Below, one piece after another: positions 1 to 64,000 of a stretch of DNA of 64,000 nt. The position numbers were made by a program, and so were the translations under genes. The notes under the pieces were generated by a model. That model had not been told where the DNA came from, did not search any database, and saw only the letters and a program-made list of their open reading frames with translations. The stretch is from assembly GCA_019636015.1 (NCBI GenBank), contig JAHBYJ010000002.1, positions 310,001 to 374,000 on the forward strand, in the 5' to 3' direction. This stretch comes from Parvibaculaceae bacterium. Its GTDB lineage: Bacteria; Pseudomonadota; Alphaproteobacteria; Parvibaculales; Parvibaculaceae. Within the stretch, counting starts at the first letter, position 1, and each line of letters opens with the position of its first letter.

Positions 1-851
1 TCGGCACGCCGGGCATTCACCACCATGCCGGCGTCGAGACGGATTGGCGCTGCATCGCCCTGTCCCTTCGTTCCTCCGATGCGCAACCGGCCATTGCCGT
101 CGAGGCGGCCTGCCATGGAAAATTCGGTGGCAATGCCCGAGAAGAGAAACTGCGCCGGATATTCCGTGGTTTCCACATCGAGCGCGACCTGAAAGGCCTT
201 GTGTCCGCCAAAGGCGCCAAGTCCAAGCCGCATGGCGACGGGAACGCCGGAAACCACCGCCTCCACATCCGCACGCAAAGGGCCTAGAAGCGAAGAGGCG
301 ACGATCTCGCCCGTCGCCTTTTCCGCCCGCCAGCTGCGGCCATTGCTCCGGTTGCGGTAGTTGACGACGCCATCTTCGAAACGCGCGCGATCGAGGCTGA
401 TCGAGGCAAGCGAGAACATGCCGTTCGCCGGAATCCGCTCCGCAATGTCTATCCCGCGCCAGTTCGGTGTCCCGTCCGGCAGGATTTCGAGATTGATCCG
501 TGGGCGAACGAGAATGATGCTCGTCACCTTGATGTCACCCGTCAGGAGCGGTGCAAGCGCGACTTCCGCATCGATCGCCTCGAAGGTCGCAAAATTGAGA
601 TCCGAGGGCAGCGCGCTCGCCTGCTGGACATGACCGACACGGACACGGTTGAGCGTCATTTGCGGCGCGGGAAGAACGCGAAAGCGGATATCGCCGTCGA
701 TCTTCACCGGCCGGCCCGTCGCCTCGGACGCTTGCGCCTCGATTTCCGCGCGGTACTCATTCCAGTCGATCAGGCTCGGGCCAACCAGCGCCGCGAAGAG
801 CAATGCGACGAGCAGCCCTGCGATATAGGTCAGGATCGAATTCAACACCAT
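1..851 (-). CDS. AsmA family protein, partial (C-terminus beyond left edge)
   Basis: Reading the minus strand from the ATG at 851 gives an uninterrupted frame to the edge of the window, about 283 residues. It begins with one hydrophobic segment (residues about 3-22, ILTYIAGLLVALLFAALVGP), followed by DWNEYR and GRPVKIDGDIRFRVLP, the typical AsmA N-terminus, and then a beta-rich stretch with TSIILVRPRINLEILPDG and NWRGIDI. AsmA-like proteins are inner-membrane-anchored periplasmic proteins linked to outer-membrane and phospholipid homeostasis. The ATG is preceded immediately by GGAG, which is too close to be ideal. The following GTG codon is an alternative start with better spacing. The gene is truncated only by the window. 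The family call is firm; the particular AsmA role is unknown. Confidence 0.85.
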   Translation of the reverse strand, partial: MVLNSILTYIAGLLVALLFAALVGPSLIDWNEYRAEIEAQASEATGRPVKIDGDIRFRVLPAPQMTLNRVRVGHVQQASALPSDLNFATFEAIDAEVALAPLLTGDIKVTSIILVRPRINLEILPDGTPNWRGIDIAERIPANGMFSLASISLDRARFEDGVVNYRNRSNGRSWRAEKATGEIVASSLLGPLRADVEAVVSGVPVAMRLGLGAFGGHKAFQVALDVETTEYPAQFLFSGIATEFSMAGRLDGNGRLRIGGTKGQGDAAPIRLDAGMVVNARRA

Positions 852-972
852 CTCCAGCGCGGCAGTCAGACAATCAAGGGCGCGCCGCCGGTTTCCCGGG
901 CCCCGCAATTGGCCTAGGATTCACAGACGACCCGAGCGGCCCCGGTGCCGCATCGCCAGCAGAAGGCAAAAT

Positions 973-1224
973 ATGGATTCGGACGGCGGAAATATAGTTA
1001 ATTTCTCTTCGTACAAGAAAACCTCGCGCGCCGGGAAGAAGCGCGCGGCGAAGCAGGAAAAGGAAAAGACCGCCGCTGCGAACCGCGTCCGCTTCGGCCG
1101 CACGGGCGCTGAGAAAAAGCGGGAAAAGATCGAGGCCGAACGCCGCGCCCGCCTGCTCAACGGCAAGAAGCTGGACGACGAGGCCGCAGATTCACCGGGC
1201 AAAGGCGGCCCGGCAAGAAGCTGA
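973..1224 (+). CDS. DUF4169 family small basic protein
   Basis: This is an 83-residue, highly charged protein. It starts with a short INF/VNF-like segment (GGNIVNFSSYKK), followed by a Lys/Arg/Ala-rich helix (KKRAAKQEKEKTAAANRVRFGRTGAEKKREK) and a short acidic tail. The ANRVRFGRTGAEK block is characteristic of the DUF4169 family, which occurs in alphaproteobacteria and has no known function. AGAAGG lies 7 nt before the ATG. It is transcribed divergently from the AsmA gene, with a 121-bp gap. There is no signal peptide or membrane segment, and the composition could suit nucleic-acid or ribosome association, but that is speculation. Confidence 0.8.
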   Translation: MDSDGGNIVNFSSYKKTSRAGKKRAAKQEKEKTAAANRVRFGRTGAEKKREKIEAERRARLLNGKKLDDEAADSPGKGGPARS

Positions 1225-1280
1225 CCCTCACAGCCCCCTCCCTCCCGTTACCGCCAAAGGCCAGGAATGCCCGACGGTGC

Positions 1281-1309
1281 TTGACGCCCATAATGGATTG
1301 ATTTAATAA
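1281..1309 (+). promoter_or_regulatory. Sigma-70-type promoter of the efflux operon
   Basis: TTGACG (1281-1286), a 17-nt spacer, then TAATAA (1304-1309). The -10 hexamer lies inside the palindrome at 1301-1330, so an occupied operator would block the promoter. The predicted transcription start is near 1316, leaving a leader of about 26 nt before the ATG at 1342. Confidence 0.7.
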
Positions 1310-1330
1310 CTGACTGGTCAGTTATTAAAT
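1301..1330. promoter_or_regulatory. Perfect 14+2+14 palindrome, probable TetR operator
   Basis: ATTTAATAACTGAC (1301-1314), TG, GTCAGTTATTAAAT (1317-1330) are exact reverse complements. The ACTGAC-TG-GTCAGT core has the size and symmetry of TetR-family operators. A TetR gene is the second gene of the operon just downstream, so autoregulation is the natural reading. Binding by that protein is inferred. Confidence 0.8.
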
Positions 1331-1341
1331 GGATTCCCGAC

Positions 1342-1845
1342 ATGTCGCAGCATCGGAGCACCTTCGCCGGTACCGCCCTTTTCTTGGTCCTTGCACCCGG
1401 GACAGTTGCCGGGCTCATCCCTTGGATGCTGACGGGATGGGAGCACCGGCCCCCTCTGCTGGGTCTCACGCTTCTCCCCGCCGCCGGGTGGCTGCTCATT
1501 GCACTGGGCCTGCCGATTCTGCTCGAATCCTTCCTTCGCTTCGCCCGGCACGGCGGCACGCCGGCTCCGATTTATCCGACAGACCGGCTGGTGGTGACGG
1601 GCTTCTACCGCTATGTCCGCAACCCGATGTATGCCGCCGTCCTCGCTCTGATCGCCGGTCAGGCGCTTGTTCTGGGAAACGTCCTGCTCCTGTCCTATGG
1701 CGCGCTCATATGGTTCGCCTTCCATCTCTTCGTCACCCTCTATGAAGAGCCCAAACTGCACCGCCAGTTCCCCGAGGACTATGCCGCCTTCTTCGCTGGC
1801 GTCCCCCGCTGGCTTCCCCGCCTTACGCCCTGGAGCACCCGATGA
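1342..1845 (+). CDS. Isoprenylcysteine carboxyl methyltransferase-like (ICMT/PEMT fold) membrane methyltransferase
   Basis: A 167-residue integral membrane protein with about four hydrophobic segments (residues about 7-27, 38-58, 90-125). It carries the conserved RYVRNPMYAA motif near residue 90 and, toward the C-terminus, YEEPKLHRQFPEDYAAF, the usual LxxxFGxxYxxY region of ICMT-like enzymes that bind SAM in the membrane. The substrate is unknown; bacterial members methylate varied lipids or small hydrophobic molecules. It is the first gene after the promoter/operator and its end overlaps the TetR gene by 4 nt (ATGA), so the two are co-translated. The ribosome-binding site is weak (GGA about 8 nt upstream). 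Another ATG at 1329 opens a different frame and is not used here. Confidence 0.8.
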   Translation: MSQHRSTFAGTALFLVLAPGTVAGLIPWMLTGWEHRPPLLGLTLLPAAGWLLIALGLPILLESFLRFARHGGTPAPIYPTDRLVVTGFYRYVRNPMYAAVLALIAGQALVLGNVLLLSYGALIWFAFHLFVTLYEEPKLHRQFPEDYAAFFAGVPRWLPRLTPWSTR

Positions 1846-2465
1846 GTTCCCCAAAACGCCAGCGCCGCAAGGAAGCACGCCCCGCAGAAATCATGGCGGC
1901 AGGCCTTGAGATTTTCGCGGAACGCGGCTTTGCAGCCACGCGGCTCGAGGATGTGGCCGAGCGGGCGGGCGTCAGCAAGGCCACGATCTATCTCTATTTC
2001 GAGAGCAAGGCCGAGCTTTTCGCCGCGATCGTGCGCGATATCGCGACCCCACGCTTCGAGGAGATGGAAGCCCTGCTCGCCGCCTATGAAGGCCAGAGCG
2101 CGGACCTGCTCGACTTCGTGATCGGAAAGTTCCGCGAGATCGCGACCGAAACGCAGCTTCCCTCGCTCGCCAAGATCATCCTGTCGGAAGCGAAGAACTT
2201 TCCCGAAATCCGCGACTTCTACCGCGACCAGGTGATCCTGCGCGGCTTTGCCAATCTCGGCCGCATCATCGAGCGGGGCATTGCGCGTGGCGAGTTCCGC
2301 CCCTGCAATGTGAATGCCACGGTGCAGGAAATCATCTTCCCCATCCTTCTCAACACCATCGCGCGAAATACATTCGGCGAGCTTCCGCAGTTCGATCCCG
2401 ACGGTTTCTTTACCGCCCATGCGGAGTTCGTCCGGCGCGGCCTCGCAGCGGAAAGGGAGGCGTAA
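1842..2465 (+). CDS. TetR/AcrR family transcriptional regulator
   Basis: 207 residues. The N-terminal helix-turn-helix is clear: AAGLEIFAERGFAATRLEDVAERAGVS then KATIYLYFESKAELFAAIV (residues about 13-58). The C-terminal ligand-binding/dimerisation part is helical and includes a segment typical of TetR regulators of efflux systems (LAKIILSEAKNFPEIRDFYRD). It is encoded inside the operon it probably represses: the only good palindrome nearby (1301-1330) covers the operon promoter. The order regulator, HlyD, ABC ATPase, ABC-2 permease resembles the E. coli cecR-ybhGFSR layout, although the effector here cannot be deduced. Confidence 0.9.
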   Translation: MSSPKRQRRKEARPAEIMAAGLEIFAERGFAATRLEDVAERAGVSKATIYLYFESKAELFAAIVRDIATPRFEEMEALLAAYEGQSADLLDFVIGKFREIATETQLPSLAKIILSEAKNFPEIRDFYRDQVILRGFANLGRIIERGIARGEFRPCNVNATVQEIIFPILLNTIARNTFGELPQFDPDGFFTAHAEFVRRGLAAEREA

Positions 2466-2468
2466 GCG

Positions 2469-3278
2469 ATGCGCCTCCACTCCCTCCTCTCCGTCTGCCT
2501 GGCCGCGCTCCTTCTTGCCGCCTGCAACGACGATCCCGACAACACCTGGCAGGGCTATGCCGAAGGAGACTACGTTCGCGTCGCCGCCATCGAAGGCGGG
2601 ATCGTCGAGGAAGTCGCCGTGAAACGCGGCGACCGCGTGAAAGCGGGCACCTTCCTCTTCCGTCTCGAAAAGCGGTCGGAAGAACTCGCCCGCGACGCCG
2701 CCATGGCGACGCTCGCAGAAACAAAAGCGACGCTGCACGAAGCCGAACTCGAACTGAAACGGAAGCTCGAATTGCGCAGCGCGCGCAATGTTGCACAAGC
2801 AGAGCTCGATACCGCCCGGGCGCGGCGTGACCGCGCCGGCGCGGCCATGCTCGTCGCCGCCTCCTCGCTCGACCAGGCAAAATGGCGCCTTGCGCGGCGC
2901 GAAGGCCGCGCGCCCGCCGATGCGCTGGTACAGGATGTCCTCTTTCGCGAGGGCGAGACGGCAGCACCCGGCCAGGCAGTCGTGACGCTCCTTCCTCCTG
3001 GCAATATCAAGGTCCGCTTCTTCGTGCCGGAAGCCGACCTCGCGAAGCTCGCCGAGGGCCGCGCAGTACGCCTCACCTGCTCGAACTGCGCGGAAGGCCT
3101 CACCGGCACCATTCGCTTCATCTCGAAAGAAGCGGAATTCACGCCGCCCGTGATCTATAGCGACCGCTCGAAGGAAAAACTCGTCTACATGGTGGAAGCG
3201 GTGCCGGATGCTACGCCGGAGAATTTCCACCCCGGCCAGCCCGTCACGGTTTCGCTGCTTCCAACCGCGCCGGAGTAA
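2469..3278 (+). CDS. HlyD/YbhG-type membrane fusion lipoprotein of ABC exporter
   Basis: 269 residues. The N-terminus MRLHSLLSVCLAALLLAAC is a lipoprotein signal with a lipobox (LAAC, Cys19). A biotinyl-lipoyl-like half follows (GGIVEEVAVKRGDRVKAGTFLFRLE), then a coiled-coil hairpin (residues about 75-145, rich in A/E/K/R) and the second lipoyl half and beta-barrel (LFREGETAAPGQAVVTLLPPGNIKVRFFVPEADL). It would bridge the inner-membrane ABC exporter encoded by the next two genes toward the outer membrane. It lies 3 nt after tetR and 5 nt before the ATPase gene. A lipid-anchored adaptor, rather than one with a transmembrane helix, fits MacA/YbhG-like variants. Confidence 0.88.
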   Translation: MRLHSLLSVCLAALLLAACNDDPDNTWQGYAEGDYVRVAAIEGGIVEEVAVKRGDRVKAGTFLFRLEKRSEELARDAAMATLAETKATLHEAELELKRKLELRSARNVAQAELDTARARRDRAGAAMLVAASSLDQAKWRLARREGRAPADALVQDVLFREGETAAPGQAVVTLLPPGNIKVRFFVPEADLAKLAEGRAVRLTCSNCAEGLTGTIRFISKEAEFTPPVIYSDRSKEKLVYMVEAVPDATPENFHPGQPVTVSLLPTAPE

Positions 3279-3283
3279 CGCAC

Positions 3284-4057
3284 ATGAACCCGGCGCTCGC
3301 CATCGATGTGCGCGGCCTGACCAAGAGCTTCGGCGGCACCAAGGTCGTCGACGGTCTCGACATGCAGGTCGCGCGGGGCGAGATCTACGGCTTTCTCGGG
3401 CCCAATGGCAGCGGCAAGACGACGACCATCCGCCTGATCTGCGGTCTGCTCACGCCGGATGGCGGCGAAGGCTCCTGCCTCGGCCATGACGTGCGGAGCG
3501 AGAGCGAGGCGATCAAACGCGAGACGGGTTACATGACCCAGCGCTTCAGCCTTTATGAGGATCTGTCGATCCGGGAGAATCTCGAATTCGTCGCGTCCAT
3601 TTACGGCATCGCAAAGCCGAAACACGCGGTGAAGGAGACGCTTGAAAAGCTGAACCTTGCCGACCGCTCGCATCAGCTGGCCGGCAATCTTTCCGGCGGC
3701 TGGAAGCAGCGCCTCGCGCTTGCCGCGGCCATCATGCACAAGCCGAAGCTTCTGCTGCTAGACGAACCGACGGCAGGCGTCGACCCGAAAGCCCGGCGCG
3801 AATTCTGGGACGAGATTCACGTACTCGCCGCAGAGGGCCTCACCGTTCTCGTCAGCACGCATTACATGGACGAGGCCGAACGCTGCCACAAGATCTGCTA
3901 TCTCGCCTATGGCAAGCTTCTCGCCCGCGGCACGGTGGATGAGGTCATCGAGCAATCTGGCCTGCGCGCATTGAAGGCGTCCCCCACGCTCGAAGATGTC
4001 TTCGTGCATCTGATGCGCGACGTGACCGACAATTTCGCCAGGCGAAAGGCAGGTTGA
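3284..4057 (+). CDS. ABC transporter ATP-binding protein (drug/ABC-2 exporter type)
   Basis: 257 residues with all nucleotide-binding motifs: Walker A GPNGSGKTT (39-47), Q-loop around TQRFSLYEDLS (85-95), signature LSGGW (136-140), Walker B LLLLDEP (156-162), D-loop and switch His in STHYMDEAE. It is a single ATPase domain, unlike E. coli YbhF, which has two fused. The segment after the switch (GTVDEVIEQSGLRALKASPTLEDVFVHL) is the usual tail of ABC-2 exporter ATPases. It overlaps the permease gene by 4 nt and so pairs with it. Confidence 0.93.
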   Translation: MNPALAIDVRGLTKSFGGTKVVDGLDMQVARGEIYGFLGPNGSGKTTTIRLICGLLTPDGGEGSCLGHDVRSESEAIKRETGYMTQRFSLYEDLSIRENLEFVASIYGIAKPKHAVKETLEKLNLADRSHQLAGNLSGGWKQRLALAAAIMHKPKLLLLDEPTAGVDPKARREFWDEIHVLAAEGLTVLVSTHYMDEAERCHKICYLAYGKLLARGTVDEVIEQSGLRALKASPTLEDVFVHLMRDVTDNFARRKAG

Positions 4058-5193
4058 GCATGAGCGCGCGATTCTCGCTGCGCCGCCTCGGCGCCATGAT
4101 CCGCAAGGAATTCATCCAGATGCGGCGCGACCGGCTCACCTTCGCCATGATGCTGGGCGTGCCGGTGATGCAACTCATCTTGTTCGGCTATGCGATCAAT
4201 GCAGACCCGAAACACCTCCCCGCGGCCATCCATGCGCAGGATCATTCCGCCTTCGCGCGCAGCTTCGTGAAAGGCATGGAAAATTCGGACTATTTCCGCT
4301 TCGTCGCGACGGCGGAAAGCGAGGCGGAAGCGGACGAGCTGATCCGCTCGGGCAAGGTGCAATTCGTGTTGCACATCCCGCCCCAATTCAGCCGCGACAT
4401 CGAGCGCGGCCTCCGCCCGCAAATATTGCTCGATGCAGATGCGACGGACCCCGCCGCAACCGGCAATGCGGCGGCAAGCATCCAGTTCCTCGCGGCAAGC
4501 GTTCTCGCCCGCGATCTCAAGGGCCCGCTCGCTGCGCAAGGAGCGCCCAGCCCGGTCGATGTCGTCATCCATCGCCGTTACAACGCCGAAGGTCGCACCG
4601 AACTCAACATCGTGCCGGGCCTGATCGGCGTTATCCTCACCATGACCATGATCATCTTCACAGCGCTCGCCATGACGCGCGAGACCGAGCGCGGTACGAT
4701 GGAAAACCTCCTCACCATGCCGGTACGCCCGATCGAAGTGATGATGGGGAAGATATTGCCCTACATCATCATCGGCTACGTGCAGACCGCCGTCGTGCTC
4801 GCCGCCGCCTGGTGGCTGTTCGAGGTGCCGTTCGCAGGCAGCCTCGGCCTTCTCGCCTTCGTTCTTTTCTTCTTCGTCGCGGCGAATCTCGCCGTCGGCT
4901 TCACCTTCTCGACGCTGGCGCGGAACCAGCTTCAGGCCGTGCAGATGACGATCTTCTTCTTCCTGCCCTCGATCCTGCTCTCGGGCTTCATGTTTCCCTT
5001 CCGCGGCATGCCCGAATGGGCGCAATGGCTCGGCGAGGCGCTGCCGCTTACCCATTTCCTGCGCATCACGCGCGGCATATTGCTGAAGGAAAACGGCTTC
5101 CCCGAAATCGCTCCCGACCTCGCCGCGATCCTCGCCTTTCTCCTCGTCGTATCGCTCGTCTCGCTCAATCGGTATCGGCAGACGCTGGACTGA
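4054..5193 (+). CDS. ABC-2 type permease (YbhR/YbhS-like)
   Basis: 379 residues. The N-terminal cytoplasmic part has the ABC-2 IRKEFIQMRRDRLTFAMMLGVPVMQLILFGYAI motif and first transmembrane helix (about residues 14-45). A large periplasmic domain of about 120 residues follows, then five helices from about residue 185 to the end (including TMTMIIFTALAMTRETERGTMENLLTMPVRP and the exporter-typical SGFMFPFRGMPEWAQWLGEALPLTHFLRI). There is one permease gene, so the transporter is probably a homodimer. Its stop is 5 nt from the stop of the convergent FAD oxidase gene, and no terminator hairpin is visible between them. Confidence 0.92.
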   Translation: MSMSARFSLRRLGAMIRKEFIQMRRDRLTFAMMLGVPVMQLILFGYAINADPKHLPAAIHAQDHSAFARSFVKGMENSDYFRFVATAESEAEADELIRSGKVQFVLHIPPQFSRDIERGLRPQILLDADATDPAATGNAAASIQFLAASVLARDLKGPLAAQGAPSPVDVVIHRRYNAEGRTELNIVPGLIGVILTMTMIIFTALAMTRETERGTMENLLTMPVRPIEVMMGKILPYIIIGYVQTAVVLAAAWWLFEVPFAGSLGLLAFVLFFFVAANLAVGFTFSTLARNQLQAVQMTIFFFLPSILLSGFMFPFRGMPEWAQWLGEALPLTHFLRITRGILLKENGFPEIAPDLAAILAFLLVVSLVSLNRYRQTLD

Positions 5194-5198
5194 GTCCC

Positions 5199-6590
5199 TC
5201 ATGCCCCGAAAATCTTACCCGGATTTAGAATGCCCTGTGGATCGAGCGCCTGCTTGATCGCACGCATGACGCCGACGCCCGGCCCGTGTTCCGCTTGGAG
5301 GAATTTGATCTTGCCCTCGCCGATGCCATGCTCGCCCGTGCATGTACCGCCGAGCGAGAGCGCGCGGGCGACCATGAGATCGTGGATGCGCGTCGCCTCG
5401 GCAAGATCACGCGGATCGGACGGGTCCATCAGCAGCAGCATGTGGAAATTACCATCGCCGACATGACCGACGATCGGCGCCTTGAGGAACGAGGTTTCAA
5501 GATCGGCAAGCGTGCCCGAGATCGCTTCGGCAAGCCGCGAGATCGGCACGCAGACATCCGTCACCATGCCTTTCTTGCCGGGCTGGAAGGCAAGCGCCGC
5601 ATAATAGGCATTGTGCCGCGCTTCCCAGAGCCGCGTGCGGTCCTCCGCCTTGGACGCCCATTCGGCCTCCGCCCCGCCATGCCCCGCCGCAATGGCGCCG
5701 AAGCGCTCGGCCTGCTCGGCGACGGAGGCCTCCGTCCCGTGAAACTCGACGAACAGTGTCGGCACTTCTGCAAGCGTGAGCTTCGAATAGGCATTGCAGG
5801 CGCGGATCGACAAAGGATCGAGAATTTCGATCCGGGCCACGGGAAGCCCCGACTGGATTGTCTCGATCACCGCATCGACCGCACCTTCAATGCTCGCGAA
5901 TGGCACGACGCCGGAACGTACCGCTTCCGGTATGCCGTAGAGCCTGAGCGTCAGTTCCGTGATGATGCTGAGCGTGCCTTCCGAGCCGATCAGAAGCCTG
6001 GTGAGATCGTACCCGGCCGATGATTTTCGCGCCCGCGTGCCCGTGCGGATGATGGAGCCGTCCGCCATCACGGCGGTGAGCGCCAGAACATTCTCGCGCA
6101 TCGTGCCGTAGCGCACGGCGTTCGTGCCGGAAGCCCGCGTCGCCGCCATACCGCCCAGCGTCGCATTGGCGCCGGGATCGATCGGAAAGAAGAGCCCGGT
6201 GTCGCGCAGATAATCGTTGAGCGCCTTCCGCGTCACGCCCGCCTCGACACGTACGTCGAGATCTTCGGCATTCACCTCGATGATGCGGTCCATTCGGGAA
6301 AGATCGAGCGAGAGCCCGCCCTGCACGGCAGAGACATGGCCCTCAAGCGAGGTGCCCGCCCCAAAGGGAATGACCGGCATGTCATGCGCCGCGCAGATGC
6401 GCATGATCGCGGCGACGTCCTCCGTCGTCTCCGCAAAGGCGACCGCATCGGGCATCGCAACGGCGTGCCAGCTCTCGTCGCGCCCATGCGCCTCGCGGAT
6501 CGCCGCCGCCATGCTGAGCCGCGCGCCAAGCAGCGCGGAAAGCGCCGCCAGCGCCGCCTCTCTGCCCTCTTTCCTCGCCGCTTTGCTCAT
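5199..6590 (-). CDS. FAD-linked oxidase, D-lactate / D-2-hydroxyacid dehydrogenase type
   Basis: About 463 residues from ATG 6590, which has GGAGG 8 nt upstream. A longer frame to 6701 only translates a REP-like repeat and is rejected. The FAD_binding_4 domain includes PVIPFGAGTSLEGHV, and GGMAATRASGTNAVRYGTMRENVLALTAVMADG marks the PCMH fold. The C-terminal cap has HVGDGNFHMLLLMDP (metal-binding His motif) and CTGEHGIGEGKIKFL, as in GlcD, Dld2 and D-2-hydroxyglutarate dehydrogenases. These flavoenzymes oxidise a D-2-hydroxy acid and pass electrons to a cytochrome or the quinone pool. The exact substrate cannot be set from sequence. It is monocistronic and convergent with the ABC exporter operon. 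Confidence 0.88.
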   Translation of the reverse strand: MSKAARKEGREAALAALSALLGARLSMAAAIREAHGRDESWHAVAMPDAVAFAETTEDVAAIMRICAAHDMPVIPFGAGTSLEGHVSAVQGGLSLDLSRMDRIIEVNAEDLDVRVEAGVTRKALNDYLRDTGLFFPIDPGANATLGGMAATRASGTNAVRYGTMRENVLALTAVMADGSIIRTGTRARKSSAGYDLTRLLIGSEGTLSIITELTLRLYGIPEAVRSGVVPFASIEGAVDAVIETIQSGLPVARIEILDPLSIRACNAYSKLTLAEVPTLFVEFHGTEASVAEQAERFGAIAAGHGGAEAEWASKAEDRTRLWEARHNAYYAALAFQPGKKGMVTDVCVPISRLAEAISGTLADLETSFLKAPIVGHVGDGNFHMLLLMDPSDPRDLAEATRIHDLMVARALSLGGTCTGEHGIGEGKIKFLQAEHGPGVGVMRAIKQALDPQGILNPGKIFGA

Positions 6591-6659
6591 GGATGTTTCC
6601 TCCGGTGGAGAGAATAGCATGGGCAAAGCCGATCCCTCAGCCTCAGCCTCTCCCTCTTG

Positions 6660-6752
6660 CGTCATCCCGGCGAAAGCCGGGATCCATGGGCCGCCCGGCA
6701 AACGCTTGCCTAGCGGCCAAGCCCGTAGACCCCCGGCTTTCGCCGGGGTGAC
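6660..6752. repeat. REP-like palindromic intergenic element
   Basis: The left end GTCATCCCGGCGAAAGCCGG and the right end CCGGCTTTCGCCGGGGTGAC are near-perfect reverse complements, separated by about 45 nt that contain a secondary dyad. Each end also forms its own small hairpin around the GAAA/TTTC centre. The type is common between genes of many alphaproteobacteria. It lies between the FAD-oxidase start and the thioesterase start and creates spurious N-terminal extensions in both frames. Confidence 0.8.
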
Positions 6753-6814
6753 AGCGGGTTTTGAAGACGGCTATGGTTCGAAAAACCCTCGAACAAGAAC
6801 ACCGGGAGACGCCC

Positions 6815-7306
6815 ATGACCGACCTCGCCTTCGCCGCCCCACTCGAAAGCCCGCTCCGCAAGGTGGAGAAGCAATGGGTCGACCTGAACGGCCATATGAA
6901 CATGGCCTATTATCACCTGGTCTTCGACGAATCGCTCGATGTCGCCTTTTCGGAGCTCGGCATCGGCTGGGACTACACGCAGAAGGGCGAGGGCTCCTGC
7001 TTCACGGCGGAAGTCCATGTCTGCTATCTCGACGAAGTGAAGGAAGGCGATCCGCTGCGCGTCACCTATCAGCTTCTCGATGCGGACGAGAAGCGCATCC
7101 ATGTTTTCGGCCATATGTACCACGCCGAAAAGGGCTATCTCGCCGCCACCAGCGAGCAGATGTGCATCCATGTGGACATGAAATCCCGCCGCGCCTCCCC
7201 CTTCCCGCCCGAACAACAGGCCCGCATCGCCGCCATGATGAAGGCCCATAAGGACATGCCCCGCCCCGTGCAGGCAGGCCGGGTGATCGGGATCAAGCGG
7301 AAGTAG
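6815..7306 (+). CDS. Hotdog-fold acyl-CoA thioesterase (4HBT family)
   Basis: 163 residues from ATG 6815, with GGGAGA 6 nt upstream. The frame opens earlier at 6761, but that adds only 18 low-complexity residues next to the repeat. The motif KQWVDLNGHMNMAYYHLVFDESLD (residues about 18-41) holds the catalytic Asp and the HMN signature of 4-hydroxybenzoyl-CoA/betainyl-CoA-like thioesterases. GEGSCFTAEVHVCYLDEVKEGDPLRVTYQLLD follows the standard hotdog strand order. It should hydrolyse a CoA thioester in the cytoplasm; the acyl group is unknown. It stands alone between two REP-like elements. Confidence 0.82.
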   Translation: MTDLAFAAPLESPLRKVEKQWVDLNGHMNMAYYHLVFDESLDVAFSELGIGWDYTQKGEGSCFTAEVHVCYLDEVKEGDPLRVTYQLLDADEKRIHVFGHMYHAEKGYLAATSEQMCIHVDMKSRRASPFPPEQQARIAAMMKAHKDMPRPVQAGRVIGIKRK

Positions 7307-7325
7307 GGAAAAGTAAAAAATGGAC

Positions 7326-7468
7326 GTCACCCCCGGGCTTGACCCGGGGGTCCAGAAGACGCCGGCAGACGGCGTCTCCCTTCGCAAAAACCAACGCAGT
7401 AAATTGCTTGTCAAAGAAGGTCCGCGCTGACGCGCCTTCTGGATTGCCGGGTCAAGCCCGGCAATGAC
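7326..7468. repeat. Second REP-like palindromic element
   Basis: The outer ends are GTCACCCCCGGGCTTGACCC (from 7326) and GGGTCAAGCCCGGCAATGAC (to 7468), inverted copies that continue into TCCAGAAG/CTTCTGGA. The interior has another dyad (GACGCCG...CGGCGTC). It belongs to the same general class as the element at 6660 but a different subtype (CGGGCTTGACCCG core instead of CCGGCGAAAGCCGG). Confidence 0.78.
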
Positions 7469-7526
7469 ATCTAATATGAAGGATGCTTACGCAAAATACC
7501 CCTCACCCTGCTACAATGCCGGAATC

Positions 7527-9863
7527 ATGACCCCATCCGGTGACCCCTTCGATCTCGGGAACATTCCCGAGGAAACGACGGCCCGCACGACGAGCGAGCA
7601 GGCCGTCGCTGCCATGCGCGCGCCCTATCTCGAAGGGCTGAACGCCGAGCAGCGCGAGGCCGTGGAGTCGCTCGACGGCCCCGTGCTTGTGCTGGCGGGC
7701 GCCGGCACCGGCAAGACCCGCGTGCTGACGACGCGGCTTGCCCATCTCCTTGCCACGCGCCGCGCCTGGCCCGGCCAGATCCTCGCCGTGACCTTCACCA
7801 ACAAGGCCGCCCGGGAAATGCATGAGCGCATCGGCGCGCTGATCGGCGGTGCGGTCGAGGGCATGCAATGGCTCGGCACCTTCCATGCGCTGGGTGCCAA
7901 GATGCTCCGCCGCCATGCGGAACTCGCAGGGCTGCGGCCCGACTTCACCATTCTCGATGCCGACGACCAGCAGCGCCTGATGAAGCAGATCATCCAGGCC
8001 GAAGGCATCGACGAGAAGCGCTGGCCCGCCCGCCAGCTCGCCGCCCATATCGATGGCTGGAAGAACCGGGGGCTCACGCCCGAGAAAGTGCCCGCCGGCG
8101 AGGCGCAGGCCTTCGCAAACGGAAAGGGCGGCGAGCTCTACGCTGCCTATCAGGCCCGCCTCAAGGTGCTGAACGCCGCCGACTTCGGCGACTTGCTGCT
8201 CGAGGTGCTGCGCATCTTCCAGGAACATCCGGAAGTGCTGGCCGAATGGCAGAGCCGTTTCAAATACATGCTGGTGGACGAATATCAGGACACCAATGTC
8301 GCGCAATATCTCTGGCTCCGCCTGCTCGCACAGAAGCATAAAAACATCTGCTGCGTTGGCGACGACGACCAGTCGATCTATGGCTGGCGCGGCGCGGAAG
8401 TGGACAACATTCTCCGCTTCGAAAAGGATTTTCCGGGCGCCAAGGTGATCCGCCTCGAAAGGAACTATCGCTCGACGGCGAATATTCTCGGCGCCGCTTC
8501 GGGCCTCATCGCCGCCAATGAACAGCGCCTCGGCAAGACGCTCTGGACCGAAGCGAACGACAATGAAGGCGAGAAGATCAAGATCGCCTCCTATTGGGAT
8601 GGCGAGGAAGAAGCCCGCGCCGTCGCCGAGGAAGTGGAACAGTTGCAGCGGCAGGGTCATTTGCTGCGCGACATGGCGATCCTGGTCCGCGCGTCGTTCC
8701 AGATGCGCGAATTCGAAGACCGCTTCATCAATCTCGGCATCCCTTACCGCGTCGTCGGGGGCCCGCGCTTCTATGAGCGCGCTGAAATCCGCGATGCCAA
8801 TGCCTATCTCCGCCTGATCGCGCAACCGGATGACGACCTCGCCTTCGAGCGCATCGTCAACAGGCCGCGTCGTGGCATCGGCGATGTCGCGCTGCAGACG
8901 GTGCACAGGCTCGCCCGCGCGGAAAACACCTCGCTCTATCGCGCCTCCAAGATGATCGTGACGACGGAGGAGCTGAAGCCCGCCGCACGCCGCGCGCTTT
9001 CAGGTTTCATCGAGATGATGGAACGCTGGCGCGCCCTCGTCACCGGCATGCCGCATACCGAGCTCGCCGAAATCGTGCTGGATGAATCCGGCTATACCGA
9101 GATGTGGCAGAACGACAAATCGGCCGACGCGCCCGGCAAGCTCGACAATCTGAAGGAACTTATCCGCTCGATGGAGCATTTCGAGACGCTGGCCGGCTAT
9201 CTCGAACATATCTCCCTCGTCATGGAGATCGAGCAGAACGAAACCGCCGACAAGATCAACCTGATGACGCTGCACAGCGCCAAGGGCCTCGAATTCGACA
9301 CGGTGTTCCTTCCCGGCTGGGAAGAAGGTCTTTTCCCGCATCAGCGTTCGCTCGATGAAAACGGCATTGCGGGGCTCGAGGAAGAGCGCCGCCTCGCCTA
9401 TGTCGGCATCACGCGCGCGAAGAAACGCGCCCTGATTTCCTTCGCCGCGAACCGCCGCGTCCATGCGCTCTGGCAAAGCTCCATCCCGTCCCGCTTCGTG
9501 GACGAACTGCCGAAGCACCATGTCGAGGTGACGGAAAGCGCAATGGCGGGTTCGAGCTATCAGAACTACGGCCAGAGCCGCTTTGCAAAGGATTTCGCCA
9601 GCGGCAGCGACTATTCGAGCCCGGGCTGGCGCCGCGCGCAGGCAAACGCCGAAATCCGCACGAAGCCGCCCGCCTATGAAGCCCATGCCGATCTCGTCGC
9701 GACTTCCGATCCGTCGGCTGCAAGCTATGGCAAGGGCGAGCGCGTCTTCCACCAGAAATTCGGTTACGGCCATGTCACCGAAATCGACGGCAATAAACTC
9801 ACCGTCGAATTCGACAAGGCCGGCCGCAAGAAGGTGATCGACAGTTTTCTGGAGCGGGTGTGA
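7527..9863 (+). CDS. UvrD/PcrA-type ATP-dependent DNA helicase
   Basis: About 778 residues from ATG 7527. An in-frame ATG at 7464 lies inside the repeat and is less likely. SF1 helicase motifs in order: LNAEQREAVESLDGPVLVLAGAGTGKTRVL (Q motif and I), VTFTNKAAREM (Ia), DEYQDTN (II), GDDDQSIYGWRGAE (III), LERNYRS (IV), LMTLHSAKGLEFDTVFLPGWEEGLFP (V) and YVGITRAKKR (VI). The C-terminus, GERVFHQKFGYGHVTEIDGNKLTVEFD, is the Tudor-like fold of PcrA/UvrD that contacts RNA polymerase. It is a 3'-5' helicase in nucleotide-excision and mismatch repair. It overlaps prmA by 4 nt. Confidence 0.93.
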   Translation: MTPSGDPFDLGNIPEETTARTTSEQAVAAMRAPYLEGLNAEQREAVESLDGPVLVLAGAGTGKTRVLTTRLAHLLATRRAWPGQILAVTFTNKAAREMHERIGALIGGAVEGMQWLGTFHALGAKMLRRHAELAGLRPDFTILDADDQQRLMKQIIQAEGIDEKRWPARQLAAHIDGWKNRGLTPEKVPAGEAQAFANGKGGELYAAYQARLKVLNAADFGDLLLEVLRIFQEHPEVLAEWQSRFKYMLVDEYQDTNVAQYLWLRLLAQKHKNICCVGDDDQSIYGWRGAEVDNILRFEKDFPGAKVIRLERNYRSTANILGAASGLIAANEQRLGKTLWTEANDNEGEKIKIASYWDGEEEARAVAEEVEQLQRQGHLLRDMAILVRASFQMREFEDRFINLGIPYRVVGGPRFYERAEIRDANAYLRLIAQPDDDLAFERIVNRPRRGIGDVALQTVHRLARAENTSLYRASKMIVTTEELKPAARRALSGFIEMMERWRALVTGMPHTELAEIVLDESGYTEMWQNDKSADAPGKLDNLKELIRSMEHFETLAGYLEHISLVMEIEQNETADKINLMTLHSAKGLEFDTVFLPGWEEGLFPHQRSLDENGIAGLEEERRLAYVGITRAKKRALISFAANRRVHALWQSSIPSRFVDELPKHHVEVTESAMAGSSYQNYGQSRFAKDFASGSDYSSPGWRRAQANAEIRTKPPAYEAHADLVATSDPSAASYGKGERVFHQKFGYGHVTEIDGNKLTVEFDKAGRKKVIDSFLERV

Positions 9864-10798
9864 GAGTGACCCCCCTCTGGAAATTCTCCTTCACCGTGCC
9901 CTATGAAGCCGTCGACGCCTTCTCCGACGCGCTTGAAGCGGCGATCTTCCCGGAAGCGCTTGCCGTATCGACATGCGAGGCCGAGCCCGGCTCCTCGCCA
10001 CTCGTGAAAACGGCCTCGGAATGGAACGAGGTGGAAGCGCACGGGATATGGCGAGTCGAGGCGCTCTATGATGAAGAGCCAGCCCTCGAGACACTCCGCA
10101 AGCTGATTGAAGACGTACAATCGGAAACCGGCATAGAACCCGCCGCCCTCGCCGTCGAGCCCTTGCCCGACGAAGACTGGGTGACCCGCTCTCTGGAAGG
10201 GCTGGAGCCCGTCCGCGCCGGCCGCTTCTTCGTCTATGGTAGCCATGATGCGGACAAGGTGCCCGCAGGCGCGATCCCCCTCCTCGTCGATGCAGGGCAG
10301 GCCTTCGGCACCGGCCACCACGAAACGACCTCGGGCTGCCTCGAATATATCTCTGAGCTCGTGACGCCTGGCCGCCCCATCAATGCCCTAGATATCGGCA
10401 CGGGCACCGGCGTCCTCGCCATCGCCATCGCCAAGCTCGCCCGCGTGAATGTGCTCGCCTCCGATATAGACCCCGTGGCCGTGAAGGTTACGCGCGCCAA
10501 TGCCCGGGCGAATGGCGTCGGCCCCTTCGTCACGGCCGTCACGGCCAGGGGCTTCGGCCACACCGCCCTTGCCGCCCGCGCGCCCTACGATCTTATCGTG
10601 GCGAATATCCTCGCCCGCCCCCTGGTCTCGCTCGCCCCCGCCTTCCGCGCCCATCTCAGGCCCGGCGGCACGCTGATCCTCTCGGGCACCCTTCGCACGC
10701 AGGAAACGATGGTGGCGGGCGCCATGCGGCTTCAGGGCTTCCGCCTCGTCTCCCGCAAGCCGAAGGGCGACTGGGTGACGCTCCGCATGGCGCGCTAG
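9860..10798 (+). CDS. prmA: Ribosomal protein L11 methyltransferase
   Basis: 312 residues, GTG start overlapping the helicase stop (GTGA); a second GTG two codons on is also possible. The N-terminal domain that grips L11 is followed by the SAM-binding Rossmann core: FGTGHHETT, LDIGTGTGVLAIAIAKL (motif I), ASDIDPVAVKVTRANARANGV and the diagnostic YDLIVANILARPL. PrmA trimethylates several amino groups of ribosomal protein L11. Coupling to a UvrD gene and an adjacent aminopeptidase P gene is a common alphaproteobacterial arrangement. Confidence 0.93.
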   Translation: MRVTPLWKFSFTVPYEAVDAFSDALEAAIFPEALAVSTCEAEPGSSPLVKTASEWNEVEAHGIWRVEALYDEEPALETLRKLIEDVQSETGIEPAALAVEPLPDEDWVTRSLEGLEPVRAGRFFVYGSHDADKVPAGAIPLLVDAGQAFGTGHHETTSGCLEYISELVTPGRPINALDIGTGTGVLAIAIAKLARVNVLASDIDPVAVKVTRANARANGVGPFVTAVTARGFGHTALAARAPYDLIVANILARPLVSLAPAFRAHLRPGGTLILSGTLRTQETMVAGAMRLQGFRLVSRKPKGDWVTLRMAR

Positions 10799-10849
10799 CT
10801 CGCCGCCAGCCCCATTGCCCCGGCCCCGGCCGCCTCTTACATTCATTCC

Positions 10850-12664
10850 ATGTTCCAGACCTATGACGACACAGCCAATCCGGCCCTCGGCAAGGCCCGC
10901 GCCGCAAAACTCCGCGACGAGCTTGCCCGCCGCGGCCTCGACGGCTTCCTCATCCCCCGTGCCGACGAGCATCAGGGCGAATATGTGCCGCCCCATGCCG
11001 AGCGCCTGCGCTGGCTGACGGGCTTCAACGGCTCGGCCGGCATGGCCGTGGTGCTGCGTGACCGCGCGGCGATCTTCGTCGATGGCCGCTACACGCTTCA
11101 GGTCCGCCACCAGGTCGATCTCGACACATTCGAGGCAAAGCACCTGATCGAGGAGCCGCCGTCGCGCTGGATCGAGGAAAATCTGCCGAAAGGCGCGAAG
11201 CTCGCTTACGACCCCTGGCTGCACACGATCGACAGCGTGGCGCGCCTCCGCGCTGCCGCCGAAAAGGCAGGCGGCTCACTCGTCCCCGTCGACACGAACC
11301 CCCTCGATGCGGTCTGGGACGACCAGCCGGAGCCGCCGCGCGCGCAGGTCGCACCCCACCCGATCGAATTCGCGGGCGAACCGGCGTCCGACAAGATACG
11401 CCGCCTCGCCAGCAATCTTATGTCGGGCGACGCCGACACCGCCGTCCTCACCATGCCGGATTCGATCGCATGGCTTTTCAATATTCGAGGGAAGGACGTA
11501 CCGCACACGCCGCTGCCGCTCTCCTTCGCGCTGCTCCATGAAGACGGCCATGCCGAACTCTTCATCGACGAGCGGAAACTCGGCGGCGAGGCCCGCGCCC
11601 ATCTCGGCAATATCGTGACCGTGCATCCGAAGGATGCGCTGGGCAGCGCGCTCGATGCGCTTGGCGCGGCGGGAAAGACCGTGCTGGTCGACCCCGCCAC
11701 CTGCGCCTCGTGGATCGAGGCGCGGCTTTCGGCCGCCGGTGCCGAAGTGAAGCGCGGTGCCGATCCTTGCGAACTGCCGAAAGCGATCAAGAATGACGCC
11801 GAAGTGGCAGGCACGCGCGCGGCCCATCTCCGCGACGGGCAGGCGCTGACGAAATTCCTGGCATGGATCGCGGCGGAAGCGCCGAATGGCACCGTGACCG
11901 AGATCGATGCCGCCAAGCGCCTCGAAACCTTCCGCGCCGAAACCGGCAAGCTGAAGGATGTAAGCTTCGACACGATTTCAGGCGCCGGCGAAAACGGCGC
12001 CATCGTGCATTACCGCGTGACCGAGGGCACCAACCGCAAGCTCAATCCCGGCGAACTCTTCCTCGTCGATTCCGGCGCGCAATATATGGACGGCACGACG
12101 GATGTGACCCGCACCATCGCCATCGGCAAGCCAGGCGCGGAAGAACGCGACCGCTTCACCCGCGTGCTGAAAGGCCATATCGGCATCGCCACCGCCCGCT
12201 TCCCGGAAGGAACCTCGGGCGCGCAGCTCGATGCCTTCGCCCGCATGGCGCTCTGGAAGGCCGGGCTCGACTATGACCACGGCACCGGACATGGCGTCGG
12301 CTCCTATCTGTCGGTTCATGAAGGCCCGCAGCGCATTTCCAAGATGGGCCACCAGCCCTTGAAGCCCGGCATGATCGTCTCGAACGAGCCCGGCTACTAC
12401 AAGACCGGCGCCTATGGCATCCGCATCGAAAATCTCGTCGTGGTGACGCCGCCCGCGCCCATCGAGGGCGGCGAGCGCATGATGCTCGGCTTCGAAACGC
12501 TGACGCTTGCGCCCATCGATCTCGCGCTGGTGGAAAAGAACCTGTTCTCGGAAGAGGAAGTGGCGTGGCTCAACGCCTATCACGCCCGCGTCCGCGCGGC
12601 GCTCTCCCCCGGCCTCGAGGCGGAAACGAAGCGCTGGCTCGACGAGGCAACACGAGCGATTTGA
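10850..12664 (+). CDS. Xaa-Pro aminopeptidase (aminopeptidase P, M24B)
   Basis: 604 residues, the long three-domain form with two creatinase-like N-terminal domains and a pita-bread catalytic domain (from about residue 315). Metal ligands are recognisable: the two Asp in LVDSGAQYMDGTTDVTRT, His in DHGTGHGVGSYLSVHEGP, Glu in VSNEPGYY and Glu in GIRIENLVVV. It would remove N-terminal residues preceding proline, with two Mn or Co ions. No strong Shine-Dalgarno is visible before ATG 10850. Its stop is 3 nt from the end of the convergent GNAT gene. Confidence 0.92.
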   Translation: MFQTYDDTANPALGKARAAKLRDELARRGLDGFLIPRADEHQGEYVPPHAERLRWLTGFNGSAGMAVVLRDRAAIFVDGRYTLQVRHQVDLDTFEAKHLIEEPPSRWIEENLPKGAKLAYDPWLHTIDSVARLRAAAEKAGGSLVPVDTNPLDAVWDDQPEPPRAQVAPHPIEFAGEPASDKIRRLASNLMSGDADTAVLTMPDSIAWLFNIRGKDVPHTPLPLSFALLHEDGHAELFIDERKLGGEARAHLGNIVTVHPKDALGSALDALGAAGKTVLVDPATCASWIEARLSAAGAEVKRGADPCELPKAIKNDAEVAGTRAAHLRDGQALTKFLAWIAAEAPNGTVTEIDAAKRLETFRAETGKLKDVSFDTISGAGENGAIVHYRVTEGTNRKLNPGELFLVDSGAQYMDGTTDVTRTIAIGKPGAEERDRFTRVLKGHIGIATARFPEGTSGAQLDAFARMALWKAGLDYDHGTGHGVGSYLSVHEGPQRISKMGHQPLKPGMIVSNEPGYYKTGAYGIRIENLVVVTPPAPIEGGERMMLGFETLTLAPIDLALVEKNLFSEEEVAWLNAYHARVRAALSPGLEAETKRWLDEATRAI

Positions 12665-12667
12665 TAC

Positions 12668-13876
12668 CTACTTCCGCAGCTTCTGCCTGATCTTCAGCGG
12701 CAGCCGCTCGAAGAGCCGCTTCGCTGCAGGCCTTGCCCAGGCGGCAACGGCAAGCGAGAGATAGCCGCTCCAGCCGAGCACGATGCCGTAGTCATGCACG
12801 GCGATGCGCGTATTGCTCCAGGCGAGCTTGTACTCGTCGGCCGGCGGCATCGGGTCGTATTCCGCAATGCCCTGTGCCACGCAATCGCGGATCGTGAGTT
12901 CCGTCACCACGAAGCCGGGGCTGTGCTTTGCAAAGTCGGGGGCGAAAGTACCCATATAGGCATAATGCCTGCCGCCACGCCGGAAGCCGATTTCGATGGC
13001 CGCCGTCTCGCCATCGACGGAGAGATGCGATACCGCAAGCCCCGACGATATCGTCGCATCGCCCGCAAATCCGGTAAGACACTCTTCCATGCGGTTGTCG
13101 TTGAAGGCGCGGCCATAAAGCCCGCGCGCCGCAAGCCACTCGCGCTTGAAGGCAAAGGCCTTGGCGACAAGCGCCGCCGCTTCCCGCCCCGGCCCCACGA
13201 TCTCGAAATTCATGCCGCCCATCGAGTCGAATTTGCGCATCCGCTTGGCGTTCCGCCTGGCAAGCGGCCAGTCCTCGGCCAGAAATCCGTCAAGGCCGCT
13301 ATAGGCCGTCGTGTCGAGCACCGGCGTTTCGGCGGCAGGGCCGAGCGCAATGCCGCGCCGCGCCGCCCAGGCTCCAATCGCGCTGTCCGCACGAAGCCCG
13401 CGCAGGCAGAGAAAACCGATATCGTCCTGCCGGCCGATTTCCGCGAAGGCCGCTTCGATCCATTCCTCACGGACCGGTCCTTCCACGGCGATCACATCCC
13501 CATATTGGCCGATCGGGTCGCCCGCCCAGCAGGCGATCCGTCCGAAAGGCCTCGTTTCGATGGCCAGCGGCCAGACGAGCACGAGCTCCCCCCGGCGCCG
13601 CACGGTGACCACGCGCAGCTCGTTTCGCGCATCCGCGAAATGCCGCTCCCAGGCAAGAATGAGGTCGCAGGACTGGAAGACCGTGCCGGCGTCTGGCTGC
13701 TGCGCCTCGAGGGCCCGCCACTCCGGCGCAATTGCGTGGATCTCGGGGCCGGAATAGCTTGAGACCTCGATGCCGGCCGGGAGGGCCTTCTCCCGCCCGC
13801 GCGTCAGCGCCGCGCCAGCCGCATAGATCAGCTGGTCGAGCACAAGCGCGTCCTGAAGGAACAGAATGGCTTCCAT
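12668..13876 (-). CDS. CelD/BcsL-type GNAT acetyltransferase (FemAB-like)
   Basis: 402 residues. After about 35 residues, EVSSYSGPEIHAIAPEWRALEAQ begins an Acetyltransf_6 (CelD-like) region, with FQSCDLILAWERHF and VVTVRRRGELVLVWPLAIE. The second GNAT half contains FKREWLAARGLYGRAF, VDGETAAIEIGFRRGGRHYAYMGTFAPDFAKHSPG and YDPMPPADEYKLAWSN, as in proteins tied to exopolysaccharide or cell-wall modification. GGAGAG lies just before the ATG. The acceptor is unknown. It is a single gene, convergent with the peptidase and 99 nt after the end of ligA. Confidence 0.8.
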   Translation of the reverse strand: MEAILFLQDALVLDQLIYAAGAALTRGREKALPAGIEVSSYSGPEIHAIAPEWRALEAQQPDAGTVFQSCDLILAWERHFADARNELRVVTVRRRGELVLVWPLAIETRPFGRIACWAGDPIGQYGDVIAVEGPVREEWIEAAFAEIGRQDDIGFLCLRGLRADSAIGAWAARRGIALGPAAETPVLDTTAYSGLDGFLAEDWPLARRNAKRMRKFDSMGGMNFEIVGPGREAAALVAKAFAFKREWLAARGLYGRAFNDNRMEECLTGFAGDATISSGLAVSHLSVDGETAAIEIGFRRGGRHYAYMGTFAPDFAKHSPGFVVTELTIRDCVAQGIAEYDPMPPADEYKLAWSNTRIAVHDYGIVLGWSGYLSLAVAAWARPAAKRLFERLPLKIRQKLRK

Positions 13877-13975
13877 GACTCTCCGCCCGGCGCCGGAAGG
13901 TCCGGCCGATGGTGAAATCCCAGTGTCGCCCGAAGAGGGTTAAAATCGTCTGACCATTTGCACCGAAACGGGGCC

Positions 13976-17807
<3,832 letters not shown>

Positions 17808-17839
17808 GAAACACGCCTTCTATGGATTGAACCGGAAGA

Positions 17840-18712
17840 TCAGAAAACGCTGTTCCACGCCCGGCTGATCCATGAGTCCTTGTTCTCGACAGGCTCCAGA
17901 CCTTCATTCGCAAGCAGCGCATAGCTGTCTTCATACCAGTCGCTGCCCGGGAAGTTGTAGCCGAGAATGGCGGCCGCGGTCTGCGCCTCGGTGGTGACGC
18001 CGAGCGAAAGATAGGCCTCCGTCAGGCGCTCCAGCGCCTCGGGCGTATGCGTCGTCGTCTGGTACTTTTCGATGACGATGCGGAAGCGGTTGATCGCGGC
18101 CACGAAATCGCGCCGCTTGAGATAATAGCGGCCGATCTCCATTTCCTTGCCCGCGAGATGGTCATAGGTGAGATCGATCTTGAGCCGCGCGTCGCGCGAA
18201 TATTCGCTCTGCGGGAAGCGGCGCACCAGCTCGGTGAACGAAGCGAGCGCATTCTCGGTCATCCTCTGGTCGCGGCCCACATCCGAGATTTGCTCGTAGT
18301 AGGAAAGACCGATCAGGTAGTAGGCATAGGGAACGTCGCGATTGCTTGGATGCAGCGAGATGAAACGCTGCGCACTGAGGATCGCTTCGTTGTACTGGTT
18401 CACCTTGTAGTTCGCATAGGCGTTCATCAGCATGGAACGCCGTGCCCATTCCGAATAGGGATGCTGCCGCTCGACCTCGTCGAACTCCTTGGTCGCCTGC
18501 AGATAGCGCCCGGCTTCCATATGGTCCATAGCGGTGTTGTAGATCTGCTCGACGGGCCGCTCTTCATAGGGCAGTTCGTCGTTGGACGAACACCCGGCCA
18601 GACCTGCCACGGCAAGAAGTGCGGTGCCCGCGGCAAGGGCGCGGAGCGAGCGGAAACGGAAACGACGGAAGGTCAACCGGGCCTCACGCATTCGGGCAAA
18701 GTCCATTTTCAT
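17840..18712 (-). CDS. bamD: Outer membrane protein assembly factor BamD (lipoprotein)
   Basis: 290 residues from ATG 18712; a longer frame to 18772 adds 20 unlikely residues. The N-terminus is basic (RLTFRRFRFRSLR), then LLAVAGLAGC places the lipobox Cys at residue 41. TPR repeats follow (NTAMDHMEAGRYLQATKEFDEVERQHPYSEWARRS, NEAILSAQRFISLHPSNRDVPYAYYLIGLSYYEQI), ending with AILGYNFPGSDWYEDSYALL. BamD is the essential lipoprotein of the beta-barrel assembly machine. About 185 nt separate it from lpxC, including the lpxC terminator, so it probably has its own promoter. Confidence 0.94.
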   Translation of the reverse strand: MKMDFARMREARLTFRRFRFRSLRALAAGTALLAVAGLAGCSSNDELPYEERPVEQIYNTAMDHMEAGRYLQATKEFDEVERQHPYSEWARRSMLMNAYANYKVNQYNEAILSAQRFISLHPSNRDVPYAYYLIGLSYYEQISDVGRDQRMTENALASFTELVRRFPQSEYSRDARLKIDLTYDHLAGKEMEIGRYYLKRRDFVAAINRFRIVIEKYQTTTHTPEALERLTEAYLSLGVTTEAQTAAAILGYNFPGSDWYEDSYALLANEGLEPVENKDSWISRAWNSVF

Positions 18713-18845
18713 AACAATTCCGGCCGCACGGCGCGGATCTCGGCCCCGAAGCGGCCGAGTCGCGCGGCACAAGGCCGATCCGGCCCCTTTTCTAGCCCAA
18801 TAAGGGGCGAGAGGCCATAGTCGCCAGAGCCCCTGCCCTTCAATG

Positions 18846-18869
18846 AAAAAGGGCGCCCGAAAGCGCCCT
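18846..18869 (-). terminator. Intrinsic terminator after lpxC
   Basis: On the minus strand, AGGGCGC-TTTCGG-GCGCCCT is followed directly by TTTTT-CATTG: a GC-rich 7-bp stem, 6-nt loop and T-run. A second hairpin, ATTGAAGCG-TAT-CGCTTCAAT (18880-18900), overlaps the lpxC stop codon just upstream. Together they should end the lpxC transcript before bamD. Confidence 0.85.
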
Positions 18870-18895
18870 CGATTTCATGATTGAAGCGATACGCT

Positions 18896-19894
18896 TCAAT
18901 CGGCGGGAATGGCGGCAAGCTCGGCATGCCGGGGGGCCGCTTGCCGGGCTGCTTCCGAATATTCGACGATTTCCCAGGCCGAACGGTCCGCCATAAGCGC
19001 CCGCAGCACGCGGTTGTTCATCGCATGGCCGGCCCGCGAGCCCTCGTAGCGGCCGATCAGCGGCATGCCGGAAAGCGCAAGGTCGCCCACCGCGTCGAGC
19101 AGCTTGTGGCGCACGAACTCGTCTTCGTAGCGCAGGCCCTCCTCATTGAGGATGGCATGGGTATCGACCACCACCGCGTTTTCGAGCGAGCCGCCCTTGG
19201 CAAGGCCCACAGCCCACATCGCCTCGATATCCTTGCGCAGGCAGAAGGTGCGCGCGCGGAGAATGTCCTCGGCAAAGAAAGGATCGTGAAGATCGGCTTC
19301 GATCTCCTGATGACCGATTACCTCATTGTCGAAATCGATCTCGAAGAAGAGCTTGAAGCCCTCGCCCGGCAGAAGCGCGGCGCGCTTCAGACCGTCCTCG
19401 ATGACGACCGGCTTCAGAATGCGGATCGCCTTGCGCGGCGCATCGAGCTTTTCAAGCCCCGCCGCTTCGATCGTCTCGATGAAGATTTCGCTGCTGCCGT
19501 CGAGCACGGGCACTTCCGCCGCGTCGATCTCGACCAGTGCATTGTCGACGCCGAGCGCGGAAAAGGCCGCCATCAGATGTTCGATGGTGCTGACCGTCGT
19601 GCCGGCAGCATTGCCGATGGCGGTCGAGAGCGTCGTATCCGCGACATGGTCGTAGACAGCCGGAATGTCCGAAACCTCGCGCCCTTGGGCCACGAGATCG
19701 GTGCGCCGGAACACGATGCCCCGGTCGGCTTCCGCGGGGTGCAGCACCATGTGGATAGCCGCGCCGCTATGAAGCCCCACGCCGTCGATGACAACGGGGC
19801 GCGCCAGCGTCTTCTGCGGAAAGGCAATCGCCCGCACGCGACGGTCGCGCCGGACGTTTTCCAGCATGATGGCTTCGAACTCTGATTTCGGCAC
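18896..19894 (-). CDS. lpxC: UDP-3-O-acyl-N-acetylglucosamine deacetylase
   Basis: About 332 residues. GVGLHSGAAIHMVLHPAEADRGIVFRR is the LpxC N-terminal signature. STIEHLMAAFSALGVDNALVEIDAAEVPVLDGSS contains the zinc His (EHLMAA) and the catalytic region. The distal zinc ligands lie in FVRHKLLDAVGDLAL, and YEGSRAGHAMNN contains the catalytic His. It carries out the committed step of lipid A synthesis. Start choice: GTG 19894 has AAAGG 8 nt upstream; ATG 19867 is in frame but lacks a good ribosome-binding site; the frame extends to 19978 without one. An AT-rich leader with two CAGT-N5-ACTG dyads lies upstream. Confidence 0.94.
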   Translation of the reverse strand: MPKSEFEAIMLENVRRDRRVRAIAFPQKTLARPVVIDGVGLHSGAAIHMVLHPAEADRGIVFRRTDLVAQGREVSDIPAVYDHVADTTLSTAIGNAAGTTVSTIEHLMAAFSALGVDNALVEIDAAEVPVLDGSSEIFIETIEAAGLEKLDAPRKAIRILKPVVIEDGLKRAALLPGEGFKLFFEIDFDNEVIGHQEIEADLHDPFFAEDILRARTFCLRKDIEAMWAVGLAKGGSLENAVVVDTHAILNEEGLRYEDEFVRHKLLDAVGDLALSGMPLIGRYEGSRAGHAMNNRVLRALMADRSAWEIVEYSEAARQAAPRHAELAAIPAD

Positions 19895-19982
19895 TCTGAA
19901 CACCTTTAGATACCCCCAGCAAACCTGCCCCCTCCGGTCCGCTTCGAAGTTTCTATCAGCGCGCAGAATCTCGCTCAAATAA

Positions 19983-20029
19983 CAGTTTCTTACTGAATGT
20001 TACGGTTGGAAGCGGTCAGTAAGATACTG
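19983..20029. promoter_or_regulatory. Twin CAGT-N5-ACTG dyads upstream of lpxC
   Basis: CAGT-TTCTT-ACTG (19983-19995) and CAGT-AAGAT-ACTG (20017-20029) have the same half-sites and spacing and lie 34 bp apart. They are in an AT-rich stretch between the ftsZ terminator and lpxC that must contain the lpxC promoter. No clear -35/-10 pair can be assigned. The binding protein is unknown and chance is possible. Confidence 0.35.
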
Positions 20030-20081
20030 ATTCAAAAGAGAAAACCCGTCCGCCCGGAAATCGTTCCGAACGGACGGGTTT
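20030..20081 (-). terminator. Intrinsic terminator after ftsZ
   Basis: Reading the minus strand, AAACCCGTCCG (20081-20071), an inner CGGAA/TTCCG stem, then CGGACGGGTTT (20052-20042) are followed by TCTCTTTTGAATC. The long GC stem with a pyrimidine-rich tail 26 nt after the ftsZ stop is a convincing end of the dcw transcript. Confidence 0.88.
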
Positions 20082-20106
20082 ACGCTTGTAACGAGCCTCT
20101 CCGTGC

Positions 20107-21783
20107 CTAGTTCGCCTGGCGGCGAAGGAAGGTCGGGATCTCGAGCTGCTCTTCTTCATGCGAGGGCTGCACGAGGCGGCTCTCGGTCGAGGGCGACAGG
20201 CTTTCGGGCTGCCGGACCGGCTCGGGCGCAGGGCGCGCGGCGGGGCGCTGGGCCGCCACGGGCTCGCGGCGCGCTGCCTGCGGCGCGGGCTGCATATCCT
20301 CATCCGCGTCCTTGCGGCGGCCGCCCGTCAGACGCTCGAAGAAGCTCGGGCCCTTTTTCGGCGCCCGCGAAGCCTGAACGGACTGTGCCTTCTGTCCGAG
20401 GAAAGACGGAAGATCGCTCTGGCCCGTCTGCACCCGGTCGAGGTCGCCCGGGATGAAGGGGCGCGGAGCACGGGGTTCGGCCCGCACGGCGCTTGCCGCG
20501 ACGACCGGCGCTTCCGGCTCCGGCCTCACCGCCTGATGGCGGGGTTCCGGCTTGTGGATGATCACCTCCGCCTCGAACTCCTTCGGATCGAACTGGCCGG
20601 AGATCGGCAGCTTGGGCGCCTCCTCCTCGATTGCCAGTTCCGGCTGAGCCGAAACGGCAGACGTCATCCGCTCTTCAATGTGCTCGACCTGCGCCTGCAC
20701 GGGGCTCGCTTGGCGGGCAACATGCGCCTGCACCGGTGCCGTGCGGAACGGGGTCCGCTCGGGCGCCACAGCCCGGACCTGCGCAGCCGGCGCTTCGGGC
20801 TTTGCCATCTGGGTTTCGGCCGCTTCGATGCCCGTCGCGACGACGGAAACGCGCATCCGTCCATCCAGCGAGGTGTCGAAGGTCGAGCCGACGATGATGT
20901 TCGCATCCGGGTCGACTTCCGACCGGATCCGGTTCGCCGCCTCGTCCACCTCATAAAGAGTGAGGTCCATGCCGCCCGTGATGTTGATGAGAACGCCCTT
21001 GGCGCCCTTCATCGACACTTCGTCGAGCAGCGGGTTCGAGATCGCCGCCTCGGCGGCTTCGATCGCGCGGTTGTCGCCGCTCGCCTCGCCCGTGCCCATC
21101 ATGGCCTTGCCCATCTCGTTCATCACGGTGCGTACGTCCGCGAAGTCGAGATTGATGAGGCCGGGCTTCATCATCAGGTCGGTGATGCCCGCCACACCCG
21201 AATGCAGAACCTGGTCCGCCATGCCGAAGGCATCGGCGAAGGTCGTGTTCTCGTTCGCGACCCGGAAGAGGTTCTGGTTCGGAATGATGATCAGCGTGTC
21301 GACATATTGCTGCAGGTCGCGGATGCCCTCCTCGGCAAGCCGCATCCGGCGAGAGCCTTCGAACTGGAAGGGCTTCGTCACCACGCCGACGGTGAGAATG
21401 CCATGCTCGCGAGCTGCGCGGGCGATGACGGGCGCCGCGCCCGTGCCCGTGCCGCCGCCCATGCCAGCCGTGATGAAGACCATGTGAGCGCCCTGCAGGT
21501 GCTCGACGATCTCATGCAACGCCTCTTCGGCGGCAGCACAACCGACTTCGGGCCGCGACCCGGCGCCGAGCCCCTCGGTGATCGACTCACCGAGCTGGAT
21601 GCGCCGTTCGGCGGAGGACAGCGCCAGCGCTTGCGCATCCGTGTTCGCCACCACGAAGTCCACGCCTTCGAGGCCTGCTTCGATCATGTTGTTGACGGCA
21701 TTGCCGCCCGCGCCCCCGACACCGAATACGGTGATCCGGGGCTTGAGTTCCTGTGTCTGCGGAACCGAAAGTTTGATGCTCAT
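20107..21783 (-). CDS. ftsZ: Cell division protein FtsZ
   Basis: 558 residues from ATG 21783 (AGGAGG 6 nt upstream). The tubulin-like GTPase core has [13 protein letters not shown] (residues 21-33) and the G-box GGGTGTG (109-115), NQNLFRV and the catalytic T7-loop region ([14 protein letters not shown]). About 220 residues of Pro/Ala/Glu/Arg-rich linker follow, much longer than the roughly 50-residue E. coli linker but normal for alphaproteobacteria such as Caulobacter. The conserved C-terminal peptide [10 protein letters not shown] binds FtsA. FtsZ forms the septal ring. It lies 151 nt after ftsA, enough for an extra internal promoter. Confidence 0.97.
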
Positions 21784-21934
21784 GACTGCCTCCTGGGAGC
21801 GAATTGGGATACCGGGGTCGGGGTTGCCGCACATCGTCGTCGTGGCGGCGGTTCTGCGCCCCGTTTGCCGGGCGGCGCCGCAAGCCGCCCGAGCGCGCGT
21901 TCTGCGAAAATCGTTCCCGGCTTTGCGCTCTGCA

Positions 21935-23245
21935 TCAGAAGTTCTCCTTCAGCCAGCGCCCGAACCGGCGGATATGGCCGCCGGTCTGAGCCGAGTCGCC
22001 TTCATCGCCTGCTCCCGCCGTTTCCAGCGGCGAGATCTGCGAATAGGTGAGAAGTCCGGCACAGGTCGAGAAAGCAGGGCCGCCCGTCGCATCCGCCAGG
22101 CCCGTGACCCTGAGCGGATGTCCGACCCGGACCTGCTTGTCGAGCATGCGGGATGCCAGTTCGCGCGCACCATTGAGCTGCGCGGCGCCACCAGTCAGCA
22201 CCACCCTCCTGCCGGCGAGCCGGCCATAGCCGCTCGCCTCCATCCTGTCCCGTACCAGTTCGAACGTCTCCTCAAGACGCGGCTGAATGATGCCGGTCAG
22301 CATCGACCTCGGAATATGATTGGCCGAATCGGCATCGCTTTCACCCACCTGCGGCACGTCGATCATTTCCCTCTCATCCGACGGGCTCGCAAGCGCGCTC
22401 CCGTAAAGCGTCTTCATCCGCTCGGCATGAGCGAGCGGCGTGGAGAGCCCCCGGGCAATGTCATTGGTAATGTGATTCCCGCCAATTGGCACGGAATCGC
22501 AGAAAACCATCGCGCCTTCGAAGAAGATCGAGAGCGACGTCGTACCGCCGCCCATGTCGATCATGGCAACGCCGAGGTCCATTTCGTCCTCGACGAGGCA
22601 GGCCAGCCCGCTCGCATAGGGCGATACGGCGATTCCCGCCACCGCAAGGTGGCAGCGCTCGATGCAGAGCTCGAGATTGCGGAGCGGGCCACGCAGCACG
22701 CTCACCATATGCACCTCGACGCCCAGCTTTTCGCCGAACATGCCGCGCGGATCGCGCACGCCCCGGCTGCCATCGACCGAGTAGTTCGTCGGAATGGCGT
22801 GCAGAACGTCGCGGCCCTCGGGCTGGAAGTTCGCCTGCGCGTGCTGGATCAGCCGTGAGACGTCCTGGTCCGTCGTTTCGCCGCCCGAGATCGAGGCGCG
22901 CACACCGACCGTCTGGCTCTTCGGCTCCGCACCGGAAAAACCGACCACCACATCGCGAATCGTGACGCCGGCCATCCGCTCCGCCGCATCGACCGCCACG
23001 CGGATTGCCTCCTCGGCGGCGTCCATGTCCACGACCGCGCCCGCCCGGATGCCGCGAGACACCTGATGCCCGATGCCGATGACACGAACCGGCGCATGCC
23101 CATTGGCGAGCCGTCCCGGCTCGATCTTCGCGATGAAACAGGAAATCTTGCTCGAGCCCACATCGAGCGCGGCGATCGTGCCCGACCGGCCCGCCGCAAC
23201 CGGACGCCCCTGAAAACTACGCGATCCCAGAGAGACCATATTCAT
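21935..23245 (-). CDS. ftsA: Cell division protein FtsA
   Basis: 436 residues, actin-like fold: [17 protein letters not shown] (phosphate 1), [40 protein letters not shown] (phosphate 2) and [21 protein letters not shown] (adenosine motif). The C-terminus WLKENF is a short amphipathic membrane-targeting tail. FtsA tethers FtsZ polymers to the membrane. It overlaps ftsQ by 4 nt (ATGA). A second in-frame ATG at codon 3 is an alternative start. Confidence 0.96.
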
Positions 23246-24234
23246 GTATTGCCTCCACGTGCGGCGCCACCCGTCCGCACCAAGCCCTTGTTCGCCTTTA
23301 CTTCAGCCGCGAGACCCATGCCGTTCATCGCACCTTCGGCCAGCTCGACCGTCACGCGGTCCGGCAGGCGGAGATCGATGGCAACGACATCCCGCGACAA
23401 AATCCTGTGCTTGCCGTCCTGCGCCGTCAGCATGGCGAGCGCGGCGGCAATGCCGGTCTCCGGCAGCTTCACATCGACCCCGTTTTCGAGACGGAGGTTC
23501 CAGCGCCGGTCGCTGACGCGCACAAAGGCGCGCACGCGAGAAAGAAGCTGCGGCTGCTCGGCCCGCATCAGCTTGAGGAGTTCGGGCGCCGCACGGGGTG
23601 CGCCGAAGCCCACGATGAACGGCAGATGTGCGAAATCCTGCACGCCCTCATCCGTGATCGGCCGGCCGCTCGCATCGATCAGCGAGAGTTCGCCGCCCCG
23701 CTGCCAGAGAGCGAAAGGCTCGCGCTCGGCGATCTCGATGCGGATCGTGTCGGGCAGCAGCCGCGTTACCGTCGCCGCCTCGACCCAGTCGAGACGCTCG
23801 ATGCTCTGCCGCGCCGTTTCCGTGTCAAAGCCGAAGATCGGATCGCCGCGCTTCACGCCAACCGCCGTCAGCAGCTCGTCCTTGCGGGTCTGCGTACGCC
23901 CCGTCACGCGCACGTCCTGGATCGAAAAACCCGACAGCGCGAGAGCCTTGTTCACCTGCCGCGAGGCTTGATCGCGCATGGCCTGCGCATGGCCGCCAAT
24001 GCCGAAACCGTAGATGCCGACAAGCGCGATCAACGCCACGGCGCCCCAGGCGAAAGGCCGCGTGGCGATGTCGCCTTCTCGCAGCCGCTCGAACCATTGC
24101 CCGATGAGTCCGGCCGGACGTTCCCTGCGGCGGCCGGCGCCGCCCGCGGCCCGGCGCTTGGCCGGCGCCTGTTTCGCGTTCCGCTTCGGCGCTGTGCGAA
24201 CGCCGGTGCGCGACTGGGCCTTTACCTGTCGCAT
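23242..24234 (-). CDS. ftsQ: Cell division protein FtsQ
   Basis: 330 residues. The cytoplasmic tail is long and very basic (about 50 residues with many K/R), then one membrane helix FAWGAVALIALVGIYGFGI (about 63-81), a POTRA domain (FSIQDVRVTGRTQTRKDELLTAVGVKRGDPIFGFDTETARQSIERLDWVEAATVTRLLPDTIRIEIAEREPFALW) and the FtsQ-type beta domain. It recruits FtsL and FtsB in the divisome. The start lies 13 nt inside the end of ddl, with GAGGA 7 nt upstream of the ATG. Confidence 0.93.
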   Translation of the reverse strand: MRQVKAQSRTGVRTAPKRNAKQAPAKRRAAGGAGRRRERPAGLIGQWFERLREGDIATRPFAWGAVALIALVGIYGFGIGGHAQAMRDQASRQVNKALALSGFSIQDVRVTGRTQTRKDELLTAVGVKRGDPIFGFDTETARQSIERLDWVEAATVTRLLPDTIRIEIAEREPFALWQRGGELSLIDASGRPITDEGVQDFAHLPFIVGFGAPRAAPELLKLMRAEQPQLLSRVRAFVRVSDRRWNLRLENGVDVKLPETGIAAALAMLTAQDGKHRILSRDVVAIDLRLPDRVTVELAEGAMNGMGLAAEVKANKGLVRTGGAARGGNT

Positions 24235-25145
24235 GAAGCGTCCTCCACCATCCAGCTCACCAACTCGCCATAGGTGTATCCCGCAAGCCCGGCGAGCTCC
24301 GGTACCAGCGATGTCGGCGTCATGCCGGGCTGCGTGTTCACTTCGAGCAGAATGAGTTCGCCCTTGCCGGGCCGCGTATCGTCGAAGCGGAAATCGGCGC
24401 GCGACACGCCCCGGCAGCCAAGCGCCTTGTGCGCGGCGAGCGTGACGCGTTGCACCTCGGCATAGGTCTCGGCATCGATCGGCGCCGGGAAGATGTGGCG
24501 CGAACCGCCCGCCTTGTATTTGGCTTCGTAGTCATAGAACTGCGTGGAGGCGACGATCTCCGTCACTTCGAGCACCTGCTCGCCCATCACGGCGCAGGTC
24601 AGTTCCCGTCCCGCGATGTAGCGCTCCGCCATCACCTCGTCGCCGAGATTCCATTCCGGCGAGGTAAGCTCTGCCGGCGGCCGGTTGTCGCCCTCACGGA
24701 TGATGAAGACGCCGACGGACGATCCCTCGCTCACCGGCTTGATCACATAGGGGGGCTCCATCACATGACCGAGCGCCGCCTGCTCGCGCGGCACCACGAC
24801 ACTTTCAGCGACCGGCAGTCCCGCCGCCCGGAACATCGGCTTCGACCGCTCCTTGTTCATGGCGAGCGCCGAGGCGAGCACGCCCGAATGCGTGTAGGGA
24901 ATGCGCAGAATTTCAAGCAGGCCCTGGATGCAGCCATCCTCGCCCCAGCGCCCATGCAGCGCATTGAAGGCGACATCGGGCTTCACCCTGAGAAGCTCGT
25001 CCGCAATGTCGCGGCCGACATCGATCTCGGTCACACGGTAGCCATGGGACTTCAGCGCCTCGGCGCAGCCCTTGCCCGAAACGAGGCTCACTTCGCGTTC
25101 CGCGCTCCAGCCGCCCTTGAGAACGGCAACATGCTTCCCGCTCAT
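24222..25145 (-). CDS. ddl: D-alanine--D-alanine ligase
   Basis: 307 residues from ATG 25145 with GGAGG upstream; the open frame to 25340 is overlap with murB. ATP-grasp enzyme: [74 protein letters not shown] and [18 protein letters not shown] (Mg and D-Ala binding). It makes D-Ala-D-Ala for MurF. It overlaps murB by 4 nt and ftsQ by 13 nt. Confidence 0.96.
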
Positions 25146-26074
25146 GCGCTGCCCTCCTTCTGCTTGCGGCCGATGCGCCGGATTTCCCATTCGAGTGTGA
25201 CGCCGCTCGCTTCCTTCACGCGGGCGCGCACTTCCTCGCCCAGCTCTTCGAGATCGCTCGCCGTCGCCTCGCCCGTATTGATGAGAAAGTTGCAGTGAAG
25301 TTCGGACACCTGCGCCCCGCCGCGCGTCAGACCGCGGCATCCCGCCGCGTCGATGAGCTGCCAGGACTTGTGGCCTTCCGGGTTCTTGAAGGTCGAGCCG
25401 CCCGTCCGCGTACGCACCGGCTGCGTCGCCTCGCGCGACGAGGTGATCTCGTTCATCTTTGCGAGAATCTCGTCCTTGTCGCCGGGCCGCCCCTGAAACA
25501 GCGCCTCGACAAAGATCAGGTCTTCAGCTGCGCCACTGTGACGATAGCGATATTGCATATCTTCGTTCTTCAGGATGAGCCGCTTGCCCTTCCGGTCGAT
25601 CGCCACGGCCTCGATGAGAACGTCCTTCGTCTCGCCGCCATAGGCGCCTGCATTCATGCGCAAGGCGCCGCCGATCGAGCCCGGAATGCCGCGATAGAAC
25701 TCGAGACCTGCAAGCCCCGCTTCCTGCGCCGCGCGGGAGACCGCGACGTCGAGCGCCGCCGTTCCCGCGCGGACACAGGTCCCCTCGATAGAGATATTCA
25801 TGAAGCCCCGGCCGAGACGGATGACGACGCCTTCGACGCCGCCTTCCCGCACGAGCAGGTTCGAACCGACACCGATCACCGTCACCGGAATGTCCTCAGG
25901 CGTGGCCGCAAGAAAGGCCGCGAGATCGCCCGCATCGGCCGGCCGGAACAGCACCTCGGCATTGCCGCCGGCGCGGAACCAGGTGAGCGGCGCAAGCGGC
26001 GCATCAGCCACCAGCTCGCCGCGTACTTCGGGCAAGTGGTCGATGAGGGAACGGGTCGCTTCGGCGGCCATCAT
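25142..26074 (-). CDS. murB: UDP-N-acetylenolpyruvoylglucosamine reductase
   Basis: 310 residues from ATG 26074. FAD-binding region [69 protein letters not shown] (with catalytic Arg) and [53 protein letters not shown], containing the proton-donor Ser/Cys region and the late Glu. It reduces the enolpyruvyl group to lactyl in UDP-MurNAc synthesis. The start overlaps the murC stop (ATGATGG), and codon 2 is also ATG. Confidence 0.96.
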
Positions 26075-27549
26075 TTCTTCCCTCCCCGCTTCTTCGCCTT
26101 CGCAGGCGCCTTCTTTGCAGCAGACTTCTTCGCGCCCTTCTTGCCGAGCTTTGCAAGATCCTCGGCCAGCGCATTCGCCCAATAGGTGATGCTGCCCGCA
26201 CCGAGACAGACGACGAGATCGCCGGGCTTCGCCACGTCGGCTATCAGCCCCGGCAGTGCTTCGGGGCTCTCGAGCGGCATGACATCCCTATGGCCGCGGT
26301 CGCGAAGTCCCTGCACCAGCGCATCGCGGCTTGCGCCTTCGATCGGCTTCTCACCCGCCTCATAAACATCGGCGACGATCACGGCATCGGCGTCGTTGAA
26401 GCAGGCGCAGAACTCGTCGAAGAGATTGTGGAGCCGCGTATAGCGATGCGGCTGCACCACCGCGATGGTACGGCCCTGCGTGGCAGATCGCGCGGCCTGA
26501 AGCACGGCGGCGATTTCCACGGGATGATGCCCGTAATCGTCGTAAATATTGACGCCATTCCATTCGCCAACATGGGTGAAGCGCCGCTTCACGCCGCCAA
26601 AGCCTTCCAGCGCCTCGCGGATGCGCTTGTCGCCGATGCCCATCTGAATAGCGACGCCGATGGCAGCGAGACTGTTCAGCATGTTGTGCGTGCCATGCAT
26701 CGCCAGACGCACGCCGGTCAGCTCGCGCTTCTCGCCGGTCTTGCGGTCGGTGATCGTCACGTCGAAGACATTATAGCCGCCATCGACACGCTGGTTCGTG
26801 GCACGGATATCGGCCTGCGGATTGGTGCCATAGGTGACGATCCGGCGGTCGCGCACGCGGCCGATCAGTGCTTGCACTTCCGGATGGTCGATGCACATTA
26901 CGGCGGCGCCATAGAAAGGCACGTTCTCCACAAAGGTCAGGAAGGCGTCTTTAGCGGCTTCGAACGTGCCGTAATAGTCGAGATGTTCGGGATCGATATT
27001 CGTGACGATCGCGACAGTTGCTGGCAGCTTCACGAAGGTGCCGTCGGACTCGTCCGCCTCCACCACCATCCACTCGCCTTCGCCAAGGCGCGCATTGGTG
27101 CCATAAGCATTGATGATGCCGCCATTGATGACGGTCGGATCGAGGCCCGCCTTGTCGAGAATCGCGGCGACGAGAGAGGTCGTCGTCGTCTTGCCATGCG
27201 TTCCGGCAATCGCGACGCAGCTCTTGAGGCGCATCAGTTCGGCGAGCATTTCCGCGCGCCGCACTACAGGCAGGAAGCGCGCCCGCGCTTCCATCAGTTC
27301 GGGATTGTCGGGCCGAATCGCCGAGGAGACGACGATCACCTGTGCATCCGCAAGGTTCTCCGCTTTCTGGCCGATAAAGACCTTGATGCCGAGCGCCTTC
27401 AACCGCTTCACATTGGCGCTGTCGGAAAGGTCGCTTCCCTGCACCTTGTAGCCGAGGTTATGCATGACTTCGGCAATGCCGCTCATGCCGATGCCGCCGA
27501 TGCCGGTGAAATGGATGGTGCCGATGTCGAGTGGTGCCGGACGCATCAT
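26071..27549 (-). CDS. murC: UDP-N-acetylmuramate--L-alanine ligase
   Basis: 492 residues. [25 protein letters not shown] is the MurC Rossmann start. Mur ligase P-loop [14 protein letters not shown] (Lys120), [20 protein letters not shown] and [14 protein letters not shown] follow. The last 25 residues (about 468-492) form a Lys/Ala tail ([23 protein letters not shown]) beyond the normal enzyme end, reminiscent of nucleoid- or anion-binding tails. The tail reads cleanly into the murB overlap, so it is not a frameshift. It adds L-Ala to UDP-MurNAc. Confidence 0.96.
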
Positions 27550-28739
27550 GCACCTCCCGCTGCAAACTGAAGTTCGGCGGAACCGCCGTCATTCGCGATC
27601 TGCTTTGCGGCGCGGTTGCGCAAGGCCCGATAGTCGCCGCGCCCCAGCGCCTCGACGAGATCGGCAAGATCGCGCACGGCGTTGGGCTGGCCAAGCGATT
27701 TGGCCGCACGCGCTGCATCGGCGAGGTCGCCCGGATGTGCGAAGAGCGATTGAAGCCGCGCCGAAAGCGCTACTTCAGTGAAATCCTTTTGTTCGATCAT
27801 GAACCCCGCGCCCGCTTCCGCGAACTTTCCTGCATTGGCCTTCTGGTCGTTGTCGAGCGAGTGCGGCAGCGGCACGAGGATCGCCGGACGGCCGATCACC
27901 GCGAGCTCGCTCACCGTGGAGGCGCCTGACCGGCCGATCACGAGATGCGCCGCCGCAATACGCTCCGGCATATCGTCAAAGAAGGACTGCAGCTCGGCGG
28001 CAATACCCGCATGGGCGTAGATGCCTTGCACGCGTTCGATATCCTCCGGCCGCGCCTGTTGCACCACGCGAAGCCGGTCGCGCATTTCCTGCGGCAGCTG
28101 CGCCAACGCGCCGGGCACGACATCGCTCATCACGCGCGCACCCTGGCTGCCGCCGAATACCAGAAGCCGGATCACGCCATCGGCCTGCGGCGCCTCATAG
28201 AGCCTGCCCGCCTGCTGGATCACGGCATCGCGCACGGGATTGCCGGTCGTCACGAGCTTGCTGGCATCGCGCGCCTTCAGGAATTTCGGCTTGTCGAAGG
28301 TCGAGGCGATAGCGTCGACATGCGGCGCCACAAGACGGTTTACCCGCCCGAGCACCGCGTTCTGCTCATGCACGCAGGCAGGCGTGCCGCGCAGCACCGC
28401 TGCGACAACGGGCGGCAGCGTCGGATATCCGCCGAAGCCGATCAGCGCTGCAGGCTTAACCCGCTGCAGAATGGCAAGTGAGCGGGCGACGCCGGCGATG
28501 ATCGCCGGTGCCGCCCTCACAAGACCGGCGATGCCTTTGCCTGAAGGTGTCGCCGAAGGAACCTCGTAGATATCCGCTTCCGGAAACAGCTTGTCGAAGC
28601 GCTGCGCCCGCTCGTCCGTCATCAGCACGATCTTGCGTCCACGGCGGCGCAACTCCTGCGCCAGCGCCTGGCCGGGAAAGAGATGGCCGCCCGTGCCGCC
28701 CGCGGCAATGACGATGGGGCCGTCCGGATGGCGCGTCAT
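27546..28739 (-). CDS. murG: UDP-GlcNAc:lipid I GlcNAc transferase MurG
   Basis: 397 residues from ATG 28739, overlapping the ftsW stop (ATGA). A longer open frame runs upstream to 30104 only because ftsW is stop-free in that frame. The GT-B glycosyltransferase shows [69 protein letters not shown] and [37 protein letters not shown] (UDP-GlcNAc site). It converts lipid I into lipid II on the cytoplasmic face of the inner membrane. It extends about 35 residues beyond E. coli MurG at the C-terminus. Confidence 0.96.
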
Positions 28740-29881
28740 GCGTTCCTCCATCCGTTGGCCGTGCTCGCATGGGCGCCGACCCGGCGCCGCGTCAGCGCGA
28801 GCAGCATGCCCATCGAGAAGGCAAGCGCGAGGAGCGACGAACCGCCATAGGAAATGAAGGGAAGCGTCATGCCCTTGGCCGGCATGAGATTCACATTCAC
28901 CGCCATATTGATAAGCGCCTGCAACCCGAACTGCGCGACCAGCCCGCAGGTCGCGAACTGAACGAACAGATCCTGTTCTTCCATCGCCTGGCGCAGCGCG
29001 CGAATGACGATGAAGGCGAACAGTCCGATGATGATGAGGCCGACGATAACGCCATATTCTTCCGCCGCCACGGCGAAAATGAAGTCGGTATGTGCGTCCG
29101 GCAGGATGCGCTTCACCACGCCCTCGCCGGGCCCGCGGCCGAACAATCCGCCCGCGTTGACGGCGTCGAGAGCCCGGTCGATCTGATAGGTGTCGCCGGA
29201 TTCCGGATTGAGGAACCGGTCCACGCGGCTCGCTACATGGGGCATGGTCGAATAGGCACCGAAGGCGCCCAACGTCGCGGCGCCCGCAAGTCCGCCGATC
29301 CAGGCCCAGGAAAGCCCGGCCATGAAGAACATCGCGCCGAATACCAGCGTCACCAGCATGAGTTGGCCGAAATCGGGCTGCAGCGCCAGCACGCCCACGA
29401 CCATCGCATAGAGCACGAGCGCAAAAGCTGTCCCCGGCACTTCGGGCGTGCGCTGCGCCTCGGCGAAGAACCAGGCGACAAGCACCACGAAGGACGGCTT
29501 CACGAATTCGGAGGGCTGGAGACCGAGCGGCCCGATATGAAGCCATCGATGCGCGCCGTTGATCTCCGGGCCGATGACGAGGGTAAGCCCCATCAGCACG
29601 AAGGAGACCGCAAAGACGATGGCGGCGACGCGGCGCACCATACGCAGGTTGAGCAGCGACACACCGATCATGATGGCGATGGCCGGCACGAAAAATACGA
29701 GCTGCCGGTAGACGAAATGGAAGGGCTGCAGATTGATGCGCATGGCGACGGCGGGGCTCGCGGCAAGCGCAAGCACGGCACCGAGCATCATCAGACTGAA
29801 CAGGCCGAGCAGCGTCCACTTGTCGACGGTCCACCACCATTCGGCGATCGCGCTGCGGTTGGTGCGGGCGAGGCGGATCAT
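28736..29881 (-). CDS. ftsW: Septal peptidoglycan polymerase FtsW (SEDS family)
   Basis: 381 residues from ATG 29881, overlapping murD by 4 nt. Ten hydrophobic segments. SEDS motifs include NGAHRWLHIGPLGLQPSEFVKPSFVVLVAWFF, QPDFGQLMLVTLVFGAMFF (catalytic Asp region), ALDAVNAGGLFGRGPGEGVVKRILPDAHTDFIFAVAAEEYG and PAKGMTLPFISYGGSSLLALAFSMGMLLAL. It works with FtsI as the septal glycan-strand polymerase/transpeptidase pair, and FtsI is encoded in the same operon. Confidence 0.96.
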   Translation of the reverse strand: MIRLARTNRSAIAEWWWTVDKWTLLGLFSLMMLGAVLALAASPAVAMRINLQPFHFVYRQLVFFVPAIAIMIGVSLLNLRMVRRVAAIVFAVSFVLMGLTLVIGPEINGAHRWLHIGPLGLQPSEFVKPSFVVLVAWFFAEAQRTPEVPGTAFALVLYAMVVGVLALQPDFGQLMLVTLVFGAMFFMAGLSWAWIGGLAGAATLGAFGAYSTMPHVASRVDRFLNPESGDTYQIDRALDAVNAGGLFGRGPGEGVVKRILPDAHTDFIFAVAAEEYGVIVGLIIIGLFAFIVIRALRQAMEEQDLFVQFATCGLVAQFGLQALINMAVNVNLMPAKGMTLPFISYGGSSLLALAFSMGMLLALTRRRVGAHASTANGWRNA

Positions 29882-31284
29882 GCGGCAGCCCCTCCCTTGG
29901 CGAGACGCTCCTGCACGGCGGCACGGAACATGTCGCCGCGCTCCTCGAAGCTCTTGAACTGATCGAAGGAAGCACAGGCCGGCGACAGCAGCACGACCTT
30001 GAGAGCATGAGGATCGGCCACCGCGTCGCGCGAGGCCGCTTCGACCGCGCGGTCCAGCGTGCCGCAATGAACGGCCTCGACCTTGCCACGCAAGGTTTCC
30101 GCAAAGACAGATGCCGCTTCGCCGATCAGATAGGCGCGGCGGATGCGCGGGAACCATTCTTCGAGAGTGGAGATGCCGCCCTCTTTCGCCTTGCCGCCGA
30201 TGATCCAGTAGATGTTGTCATAGGTCGCGAGCGCCTTCGACGCAGCGTCGGCATTCGTTGCCTTGCTGTCGTTCACATAGCGCACACCATCCGCCTCGCC
30301 GACGATCTCCATGCGATGCGCGAGACCGGGGAAGCTTTCGAAAGCGGTGAGAATGCGCTCGCGCTGATAGCCGAGCGCGCGGCCCGCGGCATAGGCGGCG
30401 GCGGCATTCTGCCAGTTATGCGCGCCCGCGAGCGTCTTGATGGCGGCAAGGTCGCCTGCCTTGATCGCTTGCGTCCCGAGACTGTCATGCAGCACGCCAT
30501 TCAGCGCGTAGACGCCACGCGACAACGCCTTGCCGACGGAGATCGGCACCACGGTCTCCGCCCGCTTTGCGATCTCGCGCGTGCAGATTCCGCTGGTCAT
30601 GGCGTCGTCCACGCCGATCACCGCCGTGTCACCAGCCCGCTGATGCGCAAAGAGCCGCGCCTTCACGTCTGCGTAGTGCTCGACCGTGCCGTGGCGGTCG
30701 ATATGGTCCGGCGTGATGTTGAGCAGCACCGCAACATCGGGCTTGAGAGAAGGCGCGAGGTCTATCTGATAGGACGACACTTCCACCACATAAACGGTCG
30801 AAGATTCCGGCGCTTCAAGCTCCAGTACCGGCTTGCCAATATTGCCGCCGACCTGCGCATTGCCGCCGCAGCGCCGAACCATATGGCCGATCAGCGCCGT
30901 CGTGGTGGATTTTCCGTTCGTGCCCGTGATTGCGACGATGCGGGCAGCCTTGCCGCTCGCTGCCACCGCGCGCTGGAAGAGTTCGACATCGCCGATCACC
31001 TCGACGCCTGCTGCCTGCGCCTTCTTCACGGCGGCATGAGGTTCGGGGTGCGTGAAGGGAATGCCGGGGCTCAGGATCATGGCCGCAAGCGTGCTCCAGT
31101 CCCATTGCGCCGCGTCCGCAAGCAGGAAACCTTCCTTCGCGGCTTCCTCACGCTTCGCAGCCGCATCGTCCCAAGCGAAAACCTTCGCGCCGCCGGCCTC
31201 GAGCGAACGCACGGTCGCGAGCCCGGACTTGCCGAGCCCCAGCACCGCCACGTTCCTTTTCTCGAAGCCTGTCGCGGCGATCAT
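29878..31284 (-). CDS. murD: UDP-N-acetylmuramoyl-L-alanine--D-glutamate ligase
   Basis: 468 residues. It begins FEKRNVAVLGLGKSGLATVRSLEAGGAKVFAWDD. P-loop ITGTNGKSTTTALIGHM, LNITPDHIDRHGTVEHYADVKARLF, the GLAHRMEIVGEADGVRYVNDSKATN motif diagnostic of MurD, and WIIGGKAKEGGISTLE. It adds D-Glu to UDP-MurNAc-L-Ala. It lies 4 nt after mraY and overlaps ftsW by 4 nt. Confidence 0.96.
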   Translation of the reverse strand: MIAATGFEKRNVAVLGLGKSGLATVRSLEAGGAKVFAWDDAAAKREEAAKEGFLLADAAQWDWSTLAAMILSPGIPFTHPEPHAAVKKAQAAGVEVIGDVELFQRAVAASGKAARIVAITGTNGKSTTTALIGHMVRRCGGNAQVGGNIGKPVLELEAPESSTVYVVEVSSYQIDLAPSLKPDVAVLLNITPDHIDRHGTVEHYADVKARLFAHQRAGDTAVIGVDDAMTSGICTREIAKRAETVVPISVGKALSRGVYALNGVLHDSLGTQAIKAGDLAAIKTLAGAHNWQNAAAAYAAGRALGYQRERILTAFESFPGLAHRMEIVGEADGVRYVNDSKATNADAASKALATYDNIYWIIGGKAKEGGISTLEEWFPRIRRAYLIGEAASVFAETLRGKVEAVHCGTLDRAVEAASRDAVADPHALKVVLLSPACASFDQFKSFEERGDMFRAAVQERLAKGGAAA

Positions 31285-31288
31285 GTCC

Positions 31289-32377
31289 TCACCTCAGCTT
31301 CAGCGTGGCAAGGCCCGCCATGGCGAGCACGACCGAGATGATCCAGAAGCGCACAACAACGGTCGGTTCCGCCCAGCCCTTCTGTTCGAAATGATGATGC
31401 AGCGGCGCCATGCGGAAGACGCGCTTGCCCGTGAGCTTGAACGAGGCGACCTGAACGATCACCGACACCGCTTCGAGCACGAAGAGCCCGCCGATGATGG
31501 CGAGCACGAGTTCATGCTTCGCCGCAACAGCCACCGCGCCGAGCGCGCCGCCAAGCGCGAGCGAACCCGTATCGCCCATGAACACCATGGCCGGCGGCGC
31601 GTTGTACCAGAGGAAGCCGAGCCCTGCGCCGATCAGCGCCCCGCAGAAGACAGCGAGCTCGCCCGTCCCCGGCACGAAGTGGATTTGCAGATAATCGGCA
31701 AAGACCGCGTTGCCCACGAGATAGACGATGAGGCCGAACGCCGCCGCCGCGATCATCACCGGCACGATGGCAAGCCCGTCGAGCCCGTCCGTGAGGTTCA
31801 CTGCATTGGACGATCCGACGATCACGAGCGCGCCGAAGAGGAAGAAGAAGCCGCCGAGCTGGATCAGCACGCCCTTGAAGAAGGGAATGGTCAGCGCCGT
31901 CTGCAGCGGTTCGCTCGCCGTCAGCACCAGCGCCCACATCGCGGCGAGCGCGATCGCGAACTCGAAAAAGAGCTTCACCCGGCCGGGAACGCCCTTCGGC
32001 GAAATCTTCGACACCTTGAGATAATCGTCGGCAAAGCCCACCGCGCCGAAGCCCAGCGTGACGAAAAGCACGATCCACACATAGGGGTTGCCGAGATCGG
32101 CCCAGAGCAATACCGACGGCACCAGACCGACGAGAATGAGGAAGCCGCCCATGGTCGGCGTTCCCTGCTTCTGGATCACATGCGTCTGCGGCCCATCCTC
32201 GCGGATCGGCTGGCCGCGCCGCTGCCGCGCCTTGAGCAGCGCAATGAGCCGCGGCCCGAAAAGGAAGCTGATCAGCAGTGCCGTCACCGTCGCCCCGCCC
32301 GTGCGCGAGGTGATGTAGCGAAAGACGTTCAGCGCCGGATATTGGTCCGCCATGCCGACCAGAAGATCGTACAGCAT
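31289..32377 (-). CDS. mraY: Phospho-N-acetylmuramoyl-pentapeptide transferase
   Basis: 362 residues with about ten transmembrane helices. Conserved cytoplasmic motifs: [43 protein letters not shown] (catalytic Asp pair), [45 protein letters not shown] and [27 protein letters not shown] (HHH motif). It links the UDP-MurNAc-pentapeptide to undecaprenyl phosphate to make lipid I. The start codon shares one base with the murF stop (TGATG). Confidence 0.97.
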
Positions 32378-33816
32378 CAGTTGCCCCCTCTATTGCGCCG
32401 GATGCTCTCGCCCTCGTCGTCGCCGAGCCCCCTCAGCATCTCGACCAGCGGCCCCATGCGGGAACCGAGAGACCCCTTCACCATCACCACATCGCCGGGC
32501 TCGATGGCGGCGCGAAGCGCCTCGCCGAGTTCCGCAGAACTTTCCGCATAGCCGCCCTGCACGCTCACCGGCAGCGCCTTGAAGAGCTCGCGCATATGCG
32601 GCCCGCAGGCGAAAACGAGATCGACATCCGCCGCCCGGATCGGCTCCGCAAGCGCGCGATGCATGTCGATGGAGCCTTCGCCGAGTTCCAGCATGTCGCC
32701 GATAGCGGCGATGCGGCGTCCCTTGCCCGCCGGCTTTGCCTGGCCGAGCGCCTCGAGCGCCGCGCGCATCGAGGCCGGGTTCGCGTTATAGCTTTCATCG
32801 ATCACCGTGAAGGCGCCGGTCGGCATCTCCACCCGATGCCGCTCACCGCGCCCCTTCGGCGCCTTGAGGTTCGCCATGGCAAGCGCCGCCATGGCGAGGT
32901 CGGCCTCGAGCGCATGAACCACGGCCAGCATGGCGAGGGAGTTCATCACGATGTGGCGGCCCGGCACCGACAGCTTGTAGGTCACGGGCTGACCGCAGAT
33001 CGTCGCCGAGACGCAGGAGCAGTCTTCCTTCAGCGCCACCTTGTCGAGCCGCGCTTCGGCCTCGGCATGTTCGCCGAAGGAAATGATCCGGCCCGCGCCG
33101 CTCGCTTCCGCTTTCTTGCGCAGCCGCTCGAAATGCGGATTGTCGCGATTGAGAATGGCAACACCGCCCTTCTGCAACCCGTCGAAGATCTCGCCCTTCG
33201 CATCGGCGATCTGCTCCACCGAGTCGAAGAACTCCATGTGAACCGCTTCGACCGTCGTGATCAGCGCGGCAAAGGGTTCCACAAGCTTCGACAGCGGCGT
33301 AATTTCGCCGGGGTGGTTCATACCCACTTCGAATATGCCGAAGCGCGTATCGGCCGGCATCCGCGCGAGCGAGAGCGGCACGCCCCACATATTATTGTAG
33401 GAAGCGGCGGAAGCATGGGTCGCTCCCTGCTCCGAAAGGATGAGGCGGAGCGCTTCTTTCGTGCCCGTCTTACCGACGCTGCCCGTCACGGCGACGACCT
33501 TCGCCTGTGCGCGGTGCCGCGCGGCCCGGCCAAGTGCCTCGAGAGCCTGCAACGTATCGGCGACCACCACCAGCGGGCCCGCGGCGCGCATCACCTCGTC
33601 GGGCGCGGAAACGATCGCAGCAACAGCGCCTTTCTTCAGAGCACCTTCCACATATTTATGTCCGTCCGAGTTCTCGCCCATGATGGCGACGAAGAGGTCG
33701 CCTGGCTCCAGCGTGCGGCTGTCGATAGACACACCGCTCGCGGTCCAGGCGCCTCCTTCGGCCTTGCCCGCCGTCGCCGCTACTACATCTTCTCTGGTCC
33801 AAAGAGGGGCCGTCAT
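32377..33816 (-). CDS. murF: UDP-N-acetylmuramoyl-tripeptide--D-alanyl-D-alanine ligase
   Basis: 479 residues. [43 protein letters not shown] is the N-terminal UDP-binding domain. P-loop [50 protein letters not shown], and [17 protein letters not shown] with [21 protein letters not shown] in the C-terminal domain. The GSVGKT(G) P-loop is characteristic of MurF. It attaches D-Ala-D-Ala from Ddl, encoded downstream. It overlaps murE by 4 nt. Confidence 0.95.
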
Positions 33817-35282
33817 ATGCCGCCCCCGATCTTTTTCGCTGCCGCCGTCACCGCCGCCTGATCGGCAAAGGGGATCGTCCGGTCGCCGACCGTCTGCCCC
33901 GCTTCATGGCCCTTGCCCGCCACGATCAGCACATCGCCGGCGCCGAGCGCGCGCATGGCGGCCTCGATGGCCTCTGCCCTGTCGCCGATCTCCGTGGCGT
34001 CGGGGCAACCTTTGAGGATCGCCGCGCGAATGGCCGCCGGCTCTTCGCTGCGCGGATTGTCGTCGGTCACGAACACGGCGTCGGCGAGCTTCGCCGCCAC
34101 TTCGCCCATCATGGCGCGCTTGCCGGGATCGCGATCGCCGCCGCAGCCGAACACGACCGAAAGCTTGCCGCGCGTATGCGGTCGCATCGCCTCGAGTACA
34201 TTCTGCAAGGCATCGGGCGTATGGGCGTAGTCGATATAAACCGAAGAGCCGTTTGGCAGATGCGCCGCTTCTTCCATGCGGCCCGAAGCGCCGCTGAGCT
34301 TTTCGAGCGCGGCGAACACCTTTTTCGCATCGCCGCCGCAGCCGATGGCAAGCCCCGCCGCGACCAGCGCGTTCGACGCCTGGAAACCGCCGACCAGCGG
34401 CAGCTTCACTTCATAGTTATGGCCCTCATGCACGATATCGAGCACCTGGCCGCGCGCATGCGGCCGCGCCGCGACGAGGCAAATGCTGCGTCCCTTGCGC
34501 CCGACCGAGATCACGCGATGCCCGCGCGCCCAGGAGACGGCTTCGAATTCGGCGAATTGCGGACTGTCCGCATTGATCACGGCGATACCGCCCGGCCCCA
34601 TCACCTCGCCGAAGAGGCGGAGCTTCGCATAGAGGTAGTCGTCGAAACTTGTGTGATAGTCCATGTGGTCGCGGGTGATGTTGGTGAAGCCCGCGGCCGT
34701 CAGCTTCGCACCGTCCAGCCGGTATTGCGCAAGCCCGTGACTCGACGCTTCCATGGCGAGATGCGTCACGCCTTCTTTCTCGAGCTCCGCGAGCGCCGCC
34801 TGCAGCACGATCGGATCGGGCGTCGTATGACCGAGCGGGCGGTCTCCCTTCGCGCTGGTAATGCCGAGCGTGCCGAGGCTTGCCGCCTCTTCGCCGAGCG
34901 CGGCCCAGATCTGCCGCAGGAACGTCGCAACGGACGTCTTGCCATTGGTGCCCGTCACCGCGGCAATCACCTTCGGCTGCGCGCCGAAGAAACGCGCTGC
35001 CATCTGTGCGAGCTTGCGGCGTGGATTGCGGTCGGCGATTACCGGCACGCGCGCATCCACCCGCGCGTCGAGCGGCACGAGCAGCGCCGCCGCGCCCTGT
35101 TGCAATGCCTGGGGGATGAAGGCGGTGCCGTCGAGCTTCGTTCCCGGCAGCGCGGCAAAGAGATAACCGGGCTTCACGGCACGGCTGTCCGCCGTGAGGC
35201 CGACGATCTCCGTCGCTCCCCCTTCAGGGAGCGGCAGGGCATCGGTCCCGATCAGCGCCGCCAGTTGCATCTCACCCAACAT
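33813..35282 (-). CDS. murE: UDP-MurNAc-L-Ala-D-Glu--meso-diaminopimelate ligase
   Basis: 489 residues. GLTADSRAVKPGYLFAALPG, P-loop AAVTGTNGKTSVATFLRQIW, FTNITRDHMDYHTSFDDYLYAKLRLF, YIDYAHTPDALQNVLEAMRPHTRGKLSVVFGCGGDRDPGKR. The motif VFVTDDNPRSEEP contains DNPR, which in this family marks meso-DAP rather than lysine as substrate, as expected for a Gram-negative wall. The start is ATG 35282; ATG 35270 (codon 5) is an alternative. Confidence 0.96.
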   Translation of the reverse strand: MLGEMQLAALIGTDALPLPEGGATEIVGLTADSRAVKPGYLFAALPGTKLDGTAFIPQALQQGAAALLVPLDARVDARVPVIADRNPRRKLAQMAARFFGAQPKVIAAVTGTNGKTSVATFLRQIWAALGEEAASLGTLGITSAKGDRPLGHTTPDPIVLQAALAELEKEGVTHLAMEASSHGLAQYRLDGAKLTAAGFTNITRDHMDYHTSFDDYLYAKLRLFGEVMGPGGIAVINADSPQFAEFEAVSWARGHRVISVGRKGRSICLVAARPHARGQVLDIVHEGHNYEVKLPLVGGFQASNALVAAGLAIGCGGDAKKVFAALEKLSGASGRMEEAAHLPNGSSVYIDYAHTPDALQNVLEAMRPHTRGKLSVVFGCGGDRDPGKRAMMGEVAAKLADAVFVTDDNPRSEEPAAIRAAILKGCPDATEIGDRAEAIEAAMRALGAGDVLIVAGKGHEAGQTVGDRTIPFADQAAVTAAAKKIGGGI

Positions 35283-35322
35283 TCCGTTCCGCCGTATACG
35301 CGCCGGCGTCCTCGACCCTTGC

Positions 35323-37080
35323 TTACTGTCCCGTCGTACCGAACGAGACGAGCTGCGCCTCGCGCAGCATGTCGTTTTTCTGCGGCTGCGTTGCCGGGCG
35401 AAGACCCAGCAGCGGCGCCACGCGCGTGACCACGCGCGAAGTCACCGGCGCCGCATTCCAGCCCGCCGTCGCATAGCCATAGGTATTCTTCGTCGCCTTC
35501 GGTTCGTCGAACATCACGATCATCGCGTAGCGTGGATCGTTGGCCGGAAAGGCGCTGATGAAGGAGGTGATCAGGCGGTTGCGCGCATAGCCGCCATTGA
35601 TGGCCTTTTCCGCCGTGCCGGTCTTGCCCATCACGGGGTAACCGTCCACATCCGCGCTCCGGCCCGTACCTTCCTGCACCACCATGCGAAGCAGCGTCCG
35701 CATCGTCGCGCTCGCTTCAGCCGAGATCACGCGTTCGCCGAGCTGCACATCGTTGCGGCGAAGGAAGGTCGGCTCCACCTTGAAGCCGCCATTGACGATG
35801 GTCGAAACGGCGCTCACCACCTGCAGCGGCGTCACGGCGATGCCATGGCCATAGGAGGTCGTGATTGTCGAAAGCTCGCTCCACCGCGCGGGCACGAGCG
35901 GCGCGCCCGCTTCCGGCAGCTCGATCTTCGGACGCGACATGAGCCCGAAGCGGCGCAGATAGTCCTTGTAGTCCTCGGTGCCGAGCTGCAACGCGATCTT
36001 TGCCGTGCCGATATTCGACGAATGAATGAAAACCTCCGGCACACTGAGCCAGCGGTTCTTCGCATGGAAGTCGCGGATCGTGAACCGCGCCACCTTGATC
36101 GGCTGCGTCGCATCGAAGCGCTCATCGACACGGATGCGCCCGCTGTCGAGCGCCGATGCCAGCGTCACCGCCTTGAACACCGATCCCATCTCGTAGACGC
36201 CGAGCGTCGTCCGGTTGAACCTGCTTTCCTCGGGCGAGGCCATGGGGTCGTTCGGGTCGAAGTCCGGCAGCGAAGTCATCGCCACCACTTCGCCCGTATG
36301 CACGTTCATGATGATGCCCGCTGCGGCCAGCGCGCGGAATTCCGTCATCGCCTTCTCAAGCTCGTCGCGCAGCGCATGCTGCACATGAAGATCGAGCGAC
36401 AGCATGACATTGGCATTGCGGTCGAATTTGGGCTTGCCTGCGGCATCCGTGCGGCTCAGCGCACGATCCATGTAGAGCTCCATGCCGCCGGTGCCGCGAT
36501 TGTCGATATCGACCGTGCCGAGGACGGTCGAGCCGTTCTTGCCGTTCGGGTAGACGCGCTTCTGTTCCTTGCGGAAATCGAGGCCCGGCAAGCCGAGATA
36601 ATGCACGGCATATTGCTGCCGGGGCGTAAGGTCCCGTTTCAGCCAAACGAAGGCACGGCCGGATTCGAGGCGCTGCGCCACATCTTCTTCATTGAGATCG
36701 GTGAGCACCGTCACGAGCTGTCGCGCCGTCTCGCGCGGATCGATCACATAGCGTGTGTCCGCGAAGAGCGATGCCGTCGCGATATCGGTTGCCAGAACCT
36801 CGCCATTGCGGTCCACGATGTCGGGCCGGCTGATCTGCGTCGTGCCGCTCGCGACCGCGACGGCCCCTTCGCCGCCCCCGCCCATGATGGCAAGACCGAC
36901 AAGCCGCGCTCCGACAAGCGTGAAGCAGGCCGCAAAAACGGCGAGCGAGAGGAAGATGCGCCGCTGCGATGGCGTACGTCCGCCCTCGCGGCGCTGCTGC
37001 GCGCGCGACTTCGAGATAGCGTCATGGCCTGGCGGCAGATAGCGGCCCTGACGGGCGGTGGTGCTGTTGCGCCCGATCAT
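35323..37080 (-). CDS. ftsI: Septal transpeptidase FtsI (PBP3)
   Basis: 585 residues. The N-terminal tail is basic, then one signal-anchor helix (about 43-65), the PBP dimerisation/pedestal domain, and a transpeptidase domain with S-x-x-K at EMGSVFKAV (Ser300, Lys303), S-x-N at SSNIGTA (Ser354-Asn356) and KTGTA (from Lys486). It cross-links septal peptidoglycan with FtsW. The order ftsL-ftsI-murE is conserved. It overlaps ftsL by 4 nt and ends 40 nt before murE. Confidence 0.96.
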   Translation of the reverse strand: MIGRNSTTARQGRYLPPGHDAISKSRAQQRREGGRTPSQRRIFLSLAVFAACFTLVGARLVGLAIMGGGGEGAVAVASGTTQISRPDIVDRNGEVLATDIATASLFADTRYVIDPRETARQLVTVLTDLNEEDVAQRLESGRAFVWLKRDLTPRQQYAVHYLGLPGLDFRKEQKRVYPNGKNGSTVLGTVDIDNRGTGGMELYMDRALSRTDAAGKPKFDRNANVMLSLDLHVQHALRDELEKAMTEFRALAAAGIIMNVHTGEVVAMTSLPDFDPNDPMASPEESRFNRTTLGVYEMGSVFKAVTLASALDSGRIRVDERFDATQPIKVARFTIRDFHAKNRWLSVPEVFIHSSNIGTAKIALQLGTEDYKDYLRRFGLMSRPKIELPEAGAPLVPARWSELSTITTSYGHGIAVTPLQVVSAVSTIVNGGFKVEPTFLRRNDVQLGERVISAEASATMRTLLRMVVQEGTGRSADVDGYPVMGKTGTAEKAINGGYARNRLITSFISAFPANDPRYAMIVMFDEPKATKNTYGYATAGWNAAPVTSRVVTRVAPLLGLRPATQPQKNDMLREAQLVSFGTTGQ

Positions 37081-37448
37081 TGGATGGTACTCCCCGGCGC
37101 ACCCGGCACAATGCCGCCCGCATAGCCGCCGAGCGGCTGGCGGCCCGACGGCGCGTAGAATTCATCCGCCATATGCGGCATGGGCACATCTTCGAAACTG
37201 CCGATCTGGCCAGCCGTCAGCGGCTCGAGCCCCGTATAGCGGCTTGCAAGCTCCTGCAGGCGCTCCGGCTGGTTGAGGTAGCTCCATTCGGCGCGCAACA
37301 CGCGGATCGCTTCCTGCTCGTTGGCGATGCGCTGCTCGAGCTGACGCGCATGGCGCACCGCGCCCTCCGCCTTGTACTTGATGTCGTAAAGGCCGACCGA
37401 AAGACCGATCACAGCAAGGATGAGGAGGAAATTGATGGTTCGCATCAT
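37077..37448 (-). CDS. ftsL: Cell division protein FtsL
   Basis: 123 residues. A single N-terminal membrane helix (residues about 4-22, [20 protein letters not shown]) is followed by a coiled-coil periplasmic segment ([53 protein letters not shown]), the standard FtsL architecture. Sequence conservation is low in this family, so the assignment rests on topology, the coiled coil with the [13 protein letters not shown] region, and position between rsmH and ftsI. Codon 2 is also ATG. Confidence 0.92.
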
Positions 37449-38461
37449 GCCACACCCCCATCGAGCGAGGGGACGGCGCGAAAGCCGAGCGCGCCGAGAT
37501 CGAGCGGGCGCCGCGGTGCGGCGGTGCGGATCGCCGCGCGGAGTTTCGCCGAACGCGCACGTGCATTCGTTTCCACTTCCGCGTCCGAAGCCTTGCGCGC
37601 CTTGTGCGCAATCTCCTCGAAGGACGGCGCTTCTTCCTCGACCGCCGGCATATAACGGTTCGGCCGTCCGGCCCGGCCGGTGCGTTCGGTGAGGAACCGC
37701 TTCACGATCCGGTCTTCGAGCGAATGGAACGTTACGACGGCAAGCCGCCCGCCTTCGGCAAGCAGCCCCTCCGCGCCGGAAAGCCCGCGCGCGAGTTCGC
37801 CCAGTTCGTCATTCACGAAAATGCGCAATGCCTGGAAAGTTCGCGTGGCCGGATGGATCTTGTCCTGCGGCTTGCGGCCGATCACCTTGGCAACGAGATC
37901 GGCAAGTTCGAGCGTGCGGTGAAGTTCCGCTTCTTCGCGCGCCTTCACGATGGCGCGGGCGACCGCACGAGCGCGCTTCTCCTCGCCATAGACGGCGATG
38001 ATGCGCGCAAGCTCGCTTTCGTCATAACGGTTCACGACATCGGCGGCCGAGGGCCCCTCGCCGCCCATGCGCATGTCGAGCGGCCCGTCCTTCTGGAACG
38101 AGAAGCCGCGTTCGGCCTGATCGATCTGCATCGAGGACACACCGATATCGAGCACCACGCCGTCCACGCTCTCGTGGCCGAGCGCATGCACGAGGCGCTC
38201 CATGTCGCCGAAGCAACCTTCGATCAGCGTCAGGCGCCCGGCGAATTCTGTCGCAAGCGCCCGCCCCCGGAGGATCGCGCTCGGATCGCGGTCGATCGCG
38301 AGCACCGCGCAATCCGCCGCGCCGAGGATCGCGCGCGTATAGCCGCCAGCACCGAAAGTCCCGTCCACATAGATGCCGCCGTCGCGAGGTTTCAGCACAT
38401 CGAGCACATCGGCCAGCATCACCGGAACATGAGGAACATTGCCCTGGCCGGTGACGCTCAT
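37445..38461 (-). CDS. rsmH: 16S rRNA (cytosine(1402)-N(4))-methyltransferase
   Basis: 338 residues. [36 protein letters not shown] contains the SAM-binding motif, then [76 protein letters not shown] and [13 protein letters not shown], all signatures of RsmH (MraW). It methylates C1402 in the ribosomal decoding centre. It overlaps mraZ and ftsL by 4 nt each. Confidence 0.97.
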
Positions 38462-38949
38462 CGTGCGCCTCCCATGCCGGTGCCGGGTTGTCCGCCGCTT
38501 GCGGGCGCCCGCAGGAGATCGCGGTTGCGCTGCGCATCTTCCAGCGCCTTCGCGTAATATTCCTCATAGGCCTTCGGCTCCCAGACCTGGAAGCGCTGGC
38601 CCATGCCCACAAATGTCGCCTCATCCTTGATGCCGGCGAGATTGCGCAGAGCCTCCGGAAGGATGACGCGGCCATCGGCATCGAAAGAGAGCTCGGCGCT
38701 CTCGCCGATCAGCACGGCTGCCAGCGACTGCCGTTCCGGGGAGAACGGATCGAGCCGGTCGAGCATCTGGTCGACAATGTCGGAAAAGGCCGGGCCGCAG
38801 CCCTCGAAGAAGGCGCCGGGATTGAGCGGCGGAAAGCAGATCACGCCATTGAGCCCCTGAGCCATGGTGACGGCACGAAACTTCGCGGGGACGGAAATGC
38901 GTCCCTTCGCGTCGATCCTGTTCGTGAAACGCCCCCGGAACGAATCCAT
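38458..38949 (-). CDS. mraZ: Transcriptional regulator MraZ
   Basis: 163 residues from ATG 38949 (AGG about 7 nt upstream); the longer frame to 38976 is less likely because [22 protein letters not shown] begins at residue 4, as usual. Two AbrB-like MraZ repeats are present: that segment, and [46 protein letters not shown]. MraZ forms rings and represses the dcw operon by binding short direct repeats upstream of itself. A strongly phased repeat array lies at 39008-39092. Confidence 0.95.
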
Positions 38950-39007
38950 CGTCCGACCTGCTCCCTTTTTGGGCACCCCTTCCCCGGTGAAGGAAGCCCT
39001 GTCACCG

Positions 39008-39092
39008 CGGGACCGGCTGGCACCAATCGGGGCAGCATGGCCGTATACGGGACATCATGGGATAACATGGGATAGTATGGGCGTCAACGGGA
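39008..39092. promoter_or_regulatory. Phased [C/T]GG repeat array and mra promoter: putative MraZ operator
   Basis: Plus-strand [C/T]GG triplets recur at exactly 10-nt steps from 39008 to 39088, nine in a row. The five most complete are consecutive: CGGGA 39048, TGGGA 39058, TGGGA 39068, TGGGC 39078, CGGGA 39088. Known MraZ boxes are TGGGN direct repeats with 5-nt spacers, i.e. the same 10-nt period. A minus-strand promoter TTGACG (39087-39082), 17 nt, TATCCC (39064-39059) lies inside the array, with predicted start near 39052 and a leader of about 100 nt. The array covers most of the 315-bp non-coding stretch between mraZ and rnpB; the rest (39093-39264) shows nothing else I recognise. Confidence 0.75.
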
Positions 39093-39264
39093 AACCCCAG
39101 TATTTTGGCGGTTTTCAGCGGTATTCAGCATGCCTAACAGCTCGTTAAAATTGTCCGGATTGGGCGGAACATAAGTAGAACATCGATCTGTATTGGAAGA
39201 CATCTGTGCCGTCCCGGCACAGCTCGGGGCGGTGCAGGCGACGGAGCCGCAAGACGGGAAAAGT

Positions 39265-39646
<382 letters not shown>

Positions 39647-39652
39647 CTCCTG

Positions 39653-39681
39653 CAAATGAGCCCAAACCGACCTTGCGTCAA
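39653..39681 (-). promoter_or_regulatory. rnpB: Probable rnpB promoter
   Basis: Minus-strand TTGACG (39681-39676), 17 nt, CATTTG (39658-39653). The -10 is poor, but the predicted start 7 nt on is 39646, exactly the first base of the P1 helix. Confidence 0.5.
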
Positions 39682-39750
39682 GAAGCTTGCACTTTGGTCC
39701 CCAAGACCCGACATAGGCCGGAACACATAAAACATCAGGGAGGACAATCC

Positions 39751-40713
39751 ATGAAAGCCGCCGTCTATTACGAAAACGGCCCGCCCGGCATCTTCAAATA
39801 CGAAGATGCACCCGATCCCGCCTGCCCGGCGGAAGGCATCGTCATCGAAGTGGAGTCCGTCTCCATCGAGGGCGGCGACACGCTGAACCGCGCCCGTGGG
39901 GCCCTTAACTCGGTCCCGCATATCGTCGGCTATCAGGCGGCAGGCATCATCATCGAGGTGGGCGCAGAGGTCACGAACCTGAAGCCCGGCCAGCGCGTGA
40001 CGACCGTCAATATGTTCGGCTCCCACGCTTCGCGCCGCGCCGTCTTCGCCCGCACCGCCTGGCCGGTGCCGGACGCGATGGACATCCGCACCGCCTCGGC
40101 GATCCCCGTCCCCTTCGGCACCGCCCATGACTGCCTCTTCGAGTTCGGCCATCTGAAGCGCGGCGAAACCGTGCTCATCCAGGCGGGCGCCAGCGCCGTC
40201 GGCCTTGCCGCCATCCAGCTCGCAAAGCGCGAAGGCGCGACCGTCATCGCCACCGCGTCGAGCGAGGAAAAACTCGAAAGGCTCCGTGAATTCGGCATGG
40301 ATCACGGCATCAACTACCGCACGCAGGACCTTGTCGCGGAGGTGAAGCGCCTCACCGGCAACAAGGGCGTCGATGTCGTCGTCGATCCCGTCGGCGGCCC
40401 GACGCTGCAGAAATCGATCCTCGCGCTCGGCTATCGAGGCCGCGTCTCGACCGTCGGCGATGCAGGCCGCGAAGAGGCGCTCATCGACCTTTCGACCTTG
40501 CGGGCGGGCAATCAGTCCGTCACCGGCGTCTTCCTCGGTGCGGAAATCTTCACCGACCGCGTCTACAACAATATTGCGCGGATGATCGAGGAAATCGCGA
40601 AAGGCGAATTGAAGGTCGTGCTCGACAAGGAGTTCGCCCTGAAGGATGCCGCCGCCGCCCATGAATATATCGAAAGCCGCAAGGCTTTCGGCCGCGTGAC
40701 GATGAAACCCTAG
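39751..40713 (+). CDS. Zinc-free MDR oxidoreductase (quinone oxidoreductase-like)
   Basis: 320 residues from ATG 39751, with AGGGAGGA upstream. GroES-like N-terminal domain (YEDAPDPACPAEGIVIEVESVSIEGGDTLNRARG, GYQAAGIIIEVGAEVTNLKPGQRV) then a Rossmann domain with GETVLIQAGASAVGLAAIQLAKREGATVIATASSEEKLERLREFGMDHGINY and DVVVDPVGGPTLQKSILALGYRGRVSTVG. No structural zinc cysteines are present, as in Qor/NADPH:quinone reductases. The physiological substrate is unknown. It is divergent from rnpB and convergent with the amidase gene, sharing 4 nt at the 3' ends. Confidence 0.85.
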   Translation: MKAAVYYENGPPGIFKYEDAPDPACPAEGIVIEVESVSIEGGDTLNRARGALNSVPHIVGYQAAGIIIEVGAEVTNLKPGQRVTTVNMFGSHASRRAVFARTAWPVPDAMDIRTASAIPVPFGTAHDCLFEFGHLKRGETVLIQAGASAVGLAAIQLAKREGATVIATASSEEKLERLREFGMDHGINYRTQDLVAEVKRLTGNKGVDVVVDPVGGPTLQKSILALGYRGRVSTVGDAGREEALIDLSTLRAGNQSVTGVFLGAEIFTDRVYNNIARMIEEIAKGELKVVLDKEFALKDAAAAHEYIESRKAFGRVTMKP

Positions 40714-41447
40714 GCCTTTGCGGCTTCGAGAAGGCGGCGGAGCGTGGCAATGGTGGAAACATCGGCCGCCCCGTCGACCTTCTCGGGCCGGAAATGCCGC
40801 TGGAATGCCGTCACCACGGCCTCCGTCGCCTCGTCGTAACGGCCCAGCACCTCGATGCCATAGCCGTAGTCGCCCAGCATGAATTGCAGTTCGGCCACCG
40901 TGTCGCCGCGATCGCCTTTCCGAAGGCTTGGGCCTTCAATCACCGGCTCCGGCGTCACCCAGAGCCCTACACCTGCGCGCGACAATCGCGCCCAGTCGAA
41001 CCACTCACCCGGGTCAGCCTTCCGCCCCGGCGCAATGTCCGAATGGCCGAGCACGCGGCGCGATGGAATGGGCTGCCGCGAAAGAATGTCCCGGCACAAA
41101 GCTTCCACGGCGCGCATCTGGATATCCGGGTAGGGTGGCGAACCGAACTCATGCCCGCCATTCGCAATCTCGATGCCGATGGAACAGCCGTTGATATCGC
41201 TCTCGCCCGCCCAATGGCCGACACCCGCATGCCAGGCGCGCAGATGCTCCGGCACCATGGCGATGATCCGTCCATCTTCATCGACGAGATAATGCGACGA
41301 GACTTTCGCGGCCGGGTCGCAGAGCCGCGCTGCCGCCGCTTCCGCGCTTGCCATGCCCGTGTAATGCAGCAGCAGAATGTTCGGCCGCCGCCCCTCCGGG
41401 CGCTCGTTGAAATTCGGTGAGGGCCGCTCGATGAAGTCGAGAGACAT
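40710..41447 (-). CDS. N-acetylmuramoyl-L-alanine amidase with peptidoglycan-binding domain (AmiD/AmpD-like)
   Basis: 245 residues. Amidase_2 domain (residues about 1-165): NILLLHYTGMASAEAAAARLCDPAAKVSSHYLVDEDGRI (first zinc His), NGCSIGIEIANGGHEFG and RVLGHSDIAPGRKADPGEWFDW (zinc His and Asp). The C-terminus is a PG_binding_1 domain (LRKGDRGDTVAELQFMLGDYGYGIEVLGRYDEATEAVVTAFQRHFRP). No signal peptide is visible, suggesting a cytoplasmic anhydro-muropeptide recycling role like AmpD. The AmiD-like domain pair is otherwise periplasmic, so the location is uncertain. The start shares one base with the downstream transporter gene. Confidence 0.88.
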   Translation of the reverse strand: MSLDFIERPSPNFNERPEGRRPNILLLHYTGMASAEAAAARLCDPAAKVSSHYLVDEDGRIIAMVPEHLRAWHAGVGHWAGESDINGCSIGIEIANGGHEFGSPPYPDIQMRAVEALCRDILSRQPIPSRRVLGHSDIAPGRKADPGEWFDWARLSRAGVGLWVTPEPVIEGPSLRKGDRGDTVAELQFMLGDYGYGIEVLGRYDEATEAVVTAFQRHFRPEKVDGAADVSTIATLRRLLEAAKA

Positions 41448-42313
41448 CAGAACCCCGTATCCACGATGCGCTTCTGCCGTATCGACACGATGAGGACGCC
41501 AGTCAGCGCTATGCCTGCGCCGATCATCATACGTGTGGTCAGCACTTCGCCAAGCAGCATCACGGCGAAAAACACCGTGAAGATCGGCGAGAGCAGCGTC
41601 AGCGGCGCCGTTTGCGTCACCTCATAGCGCTGCAGCAGGTAGTAGATACCTGCGTGGCCGACAAGGCTCGACGCGAAGGCGACATAGAAAACGCCCGCCC
41701 ATTGCAGCAGGTCCGCACTCATCACCAGAGCGACGATATTGCTCTCGAGCGCGAAGGAGGCGCCCAGCATCAAGGGCGATGCGGCCACCGCCACCCAGGC
41801 CTGCAACTCGAACACACCGACATTCTTCAGCTGCCGCTGGTAGATCGTGCCGACCGAGCCGACCAGCGCCGAGGCGACGACGAAGAGCACACCGTCGATA
41901 TAGGTGAAGACCGCCGGATCGAAGCTGATCACCATCACGCCGAGAAACGACAGCGAAATGCCGAGCCAGCGCCGCCAATGCACCTCTTCCTTGAGGAAGA
42001 CGATGGACATGATGGTAGCGAAGGGGACGCCGAGCTGGCTCGTCACCGCCACGACAGAGGCATTGGAAAGCGAAAGCCCGGCAAAGAAGAAGCCGAAGCC
42101 CACCGGGCCCGCGCAAAGTGCAATGATGATGACTTCCTTCATCCGCCCCCGATGGATCTTCAGGAACGGAAAAAGCACCAGCACGATCAGCGTGAAACGC
42201 AGCGCCGCGAAGAGGAGCGGCGGAAAATGCTCGAGCGACACCTTCGCGGCAATCAGCGCGAAGCCCCAGATCAGGTTGATGAGGACCATGAAGCCCAGAT
42301 GGAGGGGGGTCAT
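41447..42313 (-). CDS. EamA/DMT-superfamily transporter
   Basis: 288 residues, ten hydrophobic helices in two EamA repeats (LGFMVLINLIWGFALIAAKVSLEHFPPLLFAALRFTLIVLVLFPFL at the start; LTLLSPIFTVFFAVMLLGEVLTTRMMIGAGIALTGVLIVSI at the end). The first repeat has VFLKEEVHWRRWLGISLSFLGVMVI. DMT transporters move small metabolites such as amino acids or exported toxic compounds; the substrate is unknown. It is transcribed into the amidase gene with TGATG coupling, so the pair may share a cell-wall recycling theme, but that is speculative. Confidence 0.86.
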   Translation of the reverse strand: MTPLHLGFMVLINLIWGFALIAAKVSLEHFPPLLFAALRFTLIVLVLFPFLKIHRGRMKEVIIIALCAGPVGFGFFFAGLSLSNASVVAVTSQLGVPFATIMSIVFLKEEVHWRRWLGISLSFLGVMVISFDPAVFTYIDGVLFVVASALVGSVGTIYQRQLKNVGVFELQAWVAVAASPLMLGASFALESNIVALVMSADLLQWAGVFYVAFASSLVGHAGIYYLLQRYEVTQTAPLTLLSPIFTVFFAVMLLGEVLTTRMMIGAGIALTGVLIVSIRQKRIVDTGF

Positions 42314-42431
42314 CTCGAAACCGCAGGAAGCCCGGCAGGTGAACCCCGCCGGATGATTATGTTCCGGCCTGTGTTAGCGCAGCCGGGGCGGCACGCCTAG
42401 GGCCGTAAACGAATAAAAGCGGGAGCGTGCC

Positions 42432-43142
42432 TCAGGCCGCGATCCCCCTGGCCTTGGCGATCCGGCCATAGGCGACGTTGATCGCCGCGAGCTTCTCATT
42501 GGCGATGGTGACGAGTTCGGGCGGCACCCCGCGCGCGATCAGCATATCGGGGTGATTCTCGCGCACGAGGCGGCGATAGGCCTTTTTCAGGTCGTCATCC
42601 GATATGTCGGGCGTGATGCCGAGCACCAGATAGGGGTCGCCCTTTTCCTGGCCCAGATGGCTCGCCCGGATACGCGCGAACTCGATCTCCGAAAAGCCGA
42701 ATATATCGGCCACGGTTCTCAGATATTCGAGCTCCTGCGGATGCACATGCCCGTCCGCCTTGGCGATATGGAAGAGCGCGTCCAGCACGTCTTCGAGGAT
42801 CGCCGGCTTGTCGCGGTAGATGCGGGCGACCTGCCGCGCATAGGCCTCGAAACCCGCGACATCCTGCTGCGCTACCTTGTAGACGCGGGCGACATTCTTC
42901 GCCTCGCCCGGCGGCACCTTGAAGATTTCCTCGAAGGCGCGGACTTCGGAATCGGTCACCTCGCCATCGGCCTTGGCCATCTTGGCCGACAGCGCGATCA
43001 GGGCGATCGTGAACACGACCTCGCTGTCCTCCAGCGCCCGGTCGATGACCACATGGCCGGCGACCGCGCCCAGAAGCGCACCAAGGGGCCCGCCGACGGC
43101 AAGTCCTACGCCGGCGCCCGCGATTTTTCCCCAAATCGACAT
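42432..43142 (-). CDS. DjlA-like TerB-DnaJ co-chaperone
   Basis: 236 residues. The N-terminus is a glycine-zipper-like hydrophobic segment ([30 protein letters not shown]). The TerB domain follows ([33 protein letters not shown] and [27 protein letters not shown]) and a C-terminal J-domain ([33 protein letters not shown]) with the HPD motif intact. This matches DjlA organisation, in which the J-domain stimulates DnaK. It is divergent from the hydantoinase gene. The long gap downstream (42314-42431) shows no feature. Confidence 0.88.
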
Positions 43143-43279
43143 GGGGAGAGATTAGGACCTTTTTCCGCGCTTCGCACCTGCGAAATCTCAAGATGACCTT
43201 GCGGAAAACACGCAAAGACAACCCTCGCCCCCTATTGAAAGCTAGGCCAGGCTGGAGAGCCTGTGGCAGGTTGCGCCCC

Positions 43280-46894
<3,615 letters not shown>

Positions 46895-46954
46895 CACTTG
46901 CATCGCGCCTCGGCCCGCGCATCATGCGAGGCAAATTACATTCGGAGACGAAAC

Positions 46955-47935
46955 ATGAAAGCCATCCGCTGCCATGCCTATGGCGCACCCTCCTCGCTTA
47001 CGCTTGAGGACATGGACGATCCCGCACCCCGCGCAGGCGAAGTCGTGATCGAGACGGAGGCGGCAGGCCTTGGCTATGTCGATGCGCTGCTCGTCGCGGG
47101 CCGCTACCAGGTGAAGACGCCGCTTCCCTTCGTGCCGGGCAGCGAGGTCGCGGGCCGCGTCGTCGCGCTTGGCGAAGGCGTGCCCGGGAAGATGATGGGC
47201 CAACGCGTCATGGCGCTCTCCCCGCGCGGCGCGCTCGCCGAAAAACTCGCGCTCCCCGCCGTGGTCTGCATTCCCGTGCCCGCGAACATGAGCGCGGAGG
47301 CCGCCGCCGGTTTCATCGTCTCCTATTGCACCGCGCTTTACGGCTTCGACACTTGCGGGCATCTCCGCGAAGGCGAAACCGTGCTCGTGCTCGGCGCGGC
47401 CGGCGGCGTCGGCATGGCGGCAATCGATGTCGCGAAGGCCATGGGCGCTAAGGTGATCGCCGCCGCTTCGACGGAAGCAAAACGCAACGCGGCGCTCGCC
47501 GCTGGCGCCGATGCCGCGCTCGACTATTCCGATCCGGAATGGCGCAAGGCGCTCGAGCCGCTCACCGGCCGCCGCGATGTCGACATCGTCTACGATCCCG
47601 TCGGCGGCGATTTCTCCGAAGCCGCCTTCCGTTCGCTCGCACCGGGCGGCCGCCACCTCGTCGTCGGCTTCGCGGCAGGCGACATTCCGCGCATTCCCTT
47701 GAACCTGCCGCTCCTGAAGCGCGCCTCCATCGTCGGCGTCGACTGGGGCGGCGAAATCCGCGCGAACCCTGCCTCGAACATTCCCCTGATGCAGAAGCTG
47801 ACCGAATGGGCGGCCGCCGGAAAGATCCACCCCGAGCCCGCCGCGAGTTTCCCGCTCGCCGAAGCGCCGGCCGTGCTTCAGCGCCTGCTCGACCGTGAAA
47901 GCGTGGGCAAGCCGGTCATCCGTTTTGCCGGCTGA
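46955..47935 (+). CDS. NADPH:quinone oxidoreductase family protein (MDR)
   Basis: 326 residues from ATG 46955 with GGAG and 8 nt spacing. GroES-like half with GLGYVDALLVAGRYQVKTPLPFVPGSEVAGRVVALGEGV; Rossmann half with GETVLVLGAAGGVGMAAIDVAKAMGAKVIAAASTEAKRNAALAAGADAALDYSDPEWRK, DIVYDPVGGDFSEAAFRSLAPGGRHLVVGFAAGDIPRIPLNL. It has no zinc ligands. It is a paralogue type distinct from the gene at 39751. It is 60 nt downstream of the hydantoinase on the same strand, so co-transcription is plausible but a functional link is not evident. Confidence 0.87.
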   Translation: MKAIRCHAYGAPSSLTLEDMDDPAPRAGEVVIETEAAGLGYVDALLVAGRYQVKTPLPFVPGSEVAGRVVALGEGVPGKMMGQRVMALSPRGALAEKLALPAVVCIPVPANMSAEAAAGFIVSYCTALYGFDTCGHLREGETVLVLGAAGGVGMAAIDVAKAMGAKVIAAASTEAKRNAALAAGADAALDYSDPEWRKALEPLTGRRDVDIVYDPVGGDFSEAAFRSLAPGGRHLVVGFAAGDIPRIPLNLPLLKRASIVGVDWGGEIRANPASNIPLMQKLTEWAAAGKIHPEPAASFPLAEAPAVLQRLLDRESVGKPVIRFAG

Positions 47936-48152
47936 ACCACAGCCACGAGCTGCGAAATGGACGGGAATCGGCGGAACCGCCCTCCCGCGCTGCGGCATGC
48001 GCCTGAAAATGGATCGTGACGGTTTGTCATTCACACGCCGATTGAGGGCCGGATTCAAGGGCTTGTACGACCTTCTTGAAATGCCCGAAAACACCGCTTC
48101 GCCCTTGCCTCGATTCCGCTTGCGGAGCGCCACAGGAAAGCCTGAAAATTCT

Positions 48153-48172
48153 CCTCCACCCGCGAGTGGAGG
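48153..48172 (+). promoter_or_regulatory. Hairpin that encloses the ribosome-binding site
   Basis: CCTCCAC (48153-48159), loop CCGCGA, GTGGAGG (48166-48172). The 3' arm contains the GGAGG that serves the ATG at 48178, with 5-nt spacing. The 7-bp stem is perfect and GC-rich, so the ribosome-binding site would be hidden when folded. The 240 nt before it (47936-48152) have no gene I can support. Confidence 0.6.
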
Positions 48173-48177
48173 CTGAA

Positions 48178-48258
48178 ATGCTTGCAATGAAGGCTGGATA
48201 TCTGGCGACCGGGCTCGCGTTTCTTTTCGTAGGTGCGGTCACAATGGGGGTCTTCTGA
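48178..48258 (+). CDS. 26-residue single-span membrane peptide
   Basis: ATG 48178 to TGA 48258 encodes MLAMKAGYLATGLAFLFVGA-VTMGVF. After one Lys, about 19 residues are hydrophobic and Gly-rich, sufficient for one membrane helix. GGAGG stands 5 nt before the ATG, one of the best ribosome-binding sites in the window, but it is buried in a hairpin. An upstream in-frame ATG at 48076 gives a 60-residue form with an unlikely N-terminus. No family is recognised. A GC hairpin at 48295 follows, so the transcript looks like a discrete unit. Confidence 0.5.
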   Translation: MLAMKAGYLATGLAFLFVGAVTMGVF

Positions 48259-48294
48259 TCCCCGGCGACCGGCAGGAGCCGCAATGAAATTCGG

Positions 48295-48321
48295 AGGGCG
48301 CTTCCCGGCGGGAGGCGCCCT
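48295..48321. terminator. GC-rich hairpin after the small membrane peptide
   Basis: AGGGCGC (48295-48301) and GCGCCCT (48315-48321) pair around a short inner CCC/GGG stem. The tail TCCTCGTTTC is only moderately T-rich. It lies between the small ORF and the convergent CMD gene, which ends at 48330, and could serve both. Confidence 0.55.
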
Positions 48322-48329
48322 TCCTCGTT

Positions 48330-48881
48330 TCAGTTCCGCGCCGGAAAGCGCGGCGCGTAATCCTCCAGCGGCAGGCGCAGCGCGTTCACCGTGAACGACA
48401 CCATGTGATAGAGCCCCGTCAGCACTACGAGTTCGATGATCTGCTCATCCTCGAACTCGGCCTTGAGCGCCGTCCATAGTGCATCGTCCACGTTGTTCGT
48501 GTCGTGCAGCTGATCGACCAGCCGGACGATCAGCCTCTCCCGCGGCGACCAGCAGGCTGCCTCCGCGCCCGGCGCCACAGTCGCCGCGATCTCCTCCGGT
48601 CCAAAGCCGATGCGCTCCGCAAATAGCGCCATATGTACGCCCCATTCGTACTCGCCGCCGCAGCGCGCGCAGGCACGGTCGATGGCGATTTCCCGCTCGC
48701 GCATGCCGATCGTGCCCTTGTCGAGCAGCCCGCCCGCCATGAAGCGGCGGAAGACGCGCGGATTGCGCGCCAGCGTCCGGAACAGGACAAGCGGCTCGAC
48801 GCCGGGCGGCATCAGCTTCTCGAGCGTCTTTTCCATGTCCTCTGCATAGGGCCTTGCAGCCGGCTCGATCCGTGCGCTCAT
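48330..48881 (-). CDS. Carboxymuconolactone decarboxylase (AhpD-like) family protein
   Basis: 183 residues, all-helical. GMREREIAIDRACARCGGEYEWGVHMALFAERIGFGPEEIAATV is the CMD core, with the C-x-x-C pair at CARC and the EYEWGVH variant of the usual His motif. DEQIIELVVLTGLYHMVSFTVNALRLPLED is the second CMD helix pair. In peroxiredoxin-partner members the two cysteines are redox-active. The EYEW subtype is common in uncharacterised oxidoreductases. It is divergent from the HxlR gene across a 77-bp region with two operator-like dyads, so HxlR probably controls it. Confidence 0.85.
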   Translation of the reverse strand: MSARIEPAARPYAEDMEKTLEKLMPPGVEPLVLFRTLARNPRVFRRFMAGGLLDKGTIGMREREIAIDRACARCGGEYEWGVHMALFAERIGFGPEEIAATVAPGAEAACWSPRERLIVRLVDQLHDTNNVDDALWTALKAEFEDEQIIELVVLTGLYHMVSFTVNALRLPLEDYAPRFPARN

Positions 48882-48892
48882 GCGCCACCTCG

Positions 48893-48940
48893 TTTGCTAC
48901 TGTTTTCATAGCAAACATATTGCTTCTGTTTTCGAAGCAC
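48893..48940. promoter_or_regulatory. Duplicated operator-like dyads between CMD gene and hxlR
   Basis: TTTGCTA-N9-TAGCAAA (48893-48915) and TTGCTTC-N7-GAAGCAC (48920-48940). The two sites share TTGCT-N-CTGTTTTC and are offset by 26 bp, so they are both inverted repeats and direct copies of each other. They fill the short divergent promoter region, as expected for an HxlR dimer regulating both directions. Confidence 0.65.
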
Positions 48941-48958
48941 AAGCCCTATTCTTCGGCC

Positions 48959-49303
48959 ATGAGCGAGAGAAAATCGAACCCGCTGAAGCCAGGCCGCCCC
49001 GCGCGTGGCTCTTCCACCGGCCGCCCGGTCATGCTGCTGCTCGACCTGCTCGGGCGGCGCTGGGTTTTGCGGATATTCTGGGAGCTTCGCGGCGAGGCAT
49101 TGAACTTCCGCGAGCTGCAGGCGGCCTGCGGCGGCATTTCGCCGAGCGTCCTCAATACGCGGCTTGCCGAGTTGCGCGAGGCGGCGCTTGTCGACCTGCT
49201 GCCCGATCGGGGCTATGCGCTGACAAGGCAGGGGCGCGAGCTGCTCGCGCATCTCACGCCCCTCACCGTCTGGTCTGAAAAATGGGCGAAGTCGCTCGCC
49301 TGA
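48959..49303 (+). CDS. HxlR family transcriptional regulator
   Basis: 114 residues from ATG 48959. The winged helix-turn-helix has the HxlR pattern: LLDLLGRRWVLRIFWELRGEALNFRELQAACGGISPSVLNTRLAELREAALVDLLPDRGYALTRQGREL, ending in LTVWSEKWAKSLA. There is no N-terminal Cys, unlike redox-sensing HypR/YodB members, so a ligand-sensing mode is more likely. It probably regulates itself and the divergent CMD gene. Its stop is 3 nt from the convergent metH stop. Confidence 0.9.
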   Translation: MSERKSNPLKPGRPARGSSTGRPVMLLLDLLGRRWVLRIFWELRGEALNFRELQAACGGISPSVLNTRLAELREAALVDLLPDRGYALTRQGRELLAHLTPLTVWSEKWAKSLA

Positions 49304-49306
49304 TCG

Positions 49307-51988
49307 TTAGGCCGCTTCCTCTTCCGGCTCACGGCCGGGCGTGTAGTTGAGGATCGGCGCAAGCCAGCGCTCCACGACGCGCAGCTCCATGCCCTTGCGC
49401 CGCGCATAATCCACCACCTGGTCGCGCTCGATCTTGCCGACGCCGAAATATTCAGATTGCGGGTGGCTGAAATAGAGCCCGCTCACAGAAGCGCCGGGCC
49501 ACATGGCATAGCTCTCTGTCAGCTTCACGCCGATCTTCTCTTCCGCTTCGAGCAACCGGAACAGCGTCGCCTTCTCCGTATGGTCGGGCTGCGCCGGATA
49601 GCCGGGCGCCGGGCGGATACCCTGATATTTCTCCTCGATCAACTCGGCATTGGTGAGCTGTTCGTCCGCGGCATAAGCCCAGAACTCGCGGCGAACGCGC
49701 TCATGCATGTGCTCGGCAAAGGCTTCCGCGAGACGGTCCGCAAGCGCCTGCGAGAGAATGGCGCGATAGTCGTCATTCTTCGCCTTGAAGTCCTTGGCCA
49801 CATCGTCCTCGCCGAACCCGGCGCTGACGCAGAATGCGCCGACATAGTCGGCAATGCCGCTCTCCTTCGGCGCCACGAAATCTGCCAGCGCGAAATTCGC
49901 GCGCTCCGACGTCCGCTTCATCTGCTGCCGAAGCGAGTGGAACGTCGCGAGCGGCGCTTTCCGGTCGTCGCCCGTATAGAGCTCGATATCGTCGGCACCC
50001 ACCTCGTTCGCCGGCCAGAAGCCGATGACGGCGCGCGCCTTCAGCCACTTCTCCTCGACCATCTGCTTCAGCATCTCCTGCGCATCGGCAAAGAGCGAAC
50101 GCGCTGCCTCGCCCACCGTCGCATCCTCGAGAATTTGCGGATAGCGGCCGGCAAGTTCCCAGGTCTGGAAGAAGGGCGTCCAGTCGATATAGGGAACGAG
50201 CTTGTCGAGCGGGTAGTCGTCGAAGACTTTCGTGCCGAGGAAAGAGGGCTTCACCGGCTTGTAGCCGTCCCAGTCGATCTTCAGGCGATTCTCGCGCGCC
50301 GCCGCCAGTGTCTGCCGGTCTTTCTTCTTCTGCCCGGCGGCATGGCGCGCTGCGAGATCTTTGTAGTTATTCCGGATATCGGCGATGTAGTCCTCTTTCC
50401 GCTCGGAAATGAGATTGGAGGCAACGCCCACCGCACGGCTCGCATCGGTCACATAGATCGCCTGCCCCGCCTTGTAGTTCGGGTGGATCTTCACCGCCGT
50501 GTGAATCTGGCTCGTCGTCGCCCCGCCGATCATCAGCGGAATGTTGAAGCCCTGCCGCTCCATCTCCGCCGCCACATGGCACATCTCGTCGAGCGAGGGC
50601 GTGATGAGCCCCGACAGCCCGATGATATCGACCTTGTGCTTGCGCGCTTCCTCGAGAATCTTCTCGGCCGGCTGCATCACGCCAAGGTCGATCACCTCGA
50701 AATTATTGCACTGGAGAACGACGCCCACGATGTTCTTGCCGATATCGTGCACATCGCCCTTCACCGTCGCCATCAGGATGCGGGCGGCGGCATCGTCGTC
50801 CGTAATGCCGAGTTCTTCCTTTTCCTTCTCCATGAAGGGCATGAGATAGGCGACCGCCTGCTTCATCACGCGCGCGCTCTTCACAACCTGCGGCAGGAAC
50901 ATCTTGCCCGAACCGAAAAGGTCGCCGACGACATTCATGCCGTCCATCAACGGGCCTTCGATGACATGGAGCGGCCGCTCGAAAAGATGTCGCGCCTCTT
51001 CCACATCCTCTTCGATAAAGGCGTTGATGCCCTTCACCAGCGAATGGGTGATGCGCTCCTTCACCGGCTTCTCGCGCCAGGAAAGGTCTTCCTCGCGCTT
51101 CTTGCCCGCCTCGCCCTTGAAGCGTTCGGCAATCTCGAGCAACCGCTCGGTCGCATCCGCTCTCCGGTTGAGGATCACATCCTCCACGCGCTCGCGCAGT
51201 TCCGGTTCGATATCGTCATAGATCGCAAGCTGCCCTGCGTTGACGATGCCCATGTCCATCCCCGCTTTGATGGCGTGATAGAGAAACACGGAATGCATTG
51301 CCTCGCGCACTGGCTCGTTGCCGCGGAACGAGAAGGAGATATTCGATACACCGCCAGAAATATGCGCGTAGGGCAGGTTCTGCTTGATCCGCGCGCAAGC
51401 TTCGATGAATTCGACGGCATAGTTGTTGTGCTCGTCGATACCCGTCGCCACCGCGAAGATATTCGGATCGAAGATGATGTCTTCGGGCGGGAAGCCCACC
51501 TTCTCGGTGAGGAGATTATAGGCTCGCTCGCAAATCTCGAACTTGCGGTCGGCCGTGTCTGCCTGCCCCACTTCGTCGAACGCCATCACAACCGTCGCCG
51601 CGCCGTAGCGGCGGATCTTGCGCGCCTGCGCGAGGAACGGTTCCTCGCCTTCCTTGAGGCTGATCGAGTTCACGATCGGCTTACCCTGGACGCGCTTCAG
51701 CCCCGCCTCGATGACGTTCCATTTCGACGAGTCGATCATGATCGGCACGCGCGCAATGTCCGGCTCCGCCGCGATCAGGTTCAGGAACTTGATCATCGCG
51801 GCTTCGGAGTCGAGCATCCCCTCATCCATATTGATGTCGATCACCTGCGCGCCGTTCTCGACCTGCTGGCGCGCAACCTCAAGCGCCTCGGCAAAGCGGT
51901 CTTCGAGGATCAGCTTCTTGAAGCGCGCCGAACCTGTCACATTGGTCCGTTCGCCGACATTGATGAAGTTCGCCGTGGTTTGAGTCAT
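49307..51988 (-). CDS. metH: Methionine synthase MetH, C-terminal part (folate, cobalamin and activation domains)
   Basis: 893 residues. It starts at the pterin-binding domain ([69 protein letters not shown]). Then comes the B12-binding domain with the axial histidine motif [29 protein letters not shown] and [13 protein letters not shown], and the AdoMet activation domain with [57 protein letters not shown]. It transfers the methyl from methyl-THF through cobalamin. The homocysteine domain is encoded by the separate gene upstream. The usual PAC-(P/E)HTEK cysteine is Gln here. Confidence 0.96.
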
Positions 51989-52040
51989 CTCATCCCGATC
52001 TTGCTTTACTCGTTTTCAACTGGAGGCAGCCGCCGGCTTT

Positions 52041-53114
52041 TCAGTCGGCCGCAAAGGGCTCAAGCCCCGAAAGCCGCATCCGCCGTTCGATCTGCGGCAC
52101 CTCGCGGGGCTTGCCGCCCTTCGCCGCCTGTGCGATGGCGCGGATATGGTCCGGCGTCGTGCCGCAGCAACCGCCGAGAACATTGACGAGGCCCGACGAG
52201 ACGAACTCGCCGACAAGCTTCGACATCTGTTCCGGGCTCTCGTCATATTCGCCCATCTCGTTCGGCAGGCCCGCATTCGGATGCGCCGAGACAAGCGTGT
52301 CCGTCACGCGCGACAGCGTGTCGATATGCTGGCGCATCTCCTTCGCGCCAAGCGCACAATTGAGGCCGATCGAGAAAGGCTCAACATGCCGCACCGAGTT
52401 CCAGAACGCTTCCGGCGTCTGGCCGGAAAGAAGCCGCCCCGACATATCGGTGATCGTGCCGGAAATCATGATCGGCAGCTCGATACCGTCCTGCTCGAAC
52501 ACATCTTCCACCGCATAAAGCGCCGCCTTGGCGTTCAGCGTATCGAAGATCGTCTCCACCAGAATGATGTCCGCTCCGCCCTTGATCAGCCCGCGCGTCG
52601 CCTCCTGATAGGCGACATAGAGCTTGTCGAAATCGACATTGCGAAAGCCTGGATCGTTCACATCCGGCGAGATCGAGGCCGTCCGGTTCGTCGGCCCGAG
52701 AACGCCCGCCACATAGCAGACGCGGCCCGGCTCTTCCTTCTCGCAGATATCGGCCGCCTCCCGCGCGATCCGCGCGCTCGCCACATTCATCTCGTAAGCG
52801 AGATCTTCCATGTGATAGTCGGCCTGCGCGATGCGCGTCGCGCCGAACGTGTTGGTCTCGGCAATATCGGCGCCCGCGCGGTAATACTGCATATGGATGT
52901 CGCGCAGAATGTCCGGCTGCACGAGCGAGATGAGCTCGTTGTTGCCTTTCACGTCGCTGCCATGATCCTTGAAGCGCTCGCCGCGGTAATCCGCTTCGCC
53001 GAGCTTGTAGCGCTGGATCATTGTGCCCATTGCCCCGTCGAGAATGAGCACGCGCTTCTTCACCTCTTCCTTGAGATGGGCAATGCGTTCTTCGCGTGTT
53101 TTCGGATGGCTCAT
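52041..53114 (-). CDS. metH: Methionine synthase, homocysteine-methyltransferase domain (MetH N-terminal part)
   Basis: 357 residues. [63 protein letters not shown] (zinc Cys) and [19 protein letters not shown] (two zinc Cys) define the Hcy domain of cobalamin-dependent synthase. The protein ends soon after that domain, and the remaining MetH domains are in the next gene, 52 nt downstream with its own start. Both pieces are intact, so this is a natural two-gene MetH, not a frameshift. It lies 21 nt after metF. Confidence 0.95.
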
Positions 53115-53135
53115 GTCACGTCCTCCAGGACAGGG

Positions 53136-54041
53136 TCATACGGTAACCGGCTCGGCCGGAACGGATTGCGGGCGAAGCCCCAGTACATGGCAGATCGCAA
53201 AGGTCAGGTCTGCCTGATTGAGGGTGTAGAAATGGAAGCGGTCGAAGCCGTAACCTCGCAGCCGGTTCACCTGCTCCGCCGCCACATAGGCCGAGATGAG
53301 CTTTCGCGTGCCCAGATCGTCGTCGAGCCCGACATAATAGTCGTCGAGCCACTTCGGAACGCTGGCGCCGCAGCGCTCGGCCATCCGCTTCGTACCCTTG
53401 AAATTCGTGGTCGGCATGATGCCCGGCACGATCGGCACCTCGATGCCGGCCTTGCGCACCTTTTCGAGAAAGCGGACGTGGCGGTCCGTGTCGAATACGA
53501 ACTGCGTGATCGCCCGCGTCGCGCCCGCATCGACCTTCCGCTTCAGCAATTCGATATCGGCCTCGAGCGAAGCCGATTCCGGATGCTTCTCCGGATAGGC
53601 GGAAACGATCACGTCGAAATCCGCGATCCGGCGGATACCGGCGATCAGTTCCGGCGTGGATTGATAGCCGTCCGGATGCGGCTGGTAGGGCGCGCCAAGT
53701 TCCGGCATGTCACCGCGCAGCGCCACGATATGGCGTATCCCTGCGTCCCAATAGGCGCGAATGACATCGTCCACCTCCGCGCGCGAGGCGCCGACGCAGG
53801 TGAGATGCGCCACGGGGTCGAGCGTCGTCTCGTCGTGAATCCGCTTGACCGTCGCATGGGTGCGCTCGCGCGTGGAGCCGCCCGCGCCATAGGTCACGGA
53901 TACGAATTCCGGCCGCAGCGGCTCGAGCCGGCGAATGGATTTCCACAAGGTCTCTTCCATCTCCGGCGTCTTCGGCGGAAAGAACTCGAAAGAAACCTTC
54001 GTCCGCTCTGCCTTTTGCGGTTTCTGCACCTTGTTCATCAC
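53136..54041 (-). CDS. metF: Methylenetetrahydrofolate reductase
   Basis: 301 residues. KVSFEFFPPKTPEMEETLWKSIRRLEPLRPEFVSVTYGAGGSTRERTHATVKRI contains the catalytic Glu (FEFFPP) and the MTHFR signature. VAHLTCVGASRAEVDDVIRAYWDAGIRHIVALRGDMPE and AITQFVFDTDRHVRFLEKVRKAGIEVPIVPGIMP complete the FAD barrel. It makes 5-methyl-THF for the methionine synthase encoded by the next two genes. It starts 2 nt after the ArsR-methyltransferase stop, so the four genes form one operon. Confidence 0.96.
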   Translation of the reverse strand: MMNKVQKPQKAERTKVSFEFFPPKTPEMEETLWKSIRRLEPLRPEFVSVTYGAGGSTRERTHATVKRIHDETTLDPVAHLTCVGASRAEVDDVIRAYWDAGIRHIVALRGDMPELGAPYQPHPDGYQSTPELIAGIRRIADFDVIVSAYPEKHPESASLEADIELLKRKVDAGATRAITQFVFDTDRHVRFLEKVRKAGIEVPIVPGIMPTTNFKGTKRMAERCGASVPKWLDDYYVGLDDDLGTRKLISAYVAAEQVNRLRGYGFDRFHFYTLNQADLTFAICHVLGLRPQSVPAEPVTV

Positions 54042-54043
54042 TC

Positions 54044-55036
54044 TTACTTCGCTCCCTCGAATTCGATCGAACGCGCCGCCCGGCTCGCCGTCTTTCCGGC
54101 CTTGTCCGCCACCCAGATCCGCACCGTCAGCTTCGCGTCTTCGCCGCCCTCGGGCGGCATGGTTCTCGTTTCACCTATACGCAGGCCCGCTTCCGCAAGC
54201 CATCCCGCCACTTCACTGTCGGCAAAGCCGAGGCGGCGATGCGCGTGGCTCTCACGCAGGAAGTCGAGCTCATGCGGCGCGAAATCGGCGATCAGCAGCC
54301 GCCCGCCCGGCTTCAGCACCCGTGCGGCTTCGGCGATCGAGGCAGCGGGATCGTCCAGAAAGTGCAGCACCATGTGAAGCGTCACGAGATCGGCGGTCTC
54401 GTCCTGCAGCGGCAGGTCGTAGAGATCGCCTTGCCGGACCGAACAATGCTGCAACTCCGGCCGGTCGAGCTGCGCCCGGGCCAGCGCGAGCATTTCGGGA
54501 CTGAGGTCGATCCCGAGCCCTGCCTTCGCCATGGGCCCGAAAAGCTCGAGTATGCGCCCCGTGCCGGTGCCGAGATCGGCGACGAAGCCAAGACCTTCCC
54601 GCGCGCCGAGTTCCACCATCGCCTGTTCGACCTTGTCTTCCGGCACATAAAGCGAGCGGATGCGGTTCCATTCGCCGGAATTCGCGCGGAAATAGGCCGA
54701 AGCTCTTTCTGCCCGTGCCGCCCGCACGGCTTCCAGCCGCTCGAGGTCGCGCGCGATCACCAGATCCTCCTGCGGGATGAGCCCGCTCAGCACATTGGCA
54801 AGCTCCCCAACCTGGCCTGTTCCGGCGAGGCGGTAGAAAACCCAGCTTCCTTCCCGGAACCGTTCCAGCAGCCCCGCCTCGCACAGCAGCTTGAGATGGC
54901 GGCTCACCCGGGGCTGGCTCTGGCGCAGGATCTGGGTGAGCTCCGTCACGGTCAGCTCGCCCCGCGCCAGCAGCGCCAGCAGGCGCAGCCTCGTGGGTTC
55001 GCCCGCAGCCCTCAATCCTGCCAGAAGTTGATCCAT
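54044..55036 (-). CDS. ArsR-family regulator fused to SAM-dependent methyltransferase domain (SahR/SamR-like)
   Basis: 330 residues. Residues about 1-90 form an ArsR winged helix (LRAAGEPTRLRLLALLARGELTVTELTQILRQSQPRVSRHLKLLCEAGLLERFREGSWVFYRLA). From about 145 a class I methyltransferase fold follows: LGFVADLGTGTGRILELFG, GIDLSPEMLALARAQL, VTLHMVLHFLDDPAASIAEAARVLKPGGRLLIADFAPHELDFLRESHAHRRLGF. No metal-site cysteines are evident in the HTH. As the first gene of a metF-metH operon it is well placed to sense SAM or SAH through the methyltransferase domain. A dyad at 55064-55085 is its probable operator. Confidence 0.88.
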   Translation of the reverse strand: MDQLLAGLRAAGEPTRLRLLALLARGELTVTELTQILRQSQPRVSRHLKLLCEAGLLERFREGSWVFYRLAGTGQVGELANVLSGLIPQEDLVIARDLERLEAVRAARAERASAYFRANSGEWNRIRSLYVPEDKVEQAMVELGAREGLGFVADLGTGTGRILELFGPMAKAGLGIDLSPEMLALARAQLDRPELQHCSVRQGDLYDLPLQDETADLVTLHMVLHFLDDPAASIAEAARVLKPGGRLLIADFAPHELDFLRESHAHRRLGFADSEVAGWLAEAGLRIGETRTMPPEGGEDAKLTVRIWVADKAGKTASRAARSIEFEGAK

Positions 55037-55063
55037 CGGAACTCTCCGCCAAATGTTGCGAAG

Positions 55064-55085
55064 GATATAAACATATCTTTATGTC
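55064..55085. promoter_or_regulatory. 22-bp imperfect palindrome, probable ArsR/SahR operator of the met operon
   Basis: GATATAAACAT (55064-55074) and ATCTTTATGTC (55075-55085) are reverse complements at 9 of 11 positions. It is AT-rich in GC-rich surroundings and lies 28 bp upstream of the ArsR-methyltransferase start, as for ArsR-family autoregulated operons. Confidence 0.6.
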
Positions 55086-55350
55086 TTTCCAAACGCCTTT
55101 TTGGCCCGGGCGCTACATTTTCGCAACGCCTGGCGGAATCCTCATTTCCATCCAACCGCTCGGCTGGTTAACGCAACCGTCATATGTTAGCTAGGGGAAC
55201 CGCCGGAACGCGGGAATCGGCGGAAATCCGTGAATTTCGGGCGCCGTTTATCAGGTTTTAATCTGCGTGCGGAATGCTCGCAGCACAAGCCGGACGGATT
55301 GCTGCGTCGCGACAGCAAGGTCCGGGCAAGGACGATCAGGGGGCGGTTTC

Positions 55351-56172
55351 ATGAAGTTTTCGCTGGAGAGAAGCTGGGTGACCGCGCGGTTCTGCCTCGC
55401 GATTATTCTCGCTGCGTCACTCACCTTGGCGGCGCCGGGCGGCATCGCCGCCGCGCAAGCCCAGGACGCCGAAGCCTCCGACGGCGAGAACGATCCGCTC
55501 GAGCCGATGAACCGCTATTTCTTCGAGCTCAACAAGTTCTTCGACACGATCCTGCTGAAGCCGGTCGCCACCTGGTATGACGGCGTCGTGCCGGAACCGG
55601 GCCGCGATAGCGTGCGCAACTTCCTCGACAATCTGCGCAGCCCCGTGATCCTTGCGAACGACCTGCTGCAGGGCGAATGGGACCGCGCCGGCACCACTGC
55701 CAGCCGCTTCGGCATCAATACCACGGTCGGCGTGCTCGGCCTCTTCGATCCGGCCGCAGGCTGGGGCCTCCCCCAGCACAGCGAGGATTTCGGCCAGACG
55801 CTCGCGGTCTATGGATCGCCCGAAGGCCCCTACCTCTTCGTGCCGGTCCTTGGCCCCGCCCCGCCCCGCGACCTGACGGGTTTCGTTGTGGACCAGTTCT
55901 TCGATCCGCTCACTTATATCTATTGGGATCGCCCGAAGACCGTTCCGACGATCCGCTTCGTGGTGAACGGTATCGACCAGCGCGCGCGGAGCCTCGATAC
56001 GCTCGACCAGATCGAACGGACCTCCGTGGATCACTACGCCACGGTCCGCAATCTCTATCGCCAGATCCGCAACAACGAGATCGCGAATGGCGAGCGGAAC
56101 TTCGACGATCTGCCGGATATCGATAACCTAAATTTCGACACAAACGAACCCAACACTCCCGAGGCACGTTGA
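55351..56172 (+). CDS. mlaA: MlaA/VacJ family outer-membrane lipid asymmetry protein
   Basis: 273 residues from ATG 55351. A signal peptide ends around AAAQAQ-DAE (residues about 38-42). DPLEPMNRYFFELNKFFDTILLKPVATWYDGVVPEPGRDSVRNFLDNLRSPVILANDLLQGEW and FGQTLAVYGSPEGPYLFVPVLGPAPPRDLTGFVVDQFFDPLTYI are the MlaA core. No cysteine follows a lipobox-like sequence (the only nearby Cys is inside the hydrophobic core), so the protein seems not to be a lipoprotein. MlaA removes misplaced phospholipids from the outer leaflet. mlaC follows after 67 nt. Confidence 0.92.
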   Translation: MKFSLERSWVTARFCLAIILAASLTLAAPGGIAAAQAQDAEASDGENDPLEPMNRYFFELNKFFDTILLKPVATWYDGVVPEPGRDSVRNFLDNLRSPVILANDLLQGEWDRAGTTASRFGINTTVGVLGLFDPAAGWGLPQHSEDFGQTLAVYGSPEGPYLFVPVLGPAPPRDLTGFVVDQFFDPLTYIYWDRPKTVPTIRFVVNGIDQRARSLDTLDQIERTSVDHYATVRNLYRQIRNNEIANGERNFDDLPDIDNLNFDTNEPNTPEAR

Positions 56173-56239
56173 GAAAGCGCGCTCCGCACCGATGCGGGCA
56201 GCGCACGACGCCGGGAATAAACTGGTTCAGGAGAGTTCG

Positions 56240-56899
56240 ATGTCTGCCATGATGAGTGGTCTTTCCTTGCGCTTGCTCGCGGCGCCGCTTGCGCTTTGCC
56301 TGGCATTCGCCGCAACGCCCGCCAGCGCCTCCAAGGACGAGGCGGTCGCCTTTGTCGAGAAGGTGTCCGCCGAAGCGATCGAAATCATCAGCGACAAGTC
56401 GGCAAGCCAGCAGGAGCGCGAGGTCGCCTTCCGCACGCTGCTCAACAATACCGCCGACATGGACCGCATCGCAGCCTTCGCGCTCGGCCAGTACCTGCGC
56501 ACGCCGAATGAGGCCCAGCGCACGGAGTATCGCAAGCTCGTCGAGAACTTCATCGTCAAGGTCTATGTGACGCGCCTCAGCGACTACAACAATGAGAAGC
56601 TCACCATTCTCGGTGCGCGCGAACGCGGCGAGAACCAGGCGATCGTGCAGAGCGAGATCCGCTTCACCAATGGCCGCCAGCCCGTTTCCGTCGACTGGTG
56701 GCTCATCCAGAAGGACGGCGGCTACAGGATTTTCGACGTCAATGTCGTCGGCGTCTGGCTCGCGCAGGAACAGCGCTCGGCTTTCACCAGCGTCATCCGC
56801 TCCAATGGCGGCAACTTCGACGCGCTTCTCACGCATCTGCGGACGCAGATCGGCCGCGTCGAGGCGGGCGAGGACATCGATCTCACGGCCTCGAACTGA
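56240..56899 (+). CDS. mlaC: MlaC-family periplasmic phospholipid carrier
   Basis: 219 residues from ATG 56240 (AGGAGA upstream). Signal peptide MSAMMSGLSLRLLAAPLALC then LAFAATPASA-SKDE. The MlaC core has FVEKVSAEAIEIISDKSASQQEREVAFRTLLNNTADMDRIAAFALGQYLRTPNEAQRTEYRKLVENFIVKVYVTRL and VDWWLIQKDGGYRIFDVNVVGVWLAQEQRSAFTSVIRSNGGNFDALLTHL. It ferries phospholipid between MlaA and an inner-membrane MlaFEDB complex, which is not in this window. The operon ends at a strong hairpin. Confidence 0.93.
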   Translation: MSAMMSGLSLRLLAAPLALCLAFAATPASASKDEAVAFVEKVSAEAIEIISDKSASQQEREVAFRTLLNNTADMDRIAAFALGQYLRTPNEAQRTEYRKLVENFIVKVYVTRLSDYNNEKLTILGARERGENQAIVQSEIRFTNGRQPVSVDWWLIQKDGGYRIFDVNVVGVWLAQEQRSAFTSVIRSNGGNFDALLTHLRTQIGRVEAGEDIDLTASN

Positions 56900-56919
56900 C
56901 AACCCGGCATACTCGCTTC

Positions 56920-56947
56920 AACGGCGCATTCCGCGGAATGCGCCGTT
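56920..56947 (+). terminator. Terminator of the mlaA-mlaC operon
   Basis: AACGGCGCATTCC (56920-56932) and GGAATGCGCCGTT (56935-56947) are perfect 13-nt inverted copies, followed by TCCATTTC. The long stem with a pyrimidine tail 20 nt after the mlaC stop is a convincing terminator. Confidence 0.8.
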
Positions 56948-57047
56948 TCCATTTCTGAGGCACCGGTCTTCGTCCGCGATTCAGCGCCTGTTAACGCGGC
57001 GCATCGACAATTGCACTGTTCATTGTCGAGACCGGAGAGGTAAGGCC

Positions 57048-57620
57048 GTGCATATCGAGGCCGCCCGCCAACAAGCAGCATCCCCCTGTCACAGACGCAT
57101 GCGTTCGCCGCAAAGCCTCGCCTTCCAGCAGGCCTGGGCCACGATTCCGAAACAGGGCTTCGTCCCCGACAAGGCAGACTTCCGGCCGGAGCGGCTTGCG
57201 CCCTTTCTCAACGACATTTACCTCGTCGAACTTACCGGTGATCCGGAACGTCGCCTCGTCTTCCGCCTCGCCGGACAGACGATCCGCAATGCGCTCGGCA
57301 TCGACCTTCGCGGCCTGAGCTACGCGGACTTCGTTCCGGAGGAACACCGCTTGCATGCCGGCATATCCATGGACCTGATGTTCGGCCCTCGCCCTTGCGG
57401 ACGCTGGATCGGCAAGGACATCGTGCATCTGGACGGCTATCGCGAACCGATCGAATTGACCCAGCTGCCAATGACGGATCGCGCAACGGGCGCACGTCTC
57501 GTCCTCGGCATCGCCGAGGGCTTCGGCGCGGCCGGCATGCATGAGGGCGAAGGACAATTTTGTTTCGAATGCCGCGAGACCGAATATTTCATCGACATCG
57601 GCGCGGGCTTGCCGGCCTGA
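57048..57620 (+). CDS. PAS_5-like (PF07310-type) PAS domain protein
   Basis: 190 residues from GTG 57048, with GGAGAGGTAAGG just upstream. The frame opens much earlier but overlaps mlaC. FQQAWATIPKQGFVPDKADFRPERLAPFLNDIYLVELTGDPERRLVFRLAGQTIRNALGIDLRGLSYADFVPEEHRLHAGISMDLMFGPRPCGRWIGKDI follows the pattern of the alphaproteobacterial PAS_5 family, in which a single PAS-like domain stands alone. Such proteins may sense a small molecule and partner with signalling proteins. It is convergent with a hybrid histidine kinase (7 nt between stops). Its function is unknown. Confidence 0.72.
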   Translation: MHIEAARQQAASPCHRRMRSPQSLAFQQAWATIPKQGFVPDKADFRPERLAPFLNDIYLVELTGDPERRLVFRLAGQTIRNALGIDLRGLSYADFVPEEHRLHAGISMDLMFGPRPCGRWIGKDIVHLDGYREPIELTQLPMTDRATGARLVLGIAEGFGAAGMHEGEGQFCFECRETEYFIDIGAGLPA

Positions 57621-57626
57621 GCTCGC

Positions 57627-59264
57627 TCAAGCCCCCGCCCGCCTGAGGTCCGGATAGGCAGCCTTGGGTGCCGGCACGCGGCCGAATTTCGTCTCCAGCA
57701 CGCGACCGATCTCGATGATCAGCTCGCGATGATCGATCGGCTTTCCGACATATCCATCGGCGCCCATCTCGTGATATCGCGAATTCTCCGGGCCGAGCGA
57801 ATCCGCCGTCAGCGCGATCACCGGCACATTGCGGATCGCCTGCATCTCATGCAGGCGGATATGGCGAAGCGCCGTCATCCCGTCCATCACCGGCATATGC
57901 ATGTCGAGCAGTACGAGGTCGAAGTCCCTCGTCTGCAACCAGCGGATGGCTTCCTCGCCGTTCTCCGCCTCGACAATGACAATGCCGAGCGGCTCGAGAA
58001 AGAGCCGCGCAACTTTCCGGTTGAGCGCGTGATCGTCGACCAGCAGGACAGACATGCCCTTCGCCCACCGTACGCCGCCCGTCTTGTCGACATCGGCCTT
58101 CGCCGGTGCTTCGTCGGCGCGCTGTCCCATCGCCGCGCGGAACGCGAGCGTGAAGGATGAGCCCTTGCCCTTCTCGCTCTCCACCGAAACGTCGCCGCCC
58201 ATGAGCTCCGCAAGCTTCCGGCTGATCGAGAGGCCGAGCCCCGTGCCGCCATAGCGCCGCGAGGTCGAGGCATCGGCCTGCGTGAAAGGTGCGAAGAGCT
58301 TGTCGAGCGTCGCTGCATCCATGCCGATGCCTGTATCCGAAATGCGGATGCGAACCTCGAAGAGCTTTTCCTCGACCGGTGCGACGCTGGCGCTGACGGT
58401 TATCCCGCCCACATCCGTGAACTTGATCGCGTTCGACACGAGATTCGAGACGCATTGGCGCACGCGCACGGGGTCGAAGCGGAGAAAGGTCATCGACTCC
58501 GGGTCTATCTCGAGCGTGAGCGTGAGACCCTTCTCCACTGCCCGAGGCGCCCAGAGTTTTTCGAGGCGGCGCAGCAGATGCCCGAGATCGTTGTCGATCG
58601 GCGATATGTCGAACTTGCCCGCCTCGATCTTCGAAAGATCGAGCACGTCGTTCAGGATCGCCATCAGCGTCTTGCCGCTGTCGAGGATCGTGTCGAGCTG
58701 GTCGCGCTGGTCGGGCGTAAGGTCGGAAGCCGCCATGAGCTGCGCCATGCCGAGAATGCCGTTCAGCGGCGTGCGGATTTCGTGGCTGATATTGGCGAGG
58801 AAGGCGGACTTCGCTTCATTCGCCGCTTCCGCTTCTTTCCGCGCCTTCTTCAGTTCCTTTTCGCGCTCACGCAGCGCCGTCACATCGGCGCCCACCGCCA
58901 CCCAGCCGCCGAAGGACAGCGGAATTTCGACGACCTGCATGATCGTGCCGAGATGCGTCTGGAGCTCGACAGGCTCGCCTCTTTCCAGCGACCCGATAAT
59001 GGATTCCGCTGTCGCCCAGGCGTCGTCGTCGGACAGACTCGGAACAACCGCCTTCACCGCCACATAGGCCGCCTCGACATAGGTCTTGCCCTCGCGAAGC
59101 GCCTTGTTGGTGAAGGGAAAGTCGCGTTCGTTCTGGTCGTTGGAGAGAAGGATTTCGTGATTGGGACCGAAAATGACGAAACCGCCCGGCAGGCGGTTCA
59201 CCGCCTCCAGCACGATGGCTTCCATATCCCAGTCGCTTGCCGTCTTTCCGCCCATGCGAGCCAT
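57627..59264 (-). CDS. Soluble hybrid sensor histidine kinase/response regulator
   Basis: 545 residues, no membrane helix. A PAS-like sensor region (residues about 12-130, [35 protein letters not shown]) precedes a coiled linker, HisKA with phospho-acceptor His161 ([15 protein letters not shown]), HATPase (N-box near 271-282, G1 SDTGIGMD, G2 GGTGLGLS) and a C-terminal receiver (404-525) with phospho-Asp454 (VLLDMHMP). The receiver is followed by no output domain, so phosphate probably passes to a histidine phosphotransferase encoded elsewhere. The start is ATG 59264 or ATG 59255 (codon 4). Confidence 0.92.
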
Positions 59265-59374
59265 TCCACGCGAGCGCGATGCCGCATCCCCTGCGGCCGC
59301 GCTCTTGCGCCTCCAGTTCCCCCTCGAAGAGGTAAAATCTAGGGTGATGGGCTTAACGCAGCGTGAAGATGCAA

Positions 59375-59413
59375 CGCACCCCGACGGAAATGCGCGATTT
59401 CCATTGGGGTGCG
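59375..59413. repeat. Two-step inverted repeat between ettA and the kinase gene
   Basis: CGCACCCC-GAC-GGAAAT-GCGCG-ATTTCC-ATT-GGGGTGCG forms an 8-bp stem, a symmetrical 3x3 internal loop, a 6-bp stem and a 5-nt loop. It lies 20 nt beyond the ettA stop and 111 nt before the kinase start. There is no T-run on either side, so it may be an mRNA-end stabiliser, a factor-dependent end or a protein site. Confidence 0.6.
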
Positions 59414-59432
59414 GCGCAGCAAATGACGGAAA

Positions 59433-61088
59433 TCAGCGGCTGAAACGCTTGTATTTGATCCGGTGCGGAATTTCGGCTTCCGGCCCGAGGCGGCGCTTCT
59501 TGTCCTCCTCATAGTCCTGGTAGTTCCCCTCGAACCATTCCACATGGCTGTCGCCCTCGAAGGCGAGCATATGGGTGGCGATACGGTCGAGGAACCAGCG
59601 ATCGTGGGAGATGACCACGGCGCAGCCGGCAAAGGCGACCAGCGCATCTTCGAGCGCGCGCAGCGTTTCGACGTCGAGATCGTTGGTCGGTTCGTCGAGC
59701 AGCAGCAGGTTCGCGCCCGACTTCAGCATCTTGGCGAGGTGAACGCGGTTGCGCTCGCCGCCCGAAAGCAGCCCCACCTTCTTCTGCTGGTCCGAGCCCT
59801 TGAAGTTGAACGAGCCGACATAGGCGCGGCTCGGCATGGTCGTCTTGCCGAGTTCCACGATGTCGGTGCCGCCCGAGATTTCTTCCCAGACCGTCTTGTT
59901 CGGATCGAGCGCATCGCGGCTCTGGTCGACATAGCCCATGACGACCGTCTCGCCGATCTTCAGCGTGCCGCTGTCCGGCTTCTCCTGTCCCGTCAGCATG
60001 CGGAAAAGCGTCGTCTTGCCGGCGCCGTTCGGGCCGATCACGCCGACAATGCCGCCCGGCGGCAGCTTGAACGACAGGTCGTCGATCAGCAGCCGGTCGC
60101 CGAAACCCTTGGAGATGTGTTCCACCTCATAGACATTGCCGCCGAGCCGGGGTCCGGCCGGAATGACGATCTGCGCCTTGCCCTCCTGCTGGCGGCCTGC
60201 CTCGGCGAGCAACTCGTCATAGGCGTTGATACGCGCCTTGGATTTCGCCTGCCGCGCCTTGGGGCTCTGCCTGATCCATTCCAGTTCGCGCGCCAGCGTC
60301 CGCTGCTTCGCCTCTTCCTGGCGCCCTTCCTGCTCGAGCCGCTTTTCCTTCTGTTCGAGCCATGAGGAGTAATTGCCCTCGTAGGGAATGCCCGACCCGC
60401 GGTCGAGTTCGAGAATCCAGCCCGTCACATTGTCGAGAAAATAGCGGTCATGGGTGACCATGACCACGGTGCCCGAATATTCCTTCAGATAGTTCTGCAG
60501 CCAGGCGATAGATTCCGCATCGAGATGGTTCGTCGGTTCGTCGAGCAGCAGCAGGTCCGGCGAGGCAAGCAGCAGGCGGCACAGCGCCACCCGGCGCTTC
60601 TCACCGCCCGAGAGCTTCGACACATCGGCGTCGCCTTCCGGACAGCGCAATGCATCCATCGCCATCTCGACCTGGCTGTCGAGATCCCAGAGGTTCTGCG
60701 CGTCGATAATGTCCTGGAGCTTGGCCATCTCCTCGGCCGTCTCGTCCGAATAGTTCATGGCGAGTTCGTTGTAACGGTCGACCAGCGCCTTCTTCTCGGC
60801 TGCGCCGTCCATCACATTGCCGAACACGTCCTTCGTGCCGTCGAGTTCCGGCTCCTGCGCGAGATAGCCGACCTTTGCGCCTTCGGCCGCCCAGGCCTCC
60901 CCCGTGAAGTCCTTGTCGACGCCCGCCATGATCCGCAGCAGCGTCGACTTGCCGGCGCCGTTGAGACCCACGACGCCGATCTTCACGCCAGGGAAAAACG
61001 ACAGGCGGATATCCTTCAGAACCTGCTTGCCGCCCGGATAGGTCTTCGACAGGCGGTCCATGACATAGACATATTGATAAGCGGCCAT
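59433..61088 (-). CDS. ettA: Energy-dependent translational throttle protein EttA (ABC-F)
   Basis: 551 residues with two ABC ATPase domains in one chain. First: [60 protein letters not shown]. Linker: arm/PtIM region with [45 protein letters not shown]. Second: [63 protein letters not shown]. The [24 protein letters not shown] start and C-terminus RIKYKRFSR match EttA. It binds the ribosomal E site and gates the first peptide bond according to energy state. It is divergent from arsR at 61203. Confidence 0.95.
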
Positions 61089-61168
61089 GTGGCGCGTTCC
61101 TCAGGCATCTGGTGGCGGAATTGGGCCCCTTCTACTCAATCGGGGCCATCGGAGCAATCGCTGCCCTC

Positions 61169-61198
61169 TTGACATGCAACCTTTTAGTTGCATATTAA
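61169..61198 (+). promoter_or_regulatory. Promoter and overlapping operator of arsR-AHSA1 module 1
   Basis: TTGACA (61169-61174), 18 nt, TATTAA (61193-61198). The inverted repeat ATGCAAC-CTTTTA-GTTGCAT (61174-61193) fills the spacer exactly. The predicted start is at 61203-61205, that is at the ATG itself, and no ribosome-binding site precedes it. The transcript is probably leaderless. Confidence 0.7.
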
Positions 61199-61202
61199 AC
61201 CC

Positions 61203-61550
61203 ATGACGCTCGACCTTGCCTTCCGTGCCCTTGCAGATGCCAACAGGCGCGACCTGCTCGACCGGCTCTACGCCCGGAACGGACAGACGCTGGGCGAGCT
61301 CTGCGAAGGGATCGAGATGTCCCGTCAGGCTGTGACGAAACATCTCGCCATTCTCGAAGAAGCGAACCTCGTGGCGACCGTCTGGCGCGGCCGCGAAAAA
61401 CTTCACTACCTGAACCCGGTGCCGATCGCCGAGATCGCGGATCGCTGGATCAGGAAGTTCGAGCGCACGGAAATCGACGGGCTGATCGGCCTGAAGAAGT
61501 CGCTCGAAGGAAAACGCAACGGCAAACCGGCTGAAGGAAAAGACAAATGA
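61203..61550 (+). CDS. ArsR-family transcriptional regulator (module 1)
   Basis: 115 residues from ATG 61203. LAFRALADANRRDLLDRLYARNGQTLGELCEGIEMSRQAVTKHLAILEEANLVATVWRGREKLHYLNPVPIAEIADRWIRKFE is a winged helix of the ArsR subgroup that pairs with AHSA1 proteins. It has no cysteine pair for metal sensing. An ATG at 61188 exists but lies inside the promoter. It overlaps the AHSA1 gene by 4 nt. Autorepression through the dyad at 61174-61193 is likely. Confidence 0.9.
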   Translation: MTLDLAFRALADANRRDLLDRLYARNGQTLGELCEGIEMSRQAVTKHLAILEEANLVATVWRGREKLHYLNPVPIAEIADRWIRKFERTEIDGLIGLKKSLEGKRNGKPAEGKDK

Positions 61551-62011
61551 CCAAGGCACCTGCACTCCATGCGGAACGCGATCCCGATTTCGTCTATGTG
61601 ATCCATATCGACGCGAAGCCGGAAGACGTCTGGGCGGCGCTCACCGACAACAAGTCCGAACGCGCCTGGTGGGGCGGCACGCTCCACGATTCGACCTTCG
61701 AGCCGGGTTCCCCCATCCTCTATCGCCGCAAGGGCGGCGTGGATGTGCGCGGAGAAATCCTGGAGAACGAAGCGCCGCACCGCCTCGTCTATACCTTCAA
61801 TGTCGAAGGTCCCGGCCCGCAGCATGACGAGGGCCCGTCCATCGTCACCTATGATGTGGCGGCGAACGGCAAGCTGACGAAGCTCACCGTCACCCACACC
61901 AATTTCCCGAAGAACTCCGCCGTGCTAGTCGGCATCTCCCGCGGCTGGCCGGGCATTCTCTCCGGCCTCAAATCCATGCTGGAACGCGGCACGGTGCCCG
62001 CCTTCTTCTGA
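61547..62011 (+). CDS. SRPBCC/AHSA1-domain protein (module 1)
   Basis: 154 residues. FVYVIHIDAKPEDVWAALTDNKSERAWWGGTLHDSTFEPGSPILYRRKGGVDVRGEILENEAPHRLVYTF and SGLKSMLERGTV give the START-like helix-grip fold of AHSA1-related bacterial proteins. These bind hydrophobic small molecules, but the ligand is usually unknown. It is translationally coupled to its ArsR partner (ATGA). Its 3' end faces the DUF998 gene across a shared hairpin. Confidence 0.88.
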   Translation: MTKAPALHAERDPDFVYVIHIDAKPEDVWAALTDNKSERAWWGGTLHDSTFEPGSPILYRRKGGVDVRGEILENEAPHRLVYTFNVEGPGPQHDEGPSIVTYDVAANGKLTKLTVTHTNFPKNSAVLVGISRGWPGILSGLKSMLERGTVPAFF

Positions 62012-62022
62012 GTGCAAATAAA

Positions 62023-62054
62023 GGGAAGCCGCGCGCAGGCGGCTTCCCCTTTTC
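62023..62054. terminator. Bidirectional terminator
   Basis: GGGAAGCCGC (62023-62032), loop GCGCAG, GCGGCTTCCC (62039-62048), then C-TTTT on the plus strand. On the minus strand the stem is followed by TTTATTTGC. It lies between convergent stops and can serve both. Confidence 0.87.
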
Positions 62055-62067
62055 GTCTCGTCCCATG

Positions 62068-62685
62068 TCAGCCTTGCGGCAGCATGATCGTCACGCCGGC
62101 AAGCCACAGCCAGCCGAGCATCGCCGCCCAGTAGAAGGCGATTCCGGGCGCAACGGTCATCGACATGCCAAGCCCGATCAGCACCGGCATCGCAATGCCC
62201 GCTGCGACGGATACTCCCGCCCAGACCGTCTGCTCCGTCTGCCAGAAGTGAAAGGCGAACGCAAAACAGGCGAGAATGAGCCCGCCGAAAGCAATCATGA
62301 AAGCAACGCTGTGCAGGATGGCGGCGGTCGTCATCACCGGCTGCTGATCCATAGGCGTGCCGGGCGGAAAGCCGAGCCCCGCCGGCGCGTCGAAAATGCC
62401 GGCAAGAATGAGCCCCGCCCCATAGGCAGCGATCAGCAGAGGCGCCACGATACCGCCCTGCCCGCGTGCTAGTTCCGCATGCACGCCATAGGCACAGACG
62501 AGCACGAGCAATCCGCTGACGATGAAGACGGCCTTCATCATCCAACCGCCTTCGCCGAGGCTCAACGAGCTGATCGCATGCCGCTCGATGTCGAAGCCCG
62601 CACGCGTATAGATCAGGATCGTCGGCACGATGAAGAAAAGCAGCGCTGCGGCTAACCCTGCATGGAGCATGAGCCTATCCGCCAT
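62068..62685 (-). CDS. DUF998 family integral membrane protein
   Basis: 205 residues from ATG 62685, with GGAGGGG 6 nt upstream; ATG 62691 would have no spacing. Six hydrophobic helices. FDIERHAISSLSLGEGGWMMKAVFIVSGLLVLVCAYGVHAEL and DAPAGLGFPPGTPMDQQPVMTTAAILHSVAFMIAFGGLILACF are the DUF998 hallmarks. Function is unknown. It lies 25 nt after the module-2 AHSA1 gene on the same strand, so it is probably the third gene of that operon. Confidence 0.85.
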   Translation of the reverse strand: MADRLMLHAGLAAALLFFIVPTILIYTRAGFDIERHAISSLSLGEGGWMMKAVFIVSGLLVLVCAYGVHAELARGQGGIVAPLLIAAYGAGLILAGIFDAPAGLGFPPGTPMDQQPVMTTAAILHSVAFMIAFGGLILACFAFAFHFWQTEQTVWAGVSVAAGIAMPVLIGLGMSMTVAPGIAFYWAAMLGWLWLAGVTIMLPQG

Positions 62686-62710
62686 GATCATCCCCTCCGC
62701 CACGTTGCGC

Positions 62711-63205
62711 TCATCCGAGCTTTTGTTTCGCATATTCCACAAGCTGATCGAGCGCCGTGCCCCATCCGCCGTGAAAGCCCATCTCCTCGTGGCGCTTGGC
62801 CCCCGCTTCATCGGGATGCATGGCAATGGCGGTGTATTTCGTGCCCTGCCCCTGCGGTTCGATCAGGATATAGGCTGTGAAGAAGAGATCGTGGACGCGC
62901 GTCACGGCCGGCCGATAGCCGGGCCCGAGCGCGGAGGTCCAGACGAGGCGGCGCTCCGGCACCACTTCGAGATAGCAGCCCGAACCGCCTTCCATGTTTT
63001 CGCCATCCGGCGAGCGCATCTGTGTGTAGAACTCGCCGCCCGGCCGGAGGTCGATCCGGCAATCGACCGTCTGCCACGGGCGCGGGCAGAACCACGGCAT
63101 CAGATGCTGTGGCTCCGTCCAGGCGCGCCAGACGAGACGCGGACTCACATCCACCACGCGCTCAAGCACGAGGTCGAGCTTCGGATCGAGGGGAGGCATA
63201 CTCAT
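62711..63205 (-). CDS. SRPBCC/AHSA1-domain protein (module 2)
   Basis: 164 residues. LDLVLERVVDVSPRLVWRAWTEPQHLMPWFCPRPWQTVDCRIDLRPGGEFYTQMRSPDGENMEGGSGCYLEVVPERRLVWTSALGPGYRP and HEEMGFHGGWGTALDQLVEYAKQ define an AHSA1 protein. The WFCPRPW and GFHGGWG motifs place it in the group fused or coupled to ArsR regulators. It overlaps its arsR by 4 nt. It differs clearly from the module-1 SRPBCC protein, so the two modules are not a recent duplication. Confidence 0.9.
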   Translation of the reverse strand: MSMPPLDPKLDLVLERVVDVSPRLVWRAWTEPQHLMPWFCPRPWQTVDCRIDLRPGGEFYTQMRSPDGENMEGGSGCYLEVVPERRLVWTSALGPGYRPAVTRVHDLFFTAYILIEPQGQGTKYTAIAMHPDEAGAKRHEEMGFHGGWGTALDQLVEYAKQKLG

Positions 63206-63543
63206 GTTTCACTTTCCTTCATCTGCAAAAGATAGTCGTCGAGTTGGTCGAGCCGCGCTTCCCAGAGCGCGCGCTGTTCGCTCATCCATGTCTCCGCCGC
63301 CTCGAGTGGCTTCGGCTGCAGCCGGTAGATGCGCGACCTGCCCTCCTTCCGCGAGGTGACAAGGCCGCATTTCTCCAGTGCCGCGAGGTGCTGCATGAAA
63401 GACGGCAGCGCCATCTTGTGCGGCTGCGCAAGCTCCCCCACGGCCGCCGGCCCCTGGCCGAGACGCCGGATCACGGCGCGCCGCGTGGGATCGCCAAGCG
63501 CATGAAAAACACGGTCGAGTTGCATCTGCTGTTGGTTAGGCAT
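63202..63543 (-). CDS. ArsR-family transcriptional regulator (module 2)
   Basis: 113 residues. LDRVFHALGDPTRRAVIRRLGQGPAAVGELAQPHKMALPSFMQHLAALEKCGLVTSRKEGRSRIYRLQPKPLEAAETWMSEQRALWEARLDQLDDYL is the typical ArsR subgroup next to AHSA1 genes, with MALPSFMQHL as the recognition helix and no metal-site cysteine pair. The operator dyads lie directly upstream. The predicted transcription start falls at the ATG, suggesting a leaderless mRNA. Confidence 0.92.
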   Translation of the reverse strand: MPNQQQMQLDRVFHALGDPTRRAVIRRLGQGPAAVGELAQPHKMALPSFMQHLAALEKCGLVTSRKEGRSRIYRLQPKPLEAAETWMSEQRALWEARLDQLDDYLLQMKESET

Positions 63544-63545
63544 GC

Positions 63546-63586
63546 ACCTAAGTAACAGCCCGCCACACTTAGGTCAATACCTAAGT
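63546..63586 (-). promoter_or_regulatory. Promoter and triple half-site operator of arsR-AHSA1 module 2
   Basis: ACTTAGGT-CAAT-ACCTAAGT (63567-63586) is a perfect dyad, and a third half-site, ACCTAAGT, lies at 63546-63553. On the minus strand TTGACC (inside the dyad), 17 nt, TACTTA (inside the third half-site) makes the likely promoter. The -10 ends 5 nt before the ATG at 63543. Confidence 0.65.
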
Positions 63587-63651
63587 TTGAGCCGCAAGGC
63601 CGAAAGCCTGCTGGCAGCGCCGGAATCTTGCTGTTATATGGCGGCTGCTGG

Positions 63652-63728
63652 GGGCCTGTAGCTCAGTTGGTTAGAGCGGACCGCTCATAACGGTTTGGTC
63701 GCAGGTTCGAGTCCTGCCGGGCCCACCA
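63652..63728 (+). tRNA. tRNA with CAU anticodon (elongator Met or Ile2)
   Basis: 77 nt including encoded CCA. Acceptor GGGCCTG/CGGGCCC (7 bp with one T-G pair), D-arm AGCTCAGTTGGTTAGAGC, anticodon stem GACCG/CGGTT with loop CTCATAA (anticodon CAT), T-arm GCAGG-TTCGAGT-CCTGC. The first base pairs normally with the end, so it is not an initiator tRNA. Whether it is Met or the lysidine-modified Ile2 cannot be decided by eye. Confidence 0.93.
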
Positions 63729-64000
63729 CCCCCTTGTGGGGACAAGTTGAAAGTGACTCATTTCCAAGCTGATTTGACTCAAGTCTGGAACGAGTCCAAA
63801 CCCCGAATCGGTTTCGGTCTTGTTGCAGGTTCAGCAAGCACCTGAAAACAAAAGGAAAATACGCTGGTGCCTGCGACAGGATAAAACCGTCGCGTCGGAG
63901 CGTTCTTCACCGCGTGCCTGATCCGTGCCCGCTGCCGAGTTGCTCGGCTTCCGCGAAATTGAGAGAAATGACGCTACGGACGGGTTGTTCATTGCGATGT
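63729..64000. other. Non-coding or unresolved stretch after the tRNA
   Basis: A small CCCC-TTG-TGGGG hairpin follows the tRNA and may terminate it. The rest has no long reading frame with a start and ribosome-binding site. The best minus-strand frame (53 codons from an ATG near 63992) has no recognisable features. The stretch is patchily A-rich (AAAACAAAAGGAAAA around 63845), unlike flanking genes, and could be a remnant or the margin of an inserted element beyond the window. Confidence 0.4.

Follow-up and report, generated by a model that had tools for sequence, protein, structure and literature searches.

The question raised by this locus is whether the phased GG repeats that precede mraZ in a Parvibaculaceae bacterium form an operator for MraZ, and how far such an operator extends. 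The window, a 64,000-nt stretch of DNA, contains nine consecutive [C/T]GG triplets at exact 10-nt steps on the + strand, opposite to mraZ (39008-39090), as a preliminary description of the DNA had claimed. This is the sole + strand chain of at least five such triplets in the window, and the - strand is without any chain of at least six. When the window was shuffled 60 times under a first-order Markov model, the longest chains had 3 to 5 triplets, which rules out simple chance as the origin of the chain of nine. The last five triplets are GGG (39049-39091), the only GGG chain of at least four on either strand of the window; GGG chains in the shuffled windows did not exceed 4. These five had been described correctly as NGGGN, and the first four alternate between CGGG and TGGC. 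The features of the region are collected in table 1.

Table 1. Features of the mraZ control region and the genes that follow it, in window positions.
Feature	Position	Strand	Basis
Strong core, five putative MraZ boxes, 10-nt period	39048-39091	+	chain search and class profile
Core box CGGG	39048-51	+	chain search
Core box TGGG	39058-61	+	chain search
Core box TGGG	39068-71	+	chain search
Core box TGGG	39078-81	+	chain search
Core box CGGG	39088-91	+	chain search
Four weaker downstream units, in phase with the core	39008-39041	+	chain search
Weaker downstream units CGGG, TGGC, CGGG, TGGC	39008-11, 39018-21, 39028-31, 39038-41	+	
Degenerate upstream in-phase units	39100-39122	+	C conserved across the class at matching offsets
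Upstream units as read on the coding strand: ACC, ACC, AC	39122-39120, 39112-39110, 39101-39100		
Predicted -35, TTGACG, between boxes 39088-91 and 39078-81	39082-39087	-	class register
Predicted -10, TATCCC, overlapping box 39058-61	39059-39064	-	class register
Predicted transcription start region	39050-39052	-	inferred from -10 and promoter geometry
mraZ, opening gene of the dcw cluster	38458-38949	-	Pfam MraZ PF02381, E=2.6e-19
rsmH (mraW), next after mraZ, 4-nt overlap with mraZ	37445-38461	-	Pfam Methyltransf_5, E=4e-97
Small ORF preceded by rsmH and followed by ftsI; FtsL judging by position	37077-37448	-	no Pfam match

The array immediately precedes mraZ, with which the dcw cluster begins. 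The gene order past it is mraZ-rsmH-ftsL-like-ftsI, as judged by Pfam and position, followed by murE/murF-like frames. In relatives the gene starts at the same ATG, and the nearest named relatives of the genome are Parvibaculum sp. and Rhodobiaceae MAGs. An AlphaFold model of MraZ (pLDDT 73) matches the M. pneumoniae and M. genitalium MraZ structures, the matches including 1n0e and the promoter complexes 9r4j and 9sz7, of which 9sz7 is a cryo-EM structure of M. genitalium MraZ with a '4 box promoter'. The protein is an ordinary member of its family. Its Pfam and structure-model matches assign it to the ring-forming MraZ proteins; it is encoded in cis to the array and is the presumed binder. 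On the other side of the control region, just upstream and co-directional, is rnpB, the RNase P RNA (39262-39645, - strand, Rfam RF00010, 318.6 bits).

MraZ upstream regions were gathered from genus, family and class relatives, including 161 distinct alphaproteobacterial regions. Shared 6-mers served to thin the sequence sets, and as no correction for phylogeny was applied, p-values are indicative. A profile anchored on the core fits 157/161 of the alphaproteobacterial regions. In the shared core, boxes of the CCCAT type recur every 10 nt, and a -35 (TTGAC) and a -10 (TATCCC) occupy the gaps. With offset 0 set at the first T of TTGAC (window position 39087), conserved C's occupy offsets -3/-2, 6-8, 16-18, 26-28 and 36-38, and an A directly follows most boxes. 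The CCC/CCCA columns are near 1.0 across the class, and the spacer bases are variable. Pairs of CCC were found 449 times at a distance of 10 nt versus 23-40 at distances 5-9 and 12-15. Strict CCC chains had a length of 4 in 58/162 upstream regions and 5 in 33/162. Since strict chains of four to five are common in the class, five strong boxes are ordinary. The suggestion of an unusually long array of nine boxes is only partly supported; the four extra units are restricted to a lineage. Aligning relatives, which the preliminary description had proposed as a check, gave a divided answer as well, with the phase of the core conserved across the class and the outer four units in phase in the nearest relatives only.

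Counted as TGGG-type direct repeats at 10 nt, of which a MraZ operator has at least three, the array has five as GGG and nine as YGG. A search for four CCCR-N6 units returned a single site in the 2.88-Mb assembly, the array before mraZ, and the backwards control gave 0 matches; no further MraZ target with a four-box array was found by this pattern search of the assembly. Conservation of the core in the class and its uniqueness in the genome support the proposed assignment to MraZ. By its sequence, the array is a MraZ operator whose strong part has five boxes, not nine, and the cluster's own repressor, MraZ, almost certainly docks there.

A phased TGG array of at least three units was located on the template strand in 147/161 alphaproteobacterial regions. 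Other Proteobacteria have the same kind of array upstream of mraZ, AGTGGGAAA at 10 nt, but on the coding strand (49/71) and never on the template strand (0/71). The template-strand orientation holds for the whole class and is the reverse of that in E. coli, in agreement with the orientation noted for the window at the outset.

The predicted promoter is interleaved with the boxes. In the window the predicted -35 and -10 are separated by a 17-bp spacer, and the mraZ leader is predicted to be ∼100 nt long. Among thinned class members TTGA begins at offset 0 in 59/94 and at offset -1 in 21/94, and TAT is found at offsets 23-25 in 82%, with T, A and T at 0.91-0.94 individually. Conservation of TTGA and TAT at fixed offsets with a 17-bp spacer argues that the promoter sits in the gaps between boxes. 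The -10, TATCCC, is a poor match to TATAAT; sigma70 -10 elements of S. meliloti are reported to be poorly conserved (PMC3616915). The transcription start of R. sphaeroides is 268 nt upstream of mraZ (PMC5089854), so the position of the promoter differs in at least one family. Across the class the boxes overlap the -35 and -10, and do not follow the -10 on the coding strand as in the E. coli-type arrangement, which is typical of the described MraZ operators but not defining. The claim that the array spans the whole core promoter is borne out, with the predicted -35 and -10 between or on boxes. This interleaving, like the degenerate in-phase boxes found upstream class-wide, was absent from the preliminary description.

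We consider it very probable, on comparative grounds, that a MraZ ring on the promoter-interleaved core boxes blocks polymerase and shuts off the dcw promoter, with the weak flanks adding contacts. The five strong boxes would present one site per helical turn on the same face of the DNA, alternating with the promoter elements. In order, they would lie upstream of the -35, after the -35, inside the spacer, on the -10 and at the presumed start site. A ring bound there would physically exclude RNA polymerase. The weak in-phase boxes, about three upstream and up to four downstream in this lineage, would probably allow a cooperative second ring, or more DNA to be gripped at high MraZ. Wrapping of DNA around a MraZ ring is compatible with such an arrangement.

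How much of the flanks belongs to the operator depends on the outer units. The full chain of nine is present in five genus members (L001, L002, L003, L005 and L013, the window genome among them), and L015 and L084 have seven units in a row. In L004 and L006 one extra nt after box 5 puts the outer four units 1 nt out of phase, and in other subclades of the genus the outer four downstream units are lost. Upstream of the core, the window units at offsets -35 to -33 (ACC), -25 to -23 (ACC) and -14/-13 (AC) match the class pattern, in which C reaches 0.45/0.38 at -34/-33, 0.54/0.47 at -24/-23 and 0.52 at -13, and in-phase C peaks extend to offset -43. Periodicity was scored against circular shifts of thinned sequences. 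At offsets -48 to -8 it gave Z=11.4 for C and 4.1 for G, and at offsets 42 to 72 Z=5.0 for C and none for G (p=0.51). Since C carries the signal, G shows it weakly and downstream G is aperiodic, the periodicity follows the box strand. Misregistration was ruled out as its cause upstream, where the C signal holds up when only sequences in strict register are kept (Z=8.0) and when those with CCC there are dropped (Z=4.7). Downstream, the C signal vanishes once sequences with CCC in the flank are removed, and so stems from a subset with extra boxes. Farther out (-98 to -48 and 72 to 112) no significant periodicity was found. Arrays outside the Alphaproteobacteria have phased G, not C, in their flanks at the matching phase, to which promoter and RBS letters may contribute.

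These observations bear on several other readings. The whole stretch of nine or more units may be one operator of ∼110 bp (39008-39122), bound by two rings or by one with wrapped DNA, and repression in this lineage would then be stronger or graded. Such a reading, in our view somewhat less likely than not, would extend the explanation by a polymerase-blocking ring on the core, not replace it. The nine in-phase units in the genus, the persistent upstream C peaks and their strand specificity, mirrored by G outside the class, speak for it; the outer units are nevertheless degenerate, with the downstream ones shifted or lost as described, and the comparison rests on thinned sets with phylogeny uncorrected. 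The upstream pattern of periodic A/T and C (39095-39132, offsets -45 to -8) could instead be an UP element and not extra MraZ boxes. UP elements are A/T tracts one turn apart that are gripped by the alpha subunits of RNA polymerase, and alpha-CTD sites lie at upstream distances like those observed here, where A/T-rich offsets -6/-5, -18 to -15, -28/-27 and -38/-37 fall at about -42, -52, -64 and -74 relative to the presumed start. With an UP element, C should not be favoured over G between the A/T tracts, yet C exceeds G at -24 (0.54 vs 0.17) and -13 (0.52 vs 0.12), and the periodicity of C is far above that of G. An UP element in place of boxes is a serious alternative, though less likely than not. 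Both may be present at once, an UP element together with extra MraZ half-boxes.

Downstream, units 6-9 (39008-39041) fall within the leader as predicted, and their entire sequence is common to the nearest relatives, so these units might be conserved for an RNA reason, such as a leader hairpin, with their phase due to chance. We think this quite unlikely, given the in-phase downstream C enrichment in a subset of the class. Folds of offsets 36-96 from 23 genus members had z of -1.4 to +1.4, no common structure and no advantage over shuffles, and the hairpin was rejected. It is highly improbable that the GGG runs control transcription by folding into a template-strand G-quadruplex, even though the repeated G3N7 fits a loose quadruplex motif and G-tracts of the S. 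aureus mraZ promoter are reported to act as a quadruplex (PMC11796246). A quadruplex (four conserved G3 tracts, loops of 1-7 nt) requires no fixed 10-nt register, and the register of the array is almost invariant. At the box at offset +6, CC is at 0.95 but CCC at 0.74; a box with GG only breaks a quadruplex and not a TGG box. The GGGN7 motif is present, but about a quarter of the class is without GGG at one box, with phased GG there in nearly all. The flanking letters in ATGGGAT are conserved as well. Register conservation and the GG-only boxes thus argue against the quadruplex, and a MraZ ring on the core remains the preferred explanation.

MraZ operators as a kind are already known, and that of E. 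coli was reportedly described by Eraso et al. in 2014. The E. coli region (L058) is like the Parvibaculaceae array in that TGGG boxes stand in tandem just before mraZ, one every 10 nt (GTGGGAAATT GTGGGGCAAA GTGGGAATAA), and reads ...TTGACAAGC...TAAACTCC...GTGGGAAATTGTGGGGCAAAGTGGG. Its three boxes are on the coding strand after TTGACA...TAAACT, whereas the Parvibaculaceae array has five strong boxes plus weaker ones, on the template strand and interleaved with the -35 and -10. In an EMSA, the MraZ of B. cenocepacia retarded DNA that carries, at the start site, four 7-nt repeats set apart by 3-nt spacers (PMC7761207). This PmraBc site shares the 10-nt period and the overlap with the start site, but is downstream of the -10 (PMC7761207), and non-alpha arrays are on the coding strand. 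Mollicute MraZ recognizes (AAAGTGKN3)3, with a 10-nt period (PMC5282649, citing Fisunov 2016). The Mollicute site and the M. genitalium 9sz7 complex share with our array the 10-nt direct repeats, three to four boxes and a ring-forming MraZ, and the Mollicute site differs in its A/T-rich box with a GTG core and its shorter array. The S. aureus mraZ promoter also has repeated G-tracts, interpreted there as a DNA structure and reported as a drug-targetable quadruplex (PMC11796246). These tracts lie where a MraZ operator is expected, and may themselves be the MraZ operator.

Two further site types lie between rnpB and the mraZ promoter. GTTC-N7-GTTC, a LexA box form known from Alphaproteobacteria, is found at 39167-39181 (- strand), and precedes mraZ in 20/22 genus members. 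Within 150 bp of the core in other class regions (n=130), 19 have it in the GTTC and 15 in the GAAC orientation, about a quarter; N6 and N8 spacing controls for GTTC gave 0-1. In L040, L038, L105 and similar loci the LexA-type box has the GAAC orientation and stands ∼120-150 bp before the mraZ -35. A site of the GTTC-N7-GTTC type also lies ahead of uvrA, opposite ssb, in the Parvibaculaceae genome (L258, names read from translations), which supports the identity of 39167-39181 as a LexA box. Such a box suggests SOS control of the division cluster. LexA binding upstream of a mraZ homologue was detected by EMSA in a gut bacterium (PMC3998124), and by analogy an SOS-to-mraZ link may recur. A CtrA-like TTAA-N7-TTAG is located at 39134-39148 (- strand). 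TTAA-N7-TTA[AG] was found near the same place in 15/22 genus members, with none for N6 and N8 controls, and the S. meliloti mraZ is reported with a CtrA motif (PMC3616915).

No description of an alphaproteobacterial MraZ operator, and none of its inverted, promoter-interleaved, flank-extended form, was found in the literature searched, a search that left many papers outside, including most subscription journals, and regulon databases such as RegPrecise. We would venture, with less than even confidence, that MraZ operators in general may be, instead of sites of three or four boxes, long phased tracks of about 10 helical turns, with a strong core and strand-specific half-boxes on both sides, holding two rings or one with wrapped DNA. 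The alphaproteobacterial track would then be inverted and fused with the promoter, sharing bases with the -35 and -10.

Few bacterial transcription factors are conserved as widely as MraZ, which controls division and cell wall genes, and MraZ operators have so far been defined in a few species only. An operator inverted and fused to the promoter throughout a class would offer a clean comparison of a ring reading boxes from either strand. The phased half-boxes would make ring number and DNA wrapping directly testable on short fragments.

Follow-up and report, generated by a model that had tools for sequence, protein, structure and literature searches.

The 64,000-nucleotide stretch analysed here (the window) encodes on its plus strand a 26-codon open reading frame (ORF) that, as judged from its evolution among relatives, is a genuine gene under protein-level selection. 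We consider it rather probable that this is a stand-alone, transcriptionally controlled gene for a single-pass inner-membrane microprotein, and that the hairpin covering its Shine-Dalgarno (SD) sequence arose largely by chance and does not act as a translational gate. Protein-level selection, a conserved slot after an oxoprolinase-type gene, a strong SD sequence and a covarying terminator are all apparent in the sequence evolution of the locus. The microprotein family is real and had previously not been filed.

The ORF can be read directly from the sequence, with an ATG start at 48178, a stop codon at 48256-48258, and a hydrophobic product of 26 residues (MLAMKAGYLATGLAFLFVGAVTMGVF; 48178-48258, plus strand). 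The SD sequence GGAGG (48168-48172, plus strand) lies 5 nt 5' of the ATG, separated from it by CTGAA; it is invariant in an alignment of 18 loci from the window's subclade, and an SD-like motif is present upstream of the ORF in all 32 loci compared. The maximum Kyte-Doolittle mean over 19 residues is 1.88 for the window peptide and between 1.81 and 2.34 across the 32 loci, which corresponds to one hydrophobic helix of membrane-spanning length in every case. The single hydrophobic helix that the first-pass annotation had described is thus shared by all 32 loci. The peptides are 23-29 residues long, with a possible length of 41 in one distant relative (G175).

In a protein search covering 146 genomes, of which 27 belong to the window's own genus, Parvibaculum, and the others to its family and class, the ORF was recovered in 27 of the 27 Parvibaculum genomes. 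The same result came from a profile search over 40 genomes of the order, which also showed a single copy per genome, always in the same slot, and added three genomes of two sister genera (G030, G029 and G033), the last of which had given a weak match in the protein search and is real by profile. The frameshifts or stops in relatives that had been proposed as grounds for doubting the ORF do not occur: there are no broken copies, and it is intact in every relative, including all 27 genomes of the genus. In the last 21 codons of the 27 Parvibaculum loci pS is 0.61 and pN is 0.15 (pN/pS 0.25), and the variable columns number 14, 5 and 21 at the first, second and third codon positions, a pattern that is gone in shifted frames. 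A chance ORF without a product might be suspected from a length of only 26 codons, but this reading is already contradicted by the intact copies throughout the genus, by the third-position excess and by distant homologues that keep the same neighbour, and its probability is negligible. Intactness in 27 of 27 genomes, the pN/pS ratio and these distant homologues are the reasons for regarding the ORF as a true gene.

The distant homologues come from a class-wide search of two even, overlapping genome samples (385 and 389 genomes), in which the ORF was found outside its own family in three genomes belonging to two other alphaproteobacterial families: G161 and G264, which are of one genus and encode a peptide of 23 residues (MDLGYIATGVVFAFIGAIVMGVL), and G175, whose peptide ends in RMGYIAAGAAFAFIGALVFGLL and may extend to 41 residues from an SD-supported ATG. 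On the basis of this distribution the ORF is older than the family Parvibaculaceae. By profile, none of the nine genomes of the sister genera g2 and g3 contains it, once partial matches in G032 and G035 are disregarded. The sequence 3' of the oxoprolinase-type gene was inspected in eight of the nine, G036 being left out as the end of that gene was not located. Because it was not found in these two genera, the ORF is not essential to the family. Several other candidates were set aside. Matches in G032, G034 and G035 and at a second site in G006 are spurious, being partial and covering only 10-13 residues; the one in G034 (g5, a genome 70% complete) spans 13 residues and was left out of the counts. 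Matches in G069 and G407 lie inside other frames, and those in G037, G101 and G138 were rejected as weak matches within longer frames.

The upstream neighbour is a hydantoinase/5-oxoprolinase-type gene (43193-46894, plus strand; Pfam Hydantoinase_A and _B, and synteny), and a gene of this type lies upstream of the ORF wherever the neighbourhood was read. In part of the genus, including here, a zinc-type/quinone oxidoreductase gene (46955-47935, plus strand) lies between the two. Downstream, a carboxymuconolactone decarboxylase-family gene (48330-48881, minus strand; Pfam CMD) and the C-terminal part of metH (49307-51988, minus strand; Pfam and synteny) are convergent with the ORF. In G161 and G264 the ORF sits between the oxoprolinase-type gene and metH, the same as in Parvibaculum, and in G175 an oxoprolinase fragment, matched at 40% over 57 aa (E 2.6e-5 in a very small database), precedes it. 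In this genome metH is split into two minus-strand genes (49307-51988 and 52041-53114), with the methyltransferase domain separate, and metH of G161 and G264 is a single ORF of about 1237 codons. An HxlR-type regulator (48959-49303, plus strand) is divergent from the carboxymuconolactone decarboxylase-family gene.

The peptide has no recognised family, as the first-pass annotation had surmised: profile searches of Pfam, NCBIfam, PHROGs and PDB gave no significant match, and the best matches below the cut-off were COX2-transmemb (E 0.092), DUF1206 (E 0.17) and SecE (E 0.3). A tblastn search of the 41-residue relative against plasmids gave no match. Literature searches for Parvibaculum small proteins or sORFs, for the P. 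lavamentivorans transcriptome and for the peptide string yielded no report of the peptide among the matches listed. The family is small and new, and its kind, the small membrane protein, is already known.

An intrinsic-terminator-like hairpin follows the ORF at 48293-48323 (plus strand; GGAGGGCGC...GCGCCCTTC), and a hairpin with a T-rich tail is present in 24 of the 32 loci. The first-pass annotation had pointed out this hairpin, and it proves to be real: in a hand alignment of 14 of the 24 terminator loci, excluding near-duplicates and other clades, its stem shows two-sided changes at four positions, one of which occurs as A-T, G-C and C-G. Covariation is therefore detectable at this locus, and the stem over the SD sequence is without it. 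A further hairpin spans the stop codon (48246-48263, GGGGGTC/GATCCCC). It is weaker than the one at 48293-48323, its arms differ between clades, and it reaches p <= 0.05 against shuffled downstream sequence in 9 of the 32 loci, which are related to each other. A small ORF followed by a terminator is also the layout of a leader peptide controlling a downstream gene by attenuation, but the gene order contradicts this, since the next genes, for the carboxymuconolactone decarboxylase-family protein and MetH, are convergent on the minus strand, and the peptide sequence is itself conserved; we give this reading hardly any weight.

Short hydrophobic single-helix peptides are also typical of type I toxins (e.g. 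TimP), and a toxin-like membrane peptide, silenced by a structured leader together with an unseen antisense or trans-acting sRNA, would likewise be short, form a single hydrophobic helix and have its own predicted promoter and terminator. The gene is nevertheless present in every genome of the genus that was searched, as a single copy in a fixed slot; its leader structure is not conserved, and no toxin family in Pfam, NCBIfam or PHROGs matches it. The fixed slot, the single copy, the gene's own predicted promoter and its terminator and the lack of a downstream sense gene weigh against a leader peptide and, to a mild degree, against a type I toxin, and we regard the latter as very unlikely.

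The SD sequence lies within a perfect 7-bp inverted repeat at 48153-48172 (plus strand), made up of CCTCCAC (48153-48159), a CCGCGA loop (48160-48165) and GTGGAGG (48166-48172), and direct reading confirms the perfect stem over GGAGG that the first-pass annotation had described. In isolation the hairpin has a folding energy of -11.0 kcal/mol at 37 C, and it is less stable at 45 C (-9.2 kcal/mol) than at 25 C (-13.7 kcal/mol), as any stem would be. CCTCCAC-N6-GTGGAGG has its sole exact match in the 64-kb window here, and among 53 starts of long ORFs with SD support, a list containing spurious frames, no other in the window has a perfect stem of more than 5 bp across the SD core. Shuffling the 40 nt 5' of the SD sequence yields a perfect stem of at least 7 bp over GGAGG in 1.9% of cases. 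The stem is unusual, but so many genes were read that it does not count as extreme.

These features raise the possibility that the hairpin is a real translational gate, whether a thermometer or controlled by an sRNA or other factor, that was gained within a Parvibaculum subclade, with transcription starting further upstream, a folded leader, and a signal that opens the SD sequence. Some aspects of the 18-locus alignment favour this. Paired cells in register amount to 87.0%, compared with 46-57% when the partner is slid, and RNAalifold retains five SD pairs and two outer pairs, with changes that are one-sided, nearly all G-U preserving, and mostly C to U. The cost of opening the SD sequence exceeds that of shuffles at p <= 0.05 in three of the 32 loci (L002, L014 and L015). 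However, the seven stem pairs contain no two-sided changes, and 372 of 500 shuffles reach their covariation score, such that the compensatory mutations that the first-pass annotation had suggested looking for are absent. The stem is fully Watson-Crick over 7 bp in only five of the 18 loci (L001, L004, L007, L014 and L015), each of the two inner pairs is unpaired in six of the 18, and the stem is missing from most deeper loci, L023 and L024 retaining five pairs. Five-pair stems with G-U pairs over GGAGG form in 13-84% of shuffles, and the conservation of pairing speaks only weakly for a gate because a pyrimidine-rich arm readily pairs with GGAGG. At the window locus itself the opening cost is 7.7 kcal/mol compared with 6.4 kcal/mol in shuffles (p = 0.24).

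The position of the predicted promoter also bears on the hairpin. A pattern match gives a predicted -35 element, TTGCGG (48120-48125, plus strand), and a -10 element, GAAAAT (48144-48149, plus strand), separated by an 18-nt spacer, from which a transcription start 7 nt past the -10 element, at 48156 (plus strand), is predicted within the 5' arm of the hairpin. The pattern TTG[CG]NN-N16-18-xAxAxT is present in 29 of the 32 loci, compared with 1.0 expected from dinucleotide shuffles in a 95-nt scan, although it was defined on the very loci scored, which are mutually related; a scan with the E. coli consensus found no promoter at the locus. With the predicted start near base four of the 5' arm, the mRNA would keep only about four of the seven pairs (approximately CCAC/GTGG), and with this start the computed cost of SD opening drops from 6.4 to about 5.0 kcal/mol. 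The predicted leader is 19-29 nt long across the 18 subclade loci and begins CCACC in 12 of them, where it is 22-29 nt long; that it starts with the same bases despite its varying length suggests that the 5' arm holds a constant distance from the promoter, but not from the SD sequence.

The hairpin is thus probably not a conserved control element, and its 5' arm may lie partly outside the RNA. The proposal of a translational gate fares poorly in the light of the missing covariation, the absence of the stem in deeper relatives, the unremarkable opening cost and the predicted start within the 5' arm, and we judge it unlikely; the more specific suggestions of gating by temperature, a small RNA or a leader-binding factor gained no positive evidence, and Rfam has no match at the locus (a lone trypanosome snoRNA chance hit elsewhere in the stretch scores 19.8 bits, where the threshold is 50). 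That the five SD pairs and two outer pairs are nearly always kept through G-U pairing in the 18-locus subclade could be explained by a weak gate. More generally, overlap of the 5' arm with the start of transcription can make a convincing SD-hiding hairpin an accident.

In the favoured reading, that of a transcriptionally controlled membrane microprotein gene, the gene would be transcribed monocistronically from its own predicted sigma70-type promoter (-35 TTGC, -10 xAxAxT), with a start some 22 nt 5' of the ATG, and the hairpin would be mostly an accident of the sequence around that start. Control of output would act chiefly on transcription and would originally have relied on a conserved box at the -35 element that is now degraded in this genome. 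This box overlaps and precedes the -35 element in many relatives, which have YGCRNYGCRGCMACGAWTNNG before TTGC; the corresponding segment here (48096-48119, plus strand) reads gcttcgcccttgcctcgattccgc and does not match. Its strict form, GCAGCNNCRAN5-6BTTGS, matches 17 of 33 loci, among them G161, G264 and G175, and several of the misses differ by one base. In G175 the box is some 200 nt upstream of the SD-supported ATG, from which a longer leader would follow. The box is recognisable across alphaproteobacterial families and offers a direct handle on regulation of the microprotein. When it was used to search for a regulon, the sole strong match in most genomes was the ORF's own site. The other sites inspected, namely those of the first scan with fetched loci (n=23), were rejected as a regulon, as all 23 lie within stop-to-stop open frames of at least 150 codons.

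Two further sequences in relatives resemble regulatory elements. A second conserved block (48010-48050), about -170 from the ATG in relatives, reads TGACAGAAATTCATCCACA in many of them and tttgtcattcacacg here, and partly resembles a DnaA box or another promoter. The sequence TTGCGGCGCARCAnTTAATGTAGGCTTCGA is common to G013:C1:15274 (L084) and G024:C1:672052 (L103), at the end of a long open frame, and is possibly another operator of the same kind as the box.

A candidate for the regulator is the alphaproteobacterial PhaR (AniA), whose operator motif has the core YGCRNYGCR as reported for S. meliloti (PMC12542648). This core, with which the conserved block then opens, occurs just upstream of the -35 element in 16 of the 32 loci, including distant ones, and is absent from that position in the other 16, including the window; the conserved box reaches well past the PhaR core. 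A PhaR family protein (PF07879) is encoded in 13 of the 13 genomes tested, which is not discriminating. Six Parvibaculum phasin promoters (L108, L109, L110, L112, L113 and L114), read by eye, have TTGTGCRNYGCACAA-like palindromes around a TTGACGC -35 element, as PhaR operators have. The ORF product is not a phasin. PhaR control of the microprotein promoter is a lead only, because the window's copy has lost the PhaR core. An extended form of this idea is that the family, being older than Parvibaculaceae, belongs to a carbon-storage (PHB) response in which the YGCRNYGCRGCMACGAWTNNGYTTGC box next to the -35 element is a binding site for PhaR or a regulator like it, which controls a single-helix peptide of the membrane or the PHB-granule surface, and that the window's subclade lost the operator while the SD-complementary 5' arm became strongest there; we regard this as a doubtful proposition with a rather small chance of being correct.

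For the peptide itself, we return to the favoured reading of an inner-membrane microprotein. Its insertion would be N-in/C-out, given a lysine near the N-terminus and a C-terminus at the helix end, and its conserved Gly/Ala face (GY..TG......GA...G) may pack against a larger membrane protein. By analogy the microprotein is probably an accessory or regulatory subunit of such a protein, and the neighbouring genes do not reveal the membrane partner.

RNA thermometers and SD-sequestering leaders include ROSE and fourU, and the locus resembles these in having a stem that pairs the SD sequence; it differs in that the stem does not covary, is limited to a subclade, has no Rfam match and is probably truncated by the transcription start. 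Small bacterial membrane proteins of less than 50 aa, e.g. CydX, KdpF and MgtS, bind larger membrane proteins. The ORF differs from these in that its peptide matches no Pfam, NCBIfam or PHROGs model or PDB chain and its neighbours encode soluble metabolic enzymes with no obvious membrane partner, but it shares with them a tiny, SD-driven reading frame, a single hydrophobic helix, a conserved face of glycine and other small residues, and a type of gene that commonly goes unannotated.
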